Source: an uncultured Rhodospirillales bacterium
GTDB lineage: Bacteria > Pseudomonadota > Alphaproteobacteria > Reyranellales > Reyranellaceae
Assembly (NCBI GenBank): GCA_945957125.1
Contig: CAMFJT010000002.1
Span: 1 to 64,000, forward strand
Length of the DNA: 64,000 bases
Direction: 5' to 3'
Under the pieces are notes generated by a model. The model saw only the letters and a program-made list of their open reading frames with translations. It did not search any database and had not been told where the DNA came from. The translations under genes and the position numbers were made by a program. Shown here in pieces: positions 1 through 64,000 of the stretch (position 1 is its first letter; every line of letters starts with the position of its first letter).

Positions 1-664
1 TGTCGCGCGGGTTCACGAAGCCGTGGCTGTTGGGCGACTTCTTGATGAACATCATCGGCGGCAGGTCGTCGAGATACCAGCTCGCCGGGATCTCGATCAG
101 GTCGGTCTCGTGGCCGCGCTTTAGCGGCACCATCCATTCGCGCGGCTTCTTGGCGTAGTCGATCTTGGTCCAGCTATCGCCGACCCGCACATAATAGGGC
201 GTGTGGTCGTTGTGCATCAGCGAATGGTCGTACTTGATGCCGCGTTCGAGCAGCAGCTCGTTGGTCACCGGCGAGAATTCCCACCACGGTGCGACATAGC
301 CGGTCGGCCGCTTGCCCGAGAGCTGCGTGACCAGATCGATGCACTTGTCGAGGATCTCCGTTTCCTGCTCGCGCGTCATGGCGATCGGATTTTCATGGCT
401 GTAGCCATGGATGCCAATCTCGTGGCCCGCATCGGCCACCGCTTTCATCTCGTCGGGGAAGGTCTCGATCGAATGGCCGGGGATGAACCAGGTCGTCTTG
501 ATGCCGAGCCGCTCGAACATCCGGAGCAGACGAGGACTCCCGACTTCGCCCGCGAACAGACCGCGCGAGATGTCGTCCGGCGAATCCTCGCCGCCGTAGC
601 TTCCCAGCCAACCGGCGACCGCATCGACGTCAATTCCAAATCCGCAAAGAATTTCCTTGGCCAT
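1..664 (-). CDS. polysaccharide deacetylase family protein (3' end outside window)
   Basis: Reverse-strand translation from ATG at 664: [31 protein letters not shown]...[34 protein letters not shown]; NodB-type motifs. Open at the window edge. Confidence 0.88.
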
Positions 665-790
665 GGGCGTGTCTCCTCCGCATTCCACGCCCCCAGACAG
701 CAAAAAGCGTTCCGAACCGAAGTCCGGAACGCCTTTGCTCGGCCTGTCGAAGTCGCGCCGGGCGGCCCCAAGCCCCCGCCCGTACCGCGC

Positions 791-1030
791 CTATAGGCCG
801 ACTTGTACCGACGTCGTATGGACGTTGCGCTCGCGGGCCGGCGACGTTCCGCGCTCCTTGACCGCCATCGTCTTCGCCGTCGGCGCCGGCTTGGCTGCCT
901 CGATGATGACGAACGGCTCATTGCTCGACGGTCCAGAGGCAACCGCCCTCCCCTGAAGGATGCTCGCCGCGCCAAACGTGACGACCAGCGCCGCAACCAG
1001 CATGGCAGATGCAACAACAATGTGACGCAT
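791..1030 (-). CDS. small hypothetical protein with N-terminal transmembrane/signal segment
   Basis: MRHIVVASAMLVAALVVTFGAASILQG... inside ORF 791..1144; start codon approximate. Confidence 0.4.
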   Translation of the reverse strand: MRHIVVASAMLVAALVVTFGAASILQGRAVASGPSSNEPFVIIEAAKPAPTAKTMAVKERGTSPARERNVHTTSVQVGL

Positions 1031-1439
1031 TCCACACCTTCCCCAGAGCTTGGCGACAGCCGGCCTGTACCGACCTCCCGCTCCGAATTCCTTCAGCGCA
1101 AACGCCTCAAGATGTGTCTGCACTTCGGGAGCAGTAATATGCATATCCGGGGTGGAACGCCAGCGGAATTCGTTTCGCGGGTATCGCCAAAAGGCCTTCC
1201 CGGCACAATCGACCCGGTACGTGCAGGAGCGGCTTAAAAGGCTGTAAACAGGGCCGGAAATGGCCTAAAGGCTTGATACAATTACAGAATCCCAAAGGAC
1301 CTCGACTGCAATTATATCAGCGGCGATGCGAACTTTTGTGGGTCGGGCATTTGTATCGTCAATATGTCGCGGTCAGACTGAGATATCTCCCGCGACTTCA
1401 CATTTTCTTGAACACCTTCCGCAGAGGGTGTTCCAGTCC

Positions 1440-2163
1440 TCAGCCGAGCCGGATATCGCCGGACTGGATGCGCTTCACGCCCGCCTCGGTCATCTGCTTC
1501 CACGCCGCCGCGAGCGATCCGTTGAGGTCGATGGCCCGGGTCGCGTCCTCGATCACATAGGTCGTGAAGCCGGCCTTGCGGGCGTCCACCGCGCTCCACG
1601 CCACGCAGAAGTCGGTCGCCAACCCGACCAGGAAGACGGTGTCGATGCCGCGCTCCTTGAGGTAGCCCGCCAGCCCGGTCGGCGTCTTGCCATCGGCCTC
1701 CTTGAAGGCGGAGTAGCTGTCGGTGTCGGTATGGTAGCCTTTGCGGATGACGAGCTCGGCCTTGGGCAGCTTGAGGTCCTTCAGCACCGCCGCATCCTCG
1801 GTGCCCTGGATGCAGTGGTCCGGCCACAGCACCTGCGTACCGTAGGAGAGCTGCGTCGTCTCGAACGGCTTCTTGCCGGAATGGGCCGACGCGAACGAGA
1901 CGTGGCCCGGCGTGTGCCAGTCCTGGGTGATGACGATGTTGGCGAAGGCCGGGGCCAGCTTGTTGATGATCGGCACGATGTCGGCGCCGCCCTTCACGGG
2001 CAAGGTGCCGCCGTCGACGAAGCAGTTCTGGACATCGATGACGATCAGCGCCGCCTTGGCATCGGGCTTGATCGGATCCGCCGCGCGCGGCGCCGGCAAG
2101 GCCGAGGGCCGCGCCCGACGCCAGGAAGGTTCTGCGCGACAGGCCGAACGACAGGGGCTGCAT
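1440..2163 (-). CDS. pncA: nicotinamidase/isochorismatase-family hydrolase with Tat signal; apparent frameshift near 2080-2095
   Basis: ALIVIDVQNCFVDGG, WPDHCIQGT and LATDFCVAWSAVDA motifs. Tat signal MQPLSFGLSRRTFLASGAALGLAGAARG begins at 2163 in another frame. Confidence 0.75.
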
Positions 2164-2343
2164 CGGGGACTCCAACGGTTGGATGCCCATATTGTAGCCG
2201 GTCCGAAGGGAAAGTGTACTTCGCGGGAGGTTTTCCTGGCACAGGACGACGCGACGGCAGGATGGGAGCGCGCGCGCAAAGCGATGGAGACGGCGCGCCG
2301 TTGGAGCGGCCCCGACGGTCCGCGATCCCGCGCCCGCCATCAT

Positions 2344-3159
2344 ATGTTCGCCCGCCTGCTCGAGCTGTTCGGATGGGCACTGCGGCAAACGCCGTTCTAT
2401 CGGCGCGGCTTGCGCAACGCCCTCGACCTCAGGCTCACGGAGATCGAGGTCTTCCCCGTCGGCCTGCCCGCGGCGTTCGACGGCTATCGCATCCTCCATG
2501 TCAGCGACCCGCATCTCGACAGCCTGCCGGCCATCGCCGACGTGGCGCGCCGCATGCTGGACGGAATCGAGGTCGACCTGCTGGCCCTGACCGGCGACCT
2601 GCCGGGAGACGACCGGACTCCGATCGGCCTTGCGGTCGGCCTGCTGGCCCGCGCCGTGGAAGGCGTGCGCGTCCGCGACCGGCGGCTGGCCGTGCTGGGC
2701 AACCATGATCCGGCCGCGACGGTCGAGGCCTTGCGTCCGCTCGGCTTCGAGACGCTGGTCAACCGGTCGGTAGCGCTGAGCCGCGACGGCGCCAGCATCG
2801 GCGTCACCGGCCTCGACGACGTCCACTGCTTCTACACACCCGCCGCACGCGCGGCGCTCGAAGCGACGGCAAAGGGCTTCCGCATCGCCCTCGTGCATTC
2901 GCCCGAGATGGCCGATCATGCCGCTGCGGCGGGATACGCACTCTATCTCTGCGGCCACACCCACGGCGGCCAGATCTGCCTTCCCGGCGGCAGGGTCGTG
3001 TTCAGCCAGCTCCTGCGCTGCCGCCACGCCGCCTCCGGCCTGTGGCGCGAGGGAAACATGATCGGCTACACCACGCCGGGCCTCGGCGTCGCCGCGCCGA
3101 CCGTCCGCTTCAACACCCGCGGCGAGGCAGCCCTCATCACCTTGCGATATTCCCGGTAA
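2344..3159 (+). CDS. metallophosphoesterase
   Basis: ILHVSDPHLDS...ALTGDLPGDD...VLGNHD...LYLCGHTHGGQ motifs. Confidence 0.88.
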   Translation: MFARLLELFGWALRQTPFYRRGLRNALDLRLTEIEVFPVGLPAAFDGYRILHVSDPHLDSLPAIADVARRMLDGIEVDLLALTGDLPGDDRTPIGLAVGLLARAVEGVRVRDRRLAVLGNHDPAATVEALRPLGFETLVNRSVALSRDGASIGVTGLDDVHCFYTPAARAALEATAKGFRIALVHSPEMADHAAAAGYALYLCGHTHGGQICLPGGRVVFSQLLRCRHAASGLWREGNMIGYTTPGLGVAAPTVRFNTRGEAALITLRYSR

Positions 3160-3199
3160 CGGGAGCGCCGACAATGTATGATTGCTCTCGGCGAAGATC

Positions 3200-3409
3200 A
3201 TGCGAAACGACATCGAGATAGACGAGCACCTTCTCGCTCAAGCCATGGAGGCGACCGGCCTGCCGACCGCGCGCGCCACGATAGAGCAAGGCTTGAGGTT
3301 GTTGCTTCGGATGCGCAGGCAGTCTGCTGCCCTCGCCAGGCTCGAGGGATTAGGATGGGAGGGTGATCTCGACGACATGCGTCTCGATTGCCCAACGGAA
3401 TCGGAGTGA
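3200..3409 (+). CDS. VapB-like type II antitoxin
   Basis: MRNDIEIDEHLLAQAMEATGLPTARATIEQGLRLLLRMRRQSAALARLEGLGWEGDLDDMR; typical VapB composition and length. Confidence 0.75.
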   Translation: MRNDIEIDEHLLAQAMEATGLPTARATIEQGLRLLLRMRRQSAALARLEGLGWEGDLDDMRLDCPTESE

Positions 3410-3455
3410 CCGTCCTGTCGCCATCAACCCTTTCGGTTTCGGAGGAAAGCACAGC

Positions 3456-5141
3456 ATGAGCGGATCGGGTTGGCGGCAGCGGGCGGGCACGCAATTCACG
3501 TGCGAGAAGCATCCGGCGCACGGGCGCAACGGCATGGCGGTCACCAACCACCCGCTGGCCTCCGCGGCGGGCATGGAGATGCTGGCGGCGGGCGGCAATG
3601 CGGTCGATGCCGCGGTCGCCGCGCAGTTCGCGCTGACCGTCGTCGAGCCGATGATGGTCGGGTTGATCGGCGGCACGACCTGCCACATCCGCCTCGCCGA
3701 CGGCAGCCACCGGATCGTCGACGGCATGAGCGCCGTGCCGCTCGCCGGCCATCCGACGATGTACCGGCCGATCCCCGGCGCGCCGCCGCAGGTCTACGAC
3801 GTCGAGCGACGCGAGAACCAGGTCGGGCCGAAGGCGGTGGCGACACCCGGGTCGCTGCGCGCGTGGTGCCACGCGCTCGACAACTACGGCACGATGGCGC
3901 TGTCGGACGTGATGCAGCCTGCGATCCGCCACGCCACGCAGGGTTTCACGGTCACGCCCTACCTTTCCGACTGCATCGAGAGCGCCGCGGCCGAATTGCT
4001 CGACGATCCCTTCGCCGCCGATCGCCTGCTGCCGGACGGCACGCCGCTCAAGGCCGGCGAACGGCTGGTCCAGGGCGACTATGCCGAAGCGCTGACCCTG
4101 ATCGCCCAGCAGGGCGAGGGCGCGCTGCACGGCGGCCCGCTCGGCGACCTGCTGGTCGAATGCATGGAGAGGACGGGCGGTTTCATCTCGCGCCAGGATC
4201 TCGTCGGCTACCGCGTGGTCGAACGCGCGCCGATCCGCGCCCGCTATCGCGGCTGGGAGATCCTCGGTCCGCCGCCGCCTGCCGCCTCGGGCGTACACAT
4301 CGCCCAGATGCTGAACATCCTCGAAGGCTACGACATCGCGCGGATGGGCTACGGCACGGTGGAGACGCTCCACCTGCTGGCCGAGGTGCTGAAGATCGCG
4401 TTCGCCGACCGTGCCGAGGCGAGCGGCGATCCGGACTTCGTGAAGGTGCCCGTCGAGCGCATCACCTCCAAGGCCTATGCCGAGGAGCGCCGCGCGGAGA
4501 TCGACCCGGCGCGCGCCCGCAAGTGGAGCGGCGGGCTGCTGGCGAAGGAAGGTGCCGACACGACCCACCTCACCGTCGCGGACGGCAAGGGCAATGTCGT
4601 GACCACGACGCAGACCATCAACAGCCTGTTCGGCGCGCGCTTCATCGTGCCCGGCATCGGCATGATCCCCAACGACTACATGTCGAACTTCGATCCGCGG
4701 CCCGGCAGCCCGCTGTCGATCGCGCCGGGCAAGCGGGTCACCACCTCGATGTCGCCGGTGATGGCGCTGCGCGAGGGCAAGGTGACCTACGCCCTCGGCC
4801 TGCCGGGCGGCCGCAAGATCTTCCCGTCGGCCTGGCAGGCGCTGGTCAACCTGATCGACCATGGCATGGCGCTGCAGGAGGCGGTCGAGGCGCCGCGCAT
4901 CTGGACCGAGGGCGTCGTGCTCGAGGTCGAGCATGGCTTTCCCGAAAGCGTCCGCCAGGGCCTGCGCGAGCGCGGCCACACGCTGCAGATCATGCCGACC
5001 GTGGCGGGCGGCATGAACGCCATCCAGTTCCACGACGACGGCAGCATGACCGGCGCGGCCTGCTGGCGCGCCGACGGCGCGGCGGTCGCGCTCGGCGGCG
5101 GGCTTGCCCGCGCCGGGGTGCGCTTCGTGCTGCCGGGCTGA
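3456..5141 (+). CDS. ggt: gamma-glutamyltransferase family protein
   Basis: AVTNHPLASAAGMEMLAAGGNAVDAAVAAQFAL; TTHLTVADGKGNVVTTTQTINSLFG with catalytic Thr; GGAGG ribosome-binding site upstream of ATG. Confidence 0.88.
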   Translation: MSGSGWRQRAGTQFTCEKHPAHGRNGMAVTNHPLASAAGMEMLAAGGNAVDAAVAAQFALTVVEPMMVGLIGGTTCHIRLADGSHRIVDGMSAVPLAGHPTMYRPIPGAPPQVYDVERRENQVGPKAVATPGSLRAWCHALDNYGTMALSDVMQPAIRHATQGFTVTPYLSDCIESAAAELLDDPFAADRLLPDGTPLKAGERLVQGDYAEALTLIAQQGEGALHGGPLGDLLVECMERTGGFISRQDLVGYRVVERAPIRARYRGWEILGPPPPAASGVHIAQMLNILEGYDIARMGYGTVETLHLLAEVLKIAFADRAEASGDPDFVKVPVERITSKAYAEERRAEIDPARARKWSGGLLAKEGADTTHLTVADGKGNVVTTTQTINSLFGARFIVPGIGMIPNDYMSNFDPRPGSPLSIAPGKRVTTSMSPVMALREGKVTYALGLPGGRKIFPSAWQALVNLIDHGMALQEAVEAPRIWTEGVVLEVEHGFPESVRQGLRERGHTLQIMPTVAGGMNAIQFHDDGSMTGAACWRADGAAVALGGGLARAGVRFVLPG

Positions 5142-5996
5142 TCAGCCGGCGAGGATCGCGCCGAGCTCTTCGCGCGCGGGCAACGCCGCGAAGGCGCCGG
5201 CGCGAGTGGCGGTGATCGCGGCCGCCTTCTGCGCCGCGCCGATCGCCCGTTCGATTGCGAGGCCCCGGGCGAGCGCCGCCGCCATGACGCCGCAGAACAC
5301 GTCGCCACAGCCCGTCGTGTCGAGGGCCGCGACCCGCTCGGCCGGGTAGAGTCGTCCGTCGAAGCGGCATCCGTCGGCGCCGAGCGTGACGATCGCGGCA
5401 TCGGCCCGATCGATCGCCGCGCCCAGTGCCTCGGCCTCCAGGCGGTTGGCGATGACGAGGCTGCAGCCATCCATCAACCGCTCCGCGCCGGGCCAGTACG
5501 GCGCGGGCGTGAAGATCGTCGTCGCCCCGCCGCGCCGCGCGATGGCGAGAAGTTCCGCGGTCACGTCGAGCGCGAGGTTGCCCTGGAGCAGGACCACGTC
5601 GCCAGCCGCCACGTCGCACAGCGCCGGCTCGGCGTCGGCGACGGTCAGCGCCAGCGAGCACGCGCTGGTGCTGACGATGCTGTTCTCCCCGCCCGGCAGC
5701 ACCATCAGGAGAGAGAAGTCGGTGGCGTGCGGCAGGCGCGGCAGGATCAGTGCGTCGAACCCCTCGGCCGACAGATGACGCTCGACGTCATCGGCCTGGG
5801 CGTGGTCGTTGCCCAGCGGGGCGCAGAAGCGCACGGGCGCCCCGCAGCGCGCCGCGACGACCGCCTGGTTCAGACCCTTGCCGCCCGGTGCCCGCGCCGC
5901 ATCGCTGCCGATCAGCGTCTCCCCCGGCAGCGGCAGGCGCGGCACCGCGAGCCGCAGGTCGAGGCCCGCATTGCCGATGACGACGACGCGGCCCAT
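5142..5996 (-). CDS. PfkB-family carbohydrate kinase (ribokinase-like)
   Basis: GNAGLDLRLAVPRLPLPGETL, GGKGLNQAVVAARCG, DTTGCGDVFCGVMAAAL. Confidence 0.87.
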   Translation of the reverse strand: MGRVVVIGNAGLDLRLAVPRLPLPGETLIGSDAARAPGGKGLNQAVVAARCGAPVRFCAPLGNDHAQADDVERHLSAEGFDALILPRLPHATDFSLLMVLPGGENSIVSTSACSLALTVADAEPALCDVAAGDVVLLQGNLALDVTAELLAIARRGGATTIFTPAPYWPGAERLMDGCSLVIANRLEAEALGAAIDRADAAIVTLGADGCRFDGRLYPAERVAALDTTGCGDVFCGVMAAALARGLAIERAIGAAQKAAAITATRAGAFAALPAREELGAILAG

Positions 5997-5997
5997 G

Positions 5998-6606
5998 TCA
6001 GCCCCAGTCGTCGTCGATCAGCGTGGCAAAGGCCGACCCTTCGGGCAGCATGTCGCCGATTTCCAGCCGCGGCGCGACGCGCGGACCACCCGCGGTCCAC
6101 CACGCCGCGCGGCCGCACGCCAAGGTCGGCAGCGAGGCCGGCGAGGCATCGGCGAAGCAGGCCTGCCGGATGCGACCGAGCAGCTCGTCAGGCGAGAGAT
6201 CGCATTCCAGCGCGTCGAGGGCGGCCTCTTCGCAGGCCGCCAGGAACGAGGTCATCCAGCCCGCCTGCGGCGCCCAATCGATGGACGCGACGGCCGCGAT
6301 CGTCAGAGGCCAATAGCGTCCGGCCCGGTCGACGCTCGGCAGCCAGAGCCCCAGCACGCCGTTGCGCCCGCACAGCCCCGGCGGCAGCACGAAGCGCCAG
6401 ACCGGTGCCTCCAGCCATGAGGCCTGCCATTCGTCCCGTGGCCGCTGCCGCTGGGTCTCCGCCAGGCCACGCGCCCACCACGCATCCCAGGCGTCGGTGA
6501 AGTCGCGCGGCAGGTTCTCGCGCACGAAATCGCCGCGCGCCGGCAGCTTGCCGAACAGGCCGGCGCTGGCATCGGGAGGAAGCGGCGGCATCGTGGCGCT
6601 AGTCAC
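5998..6606 (-). CDS. tagF: type VI secretion system-associated protein TagF
   Basis: GLFGKLPARGDFVRENLPRDFTDAWDAWW...WRFVLPPGLCG...LGLWLPSVDRAGRYWPLTI typical of TagF; adjacent to tssM. Confidence 0.85.
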   Translation of the reverse strand: MTSATMPPLPPDASAGLFGKLPARGDFVRENLPRDFTDAWDAWWARGLAETQRQRPRDEWQASWLEAPVWRFVLPPGLCGRNGVLGLWLPSVDRAGRYWPLTIAAVASIDWAPQAGWMTSFLAACEEAALDALECDLSPDELLGRIRQACFADASPASLPTLACGRAAWWTAGGPRVAPRLEIGDMLPEGSAFATLIDDDWG

Positions 6607-9600
6607 GCACCGCCGGGCAGCGGAAGTCCTGCACGACCCCGAGCGCGAAGGGATTGAGCGCGGTGGCGGGCCGAAGCTCGAACGCCGCGCGCCGGTTGCC
6701 GAGCGCGAAGGACAGCGTGTAGCGGCCCGGCGCGGCCGCCGGGCTCATCGTGCCGCGGGCGAACAGGCGGAACATCGCCCAGGGTCCGCTCTCGGCCAGC
6801 ACGCCGGTGCCGCCCGGCGGCGGCGGATCGAACACCAGCCGCACGTTCTGCAGACGGTCCGGGCCGGGCCAGGTGATCTGGGTCGAGCGCGGCGGCGCAC
6901 CCTGCACATGGGTGACCGTCGCGCCGTCGAGTTCCAGCCTGACTTGCGAGGCGCCCGCATCGAGGCCGGCCGGGACGATATCGAAGCGCACCGCGACGGT
7001 CGCGCTGCCCGGCGCGAAGAACATGTCGCGCAGCACGGCCGCGCGCTGGAACTGGACGATGTCCGCCGGCGAGACCGGCGCCGCCACGCCATCGGCCGTC
7101 TGGCCTCGCCAGGGATTGACCGTGGTGTCGACGAACGGGCGCAGCTGGGTGTTGAAGAAGCCGTCGATCAGCCCGCCCGGGGCGAACAGGCGGGCAAAAT
7201 CGTCGAGCGGCGTGTCGAGCGAGCTCGCCGCGACGAACGGGAAGCGGCCGTTCACCGCGAGCGGACAGAGTGCCGCCGGTCCGCTCGACCCGTTGTAGGC
7301 GGCGATCACCTGTTGCCGCGCACCGCCGGCGCCGCCGCGCAATGCCGTGCTCGCTTCGGCGATCGACTGCAGCCAGCGGCCGAGCGGCTGGGGCTGGCGG
7401 CGCGCCTCCGCGCGAAGCACCGCAGACGGCTCGTTGCCCAGCGCGGCCGCGGTCTGCGCGGCTGCCGCGGGCCCGGCAGCCGCCAGCTTCGCCATCTGCT
7501 GCTGCAGGTCGTTGATGCGCTTCAGCACCTGATCAATCGGCGTGCCGGACGCCACTGCGACCAGATCGCGAAGCGACCTGAAATGATCTTCCACCTCGCC
7601 GCTGGGCGATGCTGCAGCAGCCTGGCCGGGCACCGGGTTGACCATCCCGCCCGCAGCTCTCGTCTGCTCGGTCAGGGTAAGCTGGCGCGCCATCGCCGCC
7701 AGCAGGTCCTTCATCGGCGACTGGGCCGCGCCCAGGATGAAGAGGTCCTGTGCCGCCTGCGGCACGCTGCGCAGGGGCGCGATCTCGAGGTCCTGCAGCA
7801 GCTCGTCCCACGCCTTGACATAGTCCGCGGCATAGAGGGCGATGACGCCGTCGACGAGGGCCCGCTGCTCGGCGTCGTTCAGGCGCGGGGCGCCCTGACC
7901 CGTCACCCAGCTTTCACCAGCGGCGGCACGCACGGCCGCGGGCAAGGCCGGCAGCAGGGCCTTCTGATATCCCTCCACCGTCAGATAGCCGGGAACGCCA
8001 TCGGTCAGCTTCTTGCCGGAGGCCCGCACGAAGAGATGCAGCCCGGCGCGCCCGAGCGACTCGGACGGTCGCCAGGGCGGCAGAGGCTGCGCGGCAAGTG
8101 CGGGCTTGAGGCGGGAATAGACGCGCGCCGCCAATGGTACGCTGCCGAACGCCGCCCGCGCACGCGCCAGAAGCGCTTCGTCGAGCGCAACCGACGGCAA
8201 GGGCTGGGCCAGCAGCGCATCGAGATGGCTCGCCAGTCCGGCCAGGGCCGCCGCCTCGTGCGCGCCGTGCGCGAGCTGCCAGTCGTAGGCCATCCAGTCC
8301 TTGACGAGCGCCGCATCGAGCGGGCCCTGGCCGCCCAGCATCAGGTAGACGCGGGTCGCCTCGTAGAGGAACGGCGGGTTGGCGAGATTGCCCCGCATCT
8401 GGGTCTCCAGCCGCCAGATCAACCGCGGCAGCAACGCATAGCCCAGGGCGTGGCGATAGACCGTTTCGGCCGCCGTGCGCAGCTTGGCGCTCTGCGAGAA
8501 GTCGAAACCGGAAAGGGTGCGCGCGGGCGGAGGACCGACAGCGTCCTGCAGGCTCTTCGCGGCATCGAGCAACGGCAACAGACGCGGCAGGTCGGAATCG
8601 TCGACCGGGCTCAAGGTCATCGTCTTGCCGATGCCTTCATAGCTGGCGAGCGCCGTCGCCATAGACGCGATCTCGCGCCCCGCGGACAGCCGATCGAGCA
8701 CGAGCCAACCGGCCGCCGCAGCGACGGCGACGGCAATCGTGGCGAACGCGCTACCCCGCAGCAGCGCGCGCCGCGCACGGACGCCGGGCGGCTCGCTCAC
8801 CAGCATCGACTCGCCCAGGATCACGTCGGAGACCAGGCGTCCGAGGAAATAGCTCCGCCCCTGGTCGGGGCGCGGCGCGGCGCCACGCCGCGCGTCGAGG
8901 CCGAAGGTGCGCACCAGGGTTCCGGTCAGGCGGTCGATCGGCGTGCCTTCCTGGGTTCCGGAGGTGAAGTAGACGCCGCGCAGGGTCGGCGCCGGGTCGT
9001 GCTGGGAGCCGCCGAACGCATCGACGAGGAAAGCCTGCAGCGACGACTCCAGGATCGCCATCTGGGTCGGGAAGGCCGCGATGCGGGCGCGGCCGGCAAT
9101 GCTCTCCTCCTCCTGCAGGCGGCGGAACAGGCGCTGGTCGAGGCGCTCGACGAGAAGGCGGAACTCCGCCGCGAACCGCTCCACCGTGCCGCGTTCGGCC
9201 GTGTCCAGCGGGAAGGTGACACCCCACACCTGATTGCGGCGCTCGCGGTCGAGATCGTCGAAGAACTCGGTGAAGCCCGCGATCAGGTCCGCTTTGGTGA
9301 ACAGGGCATAGACCGGCATGCGCACGCCCAGGCGGCTTTCGAGTTCCTTGATCCGCGCCCGGATCTCGCGGGCATGCGCGGTTCGCTCCTTCGACGGCGC
9401 CTCGGCGATCTCGCTGAGGGAGATGGCCACGATCACCCCGTTGAGCGGCTGGCGCGGCCGGGTCCGGCGCAGCAGATCGAGGAAGGCATGCCAGCCGGCG
9501 CGATCGACGGCCGCGTTCGAATCCTGCGTCGTGTAGCGGCCGGCCGTGTCGATCAGCACGGCGTCCTCGGTGAACCACCAGTCGCACAGCCGGGTTCCGC

Positions 9601-10084
9601 CGACGCCCGCCACCGCCCCGTGCCCGAGCTTGTCGGCCAGCGGGAACTTCAGCCCGCTGTTGAGCAGGGCCGTCGTCTTGCCCGCGCCCGGCGGCCCGAT
9701 GATGGCGTACCACGGCTGCTCGTAGAGGGAGCCGGATCCGCCGCGCGCCTTCTTCAGCAAAGCGAGGGCAGCCGACATGCGTTCGCGTAGCGCGGCCGCT
9801 TCCTCGTCCGGACTGTCGCCGGCGCTCGCCGGCCGCCGCTCGGCGACGCCGGCTTCGAGCCGGCGTTCACGACGCCGGCGGCGCATGTCGAGCAGCAGGT
9901 TGGCCGCCAGCCAGATCGACAGCAGGACGAGCACGATGACGAGCCGGGGCAGCCAGCCTTCCAGGCCCCACCCTGCCAAACCGCCCAGCAGCGGGGCAAA
10001 GAACCATGCGAGCAGCGCGAGGATGGCGGTGCCGGCAAGGCTCAGCGACCAGCGGGAGGCAAGGAGCCGCAGTGTCGCCTGCAT
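6599..10084 (-). CDS. tssM: type VI secretion system membrane subunit TssM (IcmF)
   Basis: PWYAIIGPPGAGKTTALLNSGLKFP, VAGVGGTRLCDWWFTEDAVLIDTAGRYTTQDS, VYFTSGTQEGTPIDRL. Start MQATLRLLASRW at 10084. Confidence 0.95.
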   Translation of the reverse strand: MQATLRLLASRWSLSLAGTAILALLAWFFAPLLGGLAGWGLEGWLPRLVIVLVLLSIWLAANLLLDMRRRRRERRLEAGVAERRPASAGDSPDEEAAALRERMSAALALLKKARGGSGSLYEQPWYAIIGPPGAGKTTALLNSGLKFPLADKLGHGAVAGVGGTRLCDWWFTEDAVLIDTAGRYTTQDSNAAVDRAGWHAFLDLLRRTRPRQPLNGVIVAISLSEIAEAPSKERTAHAREIRARIKELESRLGVRMPVYALFTKADLIAGFTEFFDDLDRERRNQVWGVTFPLDTAERGTVERFAAEFRLLVERLDQRLFRRLQEEESIAGRARIAAFPTQMAILESSLQAFLVDAFGGSQHDPAPTLRGVYFTSGTQEGTPIDRLTGTLVRTFGLDARRGAAPRPDQGRSYFLGRLVSDVILGESMLVSEPPGVRARRALLRGSAFATIAVAVAAAAGWLVLDRLSAGREIASMATALASYEGIGKTMTLSPVDDSDLPRLLPLLDAAKSLQDAVGPPPARTLSGFDFSQSAKLRTAAETVYRHALGYALLPRLIWRLETQMRGNLANPPFLYEATRVYLMLGGQGPLDAALVKDWMAYDWQLAHGAHEAAALAGLASHLDALLAQPLPSVALDEALLARARAAFGSVPLAARVYSRLKPALAAQPLPPWRPSESLGRAGLHLFVRASGKKLTDGVPGYLTVEGYQKALLPALPAAVRAAAGESWVTGQGAPRLNDAEQRALVDGVIALYAADYVKAWDELLQDLEIAPLRSVPQAAQDLFILGAAQSPMKDLLAAMARQLTLTEQTRAAGGMVNPVPGQAAAASPSGEVEDHFRSLRDLVAVASGTPIDQVLKRINDLQQQMAKLAAAGPAAAAQTAAALGNEPSAVLRAEARRQPQPLGRWLQSIAEASTALRGGAGGARQQVIAAYNGSSGPAALCPLAVNGRFPFVAASSLDTPLDDFARLFAPGGLIDGFFNTQLRPFVDTTVNPWRGQTADGVAAPVSPADIVQFQRAAVLRDMFFAPGSATVAVRFDIVPAGLDAGASQVRLELDGATVTHVQGAPPRSTQITWPGPDRLQNVRLVFDPPPPGGTGVLAESGPWAMFRLFARGTMSPAAAPGRYTLSFALGNRRAAFELRPATALNPFALGVVQDFRCPAVRD

Positions 10085-10086
10085 GG

Positions 10087-11568
10087 TTACGGGCCTTGGC
10101 GCGATAGCACGATCTCGATGCGCCGGTTTCGCTCGCGGCCTTCCGCCGTGGCATTGGACGCGATCGGCTCGGCATCGGCCCGCCCTTCGAAGCTCACCCG
10201 GGACGCATCGCCGACACCGGCCGCGACGACCGCGCTCGCCGCCTGGGCGCGGGCCGTGGAGAGCTGGGCATTGGACGGGAAGGCGATCGTGCGGACCGGC
10301 TGGTCGTCGGTGTAGCCGATCACCCGGATCTTGCCGGCTTCGCCGCCGAGTGCCTGCCCGATGCGGCTGAGCAGCGCCTTGAAGGCGGGCTGGACGGCCG
10401 CGCTGCCGGGCGCGAAGAGGCCGCTTCCGGCCACCCGCACGAGCGGCTGGGCGGCAGTGCCCGCGACCTCGGCGAGGCCTTGCTCGATGTCCGGCCGGAG
10501 GTTGTTGCGGACCCTGTCGAGTGCCGTCGGCTCCGGCGGCGGCAGAGGCCGCGGCTGCGGGGCGACCGTCGGCGGAGCATCGACGATCGCGGCGCGCACG
10601 ATCTCGGGCATCCGGGCCGGCGAGGCGTCCCGCGCGCGCGCCTGGAGGGTGTCGGACTCGATGTTGAGAGCGATCGAGAACCACGCGAACAGTGCCCCGA
10701 GCAGCCCGAGGCCGGCGCTGGCGGCGACCCAAAGGGGAACGCGCACGCGGCTTGCCCTGTAAGGTGCCGACACGCCTTTGACGTGCGGCGAGAGCTCGGC
10801 TGCAGCGGCCTTCTCCTGGCGAACGATGATGGCATGGACATCTTCGCGGATGCGCTTGACGTCGGCGCCGCCGCCGGCGGACGCGCGATAGCGGCCGACG
10901 AATCCGAGCGACAGGCAGAGATACATCAGCTTGATGACCGGCAGGAACTTGCGCGGGTTGTTGCACATCTGGCGGAGCAGCTCGAAGAAGCGCTCCTCGC
11001 CGCCGGCATCGCGATGGAAGGTGGCGACCAGCGGCTGCGCCCTCCAGCTTCCGCGGCTGCCCCAGGGGGTGCTGAGCACGACGTCGTCGAGGCTGGCGCA
11101 CAGCGCATAGTGCGCCGCGCGAAGCGATTCGGGATCCACGCCCCTGGCGCCTGCCTCCTGCTCGAAGATCCTGACCTGGCGGACCGTCCAGTCGCGCAGG
11201 TCGCCGGCGTCGGGCGGATTTGCGGTATTGCTCACCCGTGCCATGAGTTGGAGCAGCGGCGCGGCGGCGGCCGTGAGCGCCTCACCGCCGACCGTGGCAT
11301 TTCCGAGGCCCGCCGCAGGAGGCGGCATCGATCGCTCGACCGGCTCCGAAGACGGTGCCGGTGCCGGTGCCGGCGCCGGTGCCGGTGGTGCTGCCGGCGG
11401 CTGCCGGCGGCCGGGGCTGGGCCGGATGATCGTCCGGTTCGCCTCGTCGGGCACGGCCCTGCGTGCCGGATCGGCGGGCGGCAGAGCGGGCGCCGGCCGC
11501 GCTGCGGGGCCGACCTTGATGATCGTGCGGTTGGCTCCGTCGGGCTTCGCGAAGGGATCGTCGATCAT
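10087..11568 (-). CDS. tssL: type VI secretion system protein TssL (DotU/IcmH) with C-terminal OmpA-like domain
   Basis: YALCASLDDVVLSTPWGSRGSWRAQPLVATFHRDAGGEERFFELL; OmpA-like IRVIGYTDDQPVRTIAFPSNAQLSTARAQAASAVV. Confidence 0.93.
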   Translation of the reverse strand: MIDDPFAKPDGANRTIIKVGPAARPAPALPPADPARRAVPDEANRTIIRPSPGRRQPPAAPPAPAPAPAPAPSSEPVERSMPPPAAGLGNATVGGEALTAAAAPLLQLMARVSNTANPPDAGDLRDWTVRQVRIFEQEAGARGVDPESLRAAHYALCASLDDVVLSTPWGSRGSWRAQPLVATFHRDAGGEERFFELLRQMCNNPRKFLPVIKLMYLCLSLGFVGRYRASAGGGADVKRIREDVHAIIVRQEKAAAAELSPHVKGVSAPYRASRVRVPLWVAASAGLGLLGALFAWFSIALNIESDTLQARARDASPARMPEIVRAAIVDAPPTVAPQPRPLPPPEPTALDRVRNNLRPDIEQGLAEVAGTAAQPLVRVAGSGLFAPGSAAVQPAFKALLSRIGQALGGEAGKIRVIGYTDDQPVRTIAFPSNAQLSTARAQAASAVVAAGVGDASRVSFEGRADAEPIASNATAEGRERNRRIEIVLSRQGP

Positions 11569-11725
11569 GCGGGATTACATCACTGCAACCGGCCAGGTTG
11601 CCCAGAATAGCAGATCGCGCCCGGAATCCACGCCGGGGAAGCGACTGCCCCTCGCCTTCCTTGACCGCCCGGAAGCGCCGCGCCATTAAGAAGACCCTTC
11701 GGCACCGGAAGGAGAGTCCGCCGCG

Positions 11726-12523
11726 ATGTGCCTTGTCCCGTCACAGACGATCCTGAGCACGGACGAGACCGGCAGCATCGCGCCGCCCATCTTCACCTCG
11801 GTCGGCCAGGATGCCGTGAACGGGCCGGGCGACGTGTTCGTCATCCAGTCCCTGCTCAACAGAAGGTTGCCGCAGCCGCATATCGACATCCCGGTGTCCG
11901 GTACCATCGACCCCGGCACGATCCTCGCGATCAAGACGTTCCAGGCGATGGTGATGAACATGAATCCGCCCAGCGGCCATGTCGCGCCCGCCAGCGCGAC
12001 CTACTACGCCCTGGCGGCGCGGCCGCTGGTGAGCAAGAAGCCGCCGCCGCCGATGCGGTTCGGGCATGTCGGCATCGTGCCGCCGGAAGTGATCGAGGCC
12101 GCCAAGGCCTCGCATGCGCGCTGGAGCATTCCGGTATCGGTCACCCTCGCTCAATGGATCGTCGAGAGCGCCTGGGGCTCGGCCATGCCGCCCGACAGCA
12201 ACAACCCGTTCGGCATCAAGGCGCTCGACTCGCAGCCGGCGGTGGAGAGCGAGACCCGCGAGGTGGTCGACGGCAAGGTCGTGACCATCGTCGCGCGGTT
12301 CAGGCGGTTCGCCAGCCTCGCCGAAGCCTTCGAGGTCCACGGCAGGCTGCTGGCGACCGCCGCCCCCTACCAACCCGCGCGCGCCTTCCTCCAGGATCCG
12401 GACCGGTTCGCCGACGCGCTCACCGGCGTCTACGCGACCGATCCGCAATACGGCGAGACGCTCAAATGGGTGATGGAAAACTACAAGCTGAAGGCGCACG
12501 AGCCTTCCAGCCCCGCTCGCTGA
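11726..12523 (+). CDS. glucosaminidase-domain peptidoglycan hydrolase with N-terminal PG-binding-like region
   Basis: SHARWSIPVSVTLAQWIVESAWGSAMPPDSNNPFGIKAL...FRRFASLAEAFEVHGRLL; no obvious Sec signal. Confidence 0.8.
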   Translation: MCLVPSQTILSTDETGSIAPPIFTSVGQDAVNGPGDVFVIQSLLNRRLPQPHIDIPVSGTIDPGTILAIKTFQAMVMNMNPPSGHVAPASATYYALAARPLVSKKPPPPMRFGHVGIVPPEVIEAAKASHARWSIPVSVTLAQWIVESAWGSAMPPDSNNPFGIKALDSQPAVESETREVVDGKVVTIVARFRRFASLAEAFEVHGRLLATAAPYQPARAFLQDPDRFADALTGVYATDPQYGETLKWVMENYKLKAHEPSSPAR

Positions 12524-12527
12524 CGGT

Positions 12528-15500
12528 CTACCGCTCGAGCGTCACGGAATAGCGCATATTGCTTTCCGACACGTCCACGATGCGGCATCCCAGTAGCGCA
12601 GTGAGCCGCTCGAGGCCCCTGGCACTCAGATAGACCTGCTCGGACGGGCGCACCGGCCCACGGGCATCGCTACCGTAGCGCTGCGCGGTGAAAAACAGGC
12701 GACCGCCCGGCCTCAGCACGCCGACGAGGCTGCGCAGCACGCGCAGGGGATGGTCGACCTGCTCGAAGGCTTCGCAGAAGGTGATGAAGTCGGCCCGGTC
12801 CTCGCCGAGCACCCCGGCGATGTCGTCGCTGTCGAGATCGAACGCGTGTGCCTCGATGCCGTGCCGGCGCATGTCCTCGACATAGGGCAGCGACAGGTCG
12901 AGCCCGATCAGCCGCTTCCAGCGGTCCGGCGAACGTTTTTGCGCGATCCTCAGATACTGCCCGACGCCGCACGCTGCATCGACCATGATCCGCGCGTCTT
13001 GCGGGATGGCCGGCGCGAAGTGCTCGAACATCTGCTCGTAGCCGCGCCACTCGGCGTCGTTGGCCATCTTGGCGACGAAGTACGCATCCCGGCGGAAGCG
13101 TTCCTTGTTGTCGCTCGTCACCGGATTGAGGAACACCGAATGGCAGGCGAGGCAGAAGTCGTAGCAGGCGATCGGTGCAGGAGTCTCGCGCGTCGGCACC
13201 TGGGTGAAGGAGCCGCCGAAGATGCTCAGCGGTTCGGGCAACCGGCTCATCGGAATGCGCCATAGCGCCATCGTGTCCGGCCCTTCGCACACCGGGCAGT
13301 GCGTGACGGCGCGGTCGCCATAGATCGAGAAGAGGACCCCGGTATCGCCGCGCAGGGGGAAAGACCGCGGCGTCGTCGGCCGGTCGGCCACCGCTTCCGG
13401 TTCGGGCAATCTGCTTTCGATCGGTGCCGGATCGACGACCAACGGTTCAGGCACCGGCACTGCAGGCTTGAGGGCTGGGGCCTCGGGTACCGCGGGCTCG
13501 GGGACCGCAAGCTCGGGCACCGCAAGCTCGGGGGCCGCTGGCTGGAGCACTGCCGGCTCGATTGCCACGGGCGCGCATACGATCGGTTCGGAGACCATCG
13601 CCTCGAACGCCATCGCCTCGAACGCCCTCGGCTGTTGTCCCGCTTCGTCCATCCGTCGCTCGGGATGACGCGCCCTCAGCCGCCAGTATTCATAGGAACC
13701 TTGCTTGTAGAGAAGCTCCAGCGGTTCGTAATAGGCACCGGCCAGCTCGGCGAGCAGGCGGTCCCGTTCTTCCTGGCCGTCACGATTGATGCCGAAACGG
13801 CCCAGGTCGAGGATCAGCTCGTCGAAGGTCGAGGCGGTCCGCAACAGCAGATCCTGGTTCTCGGCGGTATACGAGTGCGTGACGTTGGTGATGACGCAGA
13901 CACTCTTGCGGCCGGCGCGTCGGTCGCCCAGCGTACAGACATCGGGGAAGAAACCCGGAACGTAAGCGAGGCGCCCGGGAAGGTCGGGATGGACCGCGGA
14001 CTGCAGACCGAGGTTGGACACGCCGACCGGGAAGCGGCGCCGGTCCCCCTCGTAACCCGTCACGGCGAAGCCATGTCGGGCCAGCAGCAACGATAGCCCG
14101 CCGCAGCCACTGCCGATCTCGACGATCTCCGTCGTCGCGGCGTCGAAGATCAGCGCGATCGCCTCGGCGATGGAACATTCGTGCTTCAGCAGGATCGCCT
14201 TGCCTTCCGCCTTGGCGGCATAGGCAGCGTCGGCCGGATAGTCCTTTCCCTCCCCTTCCATCCAGCCCTGCTGAAGAGCCGCCAGCTCGAGGTTGAAATC
14301 GGCGATGTCGAGCGCGAGCGGCATGCCCGCGCGCGCAGGAGGCGTCCCGACGACGACGGGAGGGCCGCCGGCACCGAGGATCCGCGAGGGACGCACGTGC
14401 CAGATCTCGCCTTCCGAGGGGATCCAGAGCCGATGCACGAAGTCGTGCAACCCGCGCAGCCGGGCCGTCAGGGAGGCGCCGGCGTCCGGCGATCCGGCTT
14501 CGCTCGGATCGAATCCGATGATCGCATCGTCGAACAGGGAGAGGCTGGCCAGTCGCTTCGCACGTGTGGCTTCGTCATCCGATCCGAAGACGAGCAACAG
14601 GCTCTTCTTGCCGGGCGGGATGGCGCCGACCCTGAACATGTCGAGATAGCGGTCGGCGGCCGGCTTCAGCCTTTCCTTCAGCCGGGGCACGAAGGGAGCC
14701 AATGCGTCCGCGCCGCGCTGCAGTGCCTCGAGGCCCGGCGGATCGAGCTCGAAAGCCAGCACGTCGAAGCCGGCGACCGCCAGGGCAAGAGCGAGGGAAT
14801 GGCCGATCGCCGAGCTCTGAACGATCGTCGTGTCGGCGGGGGTGAAGCCCCGCACGATGTACCGGACGATATCCTGCTCGCCGTCCGAGAGGAGGCAATC
14901 GCCCTCGCCGAGCAGATCACCGCATCCCAGCGTCGCGAGAGCCGTCCCGAGCGAGCTTCCGAAGTCGGGCGACGACGGATCGGAAAGGACGCGACGCAAG
15001 CCTGCGGGAAGATCGGCCGGCGGCGATACCGTCTTGCCGGGCGGCGCTTGCAGCACGGCCGGCACTTCGGTGCCGTCGATCGAATGCAGCAGCGCCATGA
15101 CGTCGTTGACCGTGGTGAAGGTCAGCTCGACGTCGGCCCGCTCGCAGGCCCGCGAAAGCCGATCGAAGATCGCGACCGTATCGGGATAGCAATGGGGGAT
15201 GAGCGAGCCCGGCTCCGACATGGCGTAGTAGTGATACATCGAATGCGCGTGCGTCTTGACGAACAGCCGGTCCTCGATGACGACCGAGTTCGCAAGCCAG
15301 CTCTCGACCATGAGATCGGTCTGCTTGAAGCGATCCCGATTGGGTGCGTAGTAGTAGTCGAGCGAGGAGTGATCGGCCTTGATCTTCGAGTTCCAGATGA
15401 AGAAGCGATCCGGCTTCATCACTGCGGAATTGCGACCGATCGCCATCGCCTGTGCCTCGGGCAGGTCGTAGGCACGCTGCAGGTCGAGTGGCAGGCACGT

Positions 15501-16256
15501 GAAGGGGGTTTCCATCCTGGGATCGCAAATCGAGCGGCCTGCCGGGAAGGTGAAATCGCCGAACCCGCCATGCCGCATGATCATGCCGAGCTCGTTCTCG
15601 ATCTGGCAGATTCGCGGATCTGAACCGGCCAGCGCCCAATTGCCGTGCACGAAACCCCAGCGATCGAACGGTGCACCGGTCTCGTTGGCGATCAATGAAG
15701 TCGCGAGCGAAAAGAAGAGGTCGAGCCGCGCTTGATCGAGCTCGCTCGTGCTGTGCGCATTGACCCAGTTGGAGACCGGGCTGTCGAAATGGGAGTGGTT
15801 GCGCGTCCACCATTCGTGGTGCACGTGCAGATGCATCTCGTGGCTGCCTTCGACGACCAGGGGCCTGATCGCACCGGTGACCTGCCGGTCCTGCTGCTCC
15901 GTACGCCGGCGGAAGACGACGCTGTCGTTCGGCACCCGCCGCGATTCGCCATCGTCGCCGGCGCCGGGATCGAGATAGTGCGCCACATAGACGCTGTAGA
16001 AGAGGCTGAGCTTCGAGGCATACGGCGAGCGGCGCGTCTGGCGCTGAAAATTCTCGACGGCCCTGAGGCTCTTGGCGCTCAGGCCCCCGCCCCACGGCTC
16101 GAAATGGTCGGCATGGAAGTAGTAGACCTTGCTCACGCCGCGGCGCTTGAGGATCTCGGCCAGCGGATCGGCAGCCAAGGCCGAGGACGGACCTGTCGAC
16201 AACTCCGGCTGAGGTTCGCCACCCACGCTGTCCATCTCGACACGATCCCTTTGCAA
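12528..16256 (-). CDS. multidomain protein: polysaccharide deacetylase-like N-terminus, Rossmann/methyltransferase-like modules, Pro/Ala/Glu repeat linker, C-terminal zinc-binding SAM methyltransferase
   Basis: Single 1242-aa frame. GVSKVYYFHADHFEPWGG...HVHHEWWTRNHSHFD; EIVEIGSGCGGLSLLLARHGF; CPVCEGP...CYDFCLACHSVFLNP; RIMVDAACGVGQYLRIA...VLRPGGRLFFTAQ. Confidence 0.78.
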   Translation of the reverse strand: MQRDRVEMDSVGGEPQPELSTGPSSALAADPLAEILKRRGVSKVYYFHADHFEPWGGGLSAKSLRAVENFQRQTRRSPYASKLSLFYSVYVAHYLDPGAGDDGESRRVPNDSVVFRRRTEQQDRQVTGAIRPLVVEGSHEMHLHVHHEWWTRNHSHFDSPVSNWVNAHSTSELDQARLDLFFSLATSLIANETGAPFDRWGFVHGNWALAGSDPRICQIENELGMIMRHGGFGDFTFPAGRSICDPRMETPFTCLPLDLQRAYDLPEAQAMAIGRNSAVMKPDRFFIWNSKIKADHSSLDYYYAPNRDRFKQTDLMVESWLANSVVIEDRLFVKTHAHSMYHYYAMSEPGSLIPHCYPDTVAIFDRLSRACERADVELTFTTVNDVMALLHSIDGTEVPAVLQAPPGKTVSPPADLPAGLRRVLSDPSSPDFGSSLGTALATLGCGDLLGEGDCLLSDGEQDIVRYIVRGFTPADTTIVQSSAIGHSLALALAVAGFDVLAFELDPPGLEALQRGADALAPFVPRLKERLKPAADRYLDMFRVGAIPPGKKSLLLVFGSDDEATRAKRLASLSLFDDAIIGFDPSEAGSPDAGASLTARLRGLHDFVHRLWIPSEGEIWHVRPSRILGAGGPPVVVGTPPARAGMPLALDIADFNLELAALQQGWMEGEGKDYPADAAYAAKAEGKAILLKHECSIAEAIALIFDAATTEIVEIGSGCGGLSLLLARHGFAVTGYEGDRRRFPVGVSNLGLQSAVHPDLPGRLAYVPGFFPDVCTLGDRRAGRKSVCVITNVTHSYTAENQDLLLRTASTFDELILDLGRFGINRDGQEERDRLLAELAGAYYEPLELLYKQGSYEYWRLRARHPERRMDEAGQQPRAFEAMAFEAMVSEPIVCAPVAIEPAVLQPAAPELAVPELAVPEPAVPEAPALKPAVPVPEPLVVDPAPIESRLPEPEAVADRPTTPRSFPLRGDTGVLFSIYGDRAVTHCPVCEGPDTMALWRIPMSRLPEPLSIFGGSFTQVPTRETPAPIACYDFCLACHSVFLNPVTSDNKERFRRDAYFVAKMANDAEWRGYEQMFEHFAPAIPQDARIMVDAACGVGQYLRIAQKRSPDRWKRLIGLDLSLPYVEDMRRHGIEAHAFDLDSDDIAGVLGEDRADFITFCEAFEQVDHPLRVLRSLVGVLRPGGRLFFTAQRYGSDARGPVRPSEQVYLSARGLERLTALLGCRIVDVSESNMRYSVTLER
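13430..13635. repeat. 15-bp-period degenerate tandem repeat encoding ELAVP/EPAVP/AFEAM-like pentapeptides
   Basis: Read directly: ...gcaccgcaagctcgg gcaccgcaagctcgg gggccgctggctgg...; protein AFEAMAFEAMVSEP...PELAVPELAVPEPAVPEAPALKPAVPVPEP. Confidence 0.8.
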
Positions 16257-16469
16257 TGTTCGTCCTGCTGCGCGGCATCAGGTCTGCCCGACCTGATAGG
16301 CCATCGCAAGCCGCGCGTTTCTCCGCGAGACCATACGCCCAATTGTGGTCAAACACCGTACGCGCACGGGACGCCCGACGCTGCTGCCCGAAAGACCCGA
16401 CGCGCAGGAGGGCGATAAGCTCGCCGCGCCATGCCCGCAGCGCGCCCTCCTCGCCCCCGACGCATGGTC

Positions 16470-17015
16470 TCAGGGCAGCGAGACCCTCGCCTGGCGTCCG
16501 CCACGCAACTCGACACGCTGCATCATGGAGCCGCCCTCGAGCTGAGAGGCCCCCTGCCACTTCACGCTGCTGGTGACATACCAGACCCCATCGGGCACGC
16601 GCGAAAAGGAGAAGCTGCCGGAGGAGTCGCAGCGAGTCGTGCGCAGGGTCGAGACATAGAGCGGATCGTCGCGATCGAACTTCTGCGCGCCGAGGCTGGC
16701 GGCGCGCATGCCGCGGCTCGTGCTGCCGAAGATCGCCGCCATGCGTGCGCGGGCGTAGGCGCTGTCGGGAATGAGGTTGGCCGACTGTCCGGCGCAGGTG
16801 TGGCTCGTGCCGCCGGCCTCGATGAGCGCCCGCCCGCTCACGCCGTTCGCGCCGCTCTTGCGCGCCCAGTCGACCTCCGAAGGCGCGACCGGCGTGGAAA
16901 GAGCGCTCTCCTGCGGGCCGAGCTGATCGCAGGCGCCGAGCGCGAAAACGAGTCCCGCAAGCAGGGCAGAAGGCTTCAAGGGGCCGGATCCTTCCTGTCC
17001 ATGGGCGGGGAGCAT
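16470..17015 (-). CDS. putative lipoprotein of unknown function
   Basis: MLPAHGQEGSGPLKPSALLAGLVFALGACDQLGPQ; lipobox ALGAC. Confidence 0.65.
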   Translation of the reverse strand: MLPAHGQEGSGPLKPSALLAGLVFALGACDQLGPQESALSTPVAPSEVDWARKSGANGVSGRALIEAGGTSHTCAGQSANLIPDSAYARARMAAIFGSTSRGMRAASLGAQKFDRDDPLYVSTLRTTRCDSSGSFSFSRVPDGVWYVTSSVKWQGASQLEGGSMMQRVELRGGRQARVSLP

Positions 17016-17119
17016 AACCCGGCGCACCGCACGTCCCTGTGTCCCTTTGGTGGTTGGCGCCGTCGCAACCACCGAGGTCGGAATTGACATCCACCCTTCC
17101 GCAACCGACGGTATGCGGC

Positions 17120-19933
17120 ATGGTTTCCCGGCGCCTCGTCCGCGCATCAATTGCGGCGGCACTGCTCGTCGCCCCAGCGGTCATCGCGCCGCTCGGCGCA
17201 AAGCTGGCATGGGCACAGGCCACGCCTTCTCCCACGACCAGAAACGCGGAGGTCCAGCGTCTGCTGGACGACGCCTGGAAGATCGAGCAAGGCCCCAAGC
17301 CCGACGAGGCGGAGGAAGCATACAAAGCCGCGATCGCCGTCGCCGAGAAGCTCGAGGCGCCCGCCGAGATCGGCCGCGGCTGGCTCGGGCTCGGCCGTTT
17401 CTACAATCGACGCGGGCGATCCGCGCAAGCCGTCGCGGCGGGCGAACGGGCCTTGCGGTTCTTCGAAGACGGCCTTCCCCCCGGCGATGCCTGGATCGTG
17501 ATAGCACACGGTGCGATCGGCATCTTCGCCAACGCCGCCCAGGAGCACGCCAAGGCGGAGAAGCACCTGCGCTGGATCGTCGATGCCTTCGCACGCGATC
17601 CGCGGCACATCTCGGCGACCGAAGCAGGCACTGCCAGCGTCAACCTGTCCGTCGCCCTGCGCGGACTGGGCCGGACGGCGGAGGCCGAAGCCGCGCTGCG
17701 GCGCGCCATAGAGATCCGTGAAGGGAGCCAGCCGCGCGACGACGCCCTCGTGGCCATTGCCTGGCGCTGGCTGGCCGACTTCCTCGCCGACGAGAGGCGT
17801 CTCGCCGACGCCGAGGCCGCCTGGACGACGGCGGTGGCCGTAGCCGAGCACTTGCCCCCTGCGCAGGACACGCTGCCCTCTACGCTCATCGGGCAGGCGA
17901 TGTTCCTGCTCAAGACGAGCAAGTTCGAGGACGCCCGCGCCGCGGCCCTGCGCGCGCTGCAGTTGCGCGAGGCGGCGTCGGGACCCGATCACTTTTCGGT
18001 GGCAGAGGCGCATCTCGCCCTCGGGCGCGTCGCCACCGCGGCGGCAGACGGGACGACCGCCACCACGGAATACGACTTCGTGCTCGAGCACTACAAGCGC
18101 AAGCCCAGCCGGCAGGTGGCCCCCATGGCAGCAGCCGCCGCTTACCAGCTTGCGCTTTCCTATCGGGTCGCCAAGCAGCCGGCCGATGCCGAGCGCATGG
18201 TGCGCACCGCGATCGCGCTACGAGCAGCGGTGCAGCCGGCCGATGCGACGAACCTCTCCGCCTACTGGCGCGTGCTGGCTCTCGCGCTGTGGGACCAGGA
18301 CCAGCTTGCCGACGCAGAGCACGCCTTCCGCAGGACACTCGAGCTCTACGGGCGCGCCGGCAAGGGCGGCTCCGCCGACGACGGCACCGTCCACCTCTGG
18401 CTGGGCGACGTGCTGTTCAGCGCCGGCCTCTATCCGCAGGCGGAGGAGGTGCAGGACCGCGCCCGCACGATCTTCGCGCAGCTCGGCGAACCGATGGCGA
18501 CAGCCGGAGCGGAGCTCCGCCTCGGCATCACGTTGCGGTACCTATGGCGGGGACGGGAGGCCGAAGGGCTGGCCCGCAAGGCGCTCGCCGCACGCGAGGA
18601 CAGGCTGAAGCCGGACGACCCGCTGATCGGCGAGGCGGCCCGTGAGCTGGCGGCAGCCCTGCGCTGGCAAGGCAGGAATGCGGAGGCCGAGCCGCTCTAT
18701 CGCCGGGCACTGGCGATCCGCGAGGCGGCGCACGGTCCGGACAGCCAGCTGGTGCTGGCCGATCGCTACGGCCTGGCGCTGGCGATCGAGGGTCAGGGCC
18801 GCATCGTGGAGGCGGAAGGCCTGTTGCGCCGGAGTCTCGACGACCGCGAACGCGCGTTGGGAGAGGATCACACGGACGTCGCCGAGACGCTGGTCAGCCT
18901 GGTGAGGAACCTGCGGCGGCAGGGCCGATTCGCTGAGGCCGCGCCGCTGGCGGAGCGGCCACTGGCGATCTTCCGCAAGCGCCTCGGGCCCGATCATCCG
19001 GCCGTCGTGAACGGCCTGGTGACCCTGGCGCTGATCCACCAGGATCGCTCGCAGTACGAGGACGCGGAGCGGCTGTTCCGAAAGGCGCTGCAAATCCGCA
19101 GCCAAACCTACGGCGAGCAGTCGCCCAATGTCGCTGAAAGCTATGGCGATCTGCTCCGGCTGGCCATGGCGCGGCGGCAATTCGAGGAAGCGGCGGCGTT
19201 AGCGGGGCGGCGGCTGGCGATCTTCGAGGCGAAGGGCGGACCCGATTCGCCGGCCCTCATCGGACCGCTGCTCGACCTGCAGATGCTGAAGGGGTTCACC
19301 GGCGACCTCGACGCCGTCGACCGGCTTGCCAAGCGGACGCTGCAGATCGCCGAGCGCACCTATGGCGAGGATTCGGTAGCCGTGGCCGTGGCGTCGATGA
19401 ACGTGGCCGACGCCTATCGCCTGCGCGGCAAGCTCGGCAACCTGGCGCTGTTCTACGACCGGCCGCTGGCCATCCTCGAGAAGCGGCTCGGCCCCGATCA
19501 TCCTCTGGTCGCCGAGGCAATGAGCCTGGTTGCCGCCGCGCGCATCCATCTCGGCAAGCCACAGGAGGCGATGGTCCTGTACGATCAGGCGCTCGCCATC
19601 CTGGTCGAGCGGTTCAGCGAGGATAGCCCAGCGCTGGCGGGCGTTCTCACCAACAAGGCGCTCCTGCTCGTTCAGCTCGCGCAGCTCGATGAGGCCGAGC
19701 GCCTGCTGCGGCGCGCCGCCGAGCTGCTGCGCCAGGGGGCGGGCAAGCCGACGGCCGCCCTGGCGATCGTCCTGGTCGACCTCAGCTTCGTGCTCGAGGC
19801 AACGAGCCGGCAGAAGGAAGCGCAGGCCATGCGGCAGGAAGCGGTCGACATCTTCTCCGCGATCTACGGCCCCAACCGCCTCCCGCCGATGGCGATCGCA
19901 CCTCTGCTTCCGCCCAGCGCCCGGGAGATCTGA
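17120..19933 (+). CDS. exported tetratricopeptide-repeat protein (kinesin-light-chain-like TPRs)
   Basis: Signal peptide MVSRRLVRASIAAALLVAPAVIAPLGAKLAWAQA, then repeated ~42-aa TPR units (LGPDHPxVxxxLxxLAxxxxxxxxYxxAExLxxRALxI). Confidence 0.88.
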   Translation: MVSRRLVRASIAAALLVAPAVIAPLGAKLAWAQATPSPTTRNAEVQRLLDDAWKIEQGPKPDEAEEAYKAAIAVAEKLEAPAEIGRGWLGLGRFYNRRGRSAQAVAAGERALRFFEDGLPPGDAWIVIAHGAIGIFANAAQEHAKAEKHLRWIVDAFARDPRHISATEAGTASVNLSVALRGLGRTAEAEAALRRAIEIREGSQPRDDALVAIAWRWLADFLADERRLADAEAAWTTAVAVAEHLPPAQDTLPSTLIGQAMFLLKTSKFEDARAAALRALQLREAASGPDHFSVAEAHLALGRVATAAADGTTATTEYDFVLEHYKRKPSRQVAPMAAAAAYQLALSYRVAKQPADAERMVRTAIALRAAVQPADATNLSAYWRVLALALWDQDQLADAEHAFRRTLELYGRAGKGGSADDGTVHLWLGDVLFSAGLYPQAEEVQDRARTIFAQLGEPMATAGAELRLGITLRYLWRGREAEGLARKALAAREDRLKPDDPLIGEAARELAAALRWQGRNAEAEPLYRRALAIREAAHGPDSQLVLADRYGLALAIEGQGRIVEAEGLLRRSLDDRERALGEDHTDVAETLVSLVRNLRRQGRFAEAAPLAERPLAIFRKRLGPDHPAVVNGLVTLALIHQDRSQYEDAERLFRKALQIRSQTYGEQSPNVAESYGDLLRLAMARRQFEEAAALAGRRLAIFEAKGGPDSPALIGPLLDLQMLKGFTGDLDAVDRLAKRTLQIAERTYGEDSVAVAVASMNVADAYRLRGKLGNLALFYDRPLAILEKRLGPDHPLVAEAMSLVAAARIHLGKPQEAMVLYDQALAILVERFSEDSPALAGVLTNKALLLVQLAQLDEAERLLRRAAELLRQGAGKPTAALAIVLVDLSFVLEATSRQKEAQAMRQEAVDIFSAIYGPNRLPPMAIAPLLPPSAREI

Positions 19934-19967
19934 TGTCGACGGAATCGGCTCGTCCTGCCCCGCACTC

Positions 19968-20741
19968 TCACTTCGTGGTGTAGCCGCCGTTGACCAGGAT
20001 GGTCTGGCCGGTCATCCACCAGCCGTCGGAGACCATGAAGCGGATATAGGGCACGATGTCCTCGATGTCGGTGAGGCCGGTCTTGGAGAGCTTTGACAGG
20101 GCGGCGGCCGTCTTGTGGTAGGCCTGCGCCTCGGGCGTCTCCTGGCCGTAGAAGAACGGCGTGTCCATCGGACCGGGACCGATGGCGGTGACCGAGATGC
20201 CGCGATCGCCGAATTCCTTGGCCGCGGCGCGGGTGAAATGCTCGACCGGCGCCTTCATGCCGGCGTAGCTCGCATAGAAGGGCGTGAAGGCGCCGAGCAG
20301 CGAGGTGACCAGCGTGCAGATCTTGCCGCCGTCGTTGAGATGGCGGCCCGCCTCCCTGATGAAGAAGAACGCCGACTTGGAATTGATCGCGCTCATGGCG
20401 TCATACTCGGCCTCGGTGGTCTCCACGATCGGCTTCTTCAGCACCTTGCCGACGGTGTTGATGGCGATGTCCGGCCGGCCGAACGCCGCCACCGCGTCCG
20501 CGAACAGCGTCTCGACCGCCCCGGCCGTGGTCATGTCGGCCCGGAACGCGGCCGCCGCCGCACCCGCAGCCTGGACGGCCGCGACGGTCGCCCGGGCGTC
20601 GGCTTCAGTGGCGGCGCTGTTGTAGTGGATGGCGATGGCCTTCGCGCCGTGGGCGGCAAGATCGCGCGCGATCAGGCCGCCGAGATTCTTGGCGCCACCG
20701 GCGATGAGAACCGTTTTGCCCTTGATGGAATGGTCGACCAT
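19968..20741 (-). CDS. SDR family oxidoreductase
   Basis: GKTVLIAGGAKNLGGLIARDLA...YASYAGMKAPVEHFTRAAAKEFGDRGISVTAIGPGPMDTPF. Confidence 0.92.
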   Translation of the reverse strand: MVDHSIKGKTVLIAGGAKNLGGLIARDLAAHGAKAIAIHYNSAATEADARATVAAVQAAGAAAAAFRADMTTAGAVETLFADAVAAFGRPDIAINTVGKVLKKPIVETTEAEYDAMSAINSKSAFFFIREAGRHLNDGGKICTLVTSLLGAFTPFYASYAGMKAPVEHFTRAAAKEFGDRGISVTAIGPGPMDTPFFYGQETPEAQAYHKTAAALSKLSKTGLTDIEDIVPYIRFMVSDGWWMTGQTILVNGGYTTK

Positions 20742-20821
20742 GGATTGAGCTTTCCCTGTGGCTCGAGAATGGCTTGGAAGGCGACTCTACTGTCTGGGAT
20801 TGCGCAATAAAGACGCGGAAA

Positions 20822-20838
20822 CTGACTTCATATGTCAG
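20822..20838. promoter_or_regulatory. candidate LysR operator: inverted repeat CTGAC-N7-GTCAG
   Basis: ctgacttcatatgtcag between divergent SDR and lysR-type genes. Confidence 0.45.
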
Positions 20839-20865
20839 AATAGGAGAACAGTCCGAGGCCTGACA

Positions 20866-21768
20866 TTGGATCGAATCGACCTGTTCCGCGTCTTCGTTCG
20901 TGTCGTCGAGACCGCGAGCTTCACCCGCGCGGCCGACACGCTGGGCCTTCCCCGTTCATCGGTGTCGGCGGCGGTCGCGGAGCTCGAACGCCGCGTCGGC
21001 GCGCGCCTGCTATACAGAACCACCCGCAAGGTCTCGCCGACGCAGGACGGAGCGGCCTTCCACGAACGCTGCCTGCGCGTCATCGCCGATGTCGAGGAGA
21101 CGGAGGGGCTGTTCCGCCAAAGCCGCGAGAAGCCGTCCGGCAAGCTGCGGATCGACGTCCCCGGCAGGATCGGACGGCTCGTCGTCGCGCCCGCGCTGCC
21201 CGCGTTCCTCGACGCCTATCCGGACATCGCGATCGACCTCGGCGTGACGGACCGCGCCGTCAACCTGGTCGAGGATGGCGTCGACTGCGTGCTGCGGGTC
21301 GGCCCCCTCGGCGATTCGACCCTCGTCGCCCGGCCGATCGGCAGGCTGCCGCTGATCAACGTTGCCAGTCCCGCCTATCTGGCGAGCCACGGCATCCCTG
21401 CAGGCCCCGATGAGCTCGGGACACATTGGGCTGTGAACTACGCGTCGCCCTCGACGGGACGCGTGGAGCCGTGGGAATGGATCGCGGACGGCGCGCTTCG
21501 CACCCTGCCCGTACGTGGCCGCGTCACCGTGAACAATGCTGAAGCCTACATTGCCTGCTGCCTGGCAGGCCTCGGCCTGATCCAGATTCCCGCCTACGAC
21601 GTGCGCATCCACCTCGAGGCGGGTGAATTGGTCGAGATCATGCCCGGCCATCGCGCCGAACCGCTGGCCATGACGCTGCTCTATCCGCACCGGCAGCATC
21701 TCTCCCGCCGGGTCCAGGTATTTGCCGATTGGCTGCAAGCCGTGTTGCAAAGAGCGATCGCGCCGTAG
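20866..21768 (+). CDS. LysR family transcriptional regulator
   Basis: DRIDLFRVFVRVVETASFTRAADTLGLPRSSVSAAVAELERRVGARLLYRTTRKV; TTG (or CTG at 20860) start likely. Confidence 0.9.
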   Translation: MDRIDLFRVFVRVVETASFTRAADTLGLPRSSVSAAVAELERRVGARLLYRTTRKVSPTQDGAAFHERCLRVIADVEETEGLFRQSREKPSGKLRIDVPGRIGRLVVAPALPAFLDAYPDIAIDLGVTDRAVNLVEDGVDCVLRVGPLGDSTLVARPIGRLPLINVASPAYLASHGIPAGPDELGTHWAVNYASPSTGRVEPWEWIADGALRTLPVRGRVTVNNAEAYIACCLAGLGLIQIPAYDVRIHLEAGELVEIMPGHRAEPLAMTLLYPHRQHLSRRVQVFADWLQAVLQRAIAP

Positions 21769-21799
21769 CGCCTGCGTTCGATCCGGCGCGTTACCGCCG

Positions 21800-24700
21800 T
21801 CAATCGGAAGAGTCCGGGCCTTCAACATCGAGCCGATGGATCTGGACGGGCACGGACTTGCCGCGGACGACGACCTCGCCGACCGGATGCAGGCCGCTGC
21901 TGTCGCCGAGCTGCTCGACCGTCGCACCGGAAACCAGCACGCGCGTGCCATAACTCTTGTTGAGCTGCTCCAGGCGCGCGGCGAGATTCACCGCGTCGCC
22001 GTACACGGCGTAGCTGAGACGCTCGCCCGAGCCGACATTGCCGGCGATGACGTGACCCGTATGGATGCCGATGCGGGTCACCAGCTCGACGCCGCCGAAA
22101 GTGCGTCCGGACACCAGGCGCTGGATCTCGCGCGCGGTGCGCACCGCCTTCTCGGCGTGCTGCGGGTCGGCGATCGGGATGTTGAAGGTGACCAGCATCG
22201 CATCGCCGAGGAACTGGTTGACGATGCCGCCGTTGCGATCGATCGGCTCGATCATCCGCGGGAAATACTCGTTCAGCATCTCGATCACCCGATCCGGCGA
22301 CAGCTGCTCGACGATTCCGGTGAAGCCCTGGATATCGGAATAGAGGATGGTCGCCTGCGTTTCGGTCGGCCGCAGCGAGCCTTGGCCGGCAACGATCGCC
22401 TCCGCGATGCGCCGCGGCACGTACTTGCCGAAAATCTCCCTCAGCTTGCCGTACGCACCCTCGAGCTCGCGCGTCCGCTCCTTGACGTTGATCTCGAGAC
22501 TGTCGGCGTGGGCACGGATCTCCTCGTAGAGCCGGGCGTTCTCGAGCGAGATCACGGCCTGAGCCGCCAGCATGCCCAGCGTCTCGATGCGGTTCGACGT
22601 GAAGGCACCGCGCGCGAGCGCGTTCTCGACATACAGCACACCGACGAGCTTGCCGCGCCCGAGCAGCGGCATGCAAAGCACGGACAGCATCCGATGCGCC
22701 ACGATGAAGGGATCGGCACCATAGGAATCGTCGCGCGAGGCATCGTCGAGGACGACGCTTTCGCCCGTGCGGACCACGTAGTTGATCAGCCGTTCCGGCC
22801 CCTTGCCCGAACCGGCGAAAGGCTGTGGAACCAGGGCCGGGACGCGACCGCTGCCGGTCGCCTCGCCGTGCAGGACAAGCTCGCTGCCGCGCGCCAGCAG
22901 GAGCACTCCGCGGGTCGCGCCGGCATTGATCACCGAGGCTTCGAGGACCTCGGCAACCACGTCGTCGACCAGGATCTTGCCCGAGATCGCGCCGGCCGCG
23001 CGCGTGATGGCGGCGACGTCTAGCATTCCTCTGGTCTCGCTGGTGTAGAGCGCCGTCATGGCGCCCGGCGTCGCGCCATGGTCGCGTGCCGCGCCGAAGA
23101 TCCCGGCATGGCGCTGCTCGAGCTGGGCGACCCAGGCCATCGCCCCCCAGTGGCGATAGCCCTGCCGCGCTTCATGCAGATGCGCGCGCCCCGGCGTGGT
23201 TCGGCCGCGCGCCAGCTCGAACTCGCCCGCCAGCTCGTGGGCCAGCGCCTCGTCGGCGACCATGCCGTGCCGGTTGGCGAGCCGGATCGCATCGGCATAG
23301 GCCTCCTCGGCCTCGAGGACGCGCCCATCCAGCCGCGCGATGCCGGCCTCCAGCAGCCTCTGCTTGTGCAGGTAGCTCTGCGGCGCGTGACGCGACCAGG
23401 TGCGCAGGCGACGCCGGTTGCGCCGTATCGTCCTTAGCGCGGCCCGGCGTTCGGGCCCGTCCATCTCCGGCAGCAGCGCGATCAGCGCCAGCGCCTGATA
23501 AGGCAGGTAATGCGCGGAGAACGCCATGCCGAGCACGACGTTGAAGTTCTCGTCGATCACGCGGGCGCTGGCGACGCAGCCGCGATAGTCCCGCGCCATG
23601 AACTGCTTGAGCAACCGGAACTCGTAGTAGTAGGCCAGCGCCATGCGATCGCGCTCGGTCCAGTAGACGATCTCCGTCGCCTCGTCGAACGGCGGCTCCT
23701 CCACCGCGGGCGCGGCCTCGCCACGCATCTCCCGCACGGCCTGCCGGGCCATGCGGAAGACCCGCTGTGTCTTCTCGTGCTTGTGCTGCAGCACGGCCGC
23801 GTAGCCGGTCTCGAGGATCTCGGCCACCTTTCCCAGGGGCATGCCGCTCATGAAGGCGTACGAGGCGTAGCCGTAGCGGTTGTAGCCGTGGAACTCGAGG
23901 TCGCCCGCTTCCAGCGAGGCATGCGCGCCGTCACTGAAGAAGGGCAGCGTCTCGGCCATGCTCCCGCTCCAGTGCAGGATGAAGCCGCCGAACACCATCG
24001 CCACGCGCCCGCGGATCGCCGGCGGCGCATCGAACAGGTCGATCGCTTCCAGCGCGAGCCGGCCGAACGCCAGCCCGCCGCGCATGTCGCTCAGCACGCC
24101 GCAGAGCACGACCCCGTACATGGCGTAGCTGTAGGGAGAGTAGGCAGCGTTGCCGTAGCGCACGGACAGCCGGACCATGCGCAGTGCCAGGATCGGCATC
24201 AGGTTGCCGCTGTCGAAATAGGCCGGCGCGGTGGCCAGCATCAGGATGCGCATGGCCGCGAGCTTGTGCGGATCGCTCATGCGCCCCATCCGCCGCAGAT
24301 CGTCCACGCGCTTGCCGGCCAGCGCGAGCTTGGTGCCGGCCAGTTCGGCCATCACGTGAAACTGGCTCGGGTCGCGCGGTATCCGCTCCCCGAGCAGCTC
24401 GAGCGCGCGGCGGGCCGCGTCGAGCGCCCGCCGGTATTGCAGCCGCGTGGTGTGCGCCAGCACGAGCTGCTCGAGCACCGCCACCTTGTCGAGCGGCTGC
24501 TCGGTGCGGCCCAGCAGATCGTCGGCCAGATGCTCGGCTTCCTCGAAGCGGCCGCAGAGATACATCGCCTCGACATGGCAGAGCTCGAGATCGTGACGCA
24601 GGCGCGGATCGTCTCCGCCGTCGATCAGCGCGAGGCCGGCCGCGTAGTGCGCGAGCGCCGCCTCGTAGGCGTTGGAGCCGCGTGCCTTGCGCCCCGCGCG

Positions 24701-26953
24701 GAGGTTGAGGGCCGCGAGTTCCGCCCGTCGCTCGCGCGGCACCGGCAGGGATGCCGCGAGATTGAGATGGCCGACGATCTCGAACAGCCGATCCTCGCGC
24801 TGCTCGGGTGTCGAACGTTCGTGAAGCAGCTCGCCGATATGGGCGTGCAGCCCAGGTCGTTCGCCTGCCGGGATCATGGCATAGGCAGCCTGCTGCAACC
24901 GGTCGTGCGCGAAACGGTAGGAGATCTCCGCTTCCGGCGATCCTGCGGACCAGCGGGCATATCTGTAGCTCTCGCCGATCGGGGCGATAATCTCCTGGGC
25001 GAGCGGCTCGGCGAGCGCCGCCGCCGTCTCGCGCGGCGTGCCGCCCGACACCAGCGCGAGAGTCTCGAGATCGAAATGGTTGCCGATCGCCGCGGCCACC
25101 CGCACCAGGCGCTGGACCGGCGGCGCGAGCCGGGCGATGCGGCCGGTGACGAGCTCGACGACGTTGTCGGCGATCTGCTCGTGCCGGATGCGTTCGACGT
25201 CCCAGGTCCAGCGCCCCATCGCGGCGTCGAACACGAGCAGCCTCTTGTCCTCGAGCGTGTGCAGGAACTGGCGGACGAAGAACGGATTGCCCAGGGTCTT
25301 CGCGGTCACCAGATCGGCGAGGGGAGCGACCTCGTCGACGGGGACCCGCAGCGTGTCGGAAATCAGCGGCGTGACACTGTCGCGCCCCAGCGCCGGCAGG
25401 ACGATGCGCCGGCAGGGCGCCTTCTCGCGCGCCAGGCTGGCGAGCATCGCTTCCAGCGGATGGCCACGATGGACCTCGCTGTCGCGATAGGCACCGATGA
25501 TCAGCAGCCCGCCGAGATCGGGGTCGGTCATCAGCACCTCGATCAGGGCGAGCGAGGCGCTATCGGCCCATTGCAGGTCGTCGAGGAAGATCACCAGCGG
25601 ATGACGTGGGCTGGCCAGCGCCCGCATCAGGCGGCGGAACACCAGGTTGAAGCGCTGCTGCGCCTCGGCAGCGCCCAGCGTCGGCGCTTCCGGTACCTCG
25701 CCGATCAGCCGCTCGAGGCCCGGCACGACGTCGAGCACGACCCGCGCATTGGGGCCCATCGTCTCGAGCACGGCGCGGCGCCACTGCTCGACACGCTCGG
25801 AGGTGTCCCCGAGCAGCTTGCGCGCCAGCTCCTCGAACGCCTGGCCGATCGCCCGATACGGCGTGCCACGGTTGAGCTGGTCGAACTTGCCCGAGATCAG
25901 GTGGCCGCGGCGGCCCGCCACCGGACGCATCACCTCGCGCACCAGCGACGACTTGCCGACGCCCGAGCTTCCGGCGATCAGCACGAGCTGGGCGCGACCG
26001 AGGGCCACGCCGTCGACGGCTTCGATCAGCGTCGCGAGCTCGGCCTCCCGCCCGTACAGGCGCTCGGGCAAGCGCAGGCGATCGGGCACGTCTCGCGCGG
26101 CCAGCACGAAGTCGTCGTCGAGGGTTCCCGTCGCGATCGCCTCGGCCTGTTCCGCGAGGTCGTGCGCGAGGCCAGCGGCGCTCTGGTAGCGCTGGTCCGG
26201 GTCTTTGGCGAGCAGCTTCATCACCAGCCGCGACAGCGGTTGCGGGATGGCGGGATCGATCTCGCGCGGTGGCCGCGGCAGGACGGTGAGGTGACGATGG
26301 ACCAGCTCGGCGCGGTCCTCGATCTCGAACGGCATCCGCCGCACGAGCATCTCGTAGAACGTCACGCCGAGAGCATAGAGATCGGCGCGACCGTCGATGC
26401 TGCGGTTCATGCGACCGGTCTGCTCGGGGGCGATGTACTGCAGCGTGCCCTCGAGCTCTTCGGGGGCGCGGCTGGAGGCGGTCTCGCGCGCCCGCTCGGC
26501 GGCGATGCCGAAATCGGTCAGCCGGGTCGCGAGCGTGCGCGGGTCGACGAGGATGTTTGCCGGCTTTACGTCCTTGTGCACGATATCCCGCGAATGCAGG
26601 CGCGCCAGCGTTCCGGCGATCTGGCAGGCGATGCGGAAGAACGACGACAGCGGCAGCGACCGGCCGTCGAGATAGCGTTCGAGCGAGACCTGGCCGGTGT
26701 CCGGGAAAACGAGGGCGTGGTGGCGCCCCGCCCGCTCGAGAGCGATCGCGCTGGCGATGCCGGCGTCGCCGAGGCCGGATGTCAGCTCGAACTCATGCTC
26801 AAGGCGAGCCCGCGCCTGCCCGTCGGCGTGGCGGCCGTCGTCGACCTTGACGACCACCGCGGCACCGTCGCCGAGGCGCGTGGCGCGATAGATCGAGTAC
26901 GACGTTCCGGCGTGAACCGTCTCGTCGATGCGATAGCCCGGGAGGTCGGTCAC
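21800..26953 (-). CDS. Ser/Thr protein kinase - AAA ATPase - GAF - class III nucleotidyl cyclase multidomain protein
   Basis: IVHKDVKPANILVD...LTDFGIAA (kinase); LVLIAGSSGVGKSSLVREV...PLVIFLDDLQWADSASL (ATPase); GAF-like RGVLLLARGSELVLHGEA; ILYSDIQGFTGIVEQLSPDRVIEMLNEYF...LSYAVYGDAVNLAARLE (cyclase). GTG start inferred. Confidence 0.9.
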   Translation of the reverse strand: MTDLPGYRIDETVHAGTSYSIYRATRLGDGAAVVVKVDDGRHADGQARARLEHEFELTSGLGDAGIASAIALERAGRHHALVFPDTGQVSLERYLDGRSLPLSSFFRIACQIAGTLARLHSRDIVHKDVKPANILVDPRTLATRLTDFGIAAERARETASSRAPEELEGTLQYIAPEQTGRMNRSIDGRADLYALGVTFYEMLVRRMPFEIEDRAELVHRHLTVLPRPPREIDPAIPQPLSRLVMKLLAKDPDQRYQSAAGLAHDLAEQAEAIATGTLDDDFVLAARDVPDRLRLPERLYGREAELATLIEAVDGVALGRAQLVLIAGSSGVGKSSLVREVMRPVAGRRGHLISGKFDQLNRGTPYRAIGQAFEELARKLLGDTSERVEQWRRAVLETMGPNARVVLDVVPGLERLIGEVPEAPTLGAAEAQQRFNLVFRRLMRALASPRHPLVIFLDDLQWADSASLALIEVLMTDPDLGGLLIIGAYRDSEVHRGHPLEAMLASLAREKAPCRRIVLPALGRDSVTPLISDTLRVPVDEVAPLADLVTAKTLGNPFFVRQFLHTLEDKRLLVFDAAMGRWTWDVERIRHEQIADNVVELVTGRIARLAPPVQRLVRVAAAIGNHFDLETLALVSGGTPRETAAALAEPLAQEIIAPIGESYRYARWSAGSPEAEISYRFAHDRLQQAAYAMIPAGERPGLHAHIGELLHERSTPEQREDRLFEIVGHLNLAASLPVPRERRAELAALNLRAGRKARGSNAYEAALAHYAAGLALIDGGDDPRLRHDLELCHVEAMYLCGRFEEAEHLADDLLGRTEQPLDKVAVLEQLVLAHTTRLQYRRALDAARRALELLGERIPRDPSQFHVMAELAGTKLALAGKRVDDLRRMGRMSDPHKLAAMRILMLATAPAYFDSGNLMPILALRMVRLSVRYGNAAYSPYSYAMYGVVLCGVLSDMRGGLAFGRLALEAIDLFDAPPAIRGRVAMVFGGFILHWSGSMAETLPFFSDGAHASLEAGDLEFHGYNRYGYASYAFMSGMPLGKVAEILETGYAAVLQHKHEKTQRVFRMARQAVREMRGEAAPAVEEPPFDEATEIVYWTERDRMALAYYYEFRLLKQFMARDYRGCVASARVIDENFNVVLGMAFSAHYLPYQALALIALLPEMDGPERRAALRTIRRNRRRLRTWSRHAPQSYLHKQRLLEAGIARLDGRVLEAEEAYADAIRLANRHGMVADEALAHELAGEFELARGRTTPGRAHLHEARQGYRHWGAMAWVAQLEQRHAGIFGAARDHGATPGAMTALYTSETRGMLDVAAITRAAGAISGKILVDDVVAEVLEASVINAGATRGVLLLARGSELVLHGEATGSGRVPALVPQPFAGSGKGPERLINYVVRTGESVVLDDASRDDSYGADPFIVAHRMLSVLCMPLLGRGKLVGVLYVENALARGAFTSNRIETLGMLAAQAVISLENARLYEEIRAHADSLEINVKERTRELEGAYGKLREIFGKYVPRRIAEAIVAGQGSLRPTETQATILYSDIQGFTGIVEQLSPDRVIEMLNEYFPRMIEPIDRNGGIVNQFLGDAMLVTFNIPIADPQHAEKAVRTAREIQRLVSGRTFGGVELVTRIGIHTGHVIAGNVGSGERLSYAVYGDAVNLAARLEQLNKSYGTRVLVSGATVEQLGDSSGLHPVGEVVVRGKSVPVQIHRLDVEGPDSSD

Positions 26954-26972
26954 GGCTTGCACCGGCGCAGCC

Positions 26973-29711
26973 TCAGATCTCGATGCTGCCGTAGAGGAAC
27001 TTCGGATGCAGGTAGGTGTAGGGCACGGCCAGCCCTTCATTGCGGGCATCGATCTCCCGGGCGATCGCCTGCAGCGACCGGACGAAGCGATCGACCATCG
27101 GCGCAATCTCGGGATTGCCGGCGAAGAAACGGGTGGGATAGCGCCCGAGCGGCTCCTCGGTCGGCTCGCTCAGCAGGTGGACCATGCCGATCTGCTGCAC
27201 CGCGACGGCCGGTCCCGGCAGCGCATCGAACAGGCTTTGCTCGGAGAGCGGCGCCTTGCTCGCGGGCGGCGGCGCGAACATCGTTCCCGGAACGTTGGGA
27301 ATGTAGCCGTACATGTCGAACTGGCCGTTGTTCGTGCTGGAATGCTCGGCCGTGGCGATGAAGATCATCGTGGTCGCGACCTGCACCAGCCGATCGACCG
27401 AGCCGAGCCCGCCATTGCGGTCGGCGAGGCCGCGGAAATCGCCGGCCTCCGGGTCGGCCAGCTCGTGCACCCACGCCTGCAGCTCGACGTCGGCGGCGAC
27501 GTCGGCGTCACTGCGATAGAAGCGCCGCAGCACCTCGCCGGCGAATCCGGCAATGGCGTCCCAGATCTTCAGGGCGTCGTCACGATAGTGATAGCCCGGC
27601 AGCTTCTCCGGATCGTCCACGCCGCGTTCGGCGAGATCGCCGCGCAGATCGTATTGCGCGAAAGACCATGTCTTCCAGGCTTTGGCGCACAGTGCGAGAG
27701 CGCCGTCGCGACCGACGCCGAGCGAATTGTCGATCGGGCCCCCCGGCGCCAGCATCCTGGTGCGCGCCGACCGGTTGATCGCCATCGTGAAGCGGCAATG
27801 CGGCACGAGAAGCTGGTGGAGCGGATGGGCCTGGCTGAGCTGGCGATGGGTCGCGACGGCGACCGTCTCGAGCACCATGTGCGTGCGCAGCAGGTGCGAG
27901 ACGCATTCCTGCACCTGCGCATCGGCACACTGGACATGGGTCTTCACGGTACGCCACAGCCAGGGATCGTCCGACGGCGTGAAGATCGGGCCGCTCGCCG
28001 GCGATTGCCCGAGCTGGATGGCGAGCGGCATCAGGCGGCCCTGCCCGTCGACATGGAACAGGCACATCGGTGCGCACAGGAAGCGACCCGGTGCCGCAGC
28101 GATACCGTCGAGAACGCCGAGATCGAGCAGGTAGAGACGGCCGGCGCCGCGCAGTGTCGCCAGGTCGGGCCCCTCCCCCAGCACCGGCGCCACGATCGCC
28201 TGATCGACCGGAAAATTGGCCGGTATGGCCTCGCATCGCCGCAGCAGGAAGGGATTGACGCCGTCGAGACGCTGGCGGGCGAACTCCTCGTCGCTGGCAT
28301 AACGCGCGCTGACCGACGGCAGATCGAGCAGCGAGTTGTCGTCGAAGAAATCGTCGAAGGCCCGCAGGGAGCGCGAAGGGTCGAACGTCTTCTCGATGGC
28401 ACCGAGCCCCAGGGCGACCACCGTGCCGGCGATGTCCCAGGCCAGGCGGCTGTCCTTCTCGAAGGAGAACGCCTCGTCCGCCGGAAGGTCGCGGACGTAG
28501 GACGGCAAGCCATCGTCGCGCGTGAACTGGTAGAGCCCGCGCGCCTGCTCGAGCAGCCTCGTTCGCGTGCGACGGCGCTGCCGGCTCTCGTCCTGGGGCA
28601 GCCGTGCGTCCATCCAGACGTCGTTCGTGGTGATGCGTGACGGCGCCTCGTCGGGGTAAGAGGCCGACGGGCGGACCTCGGGCACCGGCTTCGGCGCACC
28701 GAACAGGCGCATGCCGAGCAGCCGCGCGCGATGCGCCCAGGCGCCGCCGACGCGCAGATATTCGAGCGACGGCGGATCGTGGATCGACAGCGGCGCGATG
28801 AGGCGGATGCAATCGGGATGGTTGGTGATGGGGAACACGCAGCGATAGCCGTACGGATCGGCTTCATGGATCGCATCGATATGGACGGTGGCCAGCTTCA
28901 TCCAGGGATGGGTCGATTCCTCCCAAGCATACAGGCTGTTGATGACAATCTCGCGCCGGTCGCCGGCCTGCCATTCGTGGAGCTGGATTTCCAGATGATA
29001 GGTCGCGCCACGCCGGCCGACGCGCTCGCGATATTCGTCCTTGAGATAGTTTGGCGGGAGGGTCTCTCCCGGACGGGCCTCCTGAAACCACGGCGTGGCG
29101 AGATCCTCCTCGCGCGGCAGGCCGGTCTCCGGCCCCCGGTCTTCAGGCAGCAGGCGGAACTTGCAGTAGCGCAGCCGGCCGTCCCTGGCGCGGAACTCGA
29201 ACGGCGTCTGAGATTGGTAGTGGAGCTGGGTGAACGAGCTCGGGCGCAGCCGGAGCGCCACGTTGACGTTTTCGAAGCAACGCGGGTTCGCCTGGAAATA
29301 GGGGATCAGGTGAGCGCGCCCGCCACGCATCCGGCACCACATGAAATGGGCGAACGTGGCCATGTTCCAGAACGGCGAGGCCGTGCCGCCATTCATCAGC
29401 AGGTCGAGCGGGCTGTCGATATCGGCGTCCGCGAACTTCAGCGACGCGCCGCGCACGAACAGCCCGGCATCGTCCATCAGGCTGACGGATGCATGCCGCA
29501 GGCGGCAGGCGAACACGCGGCCCGGCCGGAAGAAGTCGGTGTCGGGGATGGCGAGATCGTCGACGATGCGGACGCTCCCGCGCGCGACGATGCCGTTCTG
29601 ATGCGACATGCGCGTCCGCGTCACGAGACTGTTCAATGCAATCGCCGTCACGCAAGCCGTACGAAGACCCGCGAGTTGCAGCCTTGCCCACCAGGTCGGC
29701 TTAGTCGCCAC
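26973..29711 (-). CDS. catalase-like (allene oxide synthase-like) domain fused to lipoxygenase
   Basis: N-terminus RVFACRLRHASVSLMDD...VRGASLKFADADIDSPLDLLMNGGTASPFWN resembles catalase-fold cAOS. Lipoxygenase: ECVSHLLRTHMVLE, TMAINRSARTRML, AEHSSTNNGQFDMYGYIPNVPGTM, C-terminal Ile. Start may be 29609. Confidence 0.88.
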   Translation of the reverse strand: MATKPTWWARLQLAGLRTACVTAIALNSLVTRTRMSHQNGIVARGSVRIVDDLAIPDTDFFRPGRVFACRLRHASVSLMDDAGLFVRGASLKFADADIDSPLDLLMNGGTASPFWNMATFAHFMWCRMRGGRAHLIPYFQANPRCFENVNVALRLRPSSFTQLHYQSQTPFEFRARDGRLRYCKFRLLPEDRGPETGLPREEDLATPWFQEARPGETLPPNYLKDEYRERVGRRGATYHLEIQLHEWQAGDRREIVINSLYAWEESTHPWMKLATVHIDAIHEADPYGYRCVFPITNHPDCIRLIAPLSIHDPPSLEYLRVGGAWAHRARLLGMRLFGAPKPVPEVRPSASYPDEAPSRITTNDVWMDARLPQDESRQRRRTRTRLLEQARGLYQFTRDDGLPSYVRDLPADEAFSFEKDSRLAWDIAGTVVALGLGAIEKTFDPSRSLRAFDDFFDDNSLLDLPSVSARYASDEEFARQRLDGVNPFLLRRCEAIPANFPVDQAIVAPVLGEGPDLATLRGAGRLYLLDLGVLDGIAAAPGRFLCAPMCLFHVDGQGRLMPLAIQLGQSPASGPIFTPSDDPWLWRTVKTHVQCADAQVQECVSHLLRTHMVLETVAVATHRQLSQAHPLHQLLVPHCRFTMAINRSARTRMLAPGGPIDNSLGVGRDGALALCAKAWKTWSFAQYDLRGDLAERGVDDPEKLPGYHYRDDALKIWDAIAGFAGEVLRRFYRSDADVAADVELQAWVHELADPEAGDFRGLADRNGGLGSVDRLVQVATTMIFIATAEHSSTNNGQFDMYGYIPNVPGTMFAPPPASKAPLSEQSLFDALPGPAVAVQQIGMVHLLSEPTEEPLGRYPTRFFAGNPEIAPMVDRFVRSLQAIAREIDARNEGLAVPYTYLHPKFLYGSIEI

Positions 29712-30153
29712 GGCAGCCTCGTAAGCTCGCGGTCCCTACGCGGGCCGGCCTTGAGGCCTACGCCCGGCCGTTGCCCACTCCCCGGAGGGAGCACCAAGCC
29801 TTTGATCCATACCTGCCCCCTCAGCCCCGATAGCGCCGCCCGGCTTTCCTGCCGGGTCTTGCCCGAGAGGATACGCCCGCTTCGCCCGGATCAGAAAGAC
29901 TTCCATCGAATGCGGAACGCTTTTCGAGTGGTGTTCGCTTCAGCAGGAGTGCAGAGCGGCGCGCTCCATCGGCGCGCACGTCGGCGTCGCTCGTTTGGAT
30001 CACAGGCGGCGGATTGTCTGATCGGCTCACGCCGCGATTCATCGCCACTGTCGATCAAGACGCCCGCGAATGTCCCCGCCGATCTCGCGCCACCGCCCGA
30101 TCGCACACGTCCCCGGCATGCGCCGCAGAGGCTACGAGAGCGATCGCGCGACG

Positions 30154-31095
30154 CTAGCTGCGCGGATTGCTGAGCACGATGCAGGCGCCGCCGGCGACGC
30201 GCAGGCGAGCACACAGGGCATCGGCGGCGGCGCGACTCGGTGCCGAGATACGCACGACCCATGTCGAAGCGTCGGTCAGACGGCCCGGCACGACCAGCGG
30301 CAGGGCGTCGCCCAGTACCGCTTCGTGGCGACGGCGCACCCTTTCGAAGCGCGCGAGCACGTCGCCTTCGGAAAAGCTGCCGGCGAGCTGCACGCCCCAC
30401 GGTCCCCAAGCCGGGTCGGCGGTATAGTCGCGGCGCTGCACGGCATGATCGACCACACCGTTGGCCAGCTCCGCGCAGCGCGCCCCGATCAGCGTATCGG
30501 CCAGCGGCGACGGCGACGCCATCTGCGGAATCTGGCGCGCCGTCCAGGCCTCCGCAGTGTATCCGGTGACGAGCCTCACATAGGCTTGCGTCTCGAACGG
30601 CAGGGTGCCTCTTCCCGCACGCCAGGCCGTCACAGCGGCCGGCCCGGCATTGTAGGCGGCCGCGGTTAGACCGAGATTGCCGCCGAAAGTGATGCGCAGC
30701 TCGCGCAGGTAGGCGGCCGACTCGCGCAGCGCTTGCAAGGGCTCGAAGGCGTTCGCCAGGCCGCGCATCGCCGCGGTCGCCGGCATGAACTGCGCAATGC
30801 CTCGCGCACCGGCCGGACTGACCGCCATCGGATTGAAGCGGCTCTCCTGCCAGATCAGACGGACGAAGAACTCCTGCGGCAGGTCGTTGGCCGCCGCGGC
30901 CTGGGCCAGCGTGCTGCAGATCGCATCGACCGACGGACGGGCTGCCGCCGCGGGAGCAGCCGGCAACTGGGCGAACGCCGGCCCTGCGGTGCACGAAAGC
31001 GCGAAGGCCGTCGCGATGGCCGCGCGGCATCGACGCGCCGTCGCGGCGGCAGCTCTCCACTCGCAGGATCGACGGCCAACCATTACGTCCAGCAT
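30154..31095 (-). CDS. lytic transglycosylase with C-terminal SPOR-like domain
   Basis: FFVRLIWQESRFNPMAVSPAGARGIAQFMPATA...LGLTAAAYNAGPAAVTAW; C-terminal WGVQLAGSFSEGDVLARFERVRRRH...VVRISAPSRAAADALCARLR. Confidence 0.87.
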   Translation of the reverse strand: MLDVMVGRRSCEWRAAAATARRCRAAIATAFALSCTAGPAFAQLPAAPAAAARPSVDAICSTLAQAAAANDLPQEFFVRLIWQESRFNPMAVSPAGARGIAQFMPATAAMRGLANAFEPLQALRESAAYLRELRITFGGNLGLTAAAYNAGPAAVTAWRAGRGTLPFETQAYVRLVTGYTAEAWTARQIPQMASPSPLADTLIGARCAELANGVVDHAVQRRDYTADPAWGPWGVQLAGSFSEGDVLARFERVRRRHEAVLGDALPLVVPGRLTDASTWVVRISAPSRAAADALCARLRVAGGACIVLSNPRS

Positions 31096-31358
31096 ATCAT
31101 GCCCGCCGCCGTCACCGGCAGCGGCGGGAAGCCCTGCGCGCCGCAGCCCCCCGATCCAGACTTCCGCAGATCGGACCCCCGAATCGTCGGGAGACGGAAC
31201 CGTTTCCCCATAGCCGAGCGGCTATAACGCATTGCCCACTCGACTGGACCGGGCCTACATTCACGGCCGTAGGCAGAAGCCCGTTCAGCCGCTAGAACCC
31301 TGGGGTCCAAGGCCGGTCTGCTGCCGCCTGTTACGGCTCCGGGATCTCAAGGAGGAGA

Positions 31359-32786
31359 ATGAAGATGACCAATCGCATGAAATTCTACATCGACGGCGCC
31401 TGGGTCGACCCGGCCGTCATGAAGACGGTCCCCGTGGTCAATCCGGCCACCGAGGAGAAGATGTACGAGGTGGCCGTCGGCTCGAAGGCAGACGTGGACA
31501 AGGCGGTCGCCGCGGCGCGCAAGGCGTTCGAGACCTTCTCGACCACCACCCGCGAGGAGCGCATCGCGCTGCTCGAGAAGATCATCGAGGCCTACAAGGC
31601 CCGCTCCAAGGAGATCGCGACCGCCATCTCCGACGAGATGGGCGCACCGCAGCCGATGGCCGAGCGCGCGCAGGCCGGCGCCGGCCTCGGCCACCTGATG
31701 TCGACCCTGCAGGTCCTGAAGGACTATCACTTCGAGGAGAAGGTCGGCTCGGCCACCGTCGTGCGCGAGCCGATCGGCGTGGTCGGCATGATCACCCCGT
31801 GGAACTGGCCGCTCAACCAGATCGCCTGCAAGGTCGCGCCCGCGATCGCCGCCGGCTGCACCATGGTCCTCAAGCCGTCCGAGTTCACGCCGACCTCGGC
31901 GCTGATCTTCGCCGAGGTCATGCATGCCGCCGGCGTGCCGAAGGGCGTGTTCAACCTCGTCAACGGCCTCGGCCCCGAGGTCGGCGTCGCGATGAGCGAG
32001 CACGAGGGCATCGACATGATCTCGTTCACGGGCTCGACCCGCGCCGGCATCGACGTCGCCAAGCGCGCCGCCAACACGGTGAAGAGGGTCAGCCAGGAGC
32101 TCGGCGGCAAGTCGCCGAACGTCATCCTGGAGGACGCCGACTTCACCAAGGCGGTCACCGGCGGCGTGGCCCACGTCTTCAACAACTCGGGCCAGTCGTG
32201 CAACGCGCCGACGCGCATGATCGTGCCGACGGCGAAGATGGCGGAGGTCAAGGCGATCGCCAAGGCCGTTGCCGACAAGACCAAGGCGGGCGATCCCAAG
32301 GCCGAGGGCACCACCATCGGTCCCGTGGTCAACCGTACGCAATGGGACAAGATCCAGGCGCTGATCAAGAAGGGCGTGGACGAGGGCGCCACCCTGGTCG
32401 CCGGCGGCCCGGGCCTCCCCGAGGGCGTCAACAAGGGCTTCTATGTCCGCCCGACCGTGTTCGCCGACGTGACCAACGACATGACGATCGCCCGCGAGGA
32501 GATCTTCGGACCGGTCATCACGATCCTGGGTGCGAAGGACGAAGCCGAGGCGGTCCAGATCGCCAACGACACGCCGTATGGCCTCGCCGGCTACGTCTCG
32601 GCCGGCTCGGTCGAGAGCGCCACGCGGGTCGGCAAGAAGATCCGCGCGGGCAACGTCAACCTCAACGGCGTGCCGAACGAGCGCACCGCTCCGTTCGGCG
32701 GCTACAAGCAGTCGGGCAACGGCCGCGAGTGGGGCAAGTACGGCATGGAGGACTTCCTCGAGGTCAAGGCCATCGCCGGCGCCTGA
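31359..32786 (+). CDS. aldehyde dehydrogenase family protein
   Basis: GMITPWNWPLNQIACKVAPA, FTGSTRAGIDVAK, QELGGKSPNVIL, NSGQSCNAPTRM; RBS aaggagg. Confidence 0.95.
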   Translation: MKMTNRMKFYIDGAWVDPAVMKTVPVVNPATEEKMYEVAVGSKADVDKAVAAARKAFETFSTTTREERIALLEKIIEAYKARSKEIATAISDEMGAPQPMAERAQAGAGLGHLMSTLQVLKDYHFEEKVGSATVVREPIGVVGMITPWNWPLNQIACKVAPAIAAGCTMVLKPSEFTPTSALIFAEVMHAAGVPKGVFNLVNGLGPEVGVAMSEHEGIDMISFTGSTRAGIDVAKRAANTVKRVSQELGGKSPNVILEDADFTKAVTGGVAHVFNNSGQSCNAPTRMIVPTAKMAEVKAIAKAVADKTKAGDPKAEGTTIGPVVNRTQWDKIQALIKKGVDEGATLVAGGPGLPEGVNKGFYVRPTVFADVTNDMTIAREEIFGPVITILGAKDEAEAVQIANDTPYGLAGYVSAGSVESATRVGKKIRAGNVNLNGVPNERTAPFGGYKQSGNGREWGKYGMEDFLEVKAIAGA

Positions 32787-32861
32787 GGCTCAGGCACATT
32801 CACATGCTTGCAGGGGAAGGGCACCTCGTGCCCTTCCCTTTTTTTGTCGTGGGCGCGGAAG

Positions 32862-33458
32862 CTACAGCCCCACCGGCTTCCGCGGCGGCCACATCCGGGC
32901 GAGATCGCCGGTCGGGTTGGAGTAGGTCGCGAAATCCGTCTTGCCGCGCGACTCGTGGAAGTGGGCGAACGCCCAGACGACCGTCGGGAAGGCGAGCTGC
33001 TCCCACGGGATATCGGCGAAATCCACCAGCGCCACTTCTTCGCTCTCGGGCCCGGCGGCGACGTCGGGGCTGACCAGCCGCGCGCGATACATGATCTGCA
33101 CCTGGCCGATGCGCGCCACGCTGTACATCGCCAGCAGCCGGTCGATCTCGATCGTGGCGCAGGCTTCCTCGCGAGCCTCGCGCTGGGCGGCCTGCTCGGT
33201 CGTCTCGCCCAGCTCCATGTAGCCGGCGGGCAGGGTCCAGAATCCCTTGCGCGGCTCGATCGCGCGCTTGGCGATCAGGATCTTGTCCTTCCAGGTGCAG
33301 ACCGCTCCGGCGACGATCTTCGGGTTCTGGTAGTGGATGAACTCGCAGCGCCCGCAAACCAGACGCTCGCGGTTGTCGCCTTCCGGGATGCGCTTCTCGA
33401 AATGCTCGGGCGGATCCCACGGAAGGCGTGGACGTTCAGGCGGGGTGGGGGCACTCAT
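32862..33458 (-). CDS. NUDIX hydrolase with N-terminal zinc ribbon
   Basis: CGRCEFIHYQNPKIVAGAVC...GFWTLPAGYMELGETTEQAAQREAREEA (Nudix box). Confidence 0.92.
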   Translation of the reverse strand: MSAPTPPERPRLPWDPPEHFEKRIPEGDNRERLVCGRCEFIHYQNPKIVAGAVCTWKDKILIAKRAIEPRKGFWTLPAGYMELGETTEQAAQREAREEACATIEIDRLLAMYSVARIGQVQIMYRARLVSPDVAAGPESEEVALVDFADIPWEQLAFPTVVWAFAHFHESRGKTDFATYSNPTGDLARMWPPRKPVGL

Positions 33459-33468
33459 GCCCCCGAAG

Positions 33469-34668
33469 CTAGGCTGCCCGGATCAGCGCTGCAACGCCGG
33501 GCAACGCCTTGCCTTCCATCCATTCGAGGAACGCGCCACCCGCGGTCGAGACGTACGAGAACTTGTCCTCGACCCCCGCCGCCGCCAGCGCCGCGACCGT
33601 ATCGCCCCCGCCTGCGACGGAGAGCAGCTTCCCCGCAGCGGTGAGGTCGGCCACCGTCCGCGCGAGCGCGAGGGTGCCGGCATCGAACGGCTTCAGCTCG
33701 AAGGCGCCGAGCGGACCGTTCCACACCAGCGTCGCGCACTCGGCGACTTCCTTCTGGTAGAGCGCGACCGACTTCGGCCCGACATCGAGGATCATCTGGT
33801 CGTCGGGGCAGGCCTTGGCATCGACGACCTTGCTCGCCGCGCCGGCCTTGAACTCGCCCGCGACCACGACGTCGACCGGCAGCAGCACCTGGCACTTCGC
33901 CGCCTTCGCCTTGTCGAGAATCTCGAGCGCGGTCTTGCCGAGGTCCTTCTCCGACAGCGACTTTCCGACGGCGATGCCCTGCGCCTGAAGGAAGGTGTTG
34001 GCCATGCCGCCGCCGATGATCAGCTTGTCGACCTTGCCGACCAGGTTGCCCAGCAGGTCGAGCTTGGTCGACACCTTTGCGCCGCCGACCACGGCACAGA
34101 CCGGCCGCTTCGGGTTGCCCAGCGCCTTGTGGAGCGCCTCGAGCTCGCCCTGCATCAGCCGCCCGGCCAGCGCCGGCAGCCGGTGCGCCACGCCCTCGGT
34201 CGAGGCATGCGCGCGGTGCGCCGCGGAGAAGGCGTCGTTGACGTAGATGTCGCCCAGGGTCGAGAGCTGGTCGACGAAACCCTTGTCGTTCTTCTCCTCT
34301 TCCTTGTGGAAGCGCAGATTCTCCAGCAGGAGCACCTCGCCCGGCTTGAGAGCCTTGACCGCCGCCTCGGCCTGCGGGCCGATGCAGTCGTCGGCGAAGG
34401 CGACCGGCTTGCCGAGCGCCTTGGACAGCGGTTCGAGCAGCGGCTTCAGCGACATCTCGGGCACGCGCTTGCCGTCGGGCCGGCCGAAATGGCTGAGCAC
34501 GATCACCCGGGCCCCCTTGTCGGCCAGCTCCTTGAGCGTCGGGGCGGCACGCTCGATGCGCGTGGCGTCGGTCACCTTGCCGTTCTTCATCGGCACGTTG
34601 AGGTCGACGCGGACCAGCACCCGCTTGCCCGACACCCGCTCCGAATCGATCGTCTTGAACTCGCTCAT
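33469..34668 (-). CDS. pgk: phosphoglycerate kinase
   Basis: [64 protein letters not shown]. Confidence 0.97.
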
Positions 34669-34895
34669 GCTCTCTTCCTGATCACGAAAACCAACACATT
34701 GCCCTCATGAGTCGCCGAAACCAGCTCGTGGCCGGTCTGCCGGCAATAGGCCGGGAAATCCTGCTCCGCCGCCGGATCGCTGGCGCGCACCGTCAGCAGC
34801 CCGCCGGCGTCGAGCTCGCGCATCTTGCGATTGGCGCGCAGCACCGGCAGCGGGCACAGCAGCCCCGTCGCGTCGTACTCCAGCCGGTCAGTCAC
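34665..34895 (-). CDS. tusA: TusA family sulfurtransferase
   Basis: [54 protein letters not shown]. Confidence 0.88.
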
Positions 34896-35688
34896 GGCGA
34901 CGATAATATTTCATGGCCTCGGGCACCCAACGGCGGATGTCGGCGAGGCGGGTGTCGTCGGTCGGATGGGTACTGAGCCATTCGGGCTGCTTCTTCTGGC
35001 CGCGCCCTGCCGCGCGCATGCGTTCCCACAGGCCGATCGCTTCGTGCGGGTCGTAGCCGGCCAGCGCCATCAGCACCAGGCCGATACGATCGGCCTCCGA
35101 CTCCTGGGTGCGCGACATCGGCAGCAGGATGCCGACCGACGCGCCGGCGCCCATCGCCGCCATGGCGGTCGGCGCGTAGGCGGCGCCCGTACGACCGCCG
35201 GCGACGGCGAGACCGACGCCGGCCAGCAGCGTGGCGCCGCTCACCATCTTCTGGTCGCTCAGCCGCTCGGCGCTGTGGCGGGCGAGCGCGTGCGCCACCT
35301 CGTGGCCGATCACCGTGGCGAGGCCCGCTTCTGTACGCGTGATCGGCAGCAGCCCCGAATAGACCGCGACCTTGCCGCCGGGCAGGCAGAAGGCGTTGGG
35401 CACGTTCTTGTCGATGGTGCGAAATTCCCAGCTGTAGTGCGGCGCCTTCCACATGTGGGCAGGCGGCCGTTCGGCCGCCTGCGCGATTCGCCGACCGACC
35501 CTGTCGACCAGGGCGTTGAACTCGGCATCGTGCGAAGCATGCTCGCCCGCCAGCACCTGGCGATAGGCCTGCGCGCCGAGCTGCCGCTCCTCGCCCTCGC
35601 TCACCAGCATCATCTGCGACCGCCCGGTGACCGGCGCCGAATCGCAGGCTGCGAGCAGGCACAGCACGGGCAGGACGAGGAGCCGCAT
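34888..35688 (-). CDS. M48 family metallopeptidase (lipoprotein)
   Basis: VIGHEVAHALARHSAERLS HExxH; N-terminal LCLLAACDSAP lipobox. Confidence 0.92.
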   Translation of the reverse strand: MRLLVLPVLCLLAACDSAPVTGRSQMMLVSEGEERQLGAQAYRQVLAGEHASHDAEFNALVDRVGRRIAQAAERPPAHMWKAPHYSWEFRTIDKNVPNAFCLPGGKVAVYSGLLPITRTEAGLATVIGHEVAHALARHSAERLSDQKMVSGATLLAGVGLAVAGGRTGAAYAPTAMAAMGAGASVGILLPMSRTQESEADRIGLVLMALAGYDPHEAIGLWERMRAAGRGQKKQPEWLSTHPTDDTRLADIRRWVPEAMKYYRRRD

Positions 35689-35733
35689 GCGGCGACTCTA
35701 GTAAAGCGGCAGGATCGGGTCGAGCCCCTCGCC

Positions 35734-37983
35734 CTACTGCTCGGCCGCGACGGCCCGATAGGCCGCCTCGCCTTGCTCCGGGGCGGGCTCGTCGGCCTGC
35801 GCGTCCAGGGTGACGACCACCTTGTCCAGCGGACCGACGAAGTCGTTGCTGCGATCGATCACGCCGGGGACGGTGACATTCGACCATCCGCAGGTCAGCC
35901 CCGACGACAGGCCGAAAGTACCCCACGTCCTGACGTCCAGGACGGAGCACCGCGCGATGCCGTCGCTGGCGAGCGACAGGTTCGCCCGACCCTTGGCGAT
36001 CCGCTCGACCCGCACCTCCATGCACCGCGTGTCGGCGCCGAGCCGGCATCGCAGGGTATGGCCCGACGTTTCGGTGCAGGCATAGTGGAAGACGATCTCG
36101 CCGTTCTCGGCGCGGAGGCTGCATCCGCCGAACCGGCTTCCCCAGACGAGGATCGGCCCGGACGAGGCCACCGGCGAGGCATTGAAGAAGGCGGCGATCC
36201 GGTAGCCGCGATCCGTCACCGGCGGCGTGAGCTGGCGATCCACGCGTGCCATCCCCGGCCGGTACTCGTATCGTGACCGCGGATTGTTCCTCAGCCATTC
36301 GAACGCCCGCTCGCCTTCACGGTCATCCAGCGGAAGGACGCCGAACTTCTCCGCCTCGGCCCACCACAGCGCGATCAGCTCACGCAGCAGAGCCGGATGG
36401 TCGTCCGCCCGGTTGCGCAGCTCGGCGAAATCCTCGTCGAGCTTGAACAGCTCCCAGCGGTCCTGGTCGAAGTCTTCTCCCTTGATATGCCGGGCCACCG
36501 CCTTCCAGCCATCGCGCCACATCGCGCGATCGCCGACAAGCTCGAAGATCTGGGTTTGCTTGCGCGTCGGCGCGTCCGGCTGGTCGAAGGTGTAGGCGAA
36601 GCTCTCGCCGTGAAGCGGGATCTGCTCGATCCCGCGATAGGAGCCCGGCGCGGCGATGCCGAGCTCCTCGAGCACCGTCGGCAGGACATCGATCACGTGG
36701 TGGTACTGGCCGCGCACGGCGCCGCCCCCGGCGATCCGCTTCGGCCAATGGACGATCAGCGGCGCCCGGATCCCGCCGCCGTAGGTGTTCTTCTTGTACC
36801 ACTTGAGCGGCGTGTTGGAGACCTGCGCCCATCCCATGGGGTAGTGGTTGAAGGCATCGTCGCTGCCGACGGCCTCCAGGCGCTCGAGCGCGAAGGCTGT
36901 CGTCTCGGGCTCGTACTGCGTATGCCGGCGGATGTTGATCGCACCGGCGGGCCCGCCTTCGCCGCTCGCGCCGTTGTCGGAGAGCAGGACGAGCAGCGTG
37001 TTGTCGAGCTGGCCGACGTCGGCGAGATAGTCGACCAGGCGCCCGATCTCGCTGTCCGTGTGCTCGACGAACGCTGCGTAGGTCTCCTGCAGGCGCACGC
37101 TTACCGCGCGTTCGTCCGCGGCGACGTCCGTCCAGGCCTTGACCCCGGGATTGCGCGGCGCCAGGCCGGTATCCGGCGGCACGATGCCCTCGGCCTTCTG
37201 CTTGCGCAGGCGAGCGGCGCGGATCTCGTCCCAGCCGGCGTCGTAGCGGCCTTTGCAGCGCTCGATGAACGGCTTCGGCACATGGTGCGGCCAGTGCGGC
37301 GCGCCGAGCGCGAGATAGAGCAGGAAGGGGCGCCGCGGCGCGTCGGCGACATGGTCGCGGACATGCTCGATGGCGTGATCGATCAGGTCGCCCGTCAGGT
37401 GATAGCCCGGGACCGGCGGCGTCCTGATCGGCTGGTTGTCGCGATGCAGGTCAGGCGCCCACTGATCGGTGAACCCGCCGAGAAAGCCGTACCAGCGGCT
37501 GAACCCCCGGCCCAGCGGCCAGCTATCGTGCGGCCCGGCCGTCGTGTAGTTGCCGAGGTTCGTCAGGTGCCACTTGCCGATCGCGTATGTCCCGTAGCCC
37601 TGGGCGGAGAGGATCTCGGCGATGGTCGCGGCATTCGTGCTGAGCTGCCCGCGATAGGCGGGGTAGCCGCTCGACCATTCCGCGATCGCGCCGACGCCCA
37701 CCGAATGGGCGTTCCGGCCGGTGACCAGGCAGGCGCGTGTCGGAGAGCACATCGCGGTGACATGGAAGTTGCTGTACCTGAGGCCCCGGGCGGCCAGCCG
37801 ATCGATCCTCGGCGTCGATATCTCGGAGCCATAGCAGCCGAGGTCCGAGAATCCCATGTCGTCGAGAACGATCACGACGACATTGGGGGCGCCCGGCTTC
37901 GGGGCAACGGGCCCCGACCAGTCGGGGATGGAATCCTTGTGAGTCTTGCCGACGCGGCCGCGGAATTCAGGATCGGGTTGCAC
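35734..37983 (-). CDS. arylsulfatase (Cys-type sulfatase)
   Basis: NVVVIVLDDMGFSDLGCYGSEISTPRIDRLAARG; CSPTR formylglycine motif in TAMCSPTRACLVTGRN. Confidence 0.93.
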   Translation of the reverse strand: MQPDPEFRGRVGKTHKDSIPDWSGPVAPKPGAPNVVVIVLDDMGFSDLGCYGSEISTPRIDRLAARGLRYSNFHVTAMCSPTRACLVTGRNAHSVGVGAIAEWSSGYPAYRGQLSTNAATIAEILSAQGYGTYAIGKWHLTNLGNYTTAGPHDSWPLGRGFSRWYGFLGGFTDQWAPDLHRDNQPIRTPPVPGYHLTGDLIDHAIEHVRDHVADAPRRPFLLYLALGAPHWPHHVPKPFIERCKGRYDAGWDEIRAARLRKQKAEGIVPPDTGLAPRNPGVKAWTDVAADERAVSVRLQETYAAFVEHTDSEIGRLVDYLADVGQLDNTLLVLLSDNGASGEGGPAGAINIRRHTQYEPETTAFALERLEAVGSDDAFNHYPMGWAQVSNTPLKWYKKNTYGGGIRAPLIVHWPKRIAGGGAVRGQYHHVIDVLPTVLEELGIAAPGSYRGIEQIPLHGESFAYTFDQPDAPTRKQTQIFELVGDRAMWRDGWKAVARHIKGEDFDQDRWELFKLDEDFAELRNRADDHPALLRELIALWWAEAEKFGVLPLDDREGERAFEWLRNNPRSRYEYRPGMARVDRQLTPPVTDRGYRIAAFFNASPVASSGPILVWGSRFGGCSLRAENGEIVFHYACTETSGHTLRCRLGADTRCMEVRVERIAKGRANLSLASDGIARCSVLDVRTWGTFGLSSGLTCGWSNVTVPGVIDRSNDFVGPLDKVVVTLDAQADEPAPEQGEAAYRAVAAEQ

Positions 37984-38740
37984 GGGTTTCCTCCCCCTGG
38001 TGCTGGATCTTCAAGTCCATCTCGAGCTGGATGACGTCGCCTCGATAGGTCACCTCGGCCAGGTAGATCACCTGGCCGCCGGCGCCGGTGAAGACGCGGC
38101 GCACATGGGCCACGGGCGAGCCCACGGGAATGCGCAGGTGCTCCGCCGCTTCGAGACCGGCGCCGGCCAACGTCAGCGTCTGCCGCGCCGTCGCGATGGG
38201 CGAAGGCCGCATGGCGGTCAGGATGGGAATCACGGCTTCCGTCCGGAACCGCTTTGGCGAACGCCGGAACAGCCGCTCGTCGAGATGGATATCGATGAGG
38301 CAGTAGGCATCGTCATCGCGACGATGAACGCGCCGCATCTGCACATAGGAGGCAGCCGGCACGCCGTCGCTCGCGCGCAGCGGGGCCGCCTCGACCGCTT
38401 CGCGCAGCGTCAGCATCTCGGGCCGGGTCCGGCGATAGACTTTCGCCAGCTCCTCCAGCGAGGATTCCATGCGGACCCAGCGGTCCTCCTTGACCGAGCC
38501 CATCACGAAGCTGCCGCGGCCCTGCCGGGCCTCGATCAGCTGCTCCCTCTCGAGGAGCTGGACGGCCTGGCGCACCGTTCCGCGGGCGACTTCGTATGAG
38601 CGCGCCAGCTCGTCGTTGGACGGCAGGCGATCGCCCACCTTCCATACCCCGCGCGCAATCTGCTGGCGGAACAGCTCGACGAGCTGCAGGTAGCGCGGGA
38701 CGGGACTGTTGCCGAGGGCGCTGGCGTGCTGCATGGTCAT
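37967..38740 (-). CDS. GntR family transcriptional regulator (UTRA-type)
   Basis: PRYLQLVELFRQQIARGVWKVGDRLPSNDELARSYEVARGTVRQAVQLLEREQLIEARQGRGSFV; start MTMQHAS at 38740. Confidence 0.92.
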   Translation of the reverse strand: MTMQHASALGNSPVPRYLQLVELFRQQIARGVWKVGDRLPSNDELARSYEVARGTVRQAVQLLEREQLIEARQGRGSFVMGSVKEDRWVRMESSLEELAKVYRRTRPEMLTLREAVEAAPLRASDGVPAASYVQMRRVHRRDDDAYCLIDIHLDERLFRRSPKRFRTEAVIPILTAMRPSPIATARQTLTLAGAGLEAAEHLRIPVGSPVAHVRRVFTGAGGQVIYLAEVTYRGDVIQLEMDLKIQHQGEETRATRS

Positions 38741-38757
38741 CCAATAATATGGATGAC
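38736..38757. promoter_or_regulatory. perfect inverted repeat GTCATCCA-N6-TGGATGAC, candidate GntR operator
   Basis: gtcatccaataatatggatgac spans the gntR start codon in the divergent gntR/tctC intergenic region. Confidence 0.65.
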
Positions 38758-38804
38758 TATATAAGATCGATCGGACGCGAAAAAGAGCTGCGCGGGAGGA
38801 AGCC

Positions 38805-39764
38805 ATGAAGATGCTCAGGATCGCCTACCGCGTTCTCGCCGGGCTGGGGATTGCGACGGCATTGATGCAGGGGCCTGCGCTGGCCTGGCCGGACCGGCCG
38901 GTCCAGCTCATCGTCGGCTTTCCGCCCGGCGGCGCGGCGGACGTGATCGCGCGGGCTCTCGCGACGGATCTTTCCAGGACGCTCAAGCAGCAGGTCGTTG
39001 TCGTCAACAAGGAGGGCGCCGCCGGCATCATAGCCATGAGCGCCGCCGCCAATGCCGCTGCCGACGGCCATACGCTGGTCTTCGGACCGGTCGGGCCGCT
39101 GACCCTGCAGCCCCATCTCAAGGCGAGCCTTCCCTACCAGCCCGACGACTTCGCCGGGATCTGCCAGACATTCACTGCCGACATCGCGCTCTATACGGGC
39201 GCCAACGGCACGTTCCGGACGATGAAGGATGTCATCGCAGCGGCGAAGGACGCTCCCGGCAAGATCGTCTTCGGATTCGGCGGGCTTGGAACCATGCCGC
39301 ACCTCGCGCCCCTGCAACTGACGATGAAGGCGGGCGTGGAGCTCCAGGGCGTGCCGTATCGCGGCGATCCGGCCGTGATCCTTGCCATTCGCAGCGGAGA
39401 GCTCCAGCTCGGCTCGGGCGTCCTGGGGCTTGCCCTCAACCAGGGCTTCAGGCCGCTGGTCGTGTTCTCGCCGGCGCGGCTGCCGCAAGCGCCCGACGTT
39501 CCCACCGCGACGGAGCTCGGCTACCCCGTGGTCGGCCAGGTGTTCGGCGGGCTCCTCGGGCTGAAGGCCATTCCCGCCCCGGTTCGCAAGGCCGTCGAAG
39601 CAGCCTGCGCTCGCGCCGTCGAAACCGCCGACTACCAGGCCGCCGCCAGGAGCACGCAACAGGACGTCTCCTTCCTCGACGGCGAGGCGTTCACGCAGCG
39701 CATCGCCGAGGAGTCGAGAATCCAACGCGATGTCATCAGGGCGGCCGGAATAAGGCTCGAATGA
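38805..39764 (+). CDS. tripartite tricarboxylate transporter substrate-binding protein (Bug/TctC)
   Basis: Signal peptide then WPDRPVQLIVGFPPGGAADVIARALATDLSRTLKQQVVVVNKEGAAG. Confidence 0.92.
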   Translation: MKMLRIAYRVLAGLGIATALMQGPALAWPDRPVQLIVGFPPGGAADVIARALATDLSRTLKQQVVVVNKEGAAGIIAMSAAANAAADGHTLVFGPVGPLTLQPHLKASLPYQPDDFAGICQTFTADIALYTGANGTFRTMKDVIAAAKDAPGKIVFGFGGLGTMPHLAPLQLTMKAGVELQGVPYRGDPAVILAIRSGELQLGSGVLGLALNQGFRPLVVFSPARLPQAPDVPTATELGYPVVGQVFGGLLGLKAIPAPVRKAVEAACARAVETADYQAAARSTQQDVSFLDGEAFTQRIAEESRIQRDVIRAAGIRLE

Positions 39765-39783
39765 TCCGGGCCCGGCGCGCGGA

Positions 39784-40704
39784 TCAGGCGAAGAATCCCG
39801 GCCCGCCGCGGCGCTTCAGCTCGTCGCCGGCCTCGCGGCCCATCGCTTCGGCGTCGGCGGCCGGACCGCGCCGCTCGGTGGCGATCAGCTCGGAGCCGTC
39901 CGGCCGGGCGATCAGGCCGCGCAGGTAGAGCGCCCCGTCGGCGTCGAGGATCGCGTGGCCCGCGATCGGGGTGCGGCACGAGCCGTCGAGAGCGGCGAGC
40001 ATCGCGTGCTCGGCAGCCACGCAGGTCGCGGTCGTGGCGTGGTTGATCGCGGCCAGCCAGCCGATCGTGCGCGCATCGTCGATGCGGCATTCGATGCACA
40101 CCGCGCCCTGGCCGACGGCCGGCAGCATCTCCGCTTCCGGCACCGGCGTGCCGACATCGAGGCCGAGGCGGTTGAGGCCGGCGCACGCCAGCAGCGTCGC
40201 CTCGACCTCGCCGGCCGCGCGCTTGGCCAGCCGCGTGTCGACGTTGCCGCGCAGCGTCACGACTTTCAGGTCCGGCCGCTGGTAGAGGAGCTGGGCGCGG
40301 CGGCGCAGGGCGGCGGTACCGACGACCGCGCCCGGCTTCAGGTCGGCGATCCGTTCGACATCGCCTGCGATCAGCACGTCGCGCGCATCTTCGCGGGGCA
40401 GGAACGCGGAGATCACCAGGCCCGGCGGCTGCGCGGTCGGCATGTCCTTCATGCTGTGCACGGCGATGTCGATCCGCCCCGAGAGCAGCGCCTCCTCGAT
40501 CTCCTTGACGAACAGGCCCTTGCCGCCCGCCTCGGACAGCGGCCGGTCCTGGATCCTGTCGCCCGTCGTGCGGATCACCACCACCTCGATCGCATCGGGA
40601 GCGGCAAGCGCCGGCACGGCCGCCGCGAGCGCGTCGCGCACCAGGCCGGACTGGACGAGGGCAAGCTTGCTGCCGCGTGTGCCGAGGCGAAGGAGAGAGG
40701 GCAT
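39784..40704 (-). CDS. hemC: hydroxymethylbilane synthase
   Basis: LRLGTRGSKLALVQSGLV...GGKGLFVKEIEEALLSGRIDIAVHSMKDMPT...GQGAVCIECR. Confidence 0.97.
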   Translation of the reverse strand: MPSLLRLGTRGSKLALVQSGLVRDALAAAVPALAAPDAIEVVVIRTTGDRIQDRPLSEAGGKGLFVKEIEEALLSGRIDIAVHSMKDMPTAQPPGLVISAFLPREDARDVLIAGDVERIADLKPGAVVGTAALRRRAQLLYQRPDLKVVTLRGNVDTRLAKRAAGEVEATLLACAGLNRLGLDVGTPVPEAEMLPAVGQGAVCIECRIDDARTIGWLAAINHATTATCVAAEHAMLAALDGSCRTPIAGHAILDADGALYLRGLIARPDGSELIATERRGPAADAEAMGREAGDELKRRGGPGFFA

Positions 40705-40750
40705 GGCACTGCTCTAGCGCAGCTCATCCCCGGAGGCTAGAAGTCCCCGC

Positions 40751-41794
40751 ATGCGTGTCATGGGTATCGAGACGAGCTGCGACGAGACGGCCGTCGCCGT
40801 GGTCGAGGCGCCGCCGGGCGATGGGTCGCTCGGCGAGCCGGTCGGGCGCATCCTGGCCAACGTCGTCTACAGCCAGATCGCCGAGCATCGCCGCTTCGGC
40901 GGCGTCGTGCCCGAGATCGCCGCGCGCGCCCATCTCGAACGGATCGACGGGCTGGTGACCGAGGCGCTGGCCGAAGCCGGATTGGAGCTCGCCGACCTCG
41001 ACGGCATCGCCGCGACCGGCGGTCCGGGCCTGATCGGCGGCGTGATGGTCGGCGTCATGACCGCCAAGGCGATCGCCTTCGCGCACGACAAGCCGTTCCT
41101 CGCCGTCAACCATCTCGAAGGACACGCCCTGTCGGTCCGGCTCACCGAGCCGGTGGCGTTCCCCTACCTGCTGCTGCTGGTGTCGGGCGGCCATTGCCAG
41201 CTCCTCACCGTGCGCGGGCCGGGCGATTTCACGCGGCTCGGCACCACGATCGACGACGCCGTGGGCGAATGCTTCGACAAGACCGCCAAGCTGCTGGGCC
41301 TCGGCTCGCCCGGCGGACCGGCGGTCGAGCAGGCGGCGAAGGGCGGCGACGACAGGCGCTTCGCCCTGCCCCGGCCGATGTGGCGCAAGCCCGGCTGCGA
41401 CTTCTCCTTCTCGGGGCTGAAGACCGCCGTGCGCCAGACCGTCGAGAAGCTGCCGAAGGACGACGCGCAAGCCGTCGCCGATCTCTGCGCCTCGTTCCAG
41501 CGCACGGTCGGCGACGTGCTGATCGACCGCTGCGGCAATGCGCTCGCGACGGCGCCGCACGACACGCTGGTGGTGGCCGGCGGCGTCGCGGCCAACATAT
41601 ACCTGCGGGGCAGGCTGGAGACGCTCGGCGTGCGCCTCGTCGCGCCGCCGATCCGGCTGTGCACCGACAACGGCGCGATGATCGCCTGGGCCGGCATCGA
41701 GCGACTGCGGCTCGGCATGGTCGACGATCTGGATTTTGCGCCGCGGCCCCGCTGGCCGCTCGATCCCGGCGTGAGGATGGGGCAGCAGCCATGA
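40751..41794 (+). CDS. tsaD: tRNA N6-adenosine threonylcarbamoyltransferase TsaD
   Basis: [17 protein letters not shown]...[13 protein letters not shown]...[12 protein letters not shown]...[15 protein letters not shown]. Confidence 0.97.
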
Positions 41795-42402
41795 GCCTGG
41801 TCACTCTGTTCGCCACCCCCATCCTGATCGAGGATCTACCGGGCGCCGCGACGCTCAGCGCCGAGCTCGCCCGTACGATCGGGGCGCGCGAGCAGAGCCA
41901 TCCCGGTACGCAGCATTCGAACCTGGGCGGCTGGCAATCCGACTGGGACATGGATCGCTGGGGAGGCGCGGCAGCGATCAAGCTGCTGGCGATCGGCCGC
42001 AACACCGCCAACCGCATCACCACCGACCGGCAGGGCCGGCCGGTCTCGATCCAGTGGAAGGCCAACATGTGGGCCAACGTCAACCGCGGCGGGCATGGCA
42101 ACGAGTTCCATTCCCATCCGGGGAGCTTCTGGTCGGCGGTGTACTACGTCGACGACGGCGGCATCGATGCCGATCCGTCGCTCGAGGGCGAGCTCGAGTT
42201 CATGGACCCGCGCGGGCCGGGGCCGGCAATGTATGCCCCGCAGCTCGCCTACGGCAGCGCCGGCCTCTCGGTCGGCGCCAACGAGGTGGTCCGGCCGAAG
42301 TCGGGCCGGCTGGTGATGTTCCCGTCCTGGCTGCTGCATCAGGTGCGGCCCTATCGCGGCACGGCGCGGCGCATCTCGATCGCCTTCAATCTCAGCCTGT
42401 GA
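41791..42402 (+). CDS. putative 2OG-Fe(II) oxygenase (TIGR02466-like)
   Basis: [16 protein letters not shown]...[27 protein letters not shown]...[30 protein letters not shown]; overlaps tsaD stop by 4 nt. Confidence 0.85.
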
Positions 42403-43403
42403 GCGCCATCGACGATAGTGGCGTTGGCCATATCGGCGTCGTCGGCGGCGGCGCCTGGGGCACGGCGCTCGCCTGCCTGGCACGCCGCGCCGGACGGCAG
42501 GTCACGCTGTGGTCGCGCGATCCGGCGATCTCGGGCGCGATCGCCCACGAACGTGCCAACCCGGTCTATCTGCCCGGCATTGCGCTCGACGCGGGGATCG
42601 CGGCGGCAAAGAGCCTTGACGCGCTCGGCTCCTGCGATGCGCTGCTGCTGGTCTGTCCGGCGCAGGCGGTGCGCGAGGTCGGCAGCCATCTGCCGGGCGT
42701 CGGCCCCGTGGTGATCTGCGCCAAGGGCATCGAGGCCACGACCGGCCTGCTGATGCCGGAAGTGCTGCAGCAGATCCAGCCTGGCCGCCCGGTCGCCCTG
42801 CTGTCGGGGCCGAGCTTCGCGGAAGAGGTCGTGCGCGGCCTGCCGACGGCGATCAGCATCGCAAGCCTCGATCCCGATGTCGGGCGCGATCTTGCCGCAT
42901 CCCTCGCGGCCGGCCCATTCCGGCCGTACTGGACGCACGACATGCTGGGGGTGGCGCTGGGCGGCGCAGTCAAGAACGTGCTCGCCATAGCCGCCGGCAT
43001 CGTCGAAGGCCGCGGCCTCGGCCACAACGCGGCCGCCGCGCTGATCACCCGCGGCTTCGCCGAGATGGCGCGGCTCGGCCAGGCGATGGGCGCGGAACTC
43101 GAGACCATGACCGGCCTGAGCGGCCTGGGCGATCTCGTTCTGACCTGCCACGGCCCGCTGTCGCGCAACCGCTCCCTCGGCGCCGCGCTCGGACGCGGGA
43201 CGACACTTGCCGAGTTCATGAAGGGCCGCCGCCAGGTCGTCGAGGGCGAGGCAACGGCGCCGGCGGTGCTGGCGCGGGCGGCGCGATACGGCATCGAGAT
43301 GCCGATTTGCACCGCCGTCGATGCTATCCTTCACGCGGGCGCGGACCTCGATGCGACGATCCGCGGCCTGCTGGCGCGGCCGCTGCGCCGCGAAGGCGAA
43401 TGA
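42399..43403 (+). CDS. gpsA: NAD(P)H-dependent glycerol-3-phosphate dehydrogenase
   Basis: IGVVGGGAWGTALACLARRAG; GPSFAEEVVRGLPTA; GVALGGAVKNVLAIAAGIVEGRGLGHNAAAALITRG. GTG start. Confidence 0.96.
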   Translation: MSAIDDSGVGHIGVVGGGAWGTALACLARRAGRQVTLWSRDPAISGAIAHERANPVYLPGIALDAGIAAAKSLDALGSCDALLLVCPAQAVREVGSHLPGVGPVVICAKGIEATTGLLMPEVLQQIQPGRPVALLSGPSFAEEVVRGLPTAISIASLDPDVGRDLAASLAAGPFRPYWTHDMLGVALGGAVKNVLAIAAGIVEGRGLGHNAAAALITRGFAEMARLGQAMGAELETMTGLSGLGDLVLTCHGPLSRNRSLGAALGRGTTLAEFMKGRRQVVEGEATAPAVLARAARYGIEMPICTAVDAILHAGADLDATIRGLLARPLRREGE

Positions 43404-43433
43404 GAATTCGCCGAGGCAAATAGGGGGAGAGAG

Positions 43434-43844
43434 ATGGCGCACTGGCTCATCAAGTCCGAGCCGACGGTCTATTCCTGGGACCAGTTCGTGAAGGAGAAAC
43501 GCACCTCCTGGACCGGAGTGCGCAATGCGCAGGCCGCGATCAACCTCAAGGCCATGAAGACGGGCGATCTCTGCTTCTTCTACCATTCGAACGAGGGCAA
43601 GCAGATCGTCGGCATCGCCAAGGTGATTAAGACCGCCTATCCCGATCCGACCGACAAGGCTGGCAAGGCCGTTACCGTCGACGTGGCACCGGTCAAGCCG
43701 GTCGATCCGCCGGTGACGCTCGCCGCCATCAAGGCCGATCCGAAGTTCAAGGAATTCGGTCTCGTCCGCCAGTCGCGGCTCTCCGTCGTGCCGGTCAGCG
43801 ACGAGCACTGGGCGCTCATCCAGAAGATGTCCGCCGGCACGTGA
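43434..43844 (+). CDS. EVE domain-containing protein
   Basis: MAHWLIKSEPTVYSWDQFVKEKRTSWTGVRNAQAAINLKAMKTGDLCFFYHSNEGKQIVGIAKV. Confidence 0.92.
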   Translation: MAHWLIKSEPTVYSWDQFVKEKRTSWTGVRNAQAAINLKAMKTGDLCFFYHSNEGKQIVGIAKVIKTAYPDPTDKAGKAVTVDVAPVKPVDPPVTLAAIKADPKFKEFGLVRQSRLSVVPVSDEHWALIQKMSAGT

Positions 43845-44725
43845 GTCCCACCAGCCGCGGCATCCTCGCGATGTCGGCGTCGGTCGTGGTCTTCATCTTC
43901 AACGACGCGCTGATAAAGCTCGCCGCCGAAACGATGCCGCCGCTGCAGGCGATCGGCCTGCGCGGCATCTTCGCCACCATGTGGTGCGGCTTCGCGATGC
44001 TGCTGCAGGGCGATTGGGCGCAGGTCCGCCGTATCCGCCATCCGGTGGTGGCGCTGCGCGGCATGCTCGAGGCGGTCGCCGCGATCAGCTATCTGGTGGC
44101 GTTGGCCTACATCCCCTTCGCGATCGCCACCGCCGTCAATCTCTCGACGCCGCTCTTCCTCGCCGCGCTCGCGGTGCTGCTGCTGAACGAGACGGTCGGC
44201 TGGCGGCGATGGAGCGCGATCGCGGTAGGCTTCGTCGGCGTGCTGATGGTGATCCAGCCGCGTGCCGACGATGCCGGCATCTGGACCTGGCTGGTGGTGT
44301 TCTCCTCGCTGGCCGGCGCGCTGCGCGATGTCATCGCCCGATGGGTACCGCCCACCGTGCCGACGCTGGTCGTGTCGATGAGCTCGGCCGTCACGCTCGC
44401 CGTCGTCGGCACCGGCTGGGCCGTGGTCGACGGCTGGCAGCCGATGACGCATCGCGGCATAGCTCTCGTGCTCGGCTCCTCGCTGCTGCTGGCCTGTGGC
44501 TATCAGCTCCTCATGATCGCCCTGCGCTCCGGCGCGGCCTACTCCGTGCTGGGCGCGTTCCGCTATGCCTCCGTCCTCTGGGCGATCGCCATCGGTTACG
44601 TCCTGTGGGGCGACGTGCCCAACCTGCTCGCGGTCGCCGGTATCGGCGTGATCGTCGCAGCCGGACTCTATATCCTCCACCGCGAGCGAACGATGCGGGA
44701 GACCTCGATTGGCCGACAGCAGTGA
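43841..44725 (+). CDS. DMT/EamA family transporter
   Basis: Multiple hydrophobic helices, GILAMSASVVVFIFNDALIKLAAETMPPLQAIGLRGIFATM; GTG start. Confidence 0.88.
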   Translation: MSPTSRGILAMSASVVVFIFNDALIKLAAETMPPLQAIGLRGIFATMWCGFAMLLQGDWAQVRRIRHPVVALRGMLEAVAAISYLVALAYIPFAIATAVNLSTPLFLAALAVLLLNETVGWRRWSAIAVGFVGVLMVIQPRADDAGIWTWLVVFSSLAGALRDVIARWVPPTVPTLVVSMSSAVTLAVVGTGWAVVDGWQPMTHRGIALVLGSSLLLACGYQLLMIALRSGAAYSVLGAFRYASVLWAIAIGYVLWGDVPNLLAVAGIGVIVAAGLYILHRERTMRETSIGRQQ

Positions 44726-45662
44726 TTTCACGGTCGGTCCGCTGCAGGAGCGGGATCTGGCCGATGCGTCGACCATCGTACGGCAGGCCTTCGGCACCTT
44801 CATGGGCGCCCCCGACCTCACGACCTTCTGGACCGACAGGGACCTGGTGCACAGCCGATGGCAGGCGGGCCATGTAGCCGGGTTCGCCGCGACCCGGGAC
44901 GGCGCGCTCGTCGGCTCGAACTTCGCGACCCGCTGGGGCAGCGTCGGCTATTTCGGGCCGCTCACGATCCGTCCCGACCTCTGGGATCGCGGCATCGGGC
45001 AGCGTTTGATGGCGCCAGTCATGGCGCAGTTCGATTCGTGGCGGACCGCGCACGCCGGCCTGTTCACCTTCCCGGACAGCACCAAGCATGTCGGGCTCTA
45101 CGAGCGGTTCGGTTTTGCCGCACGCTATCTGACGGCAGTCCTGGCGCGACCGGTCGGCGGTTCATCCACCACCTCCGACTGGCAGCCCTATGGCGCCCTG
45201 CCGGCCGAACGGCGGGCGGAGGTGCTGCGGGATTGCCGGTCGCTCACCGATGCGCTGTTCGCAGGCTTGGATCTCGGCGAGGAGATCGAGCTGGTGCGCG
45301 CGCTGCAGCTCGGCGACACGGCCCTGATCCTGGACGATGCCGGCGTGAGCGGTTTCGCGATCTGCCACCACGGCGCGGCGAGCGAAGCGGGCGCCGGGAT
45401 CTGCCTGGTCAAGTTCGGTGCCGTCCGGCCCGGGCCGGCGGCCGCACGGTCGTTCGATCGCTTGATCGATGCCTGCGAGGCGCTCGCCGCGGCGGCCGGA
45501 ACCAAGACCTTGATGGCCGGTGCCAACATGGGACGGCCCGAGGCCTACGGCCAGCTCAAGCAACGCGGCTTCCGGACCGCGTTCCAGGGCGTGACGATGC
45601 ACCGGCCCAACGAGCCGGGCTATTCGCGGCCCGGCAACTACATCATCGACGACTGGCGCTGA
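44709..45662 (+). CDS. GNAT family N-acetyltransferase
   Basis: VGYFGPLTIRPDLWDRGIGQRLMAPVMAQF...GLYERFGFAARYLT; TTG start. Confidence 0.85.
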   Translation: MADSSDFTVGPLQERDLADASTIVRQAFGTFMGAPDLTTFWTDRDLVHSRWQAGHVAGFAATRDGALVGSNFATRWGSVGYFGPLTIRPDLWDRGIGQRLMAPVMAQFDSWRTAHAGLFTFPDSTKHVGLYERFGFAARYLTAVLARPVGGSSTTSDWQPYGALPAERRAEVLRDCRSLTDALFAGLDLGEEIELVRALQLGDTALILDDAGVSGFAICHHGAASEAGAGICLVKFGAVRPGPAAARSFDRLIDACEALAAAAGTKTLMAGANMGRPEAYGQLKQRGFRTAFQGVTMHRPNEPGYSRPGNYIIDDWR

Positions 45663-45669
45663 CGGCCGG

Positions 45670-46413
45670 TCAGCGCGCGACCCAGGCGAGATAGTCGCGC
45701 GCCACGTCCTCGACGGCGGTGTCATAGAAGCGCTTGCCGTGTTCCGGCGTGGCCTGGCTCGGATCGGAGCCGATGCGGCCGTCCGGGAAGGCGCGGCGGT
45801 AGTCCTCGGCATCGGCGAATGAGCCGTTGGGCGCAATGCGCGGCTCGAGTTGCGTGCGGTCCATCGTCTCCGGATACCTGTACCAGGTGAGCGCTACCTC
45901 CGAAGCGGTGGCATGGCTGCCCTCGCCCGTCGGGTAGAGCTCGCGGCTGAGCTGCCGGACCGCCGCACTGTCCCACCAGTTGCGCAGGGCGCACTTGATC
46001 GACGGCTGGTTGGACAGCCGCTCCATGGAGCGCTCGGCATAGATCTCGGAGAATGCTGCCGTCACCGTGGCGATGTTGCCGCCATGGCCGTTGACGAAGA
46101 AGAAGCGCGTGAAACCGTGCCGCGCCAGCGACAGCACGTTGTCGCGCACCACCGCGATCAGGGTGGTCGGCTTGAGCGTGATGGAGCCCGCGAAGTCGAG
46201 ATGGTGCTGCGCCATGCCGACCGAGATGGTCGGGGCGACCAGCGCGCCGACCTTCTCGCCCACGCCACGGCCGATCATCTCGGCAGTCAGCGCGTCGGTG
46301 CCGATCAGCCCGGTCGGCCCGTGCTGCTCGGTCGAGCCGATCGGGATGATGATGCCGGTCCGGGTCTTGAGATATTCCTCGACGAACTTCCAGGTCTTGA
46401 GCTGAAGCTGCAC
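45670..46413 (-). CDS. creatininase family protein
   Basis: GIIIPIGSTEQHGPTGLIGTDALTAEMIG...RFFFVNGHGGNIATVTAAFSEIY...GSHATASEVALT; GTG start inferred. Confidence 0.92.
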   Translation of the reverse strand: MQLQLKTWKFVEEYLKTRTGIIIPIGSTEQHGPTGLIGTDALTAEMIGRGVGEKVGALVAPTISVGMAQHHLDFAGSITLKPTTLIAVVRDNVLSLARHGFTRFFFVNGHGGNIATVTAAFSEIYAERSMERLSNQPSIKCALRNWWDSAAVRQLSRELYPTGEGSHATASEVALTWYRYPETMDRTQLEPRIAPNGSFADAEDYRRAFPDGRIGSDPSQATPEHGKRFYDTAVEDVARDYLAWVAR

Positions 46414-46982
46414 GCGCGGGACTCCTCTGTTGCCGGAGGATATCACGGAAACCGGCGGCGACAGCGGCTCCGCCGGGACGCGCCACGAAACCTGCCGGGA
46501 CGGAGAAGTCCCGCCAATGTCGTTTACGTTTCTTTACGCAACGGAAACCTTTTCGTCGGCTCTCCGCACGTATCTTCATCATGAGCAATCCGAGAGCCGT
46601 GATGAAGAATCTGTCCCTGAAGGTCGGTCGCTGGATTGGGTCGGCCTTCGACCCGGCCGGCGTGAGCTGCACCTGCTACAAGCACTGCCCGCTCGGCCGT
46701 CCCCGGTCCGAGCTCTCACTGCCCTACCGGCAGGCGCTACGTTCCTGCGTACCAGTCTCGCCTGCCCGGCTACCCTCGACCGGGCCGGCGCACGGCTTCG
46801 TGCATATCGGCAACGATGGCGTCGCCATCGCGGCCCTTGGCCGCCAGTAGCCACGCGAAACGGAACCACAACCACCACCGCATCCGCGCGACCGGCACGG
46901 TTGCTGCTCTTTCCCAAATCATAGGCGCCCCAATCCTCCCCAGGATCTCAAGCACGGGGCCAGTATTCTCTCGCGAGATTAC

Positions 46983-47459
46983 TCATACCTTACGACGCCG
47001 CTGTGGAAGGGCGAGCAGATCGTCCACGAAGCGGCGCATCAGGCCGGCGAGCCGATCGAGATCGCGTTCGCTCCACTGTTCGAGGACCGGCGCCAGCAGG
47101 CGCTCGCGCGCACCGTCGATGGCCCGGACCATCGCCTTGCCCCTGGCCGCCGCCGCCACCTCGCGCACCCGCCGATCGCGCGGACTGGCGCGACGGCCGA
47201 CCAGCTTCAGGCTCTCGAGCCGGGCGACCTGCCGGCTGACCGTCGTATGGTCGCGGCCGACCCGGTCGGCCAGCTCGACGATGCCGATCGGCCCCCGCCG
47301 CTCGATCACGACCAGCAACGGAAACAGCGCGCGCTCCAGGGAGATGCCGGCCTCGGCGATCAGCGCCTCGTCGGGCTGCGGCCGGTTCATCACGCCCATC
47401 AGGTCGAGCACGGCGCGATGCAGGTCGCGCAGCTGCGCATTCTTCCGTGTATTCTGCAC
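46983..47459 (-). CDS. MarR family transcriptional regulator
   Basis: LFPLLVVIERRGPIGIVELADRVGRDHTTVSRQVARLESLKLVGRRASPRDRRVREV; GTG start with aagggaga RBS. Confidence 0.88.
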   Translation of the reverse strand: MQNTRKNAQLRDLHRAVLDLMGVMNRPQPDEALIAEAGISLERALFPLLVVIERRGPIGIVELADRVGRDHTTVSRQVARLESLKLVGRRASPRDRRVREVAAAARGKAMVRAIDGARERLLAPVLEQWSERDLDRLAGLMRRFVDDLLALPQRRRKV

Positions 47460-48953
47460 GCTTTCTCCCTTGACGGAGCCGACCGGCGAAATTACGTGCA
47501 TCATACACATATTGAGGCAGCGGAAAATGGATGCGTTCACGACGGATGTGCTGATCTGCGGCGCCGGTGCCGCGGGCCTGGCGCTGGCGGTCGAGCTGGC
47601 GCGCCGCGGCGTGGCGTTCAGGCTGGTCGACGCCGCGGCCGAGCCGTTTCGCGGCTCGCGCGGCAAGGGCATCCAGCCGCGCAGCCTGGAGGTCTTCGAG
47701 GATCTCGGCATCGTCGACCGGCTGGTCGCCGCGGGCGGCGCCTATCCGCCGCAGCGCGTGCATCGCGCCGACGGCAGCTTCGCGGATTCGCCTTTCATGG
47801 AGATCGGCGCGCCGACGCCGCGCGAGCCCTACCGCATCCCGCTGATGCTGCCGCAGTTCATGACCGAAACCATCCTGCGCGAGCGGCTGGCCGAGCTGGG
47901 CGCGCGGCCATGCTACGGCGCGGCGCTGGAGGGCTTCACGCAGGGCGAGGCCGGCGTAACCGCAACGGTGGCCGGCGTGCCGCTGCGGGTGCGCTATCTC
48001 GTCGGCACGGACGGCGGGCGCAGCCTGGTCCGCCATGTGCTGGGTGTCGGCTTTCCCGGTCGGACTCTGGAGGTGCGCGCGCTGGTGGCGGACATGGTGC
48101 TCGACGGGCTGAGCCGCGATGCCTGGCATCGCTGGAACGACGGCCGGCCCGAATCGATGTCGCTCTGCCCACTGATGGGAACGGACTGGTTCCAGCTCCA
48201 GGCGCGCATCCCGCTCGAAGGCGAGGTCGATCTCTCGCCCGACGGGCTGGCGGCGATGATCGCTGCGCGCACCGGACGCGACGACCTTCGCGTGCGCTCG
48301 GTCTCGTGGGCCTCGGCGTACTCGATGAATGCCCGGCTGGCGGATCGCTACAAGGTCGGGCGCGTGCTCTTGGCCGGCGATGCCGCGCACATCCATCCGC
48401 CGACCGGCGGGCAGGGCCTCAATACCAGCGTGCAGGACGCCTACAATCTCGGCTGGAAACTCGCCGCCGTCCTGCAGGGTGCGCCGCCTGCCTTGCTCGA
48501 GACCTACGAAGAGGAGCGCCGGCCGATCGCTGCCGGCATGCTCGGCCTGGCGACCCGCCTGCTCGAAGCGACGCGCGGCGAAGGCGGCATGAAGCGCGGT
48601 CGCGACACCCAGCAGCTCGATCTCGGCTATCCCGAGTCGAGCCTCGCGACGGGCCGCAACGCCGGCAGCCGCGCGCCCGATGCGCCGGTGCGTGGCGCTG
48701 CCGGGCAGCCGAGGCGCCTCTTCGATCTGTTCCACGGCACACACTGGACCCTGCTGGCCTATGAAGCTCCGCCGCCGATCGCACCCCGCCTCGGCCTTCG
48801 CATTCATTGCATCGGCACCGCCGGGGACATCGTCGACGATCAGGGCTTCGTGCGCGCCTTCTACGGTCTCGCGCCGGGCGACTGCGTGCTGGTGAGGCCG
48901 GACGGCTATATCGGCGCCACCGTCGCGGCCGCGGACGCCGCCGCGCTCGAACG

Positions 48954-51025
<2,072 letters not shown>

Positions 51026-51029
<4 letters not shown>

Positions 51030-52183
51030 GCCGCGCCCTCGCCGAGATTGCCCTCGCTGTTGATCGCCAGGACCCGGCTGTCCGGGCCGAGGCCGAGCTC
51101 TCGGAAGGCGGCTTCGTCGGCGCAGACGCGGAGCAGGCCCGCCAGGCTCGCGCAGCCCGAGGGTCCCGAGGAGATCGCCGGGTCGCCGTCGAGCGGATGG
51201 GCGAGCAGCCGGCGGGCCGGCATCACCTCGGGCTCGGTGATGGTCATGAACCAGTCGGCCGCCAGCCCGATCACCGGCCAGGTGACGGGCGAGATCTCAC
51301 GGCAGGCGAGGCCGCCCATGACGGTGTCGGCGGCGCCGCTCGCAGGGGTGGGCTTGCCGGCGAGATTGCTCTGGAACCAGCAGTCGGCGCTCTCTGGCTC
51401 GACCACGATGAAGCGCGGGCGCGGCTCGTAGCGCGCCCAGAGATAGCCGATCACCGCGGCCGCGAGGCCGCCGACGCCGGCCTGCACGAACACGTGCGTC
51501 GGCCCGGCCGGCCATTGGCGGACGACCTCCTCGACCAGGACCTGGTAGCCGTACATCACCGAGCGCGGCACGTCCTCGTAGCCGTCCCACGAGGTGTCCG
51601 AGATGATCGTCCAGCCGTTCTCGTCCGACCGGCGGCGGCATTCGGCGACGGCGGTGTCGTAGTCGCCGTCGACGCGGGTCACCTCGGCGCCGCGGGCGCG
51701 GATCGCCTCTTCTTTTTCCGCCGAAGTGAATTTCGGCAGGAAGATGACGCATCGGTTGCCGAACAGCCGCGCGCCCGCCGCGACGGCGCGCCCGTGATTG
51801 CCCGAGCTTGCCGTCGCGAAGGTGAAGCGGGCAGTGATCTCGCGATGCTTGCCCTTCAGCAGATCCTCGAAGCTCGGCGAATGGTGGTAGGCCTCGCCGA
51901 CGGCACCCGACAGGACATTGTGGACGGCAATGACGCCGCCCAACGCCTTGAAAGCGCCAAATCCGAAGCGTTGGCTCTCGTCCTTGATGCCCAGCTGACC
52001 GATGCCGAGGCGGCGGGCCAGCGCAGGCAGGGAATGCAGCGGGGTCAGCCGGTGGGCGGGGCAGGCCTTCAGCTCGTCGAGCAGCTCGGGCACCCCGTTG
52101 GGGTTGACCACGTATTGCTGCTCGCGGCCGAACGGGAGATCGCGCCGGGCACGGGGATTTCGGGCAAGCCAGTCATGCGTCAT
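51026..52183 (-). CDS. dpaL: diaminopropionate ammonia-lyase
   Basis: [60 protein letters not shown]; start ATG 52183. Confidence 0.92.
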
Positions 52184-52243
52184 GATCTTCCGTCCATACG
52201 CCGATCCCCGGCGGAGGAAAACCGTGCGGCAAGCGAGGGCTGG

Positions 52244-54094
52244 GTGATCGACTGGACGAGATGGATCGTGTTGGCCGCGCTGCTCCTCTGGCCGCTCGCG
52301 CCGGCCACGGCGCAGGAGGCCGGTTTCACGTGGAAGGTGATGCGTTACGCCTACGTCCTCGACGACAAGGGCCTTCCGACGGGGAGCTTCGAGATCGAGC
52401 GCCAGGCCCATGACGCGCAGGCCGCACGCAACGGCGCGCGGATCGACCTGTCCTACGTGGCGGGCCAGGAGACGATCGAGATCCTCGACGCGGCGACCCT
52501 GAAGGCCGACGGACGCCGCATCCCCGTCAGCGCCGACCGCATCCTCGATATCGCCCCGCAGGTGCCGCGCGACGTGGCGATGTACAGCGACACGCGCACC
52601 AAGAGCATCGTCTTCCCCGACGTCGCGGCCGGCGATTCGATCCGCTACGCCTACCGCCTCAAGCGTTTCTCCTCGAACTGGCCCGGCTTCTCCTGGACCG
52701 CTCCGCTGCGTTCGGTGGCGCGGGTCAAGGGCGCGGAGATGACGATCGACGTGCCGGCGACGATGGCGCTCGGCGTCGAGCATCACGGCGTGCAGTATCG
52801 CACCGAGAGCGCGGACGGGCGGGTCCGCCACATCTTCTCCTGGTCGAACGACCGGGCAGTTCCGCCCGAACCGGGAGCGACCTCCGATTTCGACTGGTCA
52901 GACCGCTTCTCCGTCTCGACCTTCGCGTCCTATGCGCAGATCGGCGACTATTACGGCCGGCTCCATGCCGCGGCAGCGGCGGTAACTCCGGCAGTCTCGG
53001 AGCTTGCAGCGAAGATCGTCGGGACGGCCACCGATCAGGCGACAGAGGCGCGCCAGCTCTCCGAATGGGTGGCCCAGAACGTGCGCTACGTAGCGGTCTC
53101 CGTTGGTCAGGGCCAGCTGGCGCCGACGCCCGCCGACGAGACGATCGGCAATCGCTACGGCGACTGCAAGGCCGACACTGCGTTGCTGGCCGCGCTGCTG
53201 GCGGCGCGCGGGATCGCCAGCGAGGCGGTCCTGATCAACACCAACGTCGCGCGCTACGTGTTGCCCGAGACGCCGGTGGCCGACTTCAACCACGTCATCC
53301 TCTACCTGCCGAAGTTCGACCTCTATGTCGATCCGACCTGGAACCATGCCGCCTTCGGCGCCCTGCCGTGGGGCCTGTACGACAAGCCGGTGGTGCATGC
53401 CGTCGACGGTCGCTCGCGCGTCGGCCGCACGCCGACCGAACGGTCCGAGGACAATGTCAGCGAGGTCGCAACGATCGCGACGATTTCGGCCGACGGCCGC
53501 ATCGGCGGCACCACCCGCGAGCAGGTCAAAGGCGCGATGGCGACCGATCTCAAGAGCTGGATGTCGGGGGGGCTGACAGCCGACCGTGCCGCCGCGTTGC
53601 TGCGCTCCCAGGGCATGCCGGGAACCGGGAGCTGGATCTCGCCCCGCCGCGACGATACCGCCCCCGAGCTGTCGCTGACGGCGCGCTTCGATCTGGCGGA
53701 TTCGATCGACCTCGCCGCCGGCGAGGCGCTCGTGCCTCCGGGCGGGCTGCGCTTCCTGCCGCGGCCCGGCGGCTTCCTGCTCGGCGTGCAGGACTCGCCG
53801 CGCCGCCATCCGTTCCCCTGCCATGCCGGCCGCCAGGTCGAGACGATCGAGGTCAAGGTCCCACCCGGCTTCAAGCCGACCCGCCTGCCGGCCGACCGGC
53901 ACTGGACGACGTCGATCGCCGAATACAGCTCGAGCTATGCCTTTGACGACGGCACCCTGTCGGTGCGGCGCGAGTTCACCGCACGGCCGCAGGGCCAGGT
54001 TTGCGCGGCGGACCTGTCGCGCGAGCTGATCGGTCTGATGTCGAACATCCGCCGCGACTACCGGGCCGTGGTGGTGTTCGACCGGTCGCTTTAG
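52244..54094 (+). CDS. DUF3857 / transglutaminase-like domain protein, exported
   Basis: VIDWTRWIVLAALLLWPLAPATAQEAGFTWKV signal; WVAQNVRYVAVSVGQGQLAPTPADETIGNRYGDCKADTALLAALLAARGI. GTG start. Confidence 0.88.
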   Translation: MIDWTRWIVLAALLLWPLAPATAQEAGFTWKVMRYAYVLDDKGLPTGSFEIERQAHDAQAARNGARIDLSYVAGQETIEILDAATLKADGRRIPVSADRILDIAPQVPRDVAMYSDTRTKSIVFPDVAAGDSIRYAYRLKRFSSNWPGFSWTAPLRSVARVKGAEMTIDVPATMALGVEHHGVQYRTESADGRVRHIFSWSNDRAVPPEPGATSDFDWSDRFSVSTFASYAQIGDYYGRLHAAAAAVTPAVSELAAKIVGTATDQATEARQLSEWVAQNVRYVAVSVGQGQLAPTPADETIGNRYGDCKADTALLAALLAARGIASEAVLINTNVARYVLPETPVADFNHVILYLPKFDLYVDPTWNHAAFGALPWGLYDKPVVHAVDGRSRVGRTPTERSEDNVSEVATIATISADGRIGGTTREQVKGAMATDLKSWMSGGLTADRAAALLRSQGMPGTGSWISPRRDDTAPELSLTARFDLADSIDLAAGEALVPPGGLRFLPRPGGFLLGVQDSPRRHPFPCHAGRQVETIEVKVPPGFKPTRLPADRHWTTSIAEYSSSYAFDDGTLSVRREFTARPQGQVCAADLSRELIGLMSNIRRDYRAVVVFDRSL

Positions 54095-54122
54095 GCTAGG
54101 GTGGGCCGAACGGAGAGCGATG

Positions 54123-54380
54123 ATGAAGGTGAACGTCGAAGTGACCTGCACGCCCGAGGAGGCCCGCGCCTTCTTCGGCCTGCCCGATCTCGGGCCGATG
54201 CAGCAGCGCATCCTGGGCGAGATCGAGGATCGCCTGCGCTCGAGCCTGAATTCGATGAATCCCGAGACGGTGTTCAAGACCTGGCTGCCGGCCTCGATGC
54301 AGGGCGTCGAGCAGATGCAGCAGCTGCAGCAGATGTTCTGGTCGCAGCTCGCCAGCATCGCGTCAGGCAAGAAGGAGTAG
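54123..54380 (+). CDS. small conserved protein (DUF6489-like)
   Basis: MKVNVEVTCTPEEARAFFGLPDLGPMQQRILGEIEDRL...VEQMQQLQQMFWSQL. Confidence 0.75.
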   Translation: MKVNVEVTCTPEEARAFFGLPDLGPMQQRILGEIEDRLRSSLNSMNPETVFKTWLPASMQGVEQMQQLQQMFWSQLASIASGKKE

Positions 54381-54385
54381 CGCCA

Positions 54386-54760
54386 ATGAGCGCCCGCGAG
54401 AAGCCGACCGATCCCGCGCCCTACTACGAGGCGCATGTTTTCTGCTGCACCAACCGGCGCGCCGCCGGCCATCCGCGCGGCTCCTGCGCGGAGCGTGGCG
54501 GCGAGGCCCTGCGCGACTACATGAAGGGCAAGGCCAAGGCCCTGGGCCTGAAGAACGTGCGCATCAACAATGCCGGCTGCCTCGACCGCTGCGAGCTCGG
54601 ACCGACCCTAGTGATCTACCCCGAAGGCGTCTGGTACTCGGTCTCGACCCGCGAGGAGATCGACGAGGTGCTGGAGAAGCACCTGGTCGAAGGCGGCCGG
54701 GTCGAACGGCTGATGCTGCAGACCGCCGACAAGCTCCCCGCCGACCGCGTCAAGGCCTGA
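54386..54760 (+). CDS. (2Fe-2S) ferredoxin, thioredoxin-like
   Basis: YYEAHVFCCTNRRAAGHPRGSCAERGGEALRDYMKGKAKALGLKNVRINNAGCLDRCELGPTLVIYPEGVWY. Confidence 0.9.
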   Translation: MSAREKPTDPAPYYEAHVFCCTNRRAAGHPRGSCAERGGEALRDYMKGKAKALGLKNVRINNAGCLDRCELGPTLVIYPEGVWYSVSTREEIDEVLEKHLVEGGRVERLMLQTADKLPADRVKA

Positions 54761-54797
54761 AGCCGGGACCGCGCCACGGAGTGGTGCGGTCCCAGCT

Positions 54798-55520
54798 TCA
54801 TTCCAGCAATTCGCCCAACCGGCGAATCACGCGGGCCGGGCGGTCGGTGGCGTGGGCCGGGATGCCGGACTCGAACGGGTCGTACCAGATGCCGCAGACG
54901 CCGAGCTTCTGCGGCGCCTCGACCTCCCATTCGTAGTTATCGCCGACCATCCAGGCATCGCCGGCCGTGCAGCCCAGCCGCTCCAGGGCGTGGCGGTAGA
55001 CCGCCGGCTCGGGCTTGCCCTGGCCGAACTCGCCCTCGATCTGGATGTGGTGGAAGCGGTGGGCGAGGTCGAAGCGCTCGATCTTGGCGCGCTGCGTCTC
55101 GCCCGCGCCGTTGGTGACCAGCGCCAGCCGCACGCCGCGCTCGCGCAGGGCGTCGACCGTGGCGAGCGCGTCCGGATAGAGCCGGTATTCCGCGCGCCGC
55201 AGCTCGGTGAAGGCGTCGGCGATGCGGTCGGCCAGCGCCTCGTCGTCCTGGCCGAGCGACGCCAGCCCGCGCCGTACCGACAGCCGCCGCGCGCCGGGGA
55301 TGTCGAGGCGCCAGCGCGCGGCCTCGGCGCGGTCGCTCCAGAAGGCGCGCGCGTGGTCCATGATCGCCGCCCGCACCCGTTCGAGCGCGGCCGGGTCGGG
55401 CGCGTCGAGCGGCGCGGCGAAGGTCGCCAGCAGGCGCGTCCACGCCTCCTCGGGCTGGGCGTAGGCGCGGATCAGCGTATCGTCGAGGTCGAACAGGATG
55501 GCGCGCGGCAGGGTCGGCAT
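54798..55520 (-). CDS. HAD family hydrolase
   Basis: RAILFDLDDTLIRAY...LALVTNGAGETQRAKIERFDL...AWMVGDNYEWEVEAPQKLG. Confidence 0.92.
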   Translation of the reverse strand: MPTLPRAILFDLDDTLIRAYAQPEEAWTRLLATFAAPLDAPDPAALERVRAAIMDHARAFWSDRAEAARWRLDIPGARRLSVRRGLASLGQDDEALADRIADAFTELRRAEYRLYPDALATVDALRERGVRLALVTNGAGETQRAKIERFDLAHRFHHIQIEGEFGQGKPEPAVYRHALERLGCTAGDAWMVGDNYEWEVEAPQKLGVCGIWYDPFESGIPAHATDRPARVIRRLGELLE

Positions 55521-55521
55521 C

Positions 55522-56688
55522 TCAGTTCGTCGGCTGGCCGGCGAAGGTCGTCGGCGCGGGGCTGACCACGACACCGCGATCGCCCTGGATCTCGATCACC
55601 GCCAGGCCGCGCTCGGTACGGCCGTCGGGCAGGAAGCGGAAGACGCCGTCGACGCCGTACCAGCCGTTGGGGTTGGTCAGCGCCTCGGCCGAGAAATCGC
55701 CGCCCGGCCGCACCCGCGCGAGCTGGCCGGCCAGCGCCACTGCGTCGTAGGCCAACGTCGCCAGCCGCTGCGGCGGCCGGCCGTAGGTCGCCACGAACTT
55801 GCGCTCGAAGTCGGCGCGCCGTGCCGGATCGGGAGCGGCATACCAGGCACCTTGCAGCATTTTCTCCTGGCCGATGCCGGCCACGTCCCACACGCCGGTG
55901 CCGATGAGCTGCACCGTCTTGAGATCGACCCCGGCCCCGGCGAGGGCCGTCAGCACGGCCGACACCCGCGGCGGGGAGACCGGCACGAGGATCGCGACCT
56001 TGCTCTCGCCCCGCGTCGCATCGGCCAGCCGCCGCGCGGAGGCGCCGAGATCGCCGCCCTCGTCGTAGTACTCCGAGCCGACCACCGTGCCGCCGCGGAT
56101 CGTCGCCTGGCTTTCCAGCGTGCGCCCCATCTGGTCGCCGTAGGCGGTGCGCGGCGCGAAGACGGCGAAGCGCCGGATGCCGGCGGAGATGCTGTGATCG
56201 ACGACACGACGGACCTGCGGCGGCGCGGCGATGCCCATCACCCAGACGCCGGGCTGCGCCACGGTCTCATCGTTGGAGAAGGAAATGACGTTGATGCGGT
56301 CGGTGCGGCGCAACGGCGCGATCGCCAGCGCCGAGGGCCCGAACAACGGCCCCAGGATGAGGACGGCGCCGTCCGTCTGCGCCCGGCGGTAGGCCTCGAC
56401 GGCACCGTCGCCGCTGTCGCCGGTGTCATAGGCGGAAAGGGCGAGGTCCTTGCCGCCGGCATCGAACAGCGCCATCTCGGCGGCCTGCTGCATGGCCTGG
56501 CCGACCGAGGCCGCCCGGCCGGTGAGCGGCAGCAGCATGGCGATGCGCGCCTTGCCGGACGCGGTGGTCGGGGTGCCCGCCTGCGGCTGCGTGGGCCTCG
56601 GCATCGGCCGCGTGGTAGGCTGCGGCGGTTCGGAGCAGGCGCCCAGCAGGAAGGCGACGGCGGCAAGCGCGAGAAGAGGCGAACGCAT
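55522..56688 (-). CDS. penicillin-binding protein activator-like lipoprotein (periplasmic-binding fold)
   Basis: MRSPLLALAAVAFLLGACSEPPQPTT lipobox; RIAMLLPLTGRAASVGQAMQQAAEMALFDAGG. Divergent from rsmI. Confidence 0.88.
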   Translation of the reverse strand: MRSPLLALAAVAFLLGACSEPPQPTTRPMPRPTQPQAGTPTTASGKARIAMLLPLTGRAASVGQAMQQAAEMALFDAGGKDLALSAYDTGDSGDGAVEAYRRAQTDGAVLILGPLFGPSALAIAPLRRTDRINVISFSNDETVAQPGVWVMGIAAPPQVRRVVDHSISAGIRRFAVFAPRTAYGDQMGRTLESQATIRGGTVVGSEYYDEGGDLGASARRLADATRGESKVAILVPVSPPRVSAVLTALAGAGVDLKTVQLIGTGVWDVAGIGQEKMLQGAWYAAPDPARRADFERKFVATYGRPPQRLATLAYDAVALAGQLARVRPGGDFSAEALTNPNGWYGVDGVFRFLPDGRTERGLAVIEIQGDRGVVVSPAPTTFAGQPTN

Positions 56689-56716
56689 CAGCGCAGAACT
56701 CCGGCGGACGGGGCAG

Positions 56717-57637
56717 ATGAACGGCAACGAGGATTTACACGCTAACGGCGGGGATGCCCAAGGTAAACCGCTGCCGGACCGGCGATCGGACGGGCGGATT
56801 GGGCCAGGGCTGCACATCGTGGCGACCCCGATCGGCAACCTGCGCGACATGACCCTGCGCGGAATCGATGTGCTGCAGGCCGCCGACCTGATCGCCTGCG
56901 AGGACACACGCGTCTTCGCCAAGCTCGCGGCGCACTATGGCATCGCCGCGCCGACCGTCTCCTACAGCGACGCAACCCAGGAAGCCTCCGAGCCACGCCT
57001 GCTGCGCGCCCTTGCCGAGGGCAAGCGCGTGGCCCTGGTCTCCGACGCCGGCATGCCGCTGATCTCCGATCCGGGTTATCGCCTGGTCCGTGCGGCCGTG
57101 GCCGCCGGCCACGCCGTGACCGCCGCGCCCGGCCCCTCGGCGGTCCCGATGGCGCTCGCCCTGTCCGGCCTGCCGACCGAGCGCTTCTACTTCGGGGGCT
57201 TCCTGCCGGCGAAGGCTGCCGAGCGGCGGCGGGCGATCGCGATTGCCGGGCAAGTGCCGGCGACACTGGTCTTCTTCGAGGCGCCGCATCGCCTGGCGGC
57301 ATCGCTTGCCGATCTCGCCGAGTTGCTCGGCGATCGGCCGGCTGCGGTTGCGCGCGAGCTCACCAAGCTGTTCGAGGAAGTGCGCCGTGCCCCTCTCGGC
57401 ACGCTCGCCGCACACTACGCCGCGCCGACCGAGGTGAAGGGCGAGATCGTCGTCGTGATCGGCCCGCCGGGCGAGGCGGCAATGCCCGCAGCGGAAACGC
57501 TCGATGCTGCATTGCGGCAAGCACTGGCGAGCGTTTCGGTCAAGGATGCCGCAGCCGAAATCGCAGCGCGCTTTGGACTTAAGCGCCGCGACGTCTATGC
57601 TCGCGCTCTCGAGCTCAAGCGCAAGGGCGAATCATGA
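56717..57637 (+). CDS. rsmI: 16S rRNA (cytidine(1402)-2'-O)-methyltransferase
   Basis: GLHIVATPIGNLRDMTLRGIDVLQAADLIACEDTRV...VSDAGMPLISDPGYRLVR. Confidence 0.96.
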   Translation: MNGNEDLHANGGDAQGKPLPDRRSDGRIGPGLHIVATPIGNLRDMTLRGIDVLQAADLIACEDTRVFAKLAAHYGIAAPTVSYSDATQEASEPRLLRALAEGKRVALVSDAGMPLISDPGYRLVRAAVAAGHAVTAAPGPSAVPMALALSGLPTERFYFGGFLPAKAAERRRAIAIAGQVPATLVFFEAPHRLAASLADLAELLGDRPAAVARELTKLFEEVRRAPLGTLAAHYAAPTEVKGEIVVVIGPPGEAAMPAAETLDAALRQALASVSVKDAAAEIAARFGLKRRDVYARALELKRKGES

Positions 57638-57999
57638 ATATCGAGACCCGCCGGCAAGCCAACCGCCTCGGCCATGCCGCCGAATGGCGGGCGGTGTGGC
57701 GTCTGCGGCTGGCGGGGTACTCGATTCTGGCGCGGCGCTACAAGACCAAGCTCGGCGAGATCGACATCGTGGCACGGCGCGGCGGTGTGCTGGCCTTCGT
57801 CGAGGTCAAGGCCCGCGGCGACCTCGAGACGGCGGGCTTCTCGCTTCGCGGCCGCCAGTTCGGCCGTGTCGCCGCGGCGGCAAATCTGTTCGTGGCCCGC
57901 CACCCGCATTACGCCGCGCATTCGCTGCGCTACGACGCCATGCTGGTGGTCGGGCTGTGGCCGCGCCATCTGCGGGACGTCTGGCGCGCGCCGGAATAG
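57634..57999 (+). CDS. YraN family protein (UPF0102)
   Basis: RLGHAAEWRAVWRLRLAGYSILARRYKTKLGEIDIVARRGGVLAFVEVKAR. Confidence 0.93.
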   Translation: MNIETRRQANRLGHAAEWRAVWRLRLAGYSILARRYKTKLGEIDIVARRGGVLAFVEVKARGDLETAGFSLRGRQFGRVAAAANLFVARHPHYAAHSLRYDAMLVVGLWPRHLRDVWRAPE

Positions 58000-58002
58000 G
58001 CC

Positions 58003-58848
58003 ATGCCGCTCGGCGCCGCGGAGACCGACGCGCAACTCGGCCGCCTGCGCACGCTGTGCGCGGTCGGGGGCGAGCGCGTCGACCTGCTCGAGGCGGCGCT
58101 GGCACTCAGCATCCTGCAGCGCGACGAGGCGATCGCGCTCGCGCCCCTTCACCAGCACGTCGTGGACATCGTGACCGATCTCGCCGACCTGGTGCATCGG
58201 CGCGGCGCGCAGCCCGACCGGCTGGCCGAGGTGATCGCCAGCGCCTATGGCTATCGAGGCGACTCCGAGACCTACGACGACCTGCAGAATGCCGACTTCG
58301 CCCGGGTCATCGAGCGGCGCAAGGGCCTGCCGGTCGCACTGTCCATCCTCTACCTGCATGTCGCGCGCGCCCAAGGCTGGGCGGCCGAGGGGCTGGCCTT
58401 TCCGGGGCATTTCCTGATCCGGGTCGCAATCGACGGGGCGCGGCACGTGGTCGATCCCTTCAACGCCGGGCTGGTCTGCGATGCCGCCGGCATGCGCGCA
58501 CTGCTGCAGCGCGTGCTTGGCTCGCAGGCCGACCTCAGCCCCGAGCATTTCGACCCGGTTCCCGACCGTGAAGTGCTGCTGCGACTGGAGAACAACGTTC
58601 GCCTGCGCCTCGCCAGGCGTGAGGACTGGGCCGGCGCCTCGCGCTCGCTCGACCGCATGCTGGCGATCGCCCCCGACCGGGCGGAGCTGCTGTTCGAATC
58701 GGGCCAGATCAATGCCCGTCTCGACAAGCGCCGTGCCGCGATCGCCGCCTTCGAGCGCTTTCTGGCGACGGAGACGGCCGCGGCCGATCGCGGACTGCAG
58801 CACCGCGCTGCCACCCTGTTGCAGGAATTGCGGCGCGGGCTTAACTGA
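58003..58848 (+). CDS. SirB1 family protein (transglutaminase-like/TPR)
   Basis: [40 protein letters not shown]...VDPFNAGLV. Confidence 0.88.
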
Positions 58849-58895
58849 GCTTTCCCCCCGCCGGAGGCGGGGAGGGTACGAATTCGGAGAACCAG

Positions 58896-59858
58896 ATGAA
58901 GCTCAAGGTCGCCATCCAGATGGACCACGTGTCGACGATCGACATCGATGGCGATTCGACCTTCGTGCTGGGACTGGAGGCGGAGCGGCGCGGCTACGAG
59001 GTGTGGCACTACACGCCGCCCGAGCTGATCTTCCGCGACCGCAAGGTGATGGCGCGCGCCCAACCGATGAAGCTGCGGCGCGAGAAGGGCAACCACTTCA
59101 CGCTGGGCACGTCCGAGGTCGTCGACCTGTCGGCGTTCGACGTCATCCTGCTGCGCCAGGATCCGCCGTTCGACATGTCCTACATCACGACCACGCATCT
59201 GCTGGAGCACATCCATCCCAGGACGCTGGTGGTCAACGACCCGGCCAGCGTGCGCAATGCGCCGGAGAAGCTCTACGTTACCCATTTCGACAACGTCATG
59301 CCGCCGACGCTGATCACCGCCGACGCGCGCGCCCTGCGCGCGTTCCGTGAAGAGCACCGCGACATCATCGTCAAGCCGCTGTTCGGCAACGGCGGCGCGG
59401 GCGTTTTCCGGCTCAAGCCCGACGACGAGAACTTCGCCTCGCTGCTCGAGATGTTCTCGCAGCGCAGCCGCGAGCCGGTGATCGCCCAGCGCTACCTCCC
59501 CGAGGTCCGCCAGGGCGACAAGCGCATCATCCTGATCGACGGCAAGGCGGTGGGCGTGATCAATCGCGTGCCTGCCCAGGGCGAGGCGCGCTCCAACATG
59601 CATGTCGGCGGCACCGCGGTGAAGGACACGCTCACCAGGCGCGATCAAGAAATCTGCGAGATCATCGGCCCCGAGCTGGCGAAACGCGGCCTGATCTTCG
59701 TCGGCATCGACGTGATCGGCAACTGGCTGACCGAAATCAACGTCACCTCGCCGACCGGGCTGCAGCAGATCAACCGCTTCGACGGCGTGTCGCTCGAGGC
59801 GCAAATCTGGGATCGCATCGAAGTCCGCTATCAGCAAACACGAGGAGGCCAGCCATGA
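58896..59858 (+). CDS. gshB: glutathione synthase
   Basis: [78 protein letters not shown]. Confidence 0.97.
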
Positions 59859-60409
59859 TCCGCCGCAGCGTCCTGGCTCTTGCGCTCGCCGGCCTGGCGA
59901 CGCCCGCACTCGCCCAGTTCGACACGATGACCCTGAAGCCGATCGTCAAGGCGGTGCGCGAAGGCGACGAGGAGAAGGTGCGCCAGGCATTGCTCAAGGG
60001 CGAAAACCCCAACCAGATCGATTCCAGCGGACGACCGCTGCTCATGATCGCGGTGATGGATGGGCAGGTCGCGGTGGTCGACGCGCTGCTCAAGGGCGGC
60101 GCGGTCGCCGACTCCGTCGACCGCGAAGGCTACACGTCGCTGATCCGGGCGGCCGAGCGGGGCGACCTCGACATCGCCGACCTGCTGCTGAAGCGCAACG
60201 CCAAGCCCAATGCGCAGACCCGACAGGGCGTGACCGCGCTGATGGTGGCCGCACGCCTCGGCCACGCCGAGATCGTGCGCCTGCTACTCGACCGGAAGGC
60301 CAATCCCAATGTCCCCGACTTCACCGGCCGCACCGCGCTGACCTACGCCCGGCAGGGCAACCGGGCCAGCATCGAAGCGCTGCTGCGCAAGGCCGGCGCT
60401 CATGAATGA
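59855..60409 (+). CDS. exported ankyrin-repeat protein
   Basis: [21 protein letters not shown] signal; [61 protein letters not shown] ankyrin repeats. Confidence 0.9.
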
Positions 60410-60876
60410 CCGACCCTGAGCGCCCCGATCCGGGGGCGGCCGGCCCCAGCCGCGCCGCCGCGATCCGAATCAGCGGCACGCTCGCGCTCGACCCGGCCGA
60501 AATCCACGAAAGCTTCGTGCGGGCCGGCGGGCCGGGCGGCCAGCACGTCAACACCACTTCTTCGGCGGTGCAGCTCCGCTTCGACGTGCGCCGTTCGCCG
60601 TCCCTGCCTCCGGACGTGCGCAGCCGGCTGGAGAGGCTGGCTGGCAGCCGCTTGACCGGTGACGGCGTGCTGGTGCTGCACGCACAGGGCCATCGCAGCC
60701 AGTTGCGCAACCGCGAGGAGGCGCTGGCGCGGCTGGTGGCATTGATCCGGGCCGCCGCGCGCCCTCCGACGCCGCGCAAGGCGACCAAGCCGAGCAAGGC
60801 CGTCAAGCGCCGCAGGGTCGACGACAAGAAGAAGCACGGCGCGCTGAAGGCGCTGCGACGCTCGCGGCCGGATTGA
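60406..60876 (+). CDS. arfB: peptidyl-tRNA hydrolase / ribosome rescue factor ArfB
   Basis: ESFVRAGGPGGQHVNTTSSAVQLRFDV GGQ motif; basic C-terminus. Confidence 0.94.
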   Translation: MTDPERPDPGAAGPSRAAAIRISGTLALDPAEIHESFVRAGGPGGQHVNTTSSAVQLRFDVRRSPSLPPDVRSRLERLAGSRLTGDGVLVLHAQGHRSQLRNREEALARLVALIRAAARPPTPRKATKPSKAVKRRRVDDKKKHGALKALRRSRPD

Positions 60877-60889
60877 GGAACGCGCCACC

Positions 60890-62065
60890 CTACAGTTCGA
60901 TCGTCCAGTCCGAATAGTTTCCCGTGCGAAGAGGCTCCGGCACGGTCTCGGTCAGCTCCAGGAGGGGTGCCGAATCGGAGGGGTGCAGGACCTGCGAGAC
61001 AGTGAAGGTGTGCGTCTCGCCTCCTTTCCTCACGGTCAGGAAATCGCCCGACTTCATCTGTGCGAATATCTTCAGGGCGGCGAAATCGTTGGTGCTGTGG
61101 CTGACGACCTTGTTGCCCTGGTAGAAATAGACCCTGTTGTCGGCGAGACTGTAGGGAGCGAAGTCCTCGTGCAGGTAGTCCCGGTGAGCCTGGTAGCTCT
61201 CGTCGGGATGAAACAGCTGCCGGTCCTTGAAGTCGATGTCGAGGGGCACGTCGCGACGCTTCCCGACGATGACGACGGAACGCGTGAGCAGCTCGGCCAG
61301 AGAATACTTCCGCCAGCGCCGGCGAATCTCCGGCGTCAACCGCGCCAGCGCCCGGGTATCGACGATGGGGCTCCAGCTCTGGAGCTCGAAGTACTTCGCC
61401 ACAACGAGCCTCAGATCCTCGAGCCGGATCCTGTTCAGGTTGGGGTTTTCATAGCATCGGTGCCCCGGCTGGAGGTGCTTCCAGTCTGCCACAGCATTCT
61501 GTTCCGCATTGTCACGATCCCATGTGTTGACGCCACGCGGTTGGGCGTGATGGCCGCTCCAGGAATGATAGCCGTGGTGGATGGCCCAGAAGATGCCGTC
61601 CGGTTCAAGCACCTTCCAGATCGACTGGATCACGCTGTCGGGCGCGGCGAGGTGCTCGGTCACGGAGGTCATGACCGCGAAATTCGGCCGGGCGGCCCTC
61701 ACCTGCGGCGCTACATCGTCGAGCACCCCCCGGTATATCTTCACGTTAGGGTACAGGCGCTCGATATCCTGCACCGAGAACGGAAACACGTTGTCGACCG
61801 CGATCGACGGGTTCTTCAGGCTGCGAAAATCCGGCGCGCGCGCTGCGCCGGCCGTCGGATCGACGCCGATATAGGTGGCTGCACCATACTCGACGAAGGG
61901 TACGGCGTGTGGGCCGGCGCCCATGCCGATGTCGAGCACCCTTTTACCTCGGCATTTCTCCACGAGTTCCGGGCTGTGGGAGAAGTACCCCCACTCTCGC
62001 GTTGCCTCGACCAATGCCCGCCGCTCGTCGGACGGGTTGCGTGGGCTTGCCGACTCCTGTCGCAT
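60890..62065 (-). CDS. class I SAM-dependent methyltransferase
   Basis: KRVLDIGMGAGPHAVPFVEYGAATYIGVDPTAG...VMTSVTEHLAAPDSVIQSIWKVLEPDGIFWAI. Confidence 0.85.
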   Translation of the reverse strand: MRQESASPRNPSDERRALVEATREWGYFSHSPELVEKCRGKRVLDIGMGAGPHAVPFVEYGAATYIGVDPTAGAARAPDFRSLKNPSIAVDNVFPFSVQDIERLYPNVKIYRGVLDDVAPQVRAARPNFAVMTSVTEHLAAPDSVIQSIWKVLEPDGIFWAIHHGYHSWSGHHAQPRGVNTWDRDNAEQNAVADWKHLQPGHRCYENPNLNRIRLEDLRLVVAKYFELQSWSPIVDTRALARLTPEIRRRWRKYSLAELLTRSVVIVGKRRDVPLDIDFKDRQLFHPDESYQAHRDYLHEDFAPYSLADNRVYFYQGNKVVSHSTNDFAALKIFAQMKSGDFLTVRKGGETHTFTVSQVLHPSDSAPLLELTETVPEPLRTGNYSDWTIEL

Positions 62066-62218
62066 GCTACCTTCCTTGTCCTGCCATGCTGCCGGGATGC
62101 TCGGAGCGCGCATTATCGCGCCTTACGGGCGCTCTTGCATCTTCAATGGTGCCGTGCCCGAGTGAGGGCGAAAGAACGCAGGCGCCATCGGCATCGCGCA
62201 TGCTATACGCCCTCGTAC

Positions 62219-62295
62219 GTCCCCGTAGCTCAGCCGGATAGAGCAGCGGTTTCCTAAACCGGAGGTCGGAGGTTCGAATCCTCTCGGGGACGCCA
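62219..62295 (+). tRNA. tRNA-Arg (anticodon CCT), CCA encoded
   Basis: gtccccgtagctcagccggatagagcagcggtttcctaaaccggaggtcggaggttcgaatcctctcggggacgcca folds as a cloverleaf; loop TTCCTAA. Confidence 0.95.
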
Positions 62296-62430
62296 TTTTG
62301 CGAGGCGGCGGCGGCGCAGAGCCCGCCGTGCTTGCGGTCGACGGAATCCTTCTTGGGCTGGCGGGGCGAAGCGACGAGCGCACGCGCCGCTCGACGCTCG
62401 TATCGTGGATCGAAGCGAGAGGAGAGACGC

Positions 62431-62772
62431 ATGTTCATCGCCATGAATCGATTCCAGGTCATCCGGGGGCAGGAAGACGCGTTCGCGCAAGTCTGGCTGT
62501 CGCGCGACACCCACCTCGCGAGCGTGCCGGGATTCGTCGAGTTCCACCTCCTGCGCGGGCCCTCCCAGGCGGATCACACGTTGTTCTCGTCCCACACCGT
62601 CTGGCGTTCGCGCGCGGATTTCGAGGCTTGGACGCAGTCGGAGGCCTTTCGCCGAGCACACCGCAACGCCGGGGACAACAAGCCGCTCTATCTCGGCCAT
62701 CCCAGCTTCGAGGGTTTCGACGTCCTCCAGACGGTCAAGCCCGGTTCGTCTTCGCCGACGAAAGCGGCTTGA
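62431..62772 (+). CDS. antibiotic biosynthesis monooxygenase / heme-degrading ABM-domain protein
   Basis: MFIAMNRFQVIRGQEDAFAQVWLSRDTHLASVPGFVEFHLLRG...SHTVWRSRADFEAWTQSEAFRRAH. Confidence 0.88.
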   Translation: MFIAMNRFQVIRGQEDAFAQVWLSRDTHLASVPGFVEFHLLRGPSQADHTLFSSHTVWRSRADFEAWTQSEAFRRAHRNAGDNKPLYLGHPSFEGFDVLQTVKPGSSSPTKAA

Positions 62773-62800
62773 GGGCCTGCGCACACGGCGCGAATCCCGT

Positions 62801-63385
62801 TCAGTGGTGATCCTCGTGCGCGGGCGGCTGGCTGATCCGGTCGACCACCGCGATACCGATGGCAGAGAGGACGAACAGGGCGTGGATGATGACCTGCCAC
62901 ATGATGCCGTTCTCGCTGAACGTCGCATCGGGCCGGCCGAGGTTTCCCGCCTCGATGAACGTACGCAGCAGGTGGATCGACGAGATCCCGATGATCGCCA
63001 TCGCCAGCTTGATCTTGAGGACGCTGGCGTTGACGTGGCTCAGCCATTCCGGCTGGTCGGGGTGCTTGTTGAGCTCCATGCGCGAGACGAAGGTCTCGTA
63101 GCCGCCGACGATCACCATGATCAGCAGGTTGGAGATCATCACCACGTCGATCAGGCCCAGCACGACCAGCATGACCTGCTGCTCGGTGGCCGAGAAGCTG
63201 TGGCCGACGAGGTGATAAAGCTCCTTCAGGAACAGGATGACGTAGATCACCTGCGCCACGATCAGCCCGAGATAGAGCGGTAGCTGCAGCCAGCGCGAAG
63301 CGAAGATCAGGCGCGGCAGCGGCCTCAACGAATCCGGTCCCATTTGGGCGCCACCCGCAGCTGGATCGCGTCTTGCCATGCTCAC
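62801..63385 (-). CDS. UPF0114/YqhA family (TIGR00645-like) membrane protein
   Basis: LIDVVMISNLLIMVIVGGYETFVSRMELNKHPDQPEWLSHVNASVLKIKLAMAIIGISSIHLLRTFI. Confidence 0.93.
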   Translation of the reverse strand: MSMARRDPAAGGAQMGPDSLRPLPRLIFASRWLQLPLYLGLIVAQVIYVILFLKELYHLVGHSFSATEQQVMLVVLGLIDVVMISNLLIMVIVGGYETFVSRMELNKHPDQPEWLSHVNASVLKIKLAMAIIGISSIHLLRTFIEAGNLGRPDATFSENGIMWQVIIHALFVLSAIGIAVVDRISQPPAHEDHH

Positions 63386-63477
63386 TCATCTCCCGAACGT
63401 CGCGTCTCGCCGTCGGTAGCCGATTGCAGTTGCCCTGTCATGCTGCAACGTCGTCGCGGTGGGAGCGTTGGAAATCC

Positions 63478-63702
63478 ATGAAACCACCGGAAAAACTCCG
63501 CGGTCGCATCCTGCACCCTATCCCTTACGAGGACGGCTCCGGCGAGAGGGTGGTCGCGCCGATCGGCTCGTACGAGATAGCCGAGCAGGGCGAACACCTG
63601 CAATTCTTCGCCGAGGATGGCGCCCCTTTCACCATGCCCAGAAAGCACGCCCTGGCACATCACAAGGTCGGTCACCTCGAAGTCGAGGATTGGCAGTCCT
63701 GA
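63478..63702 (+). CDS. hypothetical protein
   Basis: MKPPEKLRGRILHPIPYEDGSGERVVAPIGSYEIAEQGEHLQFFAEDGAPFTMPRKHALAHHKVGHLEVEDWQS. Confidence 0.55.
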   Translation: MKPPEKLRGRILHPIPYEDGSGERVVAPIGSYEIAEQGEHLQFFAEDGAPFTMPRKHALAHHKVGHLEVEDWQS

Positions 63703-63729
63703 CGACAGCCATGCTGCCGAGAAAGGGCC

Positions 63730-64000
63730 TTACTGGCGCCTGAGGACGAGCGACAGGTTGTTGGCAGGCATCTCGAAGACCAGCGGCGACGAGAAGCCAT
63801 TGGTTCGGGCGAGAGCGGCGACCTGTTCCAACGTCCTTATTCCCCACGCCGAATTGCGGGCGCGCAGGTCGCGATCGAAGGCGACGTTGCTCGCTGCCGT
63901 TTCCACTCCCTCCCGCAGATAGGGGCCATACAGAAACAGGCATCCCTCTCTCGCCAGCAGGCGCGCTGCGCCCCGGATCAATCCGACCGTCGATTCCCAA
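63730..64000 (-). CDS. DUF938-type SAM methyltransferase (5' end outside window)
   Basis: LIRGAARLLAREGCLFLYGPYLREGVETAASNVAFDRDLRARNSAWGIRTLEQVAALARTNGFSSPLVFEMPANNLSLVLRRQ. Confidence 0.82.
   Translation of the reverse strand, partial: WESTVGLIRGAARLLAREGCLFLYGPYLREGVETAASNVAFDRDLRARNSAWGIRTLEQVAALARTNGFSSPLVFEMPANNLSLVLRRQ

Follow-up and report, generated by a model that had tools for sequence, protein, structure and literature searches.

A catalase-like::lipoxygenase fusion from Reyranella that lacks the proximal heme tyrosine and is paired with a kinase-cyclase gene

Characterised fusions of a catalase-type domain with a lipoxygenase (LOX) are paired oxylipin enzymes, and their first domain needs a tyrosine-ligated heme. 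The LOX part of the cyanobacterial fusions (Anabaena, Acaryochloris marina) is a mini-LOX without PLAT domain, and the heme domain of the Acaryochloris protein is active. In coral allene oxide synthase (cAOS), R64, R102 and R360 coordinate the heme, T66, H67 and N137 lie on the distal side, and the proximal ligand is Y353, which is common to cAOS and catalases (PMC5617202). Fusions of a catalase-related domain to LOX have also been described in cyanobacteria, where the Anabaena protein forms an allylic epoxide from hydroperoxide (PMC11719350).

The window studied here, a stretch of 64,000 nucleotides, carries on its minus strand a coding sequence of 912 amino acids (26973..29711; it opens with GTG at 29711, ends with the stop codon at 26975-26973 and has no internal stop) in which a cAOS-like domain precedes a LOX in a single chain. 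Judging by its relatives, the host is a Reyranella, a soil bacterium. We compared this copy with three orthologs, L012 (Rhodospirillales bacterium URHD0017, G014), L013 and L014 (Reyranella sp., G006); the start codon position is matched in the orthologs, and the frame is uninterrupted in our own copy, L012 and L013, while L014 and L015 are one fusion locus divided by contig ends. The best PDB match by phmmer was coral AOS-LOX 3dy5, obtained in two pieces (residues 32-332 on 62-362, and 382-905 on 504-1059). Coral residues ~363-503, which include the PLAT domain, found no counterpart in this search, and the layout is thus catalase-like::mini-LOX. The original prediction of one 912-residue frame joining two modules was borne out, with the strand added, and Pfam and phmmer lend good support to its proposal that an alphaproteobacterium has an AOS-like::LOX fusion. 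At the N-terminus, hydropathy in the four orthologs points to a putative membrane-associating segment at residues 7-30 (WWARLQLAGLRTACVTAIALNSLV; 29622..29693, minus strand), predicted as a helix only in a low-confidence AlphaFold2 model (full fusion, four-sequence alignment, mean pLDDT 33). This helix may carry the enzyme to membranes, a role filled elsewhere by PLAT.

The mini-LOX part spans residues 382-912, with its core at 470-892 (26976..28568, minus strand; Pfam, phmmer). PF00305 matched residues 470-892 with 232.6 bits (E=1.2e-68), above the curated cut-off of 23.6, in the Pfam check that had been proposed for this half. All five iron ligands (three His, Asn and C-terminal Ile) are present on the minus strand: H606 and H611 in HLLRTH (27879..27896), H790 and N794 in HSSTN (27330..27344), and I912 (26976..26978), as had been read earlier from the HLLRTH pair, the His/Asn of AEHSSTN and the terminal Ile. 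According to the Coffa rule, Ala at the stereocontrol position predicts S oxygenation. The fusion has A649 at this position (27765..27767, minus strand), where coral 8R-LOX has Gly, and most likely would oxygenate with S stereochemistry. In a small tree, the fusion LOX clusters with the coral and human ALOX15B enzymes (support 0.90), and the other LOXs in the sample, from proteobacteria and cyanobacteria, fall outside this group; with so small a sample, this grouping is a lead. The stretch at the third and fourth ligands (27330-27350, minus strand) reads AEHSSTN, compared to (Q/K)H(A/S)A(V/I)(N/S) in most other sampled LOXs. On the substrate side, the genome has one fatty acid desaturase-family match. 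Oxylipin synthesis by the host would be implied for the LOX step only.

The catalase-like half (residues 32-332; 28716..29618, minus strand) was delimited by phmmer to 1u5u and by a profile match to heme catalases, and dN/dS values were obtained over the same residues. It matches coral cAOS residues 62-362 with E=5.4e-54, far beyond chance, and the N-terminal 380 residues alone had coral cAOS (1u5u, 3dy5) as their only PDB matches. The matched coral structure is a solved catalase-type barrel, which is thereby the putative fold of this half. The earlier view that the N-terminal ~350 residues are AOS-like therefore stands as homology to coral cAOS. The Pfam catalase check gave a different outcome, since PF00199 had no match above cut-off in the fusion (the ortholog L012 reached 14.4 bits against a cut-off of 25). 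Much of the distal pocket can be traced in pairwise and profile alignments. S36-H37 (29601..29606, minus strand) is the counterpart of coral T66-H67, S36 being a conservative change, and N107 (29391..29393, minus strand) is that of N137. In the pairwise alignment coral R64, R102 and R349 fall on R34, R72 and R320, and a match of coral R360 with R330, itself invariant, requires the deletion of one residue. In the family profile, this R-x-x-H and this Asn also line up with those of ordinary heme catalases.

The proximal side is different. The place of the RxxxY motif is occupied by R320-V-G-G-A-W-A-H-R-A-R330 (28722..28754, minus strand), which contains no Tyr; coral RVAVYTW is aligned with RVGG-AW, and Y353 falls on a gap or Ala, the gap being one residue long in phmmer and three residues in MAFFT. 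Tyr is absent from 4/4 orthologs (RVGGAWAHRARL in our own copy and L014, RVGGALAHKARL in L012, RVGGVLARRARL in L013). Position 324 lies 287 residues after H37, compared to 286 from coral H67 to Y353, which backs the mapping of H37 and position 324. In addition, the Tyr of RAIVY in a cAOS-like protein of Sinorhizobium fredii aligns with coral Y353 free of gaps, and a Microvirga mini-catalase (PF00199, 91.8 bits) carries RDSAY. Since these two alphaproteobacterial relatives keep RxxxY, the loss is no alignment artefact of bacterial sequences and, by these alignments, is specific to this clade among the sequences examined. A sequencing error was ruled out because four genomes agree. H327 was also considered as a replacement ligand and ruled out, as it is Arg in L013.

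The original prediction had instead described a canonical cAOS-LOX with H73 as distal His and Y352 as proximal ligand. Y352 (28656..28658, minus strand) is indeed invariant in the four orthologs, the raw spacing is near that of coral, and the remark that Arg sits five residues before it (R347/Y352) was correct as stated. However, both the coral pairwise and the catalase profile alignments put coral H67 on H37, and H73 simply follows R72, the equivalent of coral R102. Y352 is a linker residue that is not homologous to Y353: it lies 20 residues past the end of the homologous region, and would need a long insertion directly after the well-aligned PSLEYLRV. The spacing of 279 residues between positions 73 and 352 is thus a coincidence, and we regard this canonical arrangement as very improbable. 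With the proximal Tyr removed, standard cAOS or hydroperoxide lyase (HPL) heme chemistry is most likely no longer performed by the N-terminal domain, and what looks like a bifunctional fusion is probably a single-chemistry enzyme. It had been anticipated that the heme activity could either differ (AOS, HPL or epoxide formation) or be lost; the lack of Tyr in all four copies weakens the first option and makes loss the likelier one.

Loss of the ligand could mean that the N-terminal domain is fading away and serves folding or solubility only. Nei-Gojobori dN/dS ratios between orthologs were 0.11-0.22 for residues 32-332 and 0.12-0.18 for the LOX core (470-784), while the linker ranged over 0.06-0.34 and the pre-LOX stretch over 0.27-0.47; ratios that involve L013 are rough, as dS was mostly >1 for this copy. 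A useless remnant is not expected under constraint like that of a catalytic core, and the domain is also ~80% identical across orthologs, pocket residues included. Decay is accordingly improbable in our estimation. The similarity in dN/dS to the LOX core indicates purifying selection, and the Tyr-less domain has probably been repurposed rather than left to decay.

The kept arginines leave one main rival to this reading, namely that the N-terminal domain still binds heme, through the conserved arginines and another axial ligand, and acts on the hydroperoxide made by the LOX with AOS, HPL or epoxide chemistry, perhaps in altered form. None of the four orthologs departs from R34, R72, S36, H37, N107 or R320, the domain is under strong purifying selection, and conversion of the LOX product is the fusion logic of the homologues in corals and cyanobacteria (PMC5617202, PMC11719350). 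On the other side, no Tyr, His, Cys or Met stands at the ligand position in all four sequences (H327 giving way to Arg in L013), Y352 is outside the homologous region, and coral K107, a postulated carboxylate anchor, is replaced by Ser/Thr in the fusion family. Heme retention therefore appears unlikely to us, but it deserves more weight than the canonical or the decaying enzyme.

The fusion is rare. It was found in 3/65 Reyranella genomes, and the fourth copy, L013, is located on a 9.7-kb contig of a metagenome-assembled genome binned as Burkholderiales, where the binning is a label only; its GC3 of 0.70, compared to 0.85-0.88 in the others, indicates that L013 comes from a different genome. 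No further copy was detected when the N-terminal domain alone was searched against 289 alphaproteobacterial genomes. The whole protein, searched against 386 genomes of the class and 399 of the phylum, gave LOX-region matches only besides its own copy, and the plasmid collection searched contained no fusion. Another alphaproteobacterium has two adjacent LOX matches on a single contig (L005 and L007, G401:C36:762-3997), a possible tandem pair. We found no relevant paper on a Reyranella lipoxygenase and, within the limited open-access literature, no published heme-less catalase-fold LOX partner or Tyr-less fusion.

The neighborhood of the fusion is also constant. In 4/4 loci (L015 being used for the genome with the divided contig) it is situated 18-19 nt upstream of a gene which in the window encodes 1717 amino acids from a GTG start (21800..26953, minus strand) and reads Ser/Thr kinase, AAA_16, an unassigned middle part, GAF and class III nucleotide cyclase; the gap here is 19 nt (26954..26972, minus strand). 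When the middle part of this partner was searched in the genus, orthologs at 72% and 81% identity were found only in the fusion-bearing genomes (3/65), the next best match having 30% identity, and no LOX partner was seen among the neighbors of the 30%-identical kinases. The chance of an exact 3-in-65 coincidence would be 1 in 43,680 assuming independence, but neighboring genes are not independent, and the co-occurrence therefore reflects joint inheritance or transfer. We infer a functional coupling of the two genes. The partner protein is weakly similar to a TOMM kinase/cyclase model, far below its cut-off. In URHD0017, a frame that by eye resembles an IS transposase/integrase core (L012 16677-17552, minus strand) lies just downstream of the pair and is consistent with mobility of the pair.

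Taken together, the missing Tyr in four copies and the constant kinase/cyclase neighbor suggest that the front half of the fusion has probably been repurposed. The explanation that we favor, as reasonably probable, is a working S-type mini-lipoxygenase joined to a heme-defective partner of cAOS fold and coupled to signaling. The intact mini-LOX would oxygenate a polyunsaturated acyl chain with O2, giving a fatty-acyl hydroperoxide. The N-terminal domain derives from the catalase-related allene oxide synthases, with much of the distal pocket kept, and a short deletion in its last helix probably took the proximal Tyr before the four known copies diverged. Most likely the Tyr-less domain was then retained for a structural role, for binding lipids or hydroperoxides, or for regulation, and not as a second catalyst. 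Because the fusion gene travels with the kinase-cyclase gene, a link to signaling is probable in one direction or the other: the LOX product, or the fusion's own state, would be an input to the kinase-AAA-GAF-cyclase protein or be under its control. The sequences show the fusion, the residues kept and lost, the selection and the gene pair; LOX activity, heme absence, repurposing and the link to signaling are what we infer. Some points weigh against this explanation: a protein that never bound heme would hardly be expected to retain the heme-coordinating R34, R72 and perhaps R330, the orthologs number four, the one desaturase-family match is no more than a putative source of polyunsaturated fatty acids, and neighboring genes may co-occur because they were transferred together, even if their functions are not coupled. 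A more tentative extension, which we see as having a modest chance of being right, is that the domain is a heme-free or differently ligated lipid hydroperoxide sensor, fused to the LOX that produces these hydroperoxides and wired to a dedicated kinase/cyclase, so that the pair would constitute a mobile oxylipin-to-second-messenger pathway.

A conserved Tyr-less subfamily is a natural experiment on the roles that this domain may have besides catalysis. Moreover, what bacteria use lipoxygenases for is still a largely open question, and the fact that this fusion is paired exclusively with a kinase-cyclase gene provides a link in bacteria from LOX products to signaling that can be tested.

Among known systems, the standalone cAOS-like protein P0005 of S. 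fredii pNGR234a is 31% identical to the fusion domain and has the RATH and LMN motifs in common with it, but differs in keeping RAIVY and in having no LOX partner. The neighbors of P0005 are a patatin-like phospholipase, a RoxA-like di-heme peroxidase and a catalase-like frame, so that this symbiosis plasmid may carry an oxylipin gene cluster. Here (L016 2922-4972, S. fredii NGR234 pNGR234a) the annotated catalase frame overlaps at its end, in another frame, with the start of the cAOS-like frame (RATH...RAIVY), and the overlap resembles a frameshift between two catalase-type domains. The LOX core is ~40% identical to human ALOX15B, an animal-type LOX, from which the fusion differs by its lack of PLAT, its attached catalase-like domain and the AEHSSTN at the third and fourth ligands. 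The cyanobacterial catalase-LOX proteins are likewise bacterial fusions, compared here by description. The coral AOS-LOX and HPL-LOX proteins (Plexaura homomalla 3dy5 and 1u5u; Capnella imbricata) have the same order, cAOS-like domain and then LOX, with 37% identity in the N-terminal domain and ~35% in the LOX, and share with our protein the distal His, the Asn and two heme Arg. Unlike them, the Reyranella fusion has no proximal Tyr, K107 or PLAT domain, has Ala and not Gly at the Coffa position, and carries an N-terminal hydrophobic helix, in a bacterial host and next to a kinase-cyclase gene. It is best read as a variant of the known catalase-LOX fusions, set apart by the loss of Tyr and the kinase-cyclase pairing.
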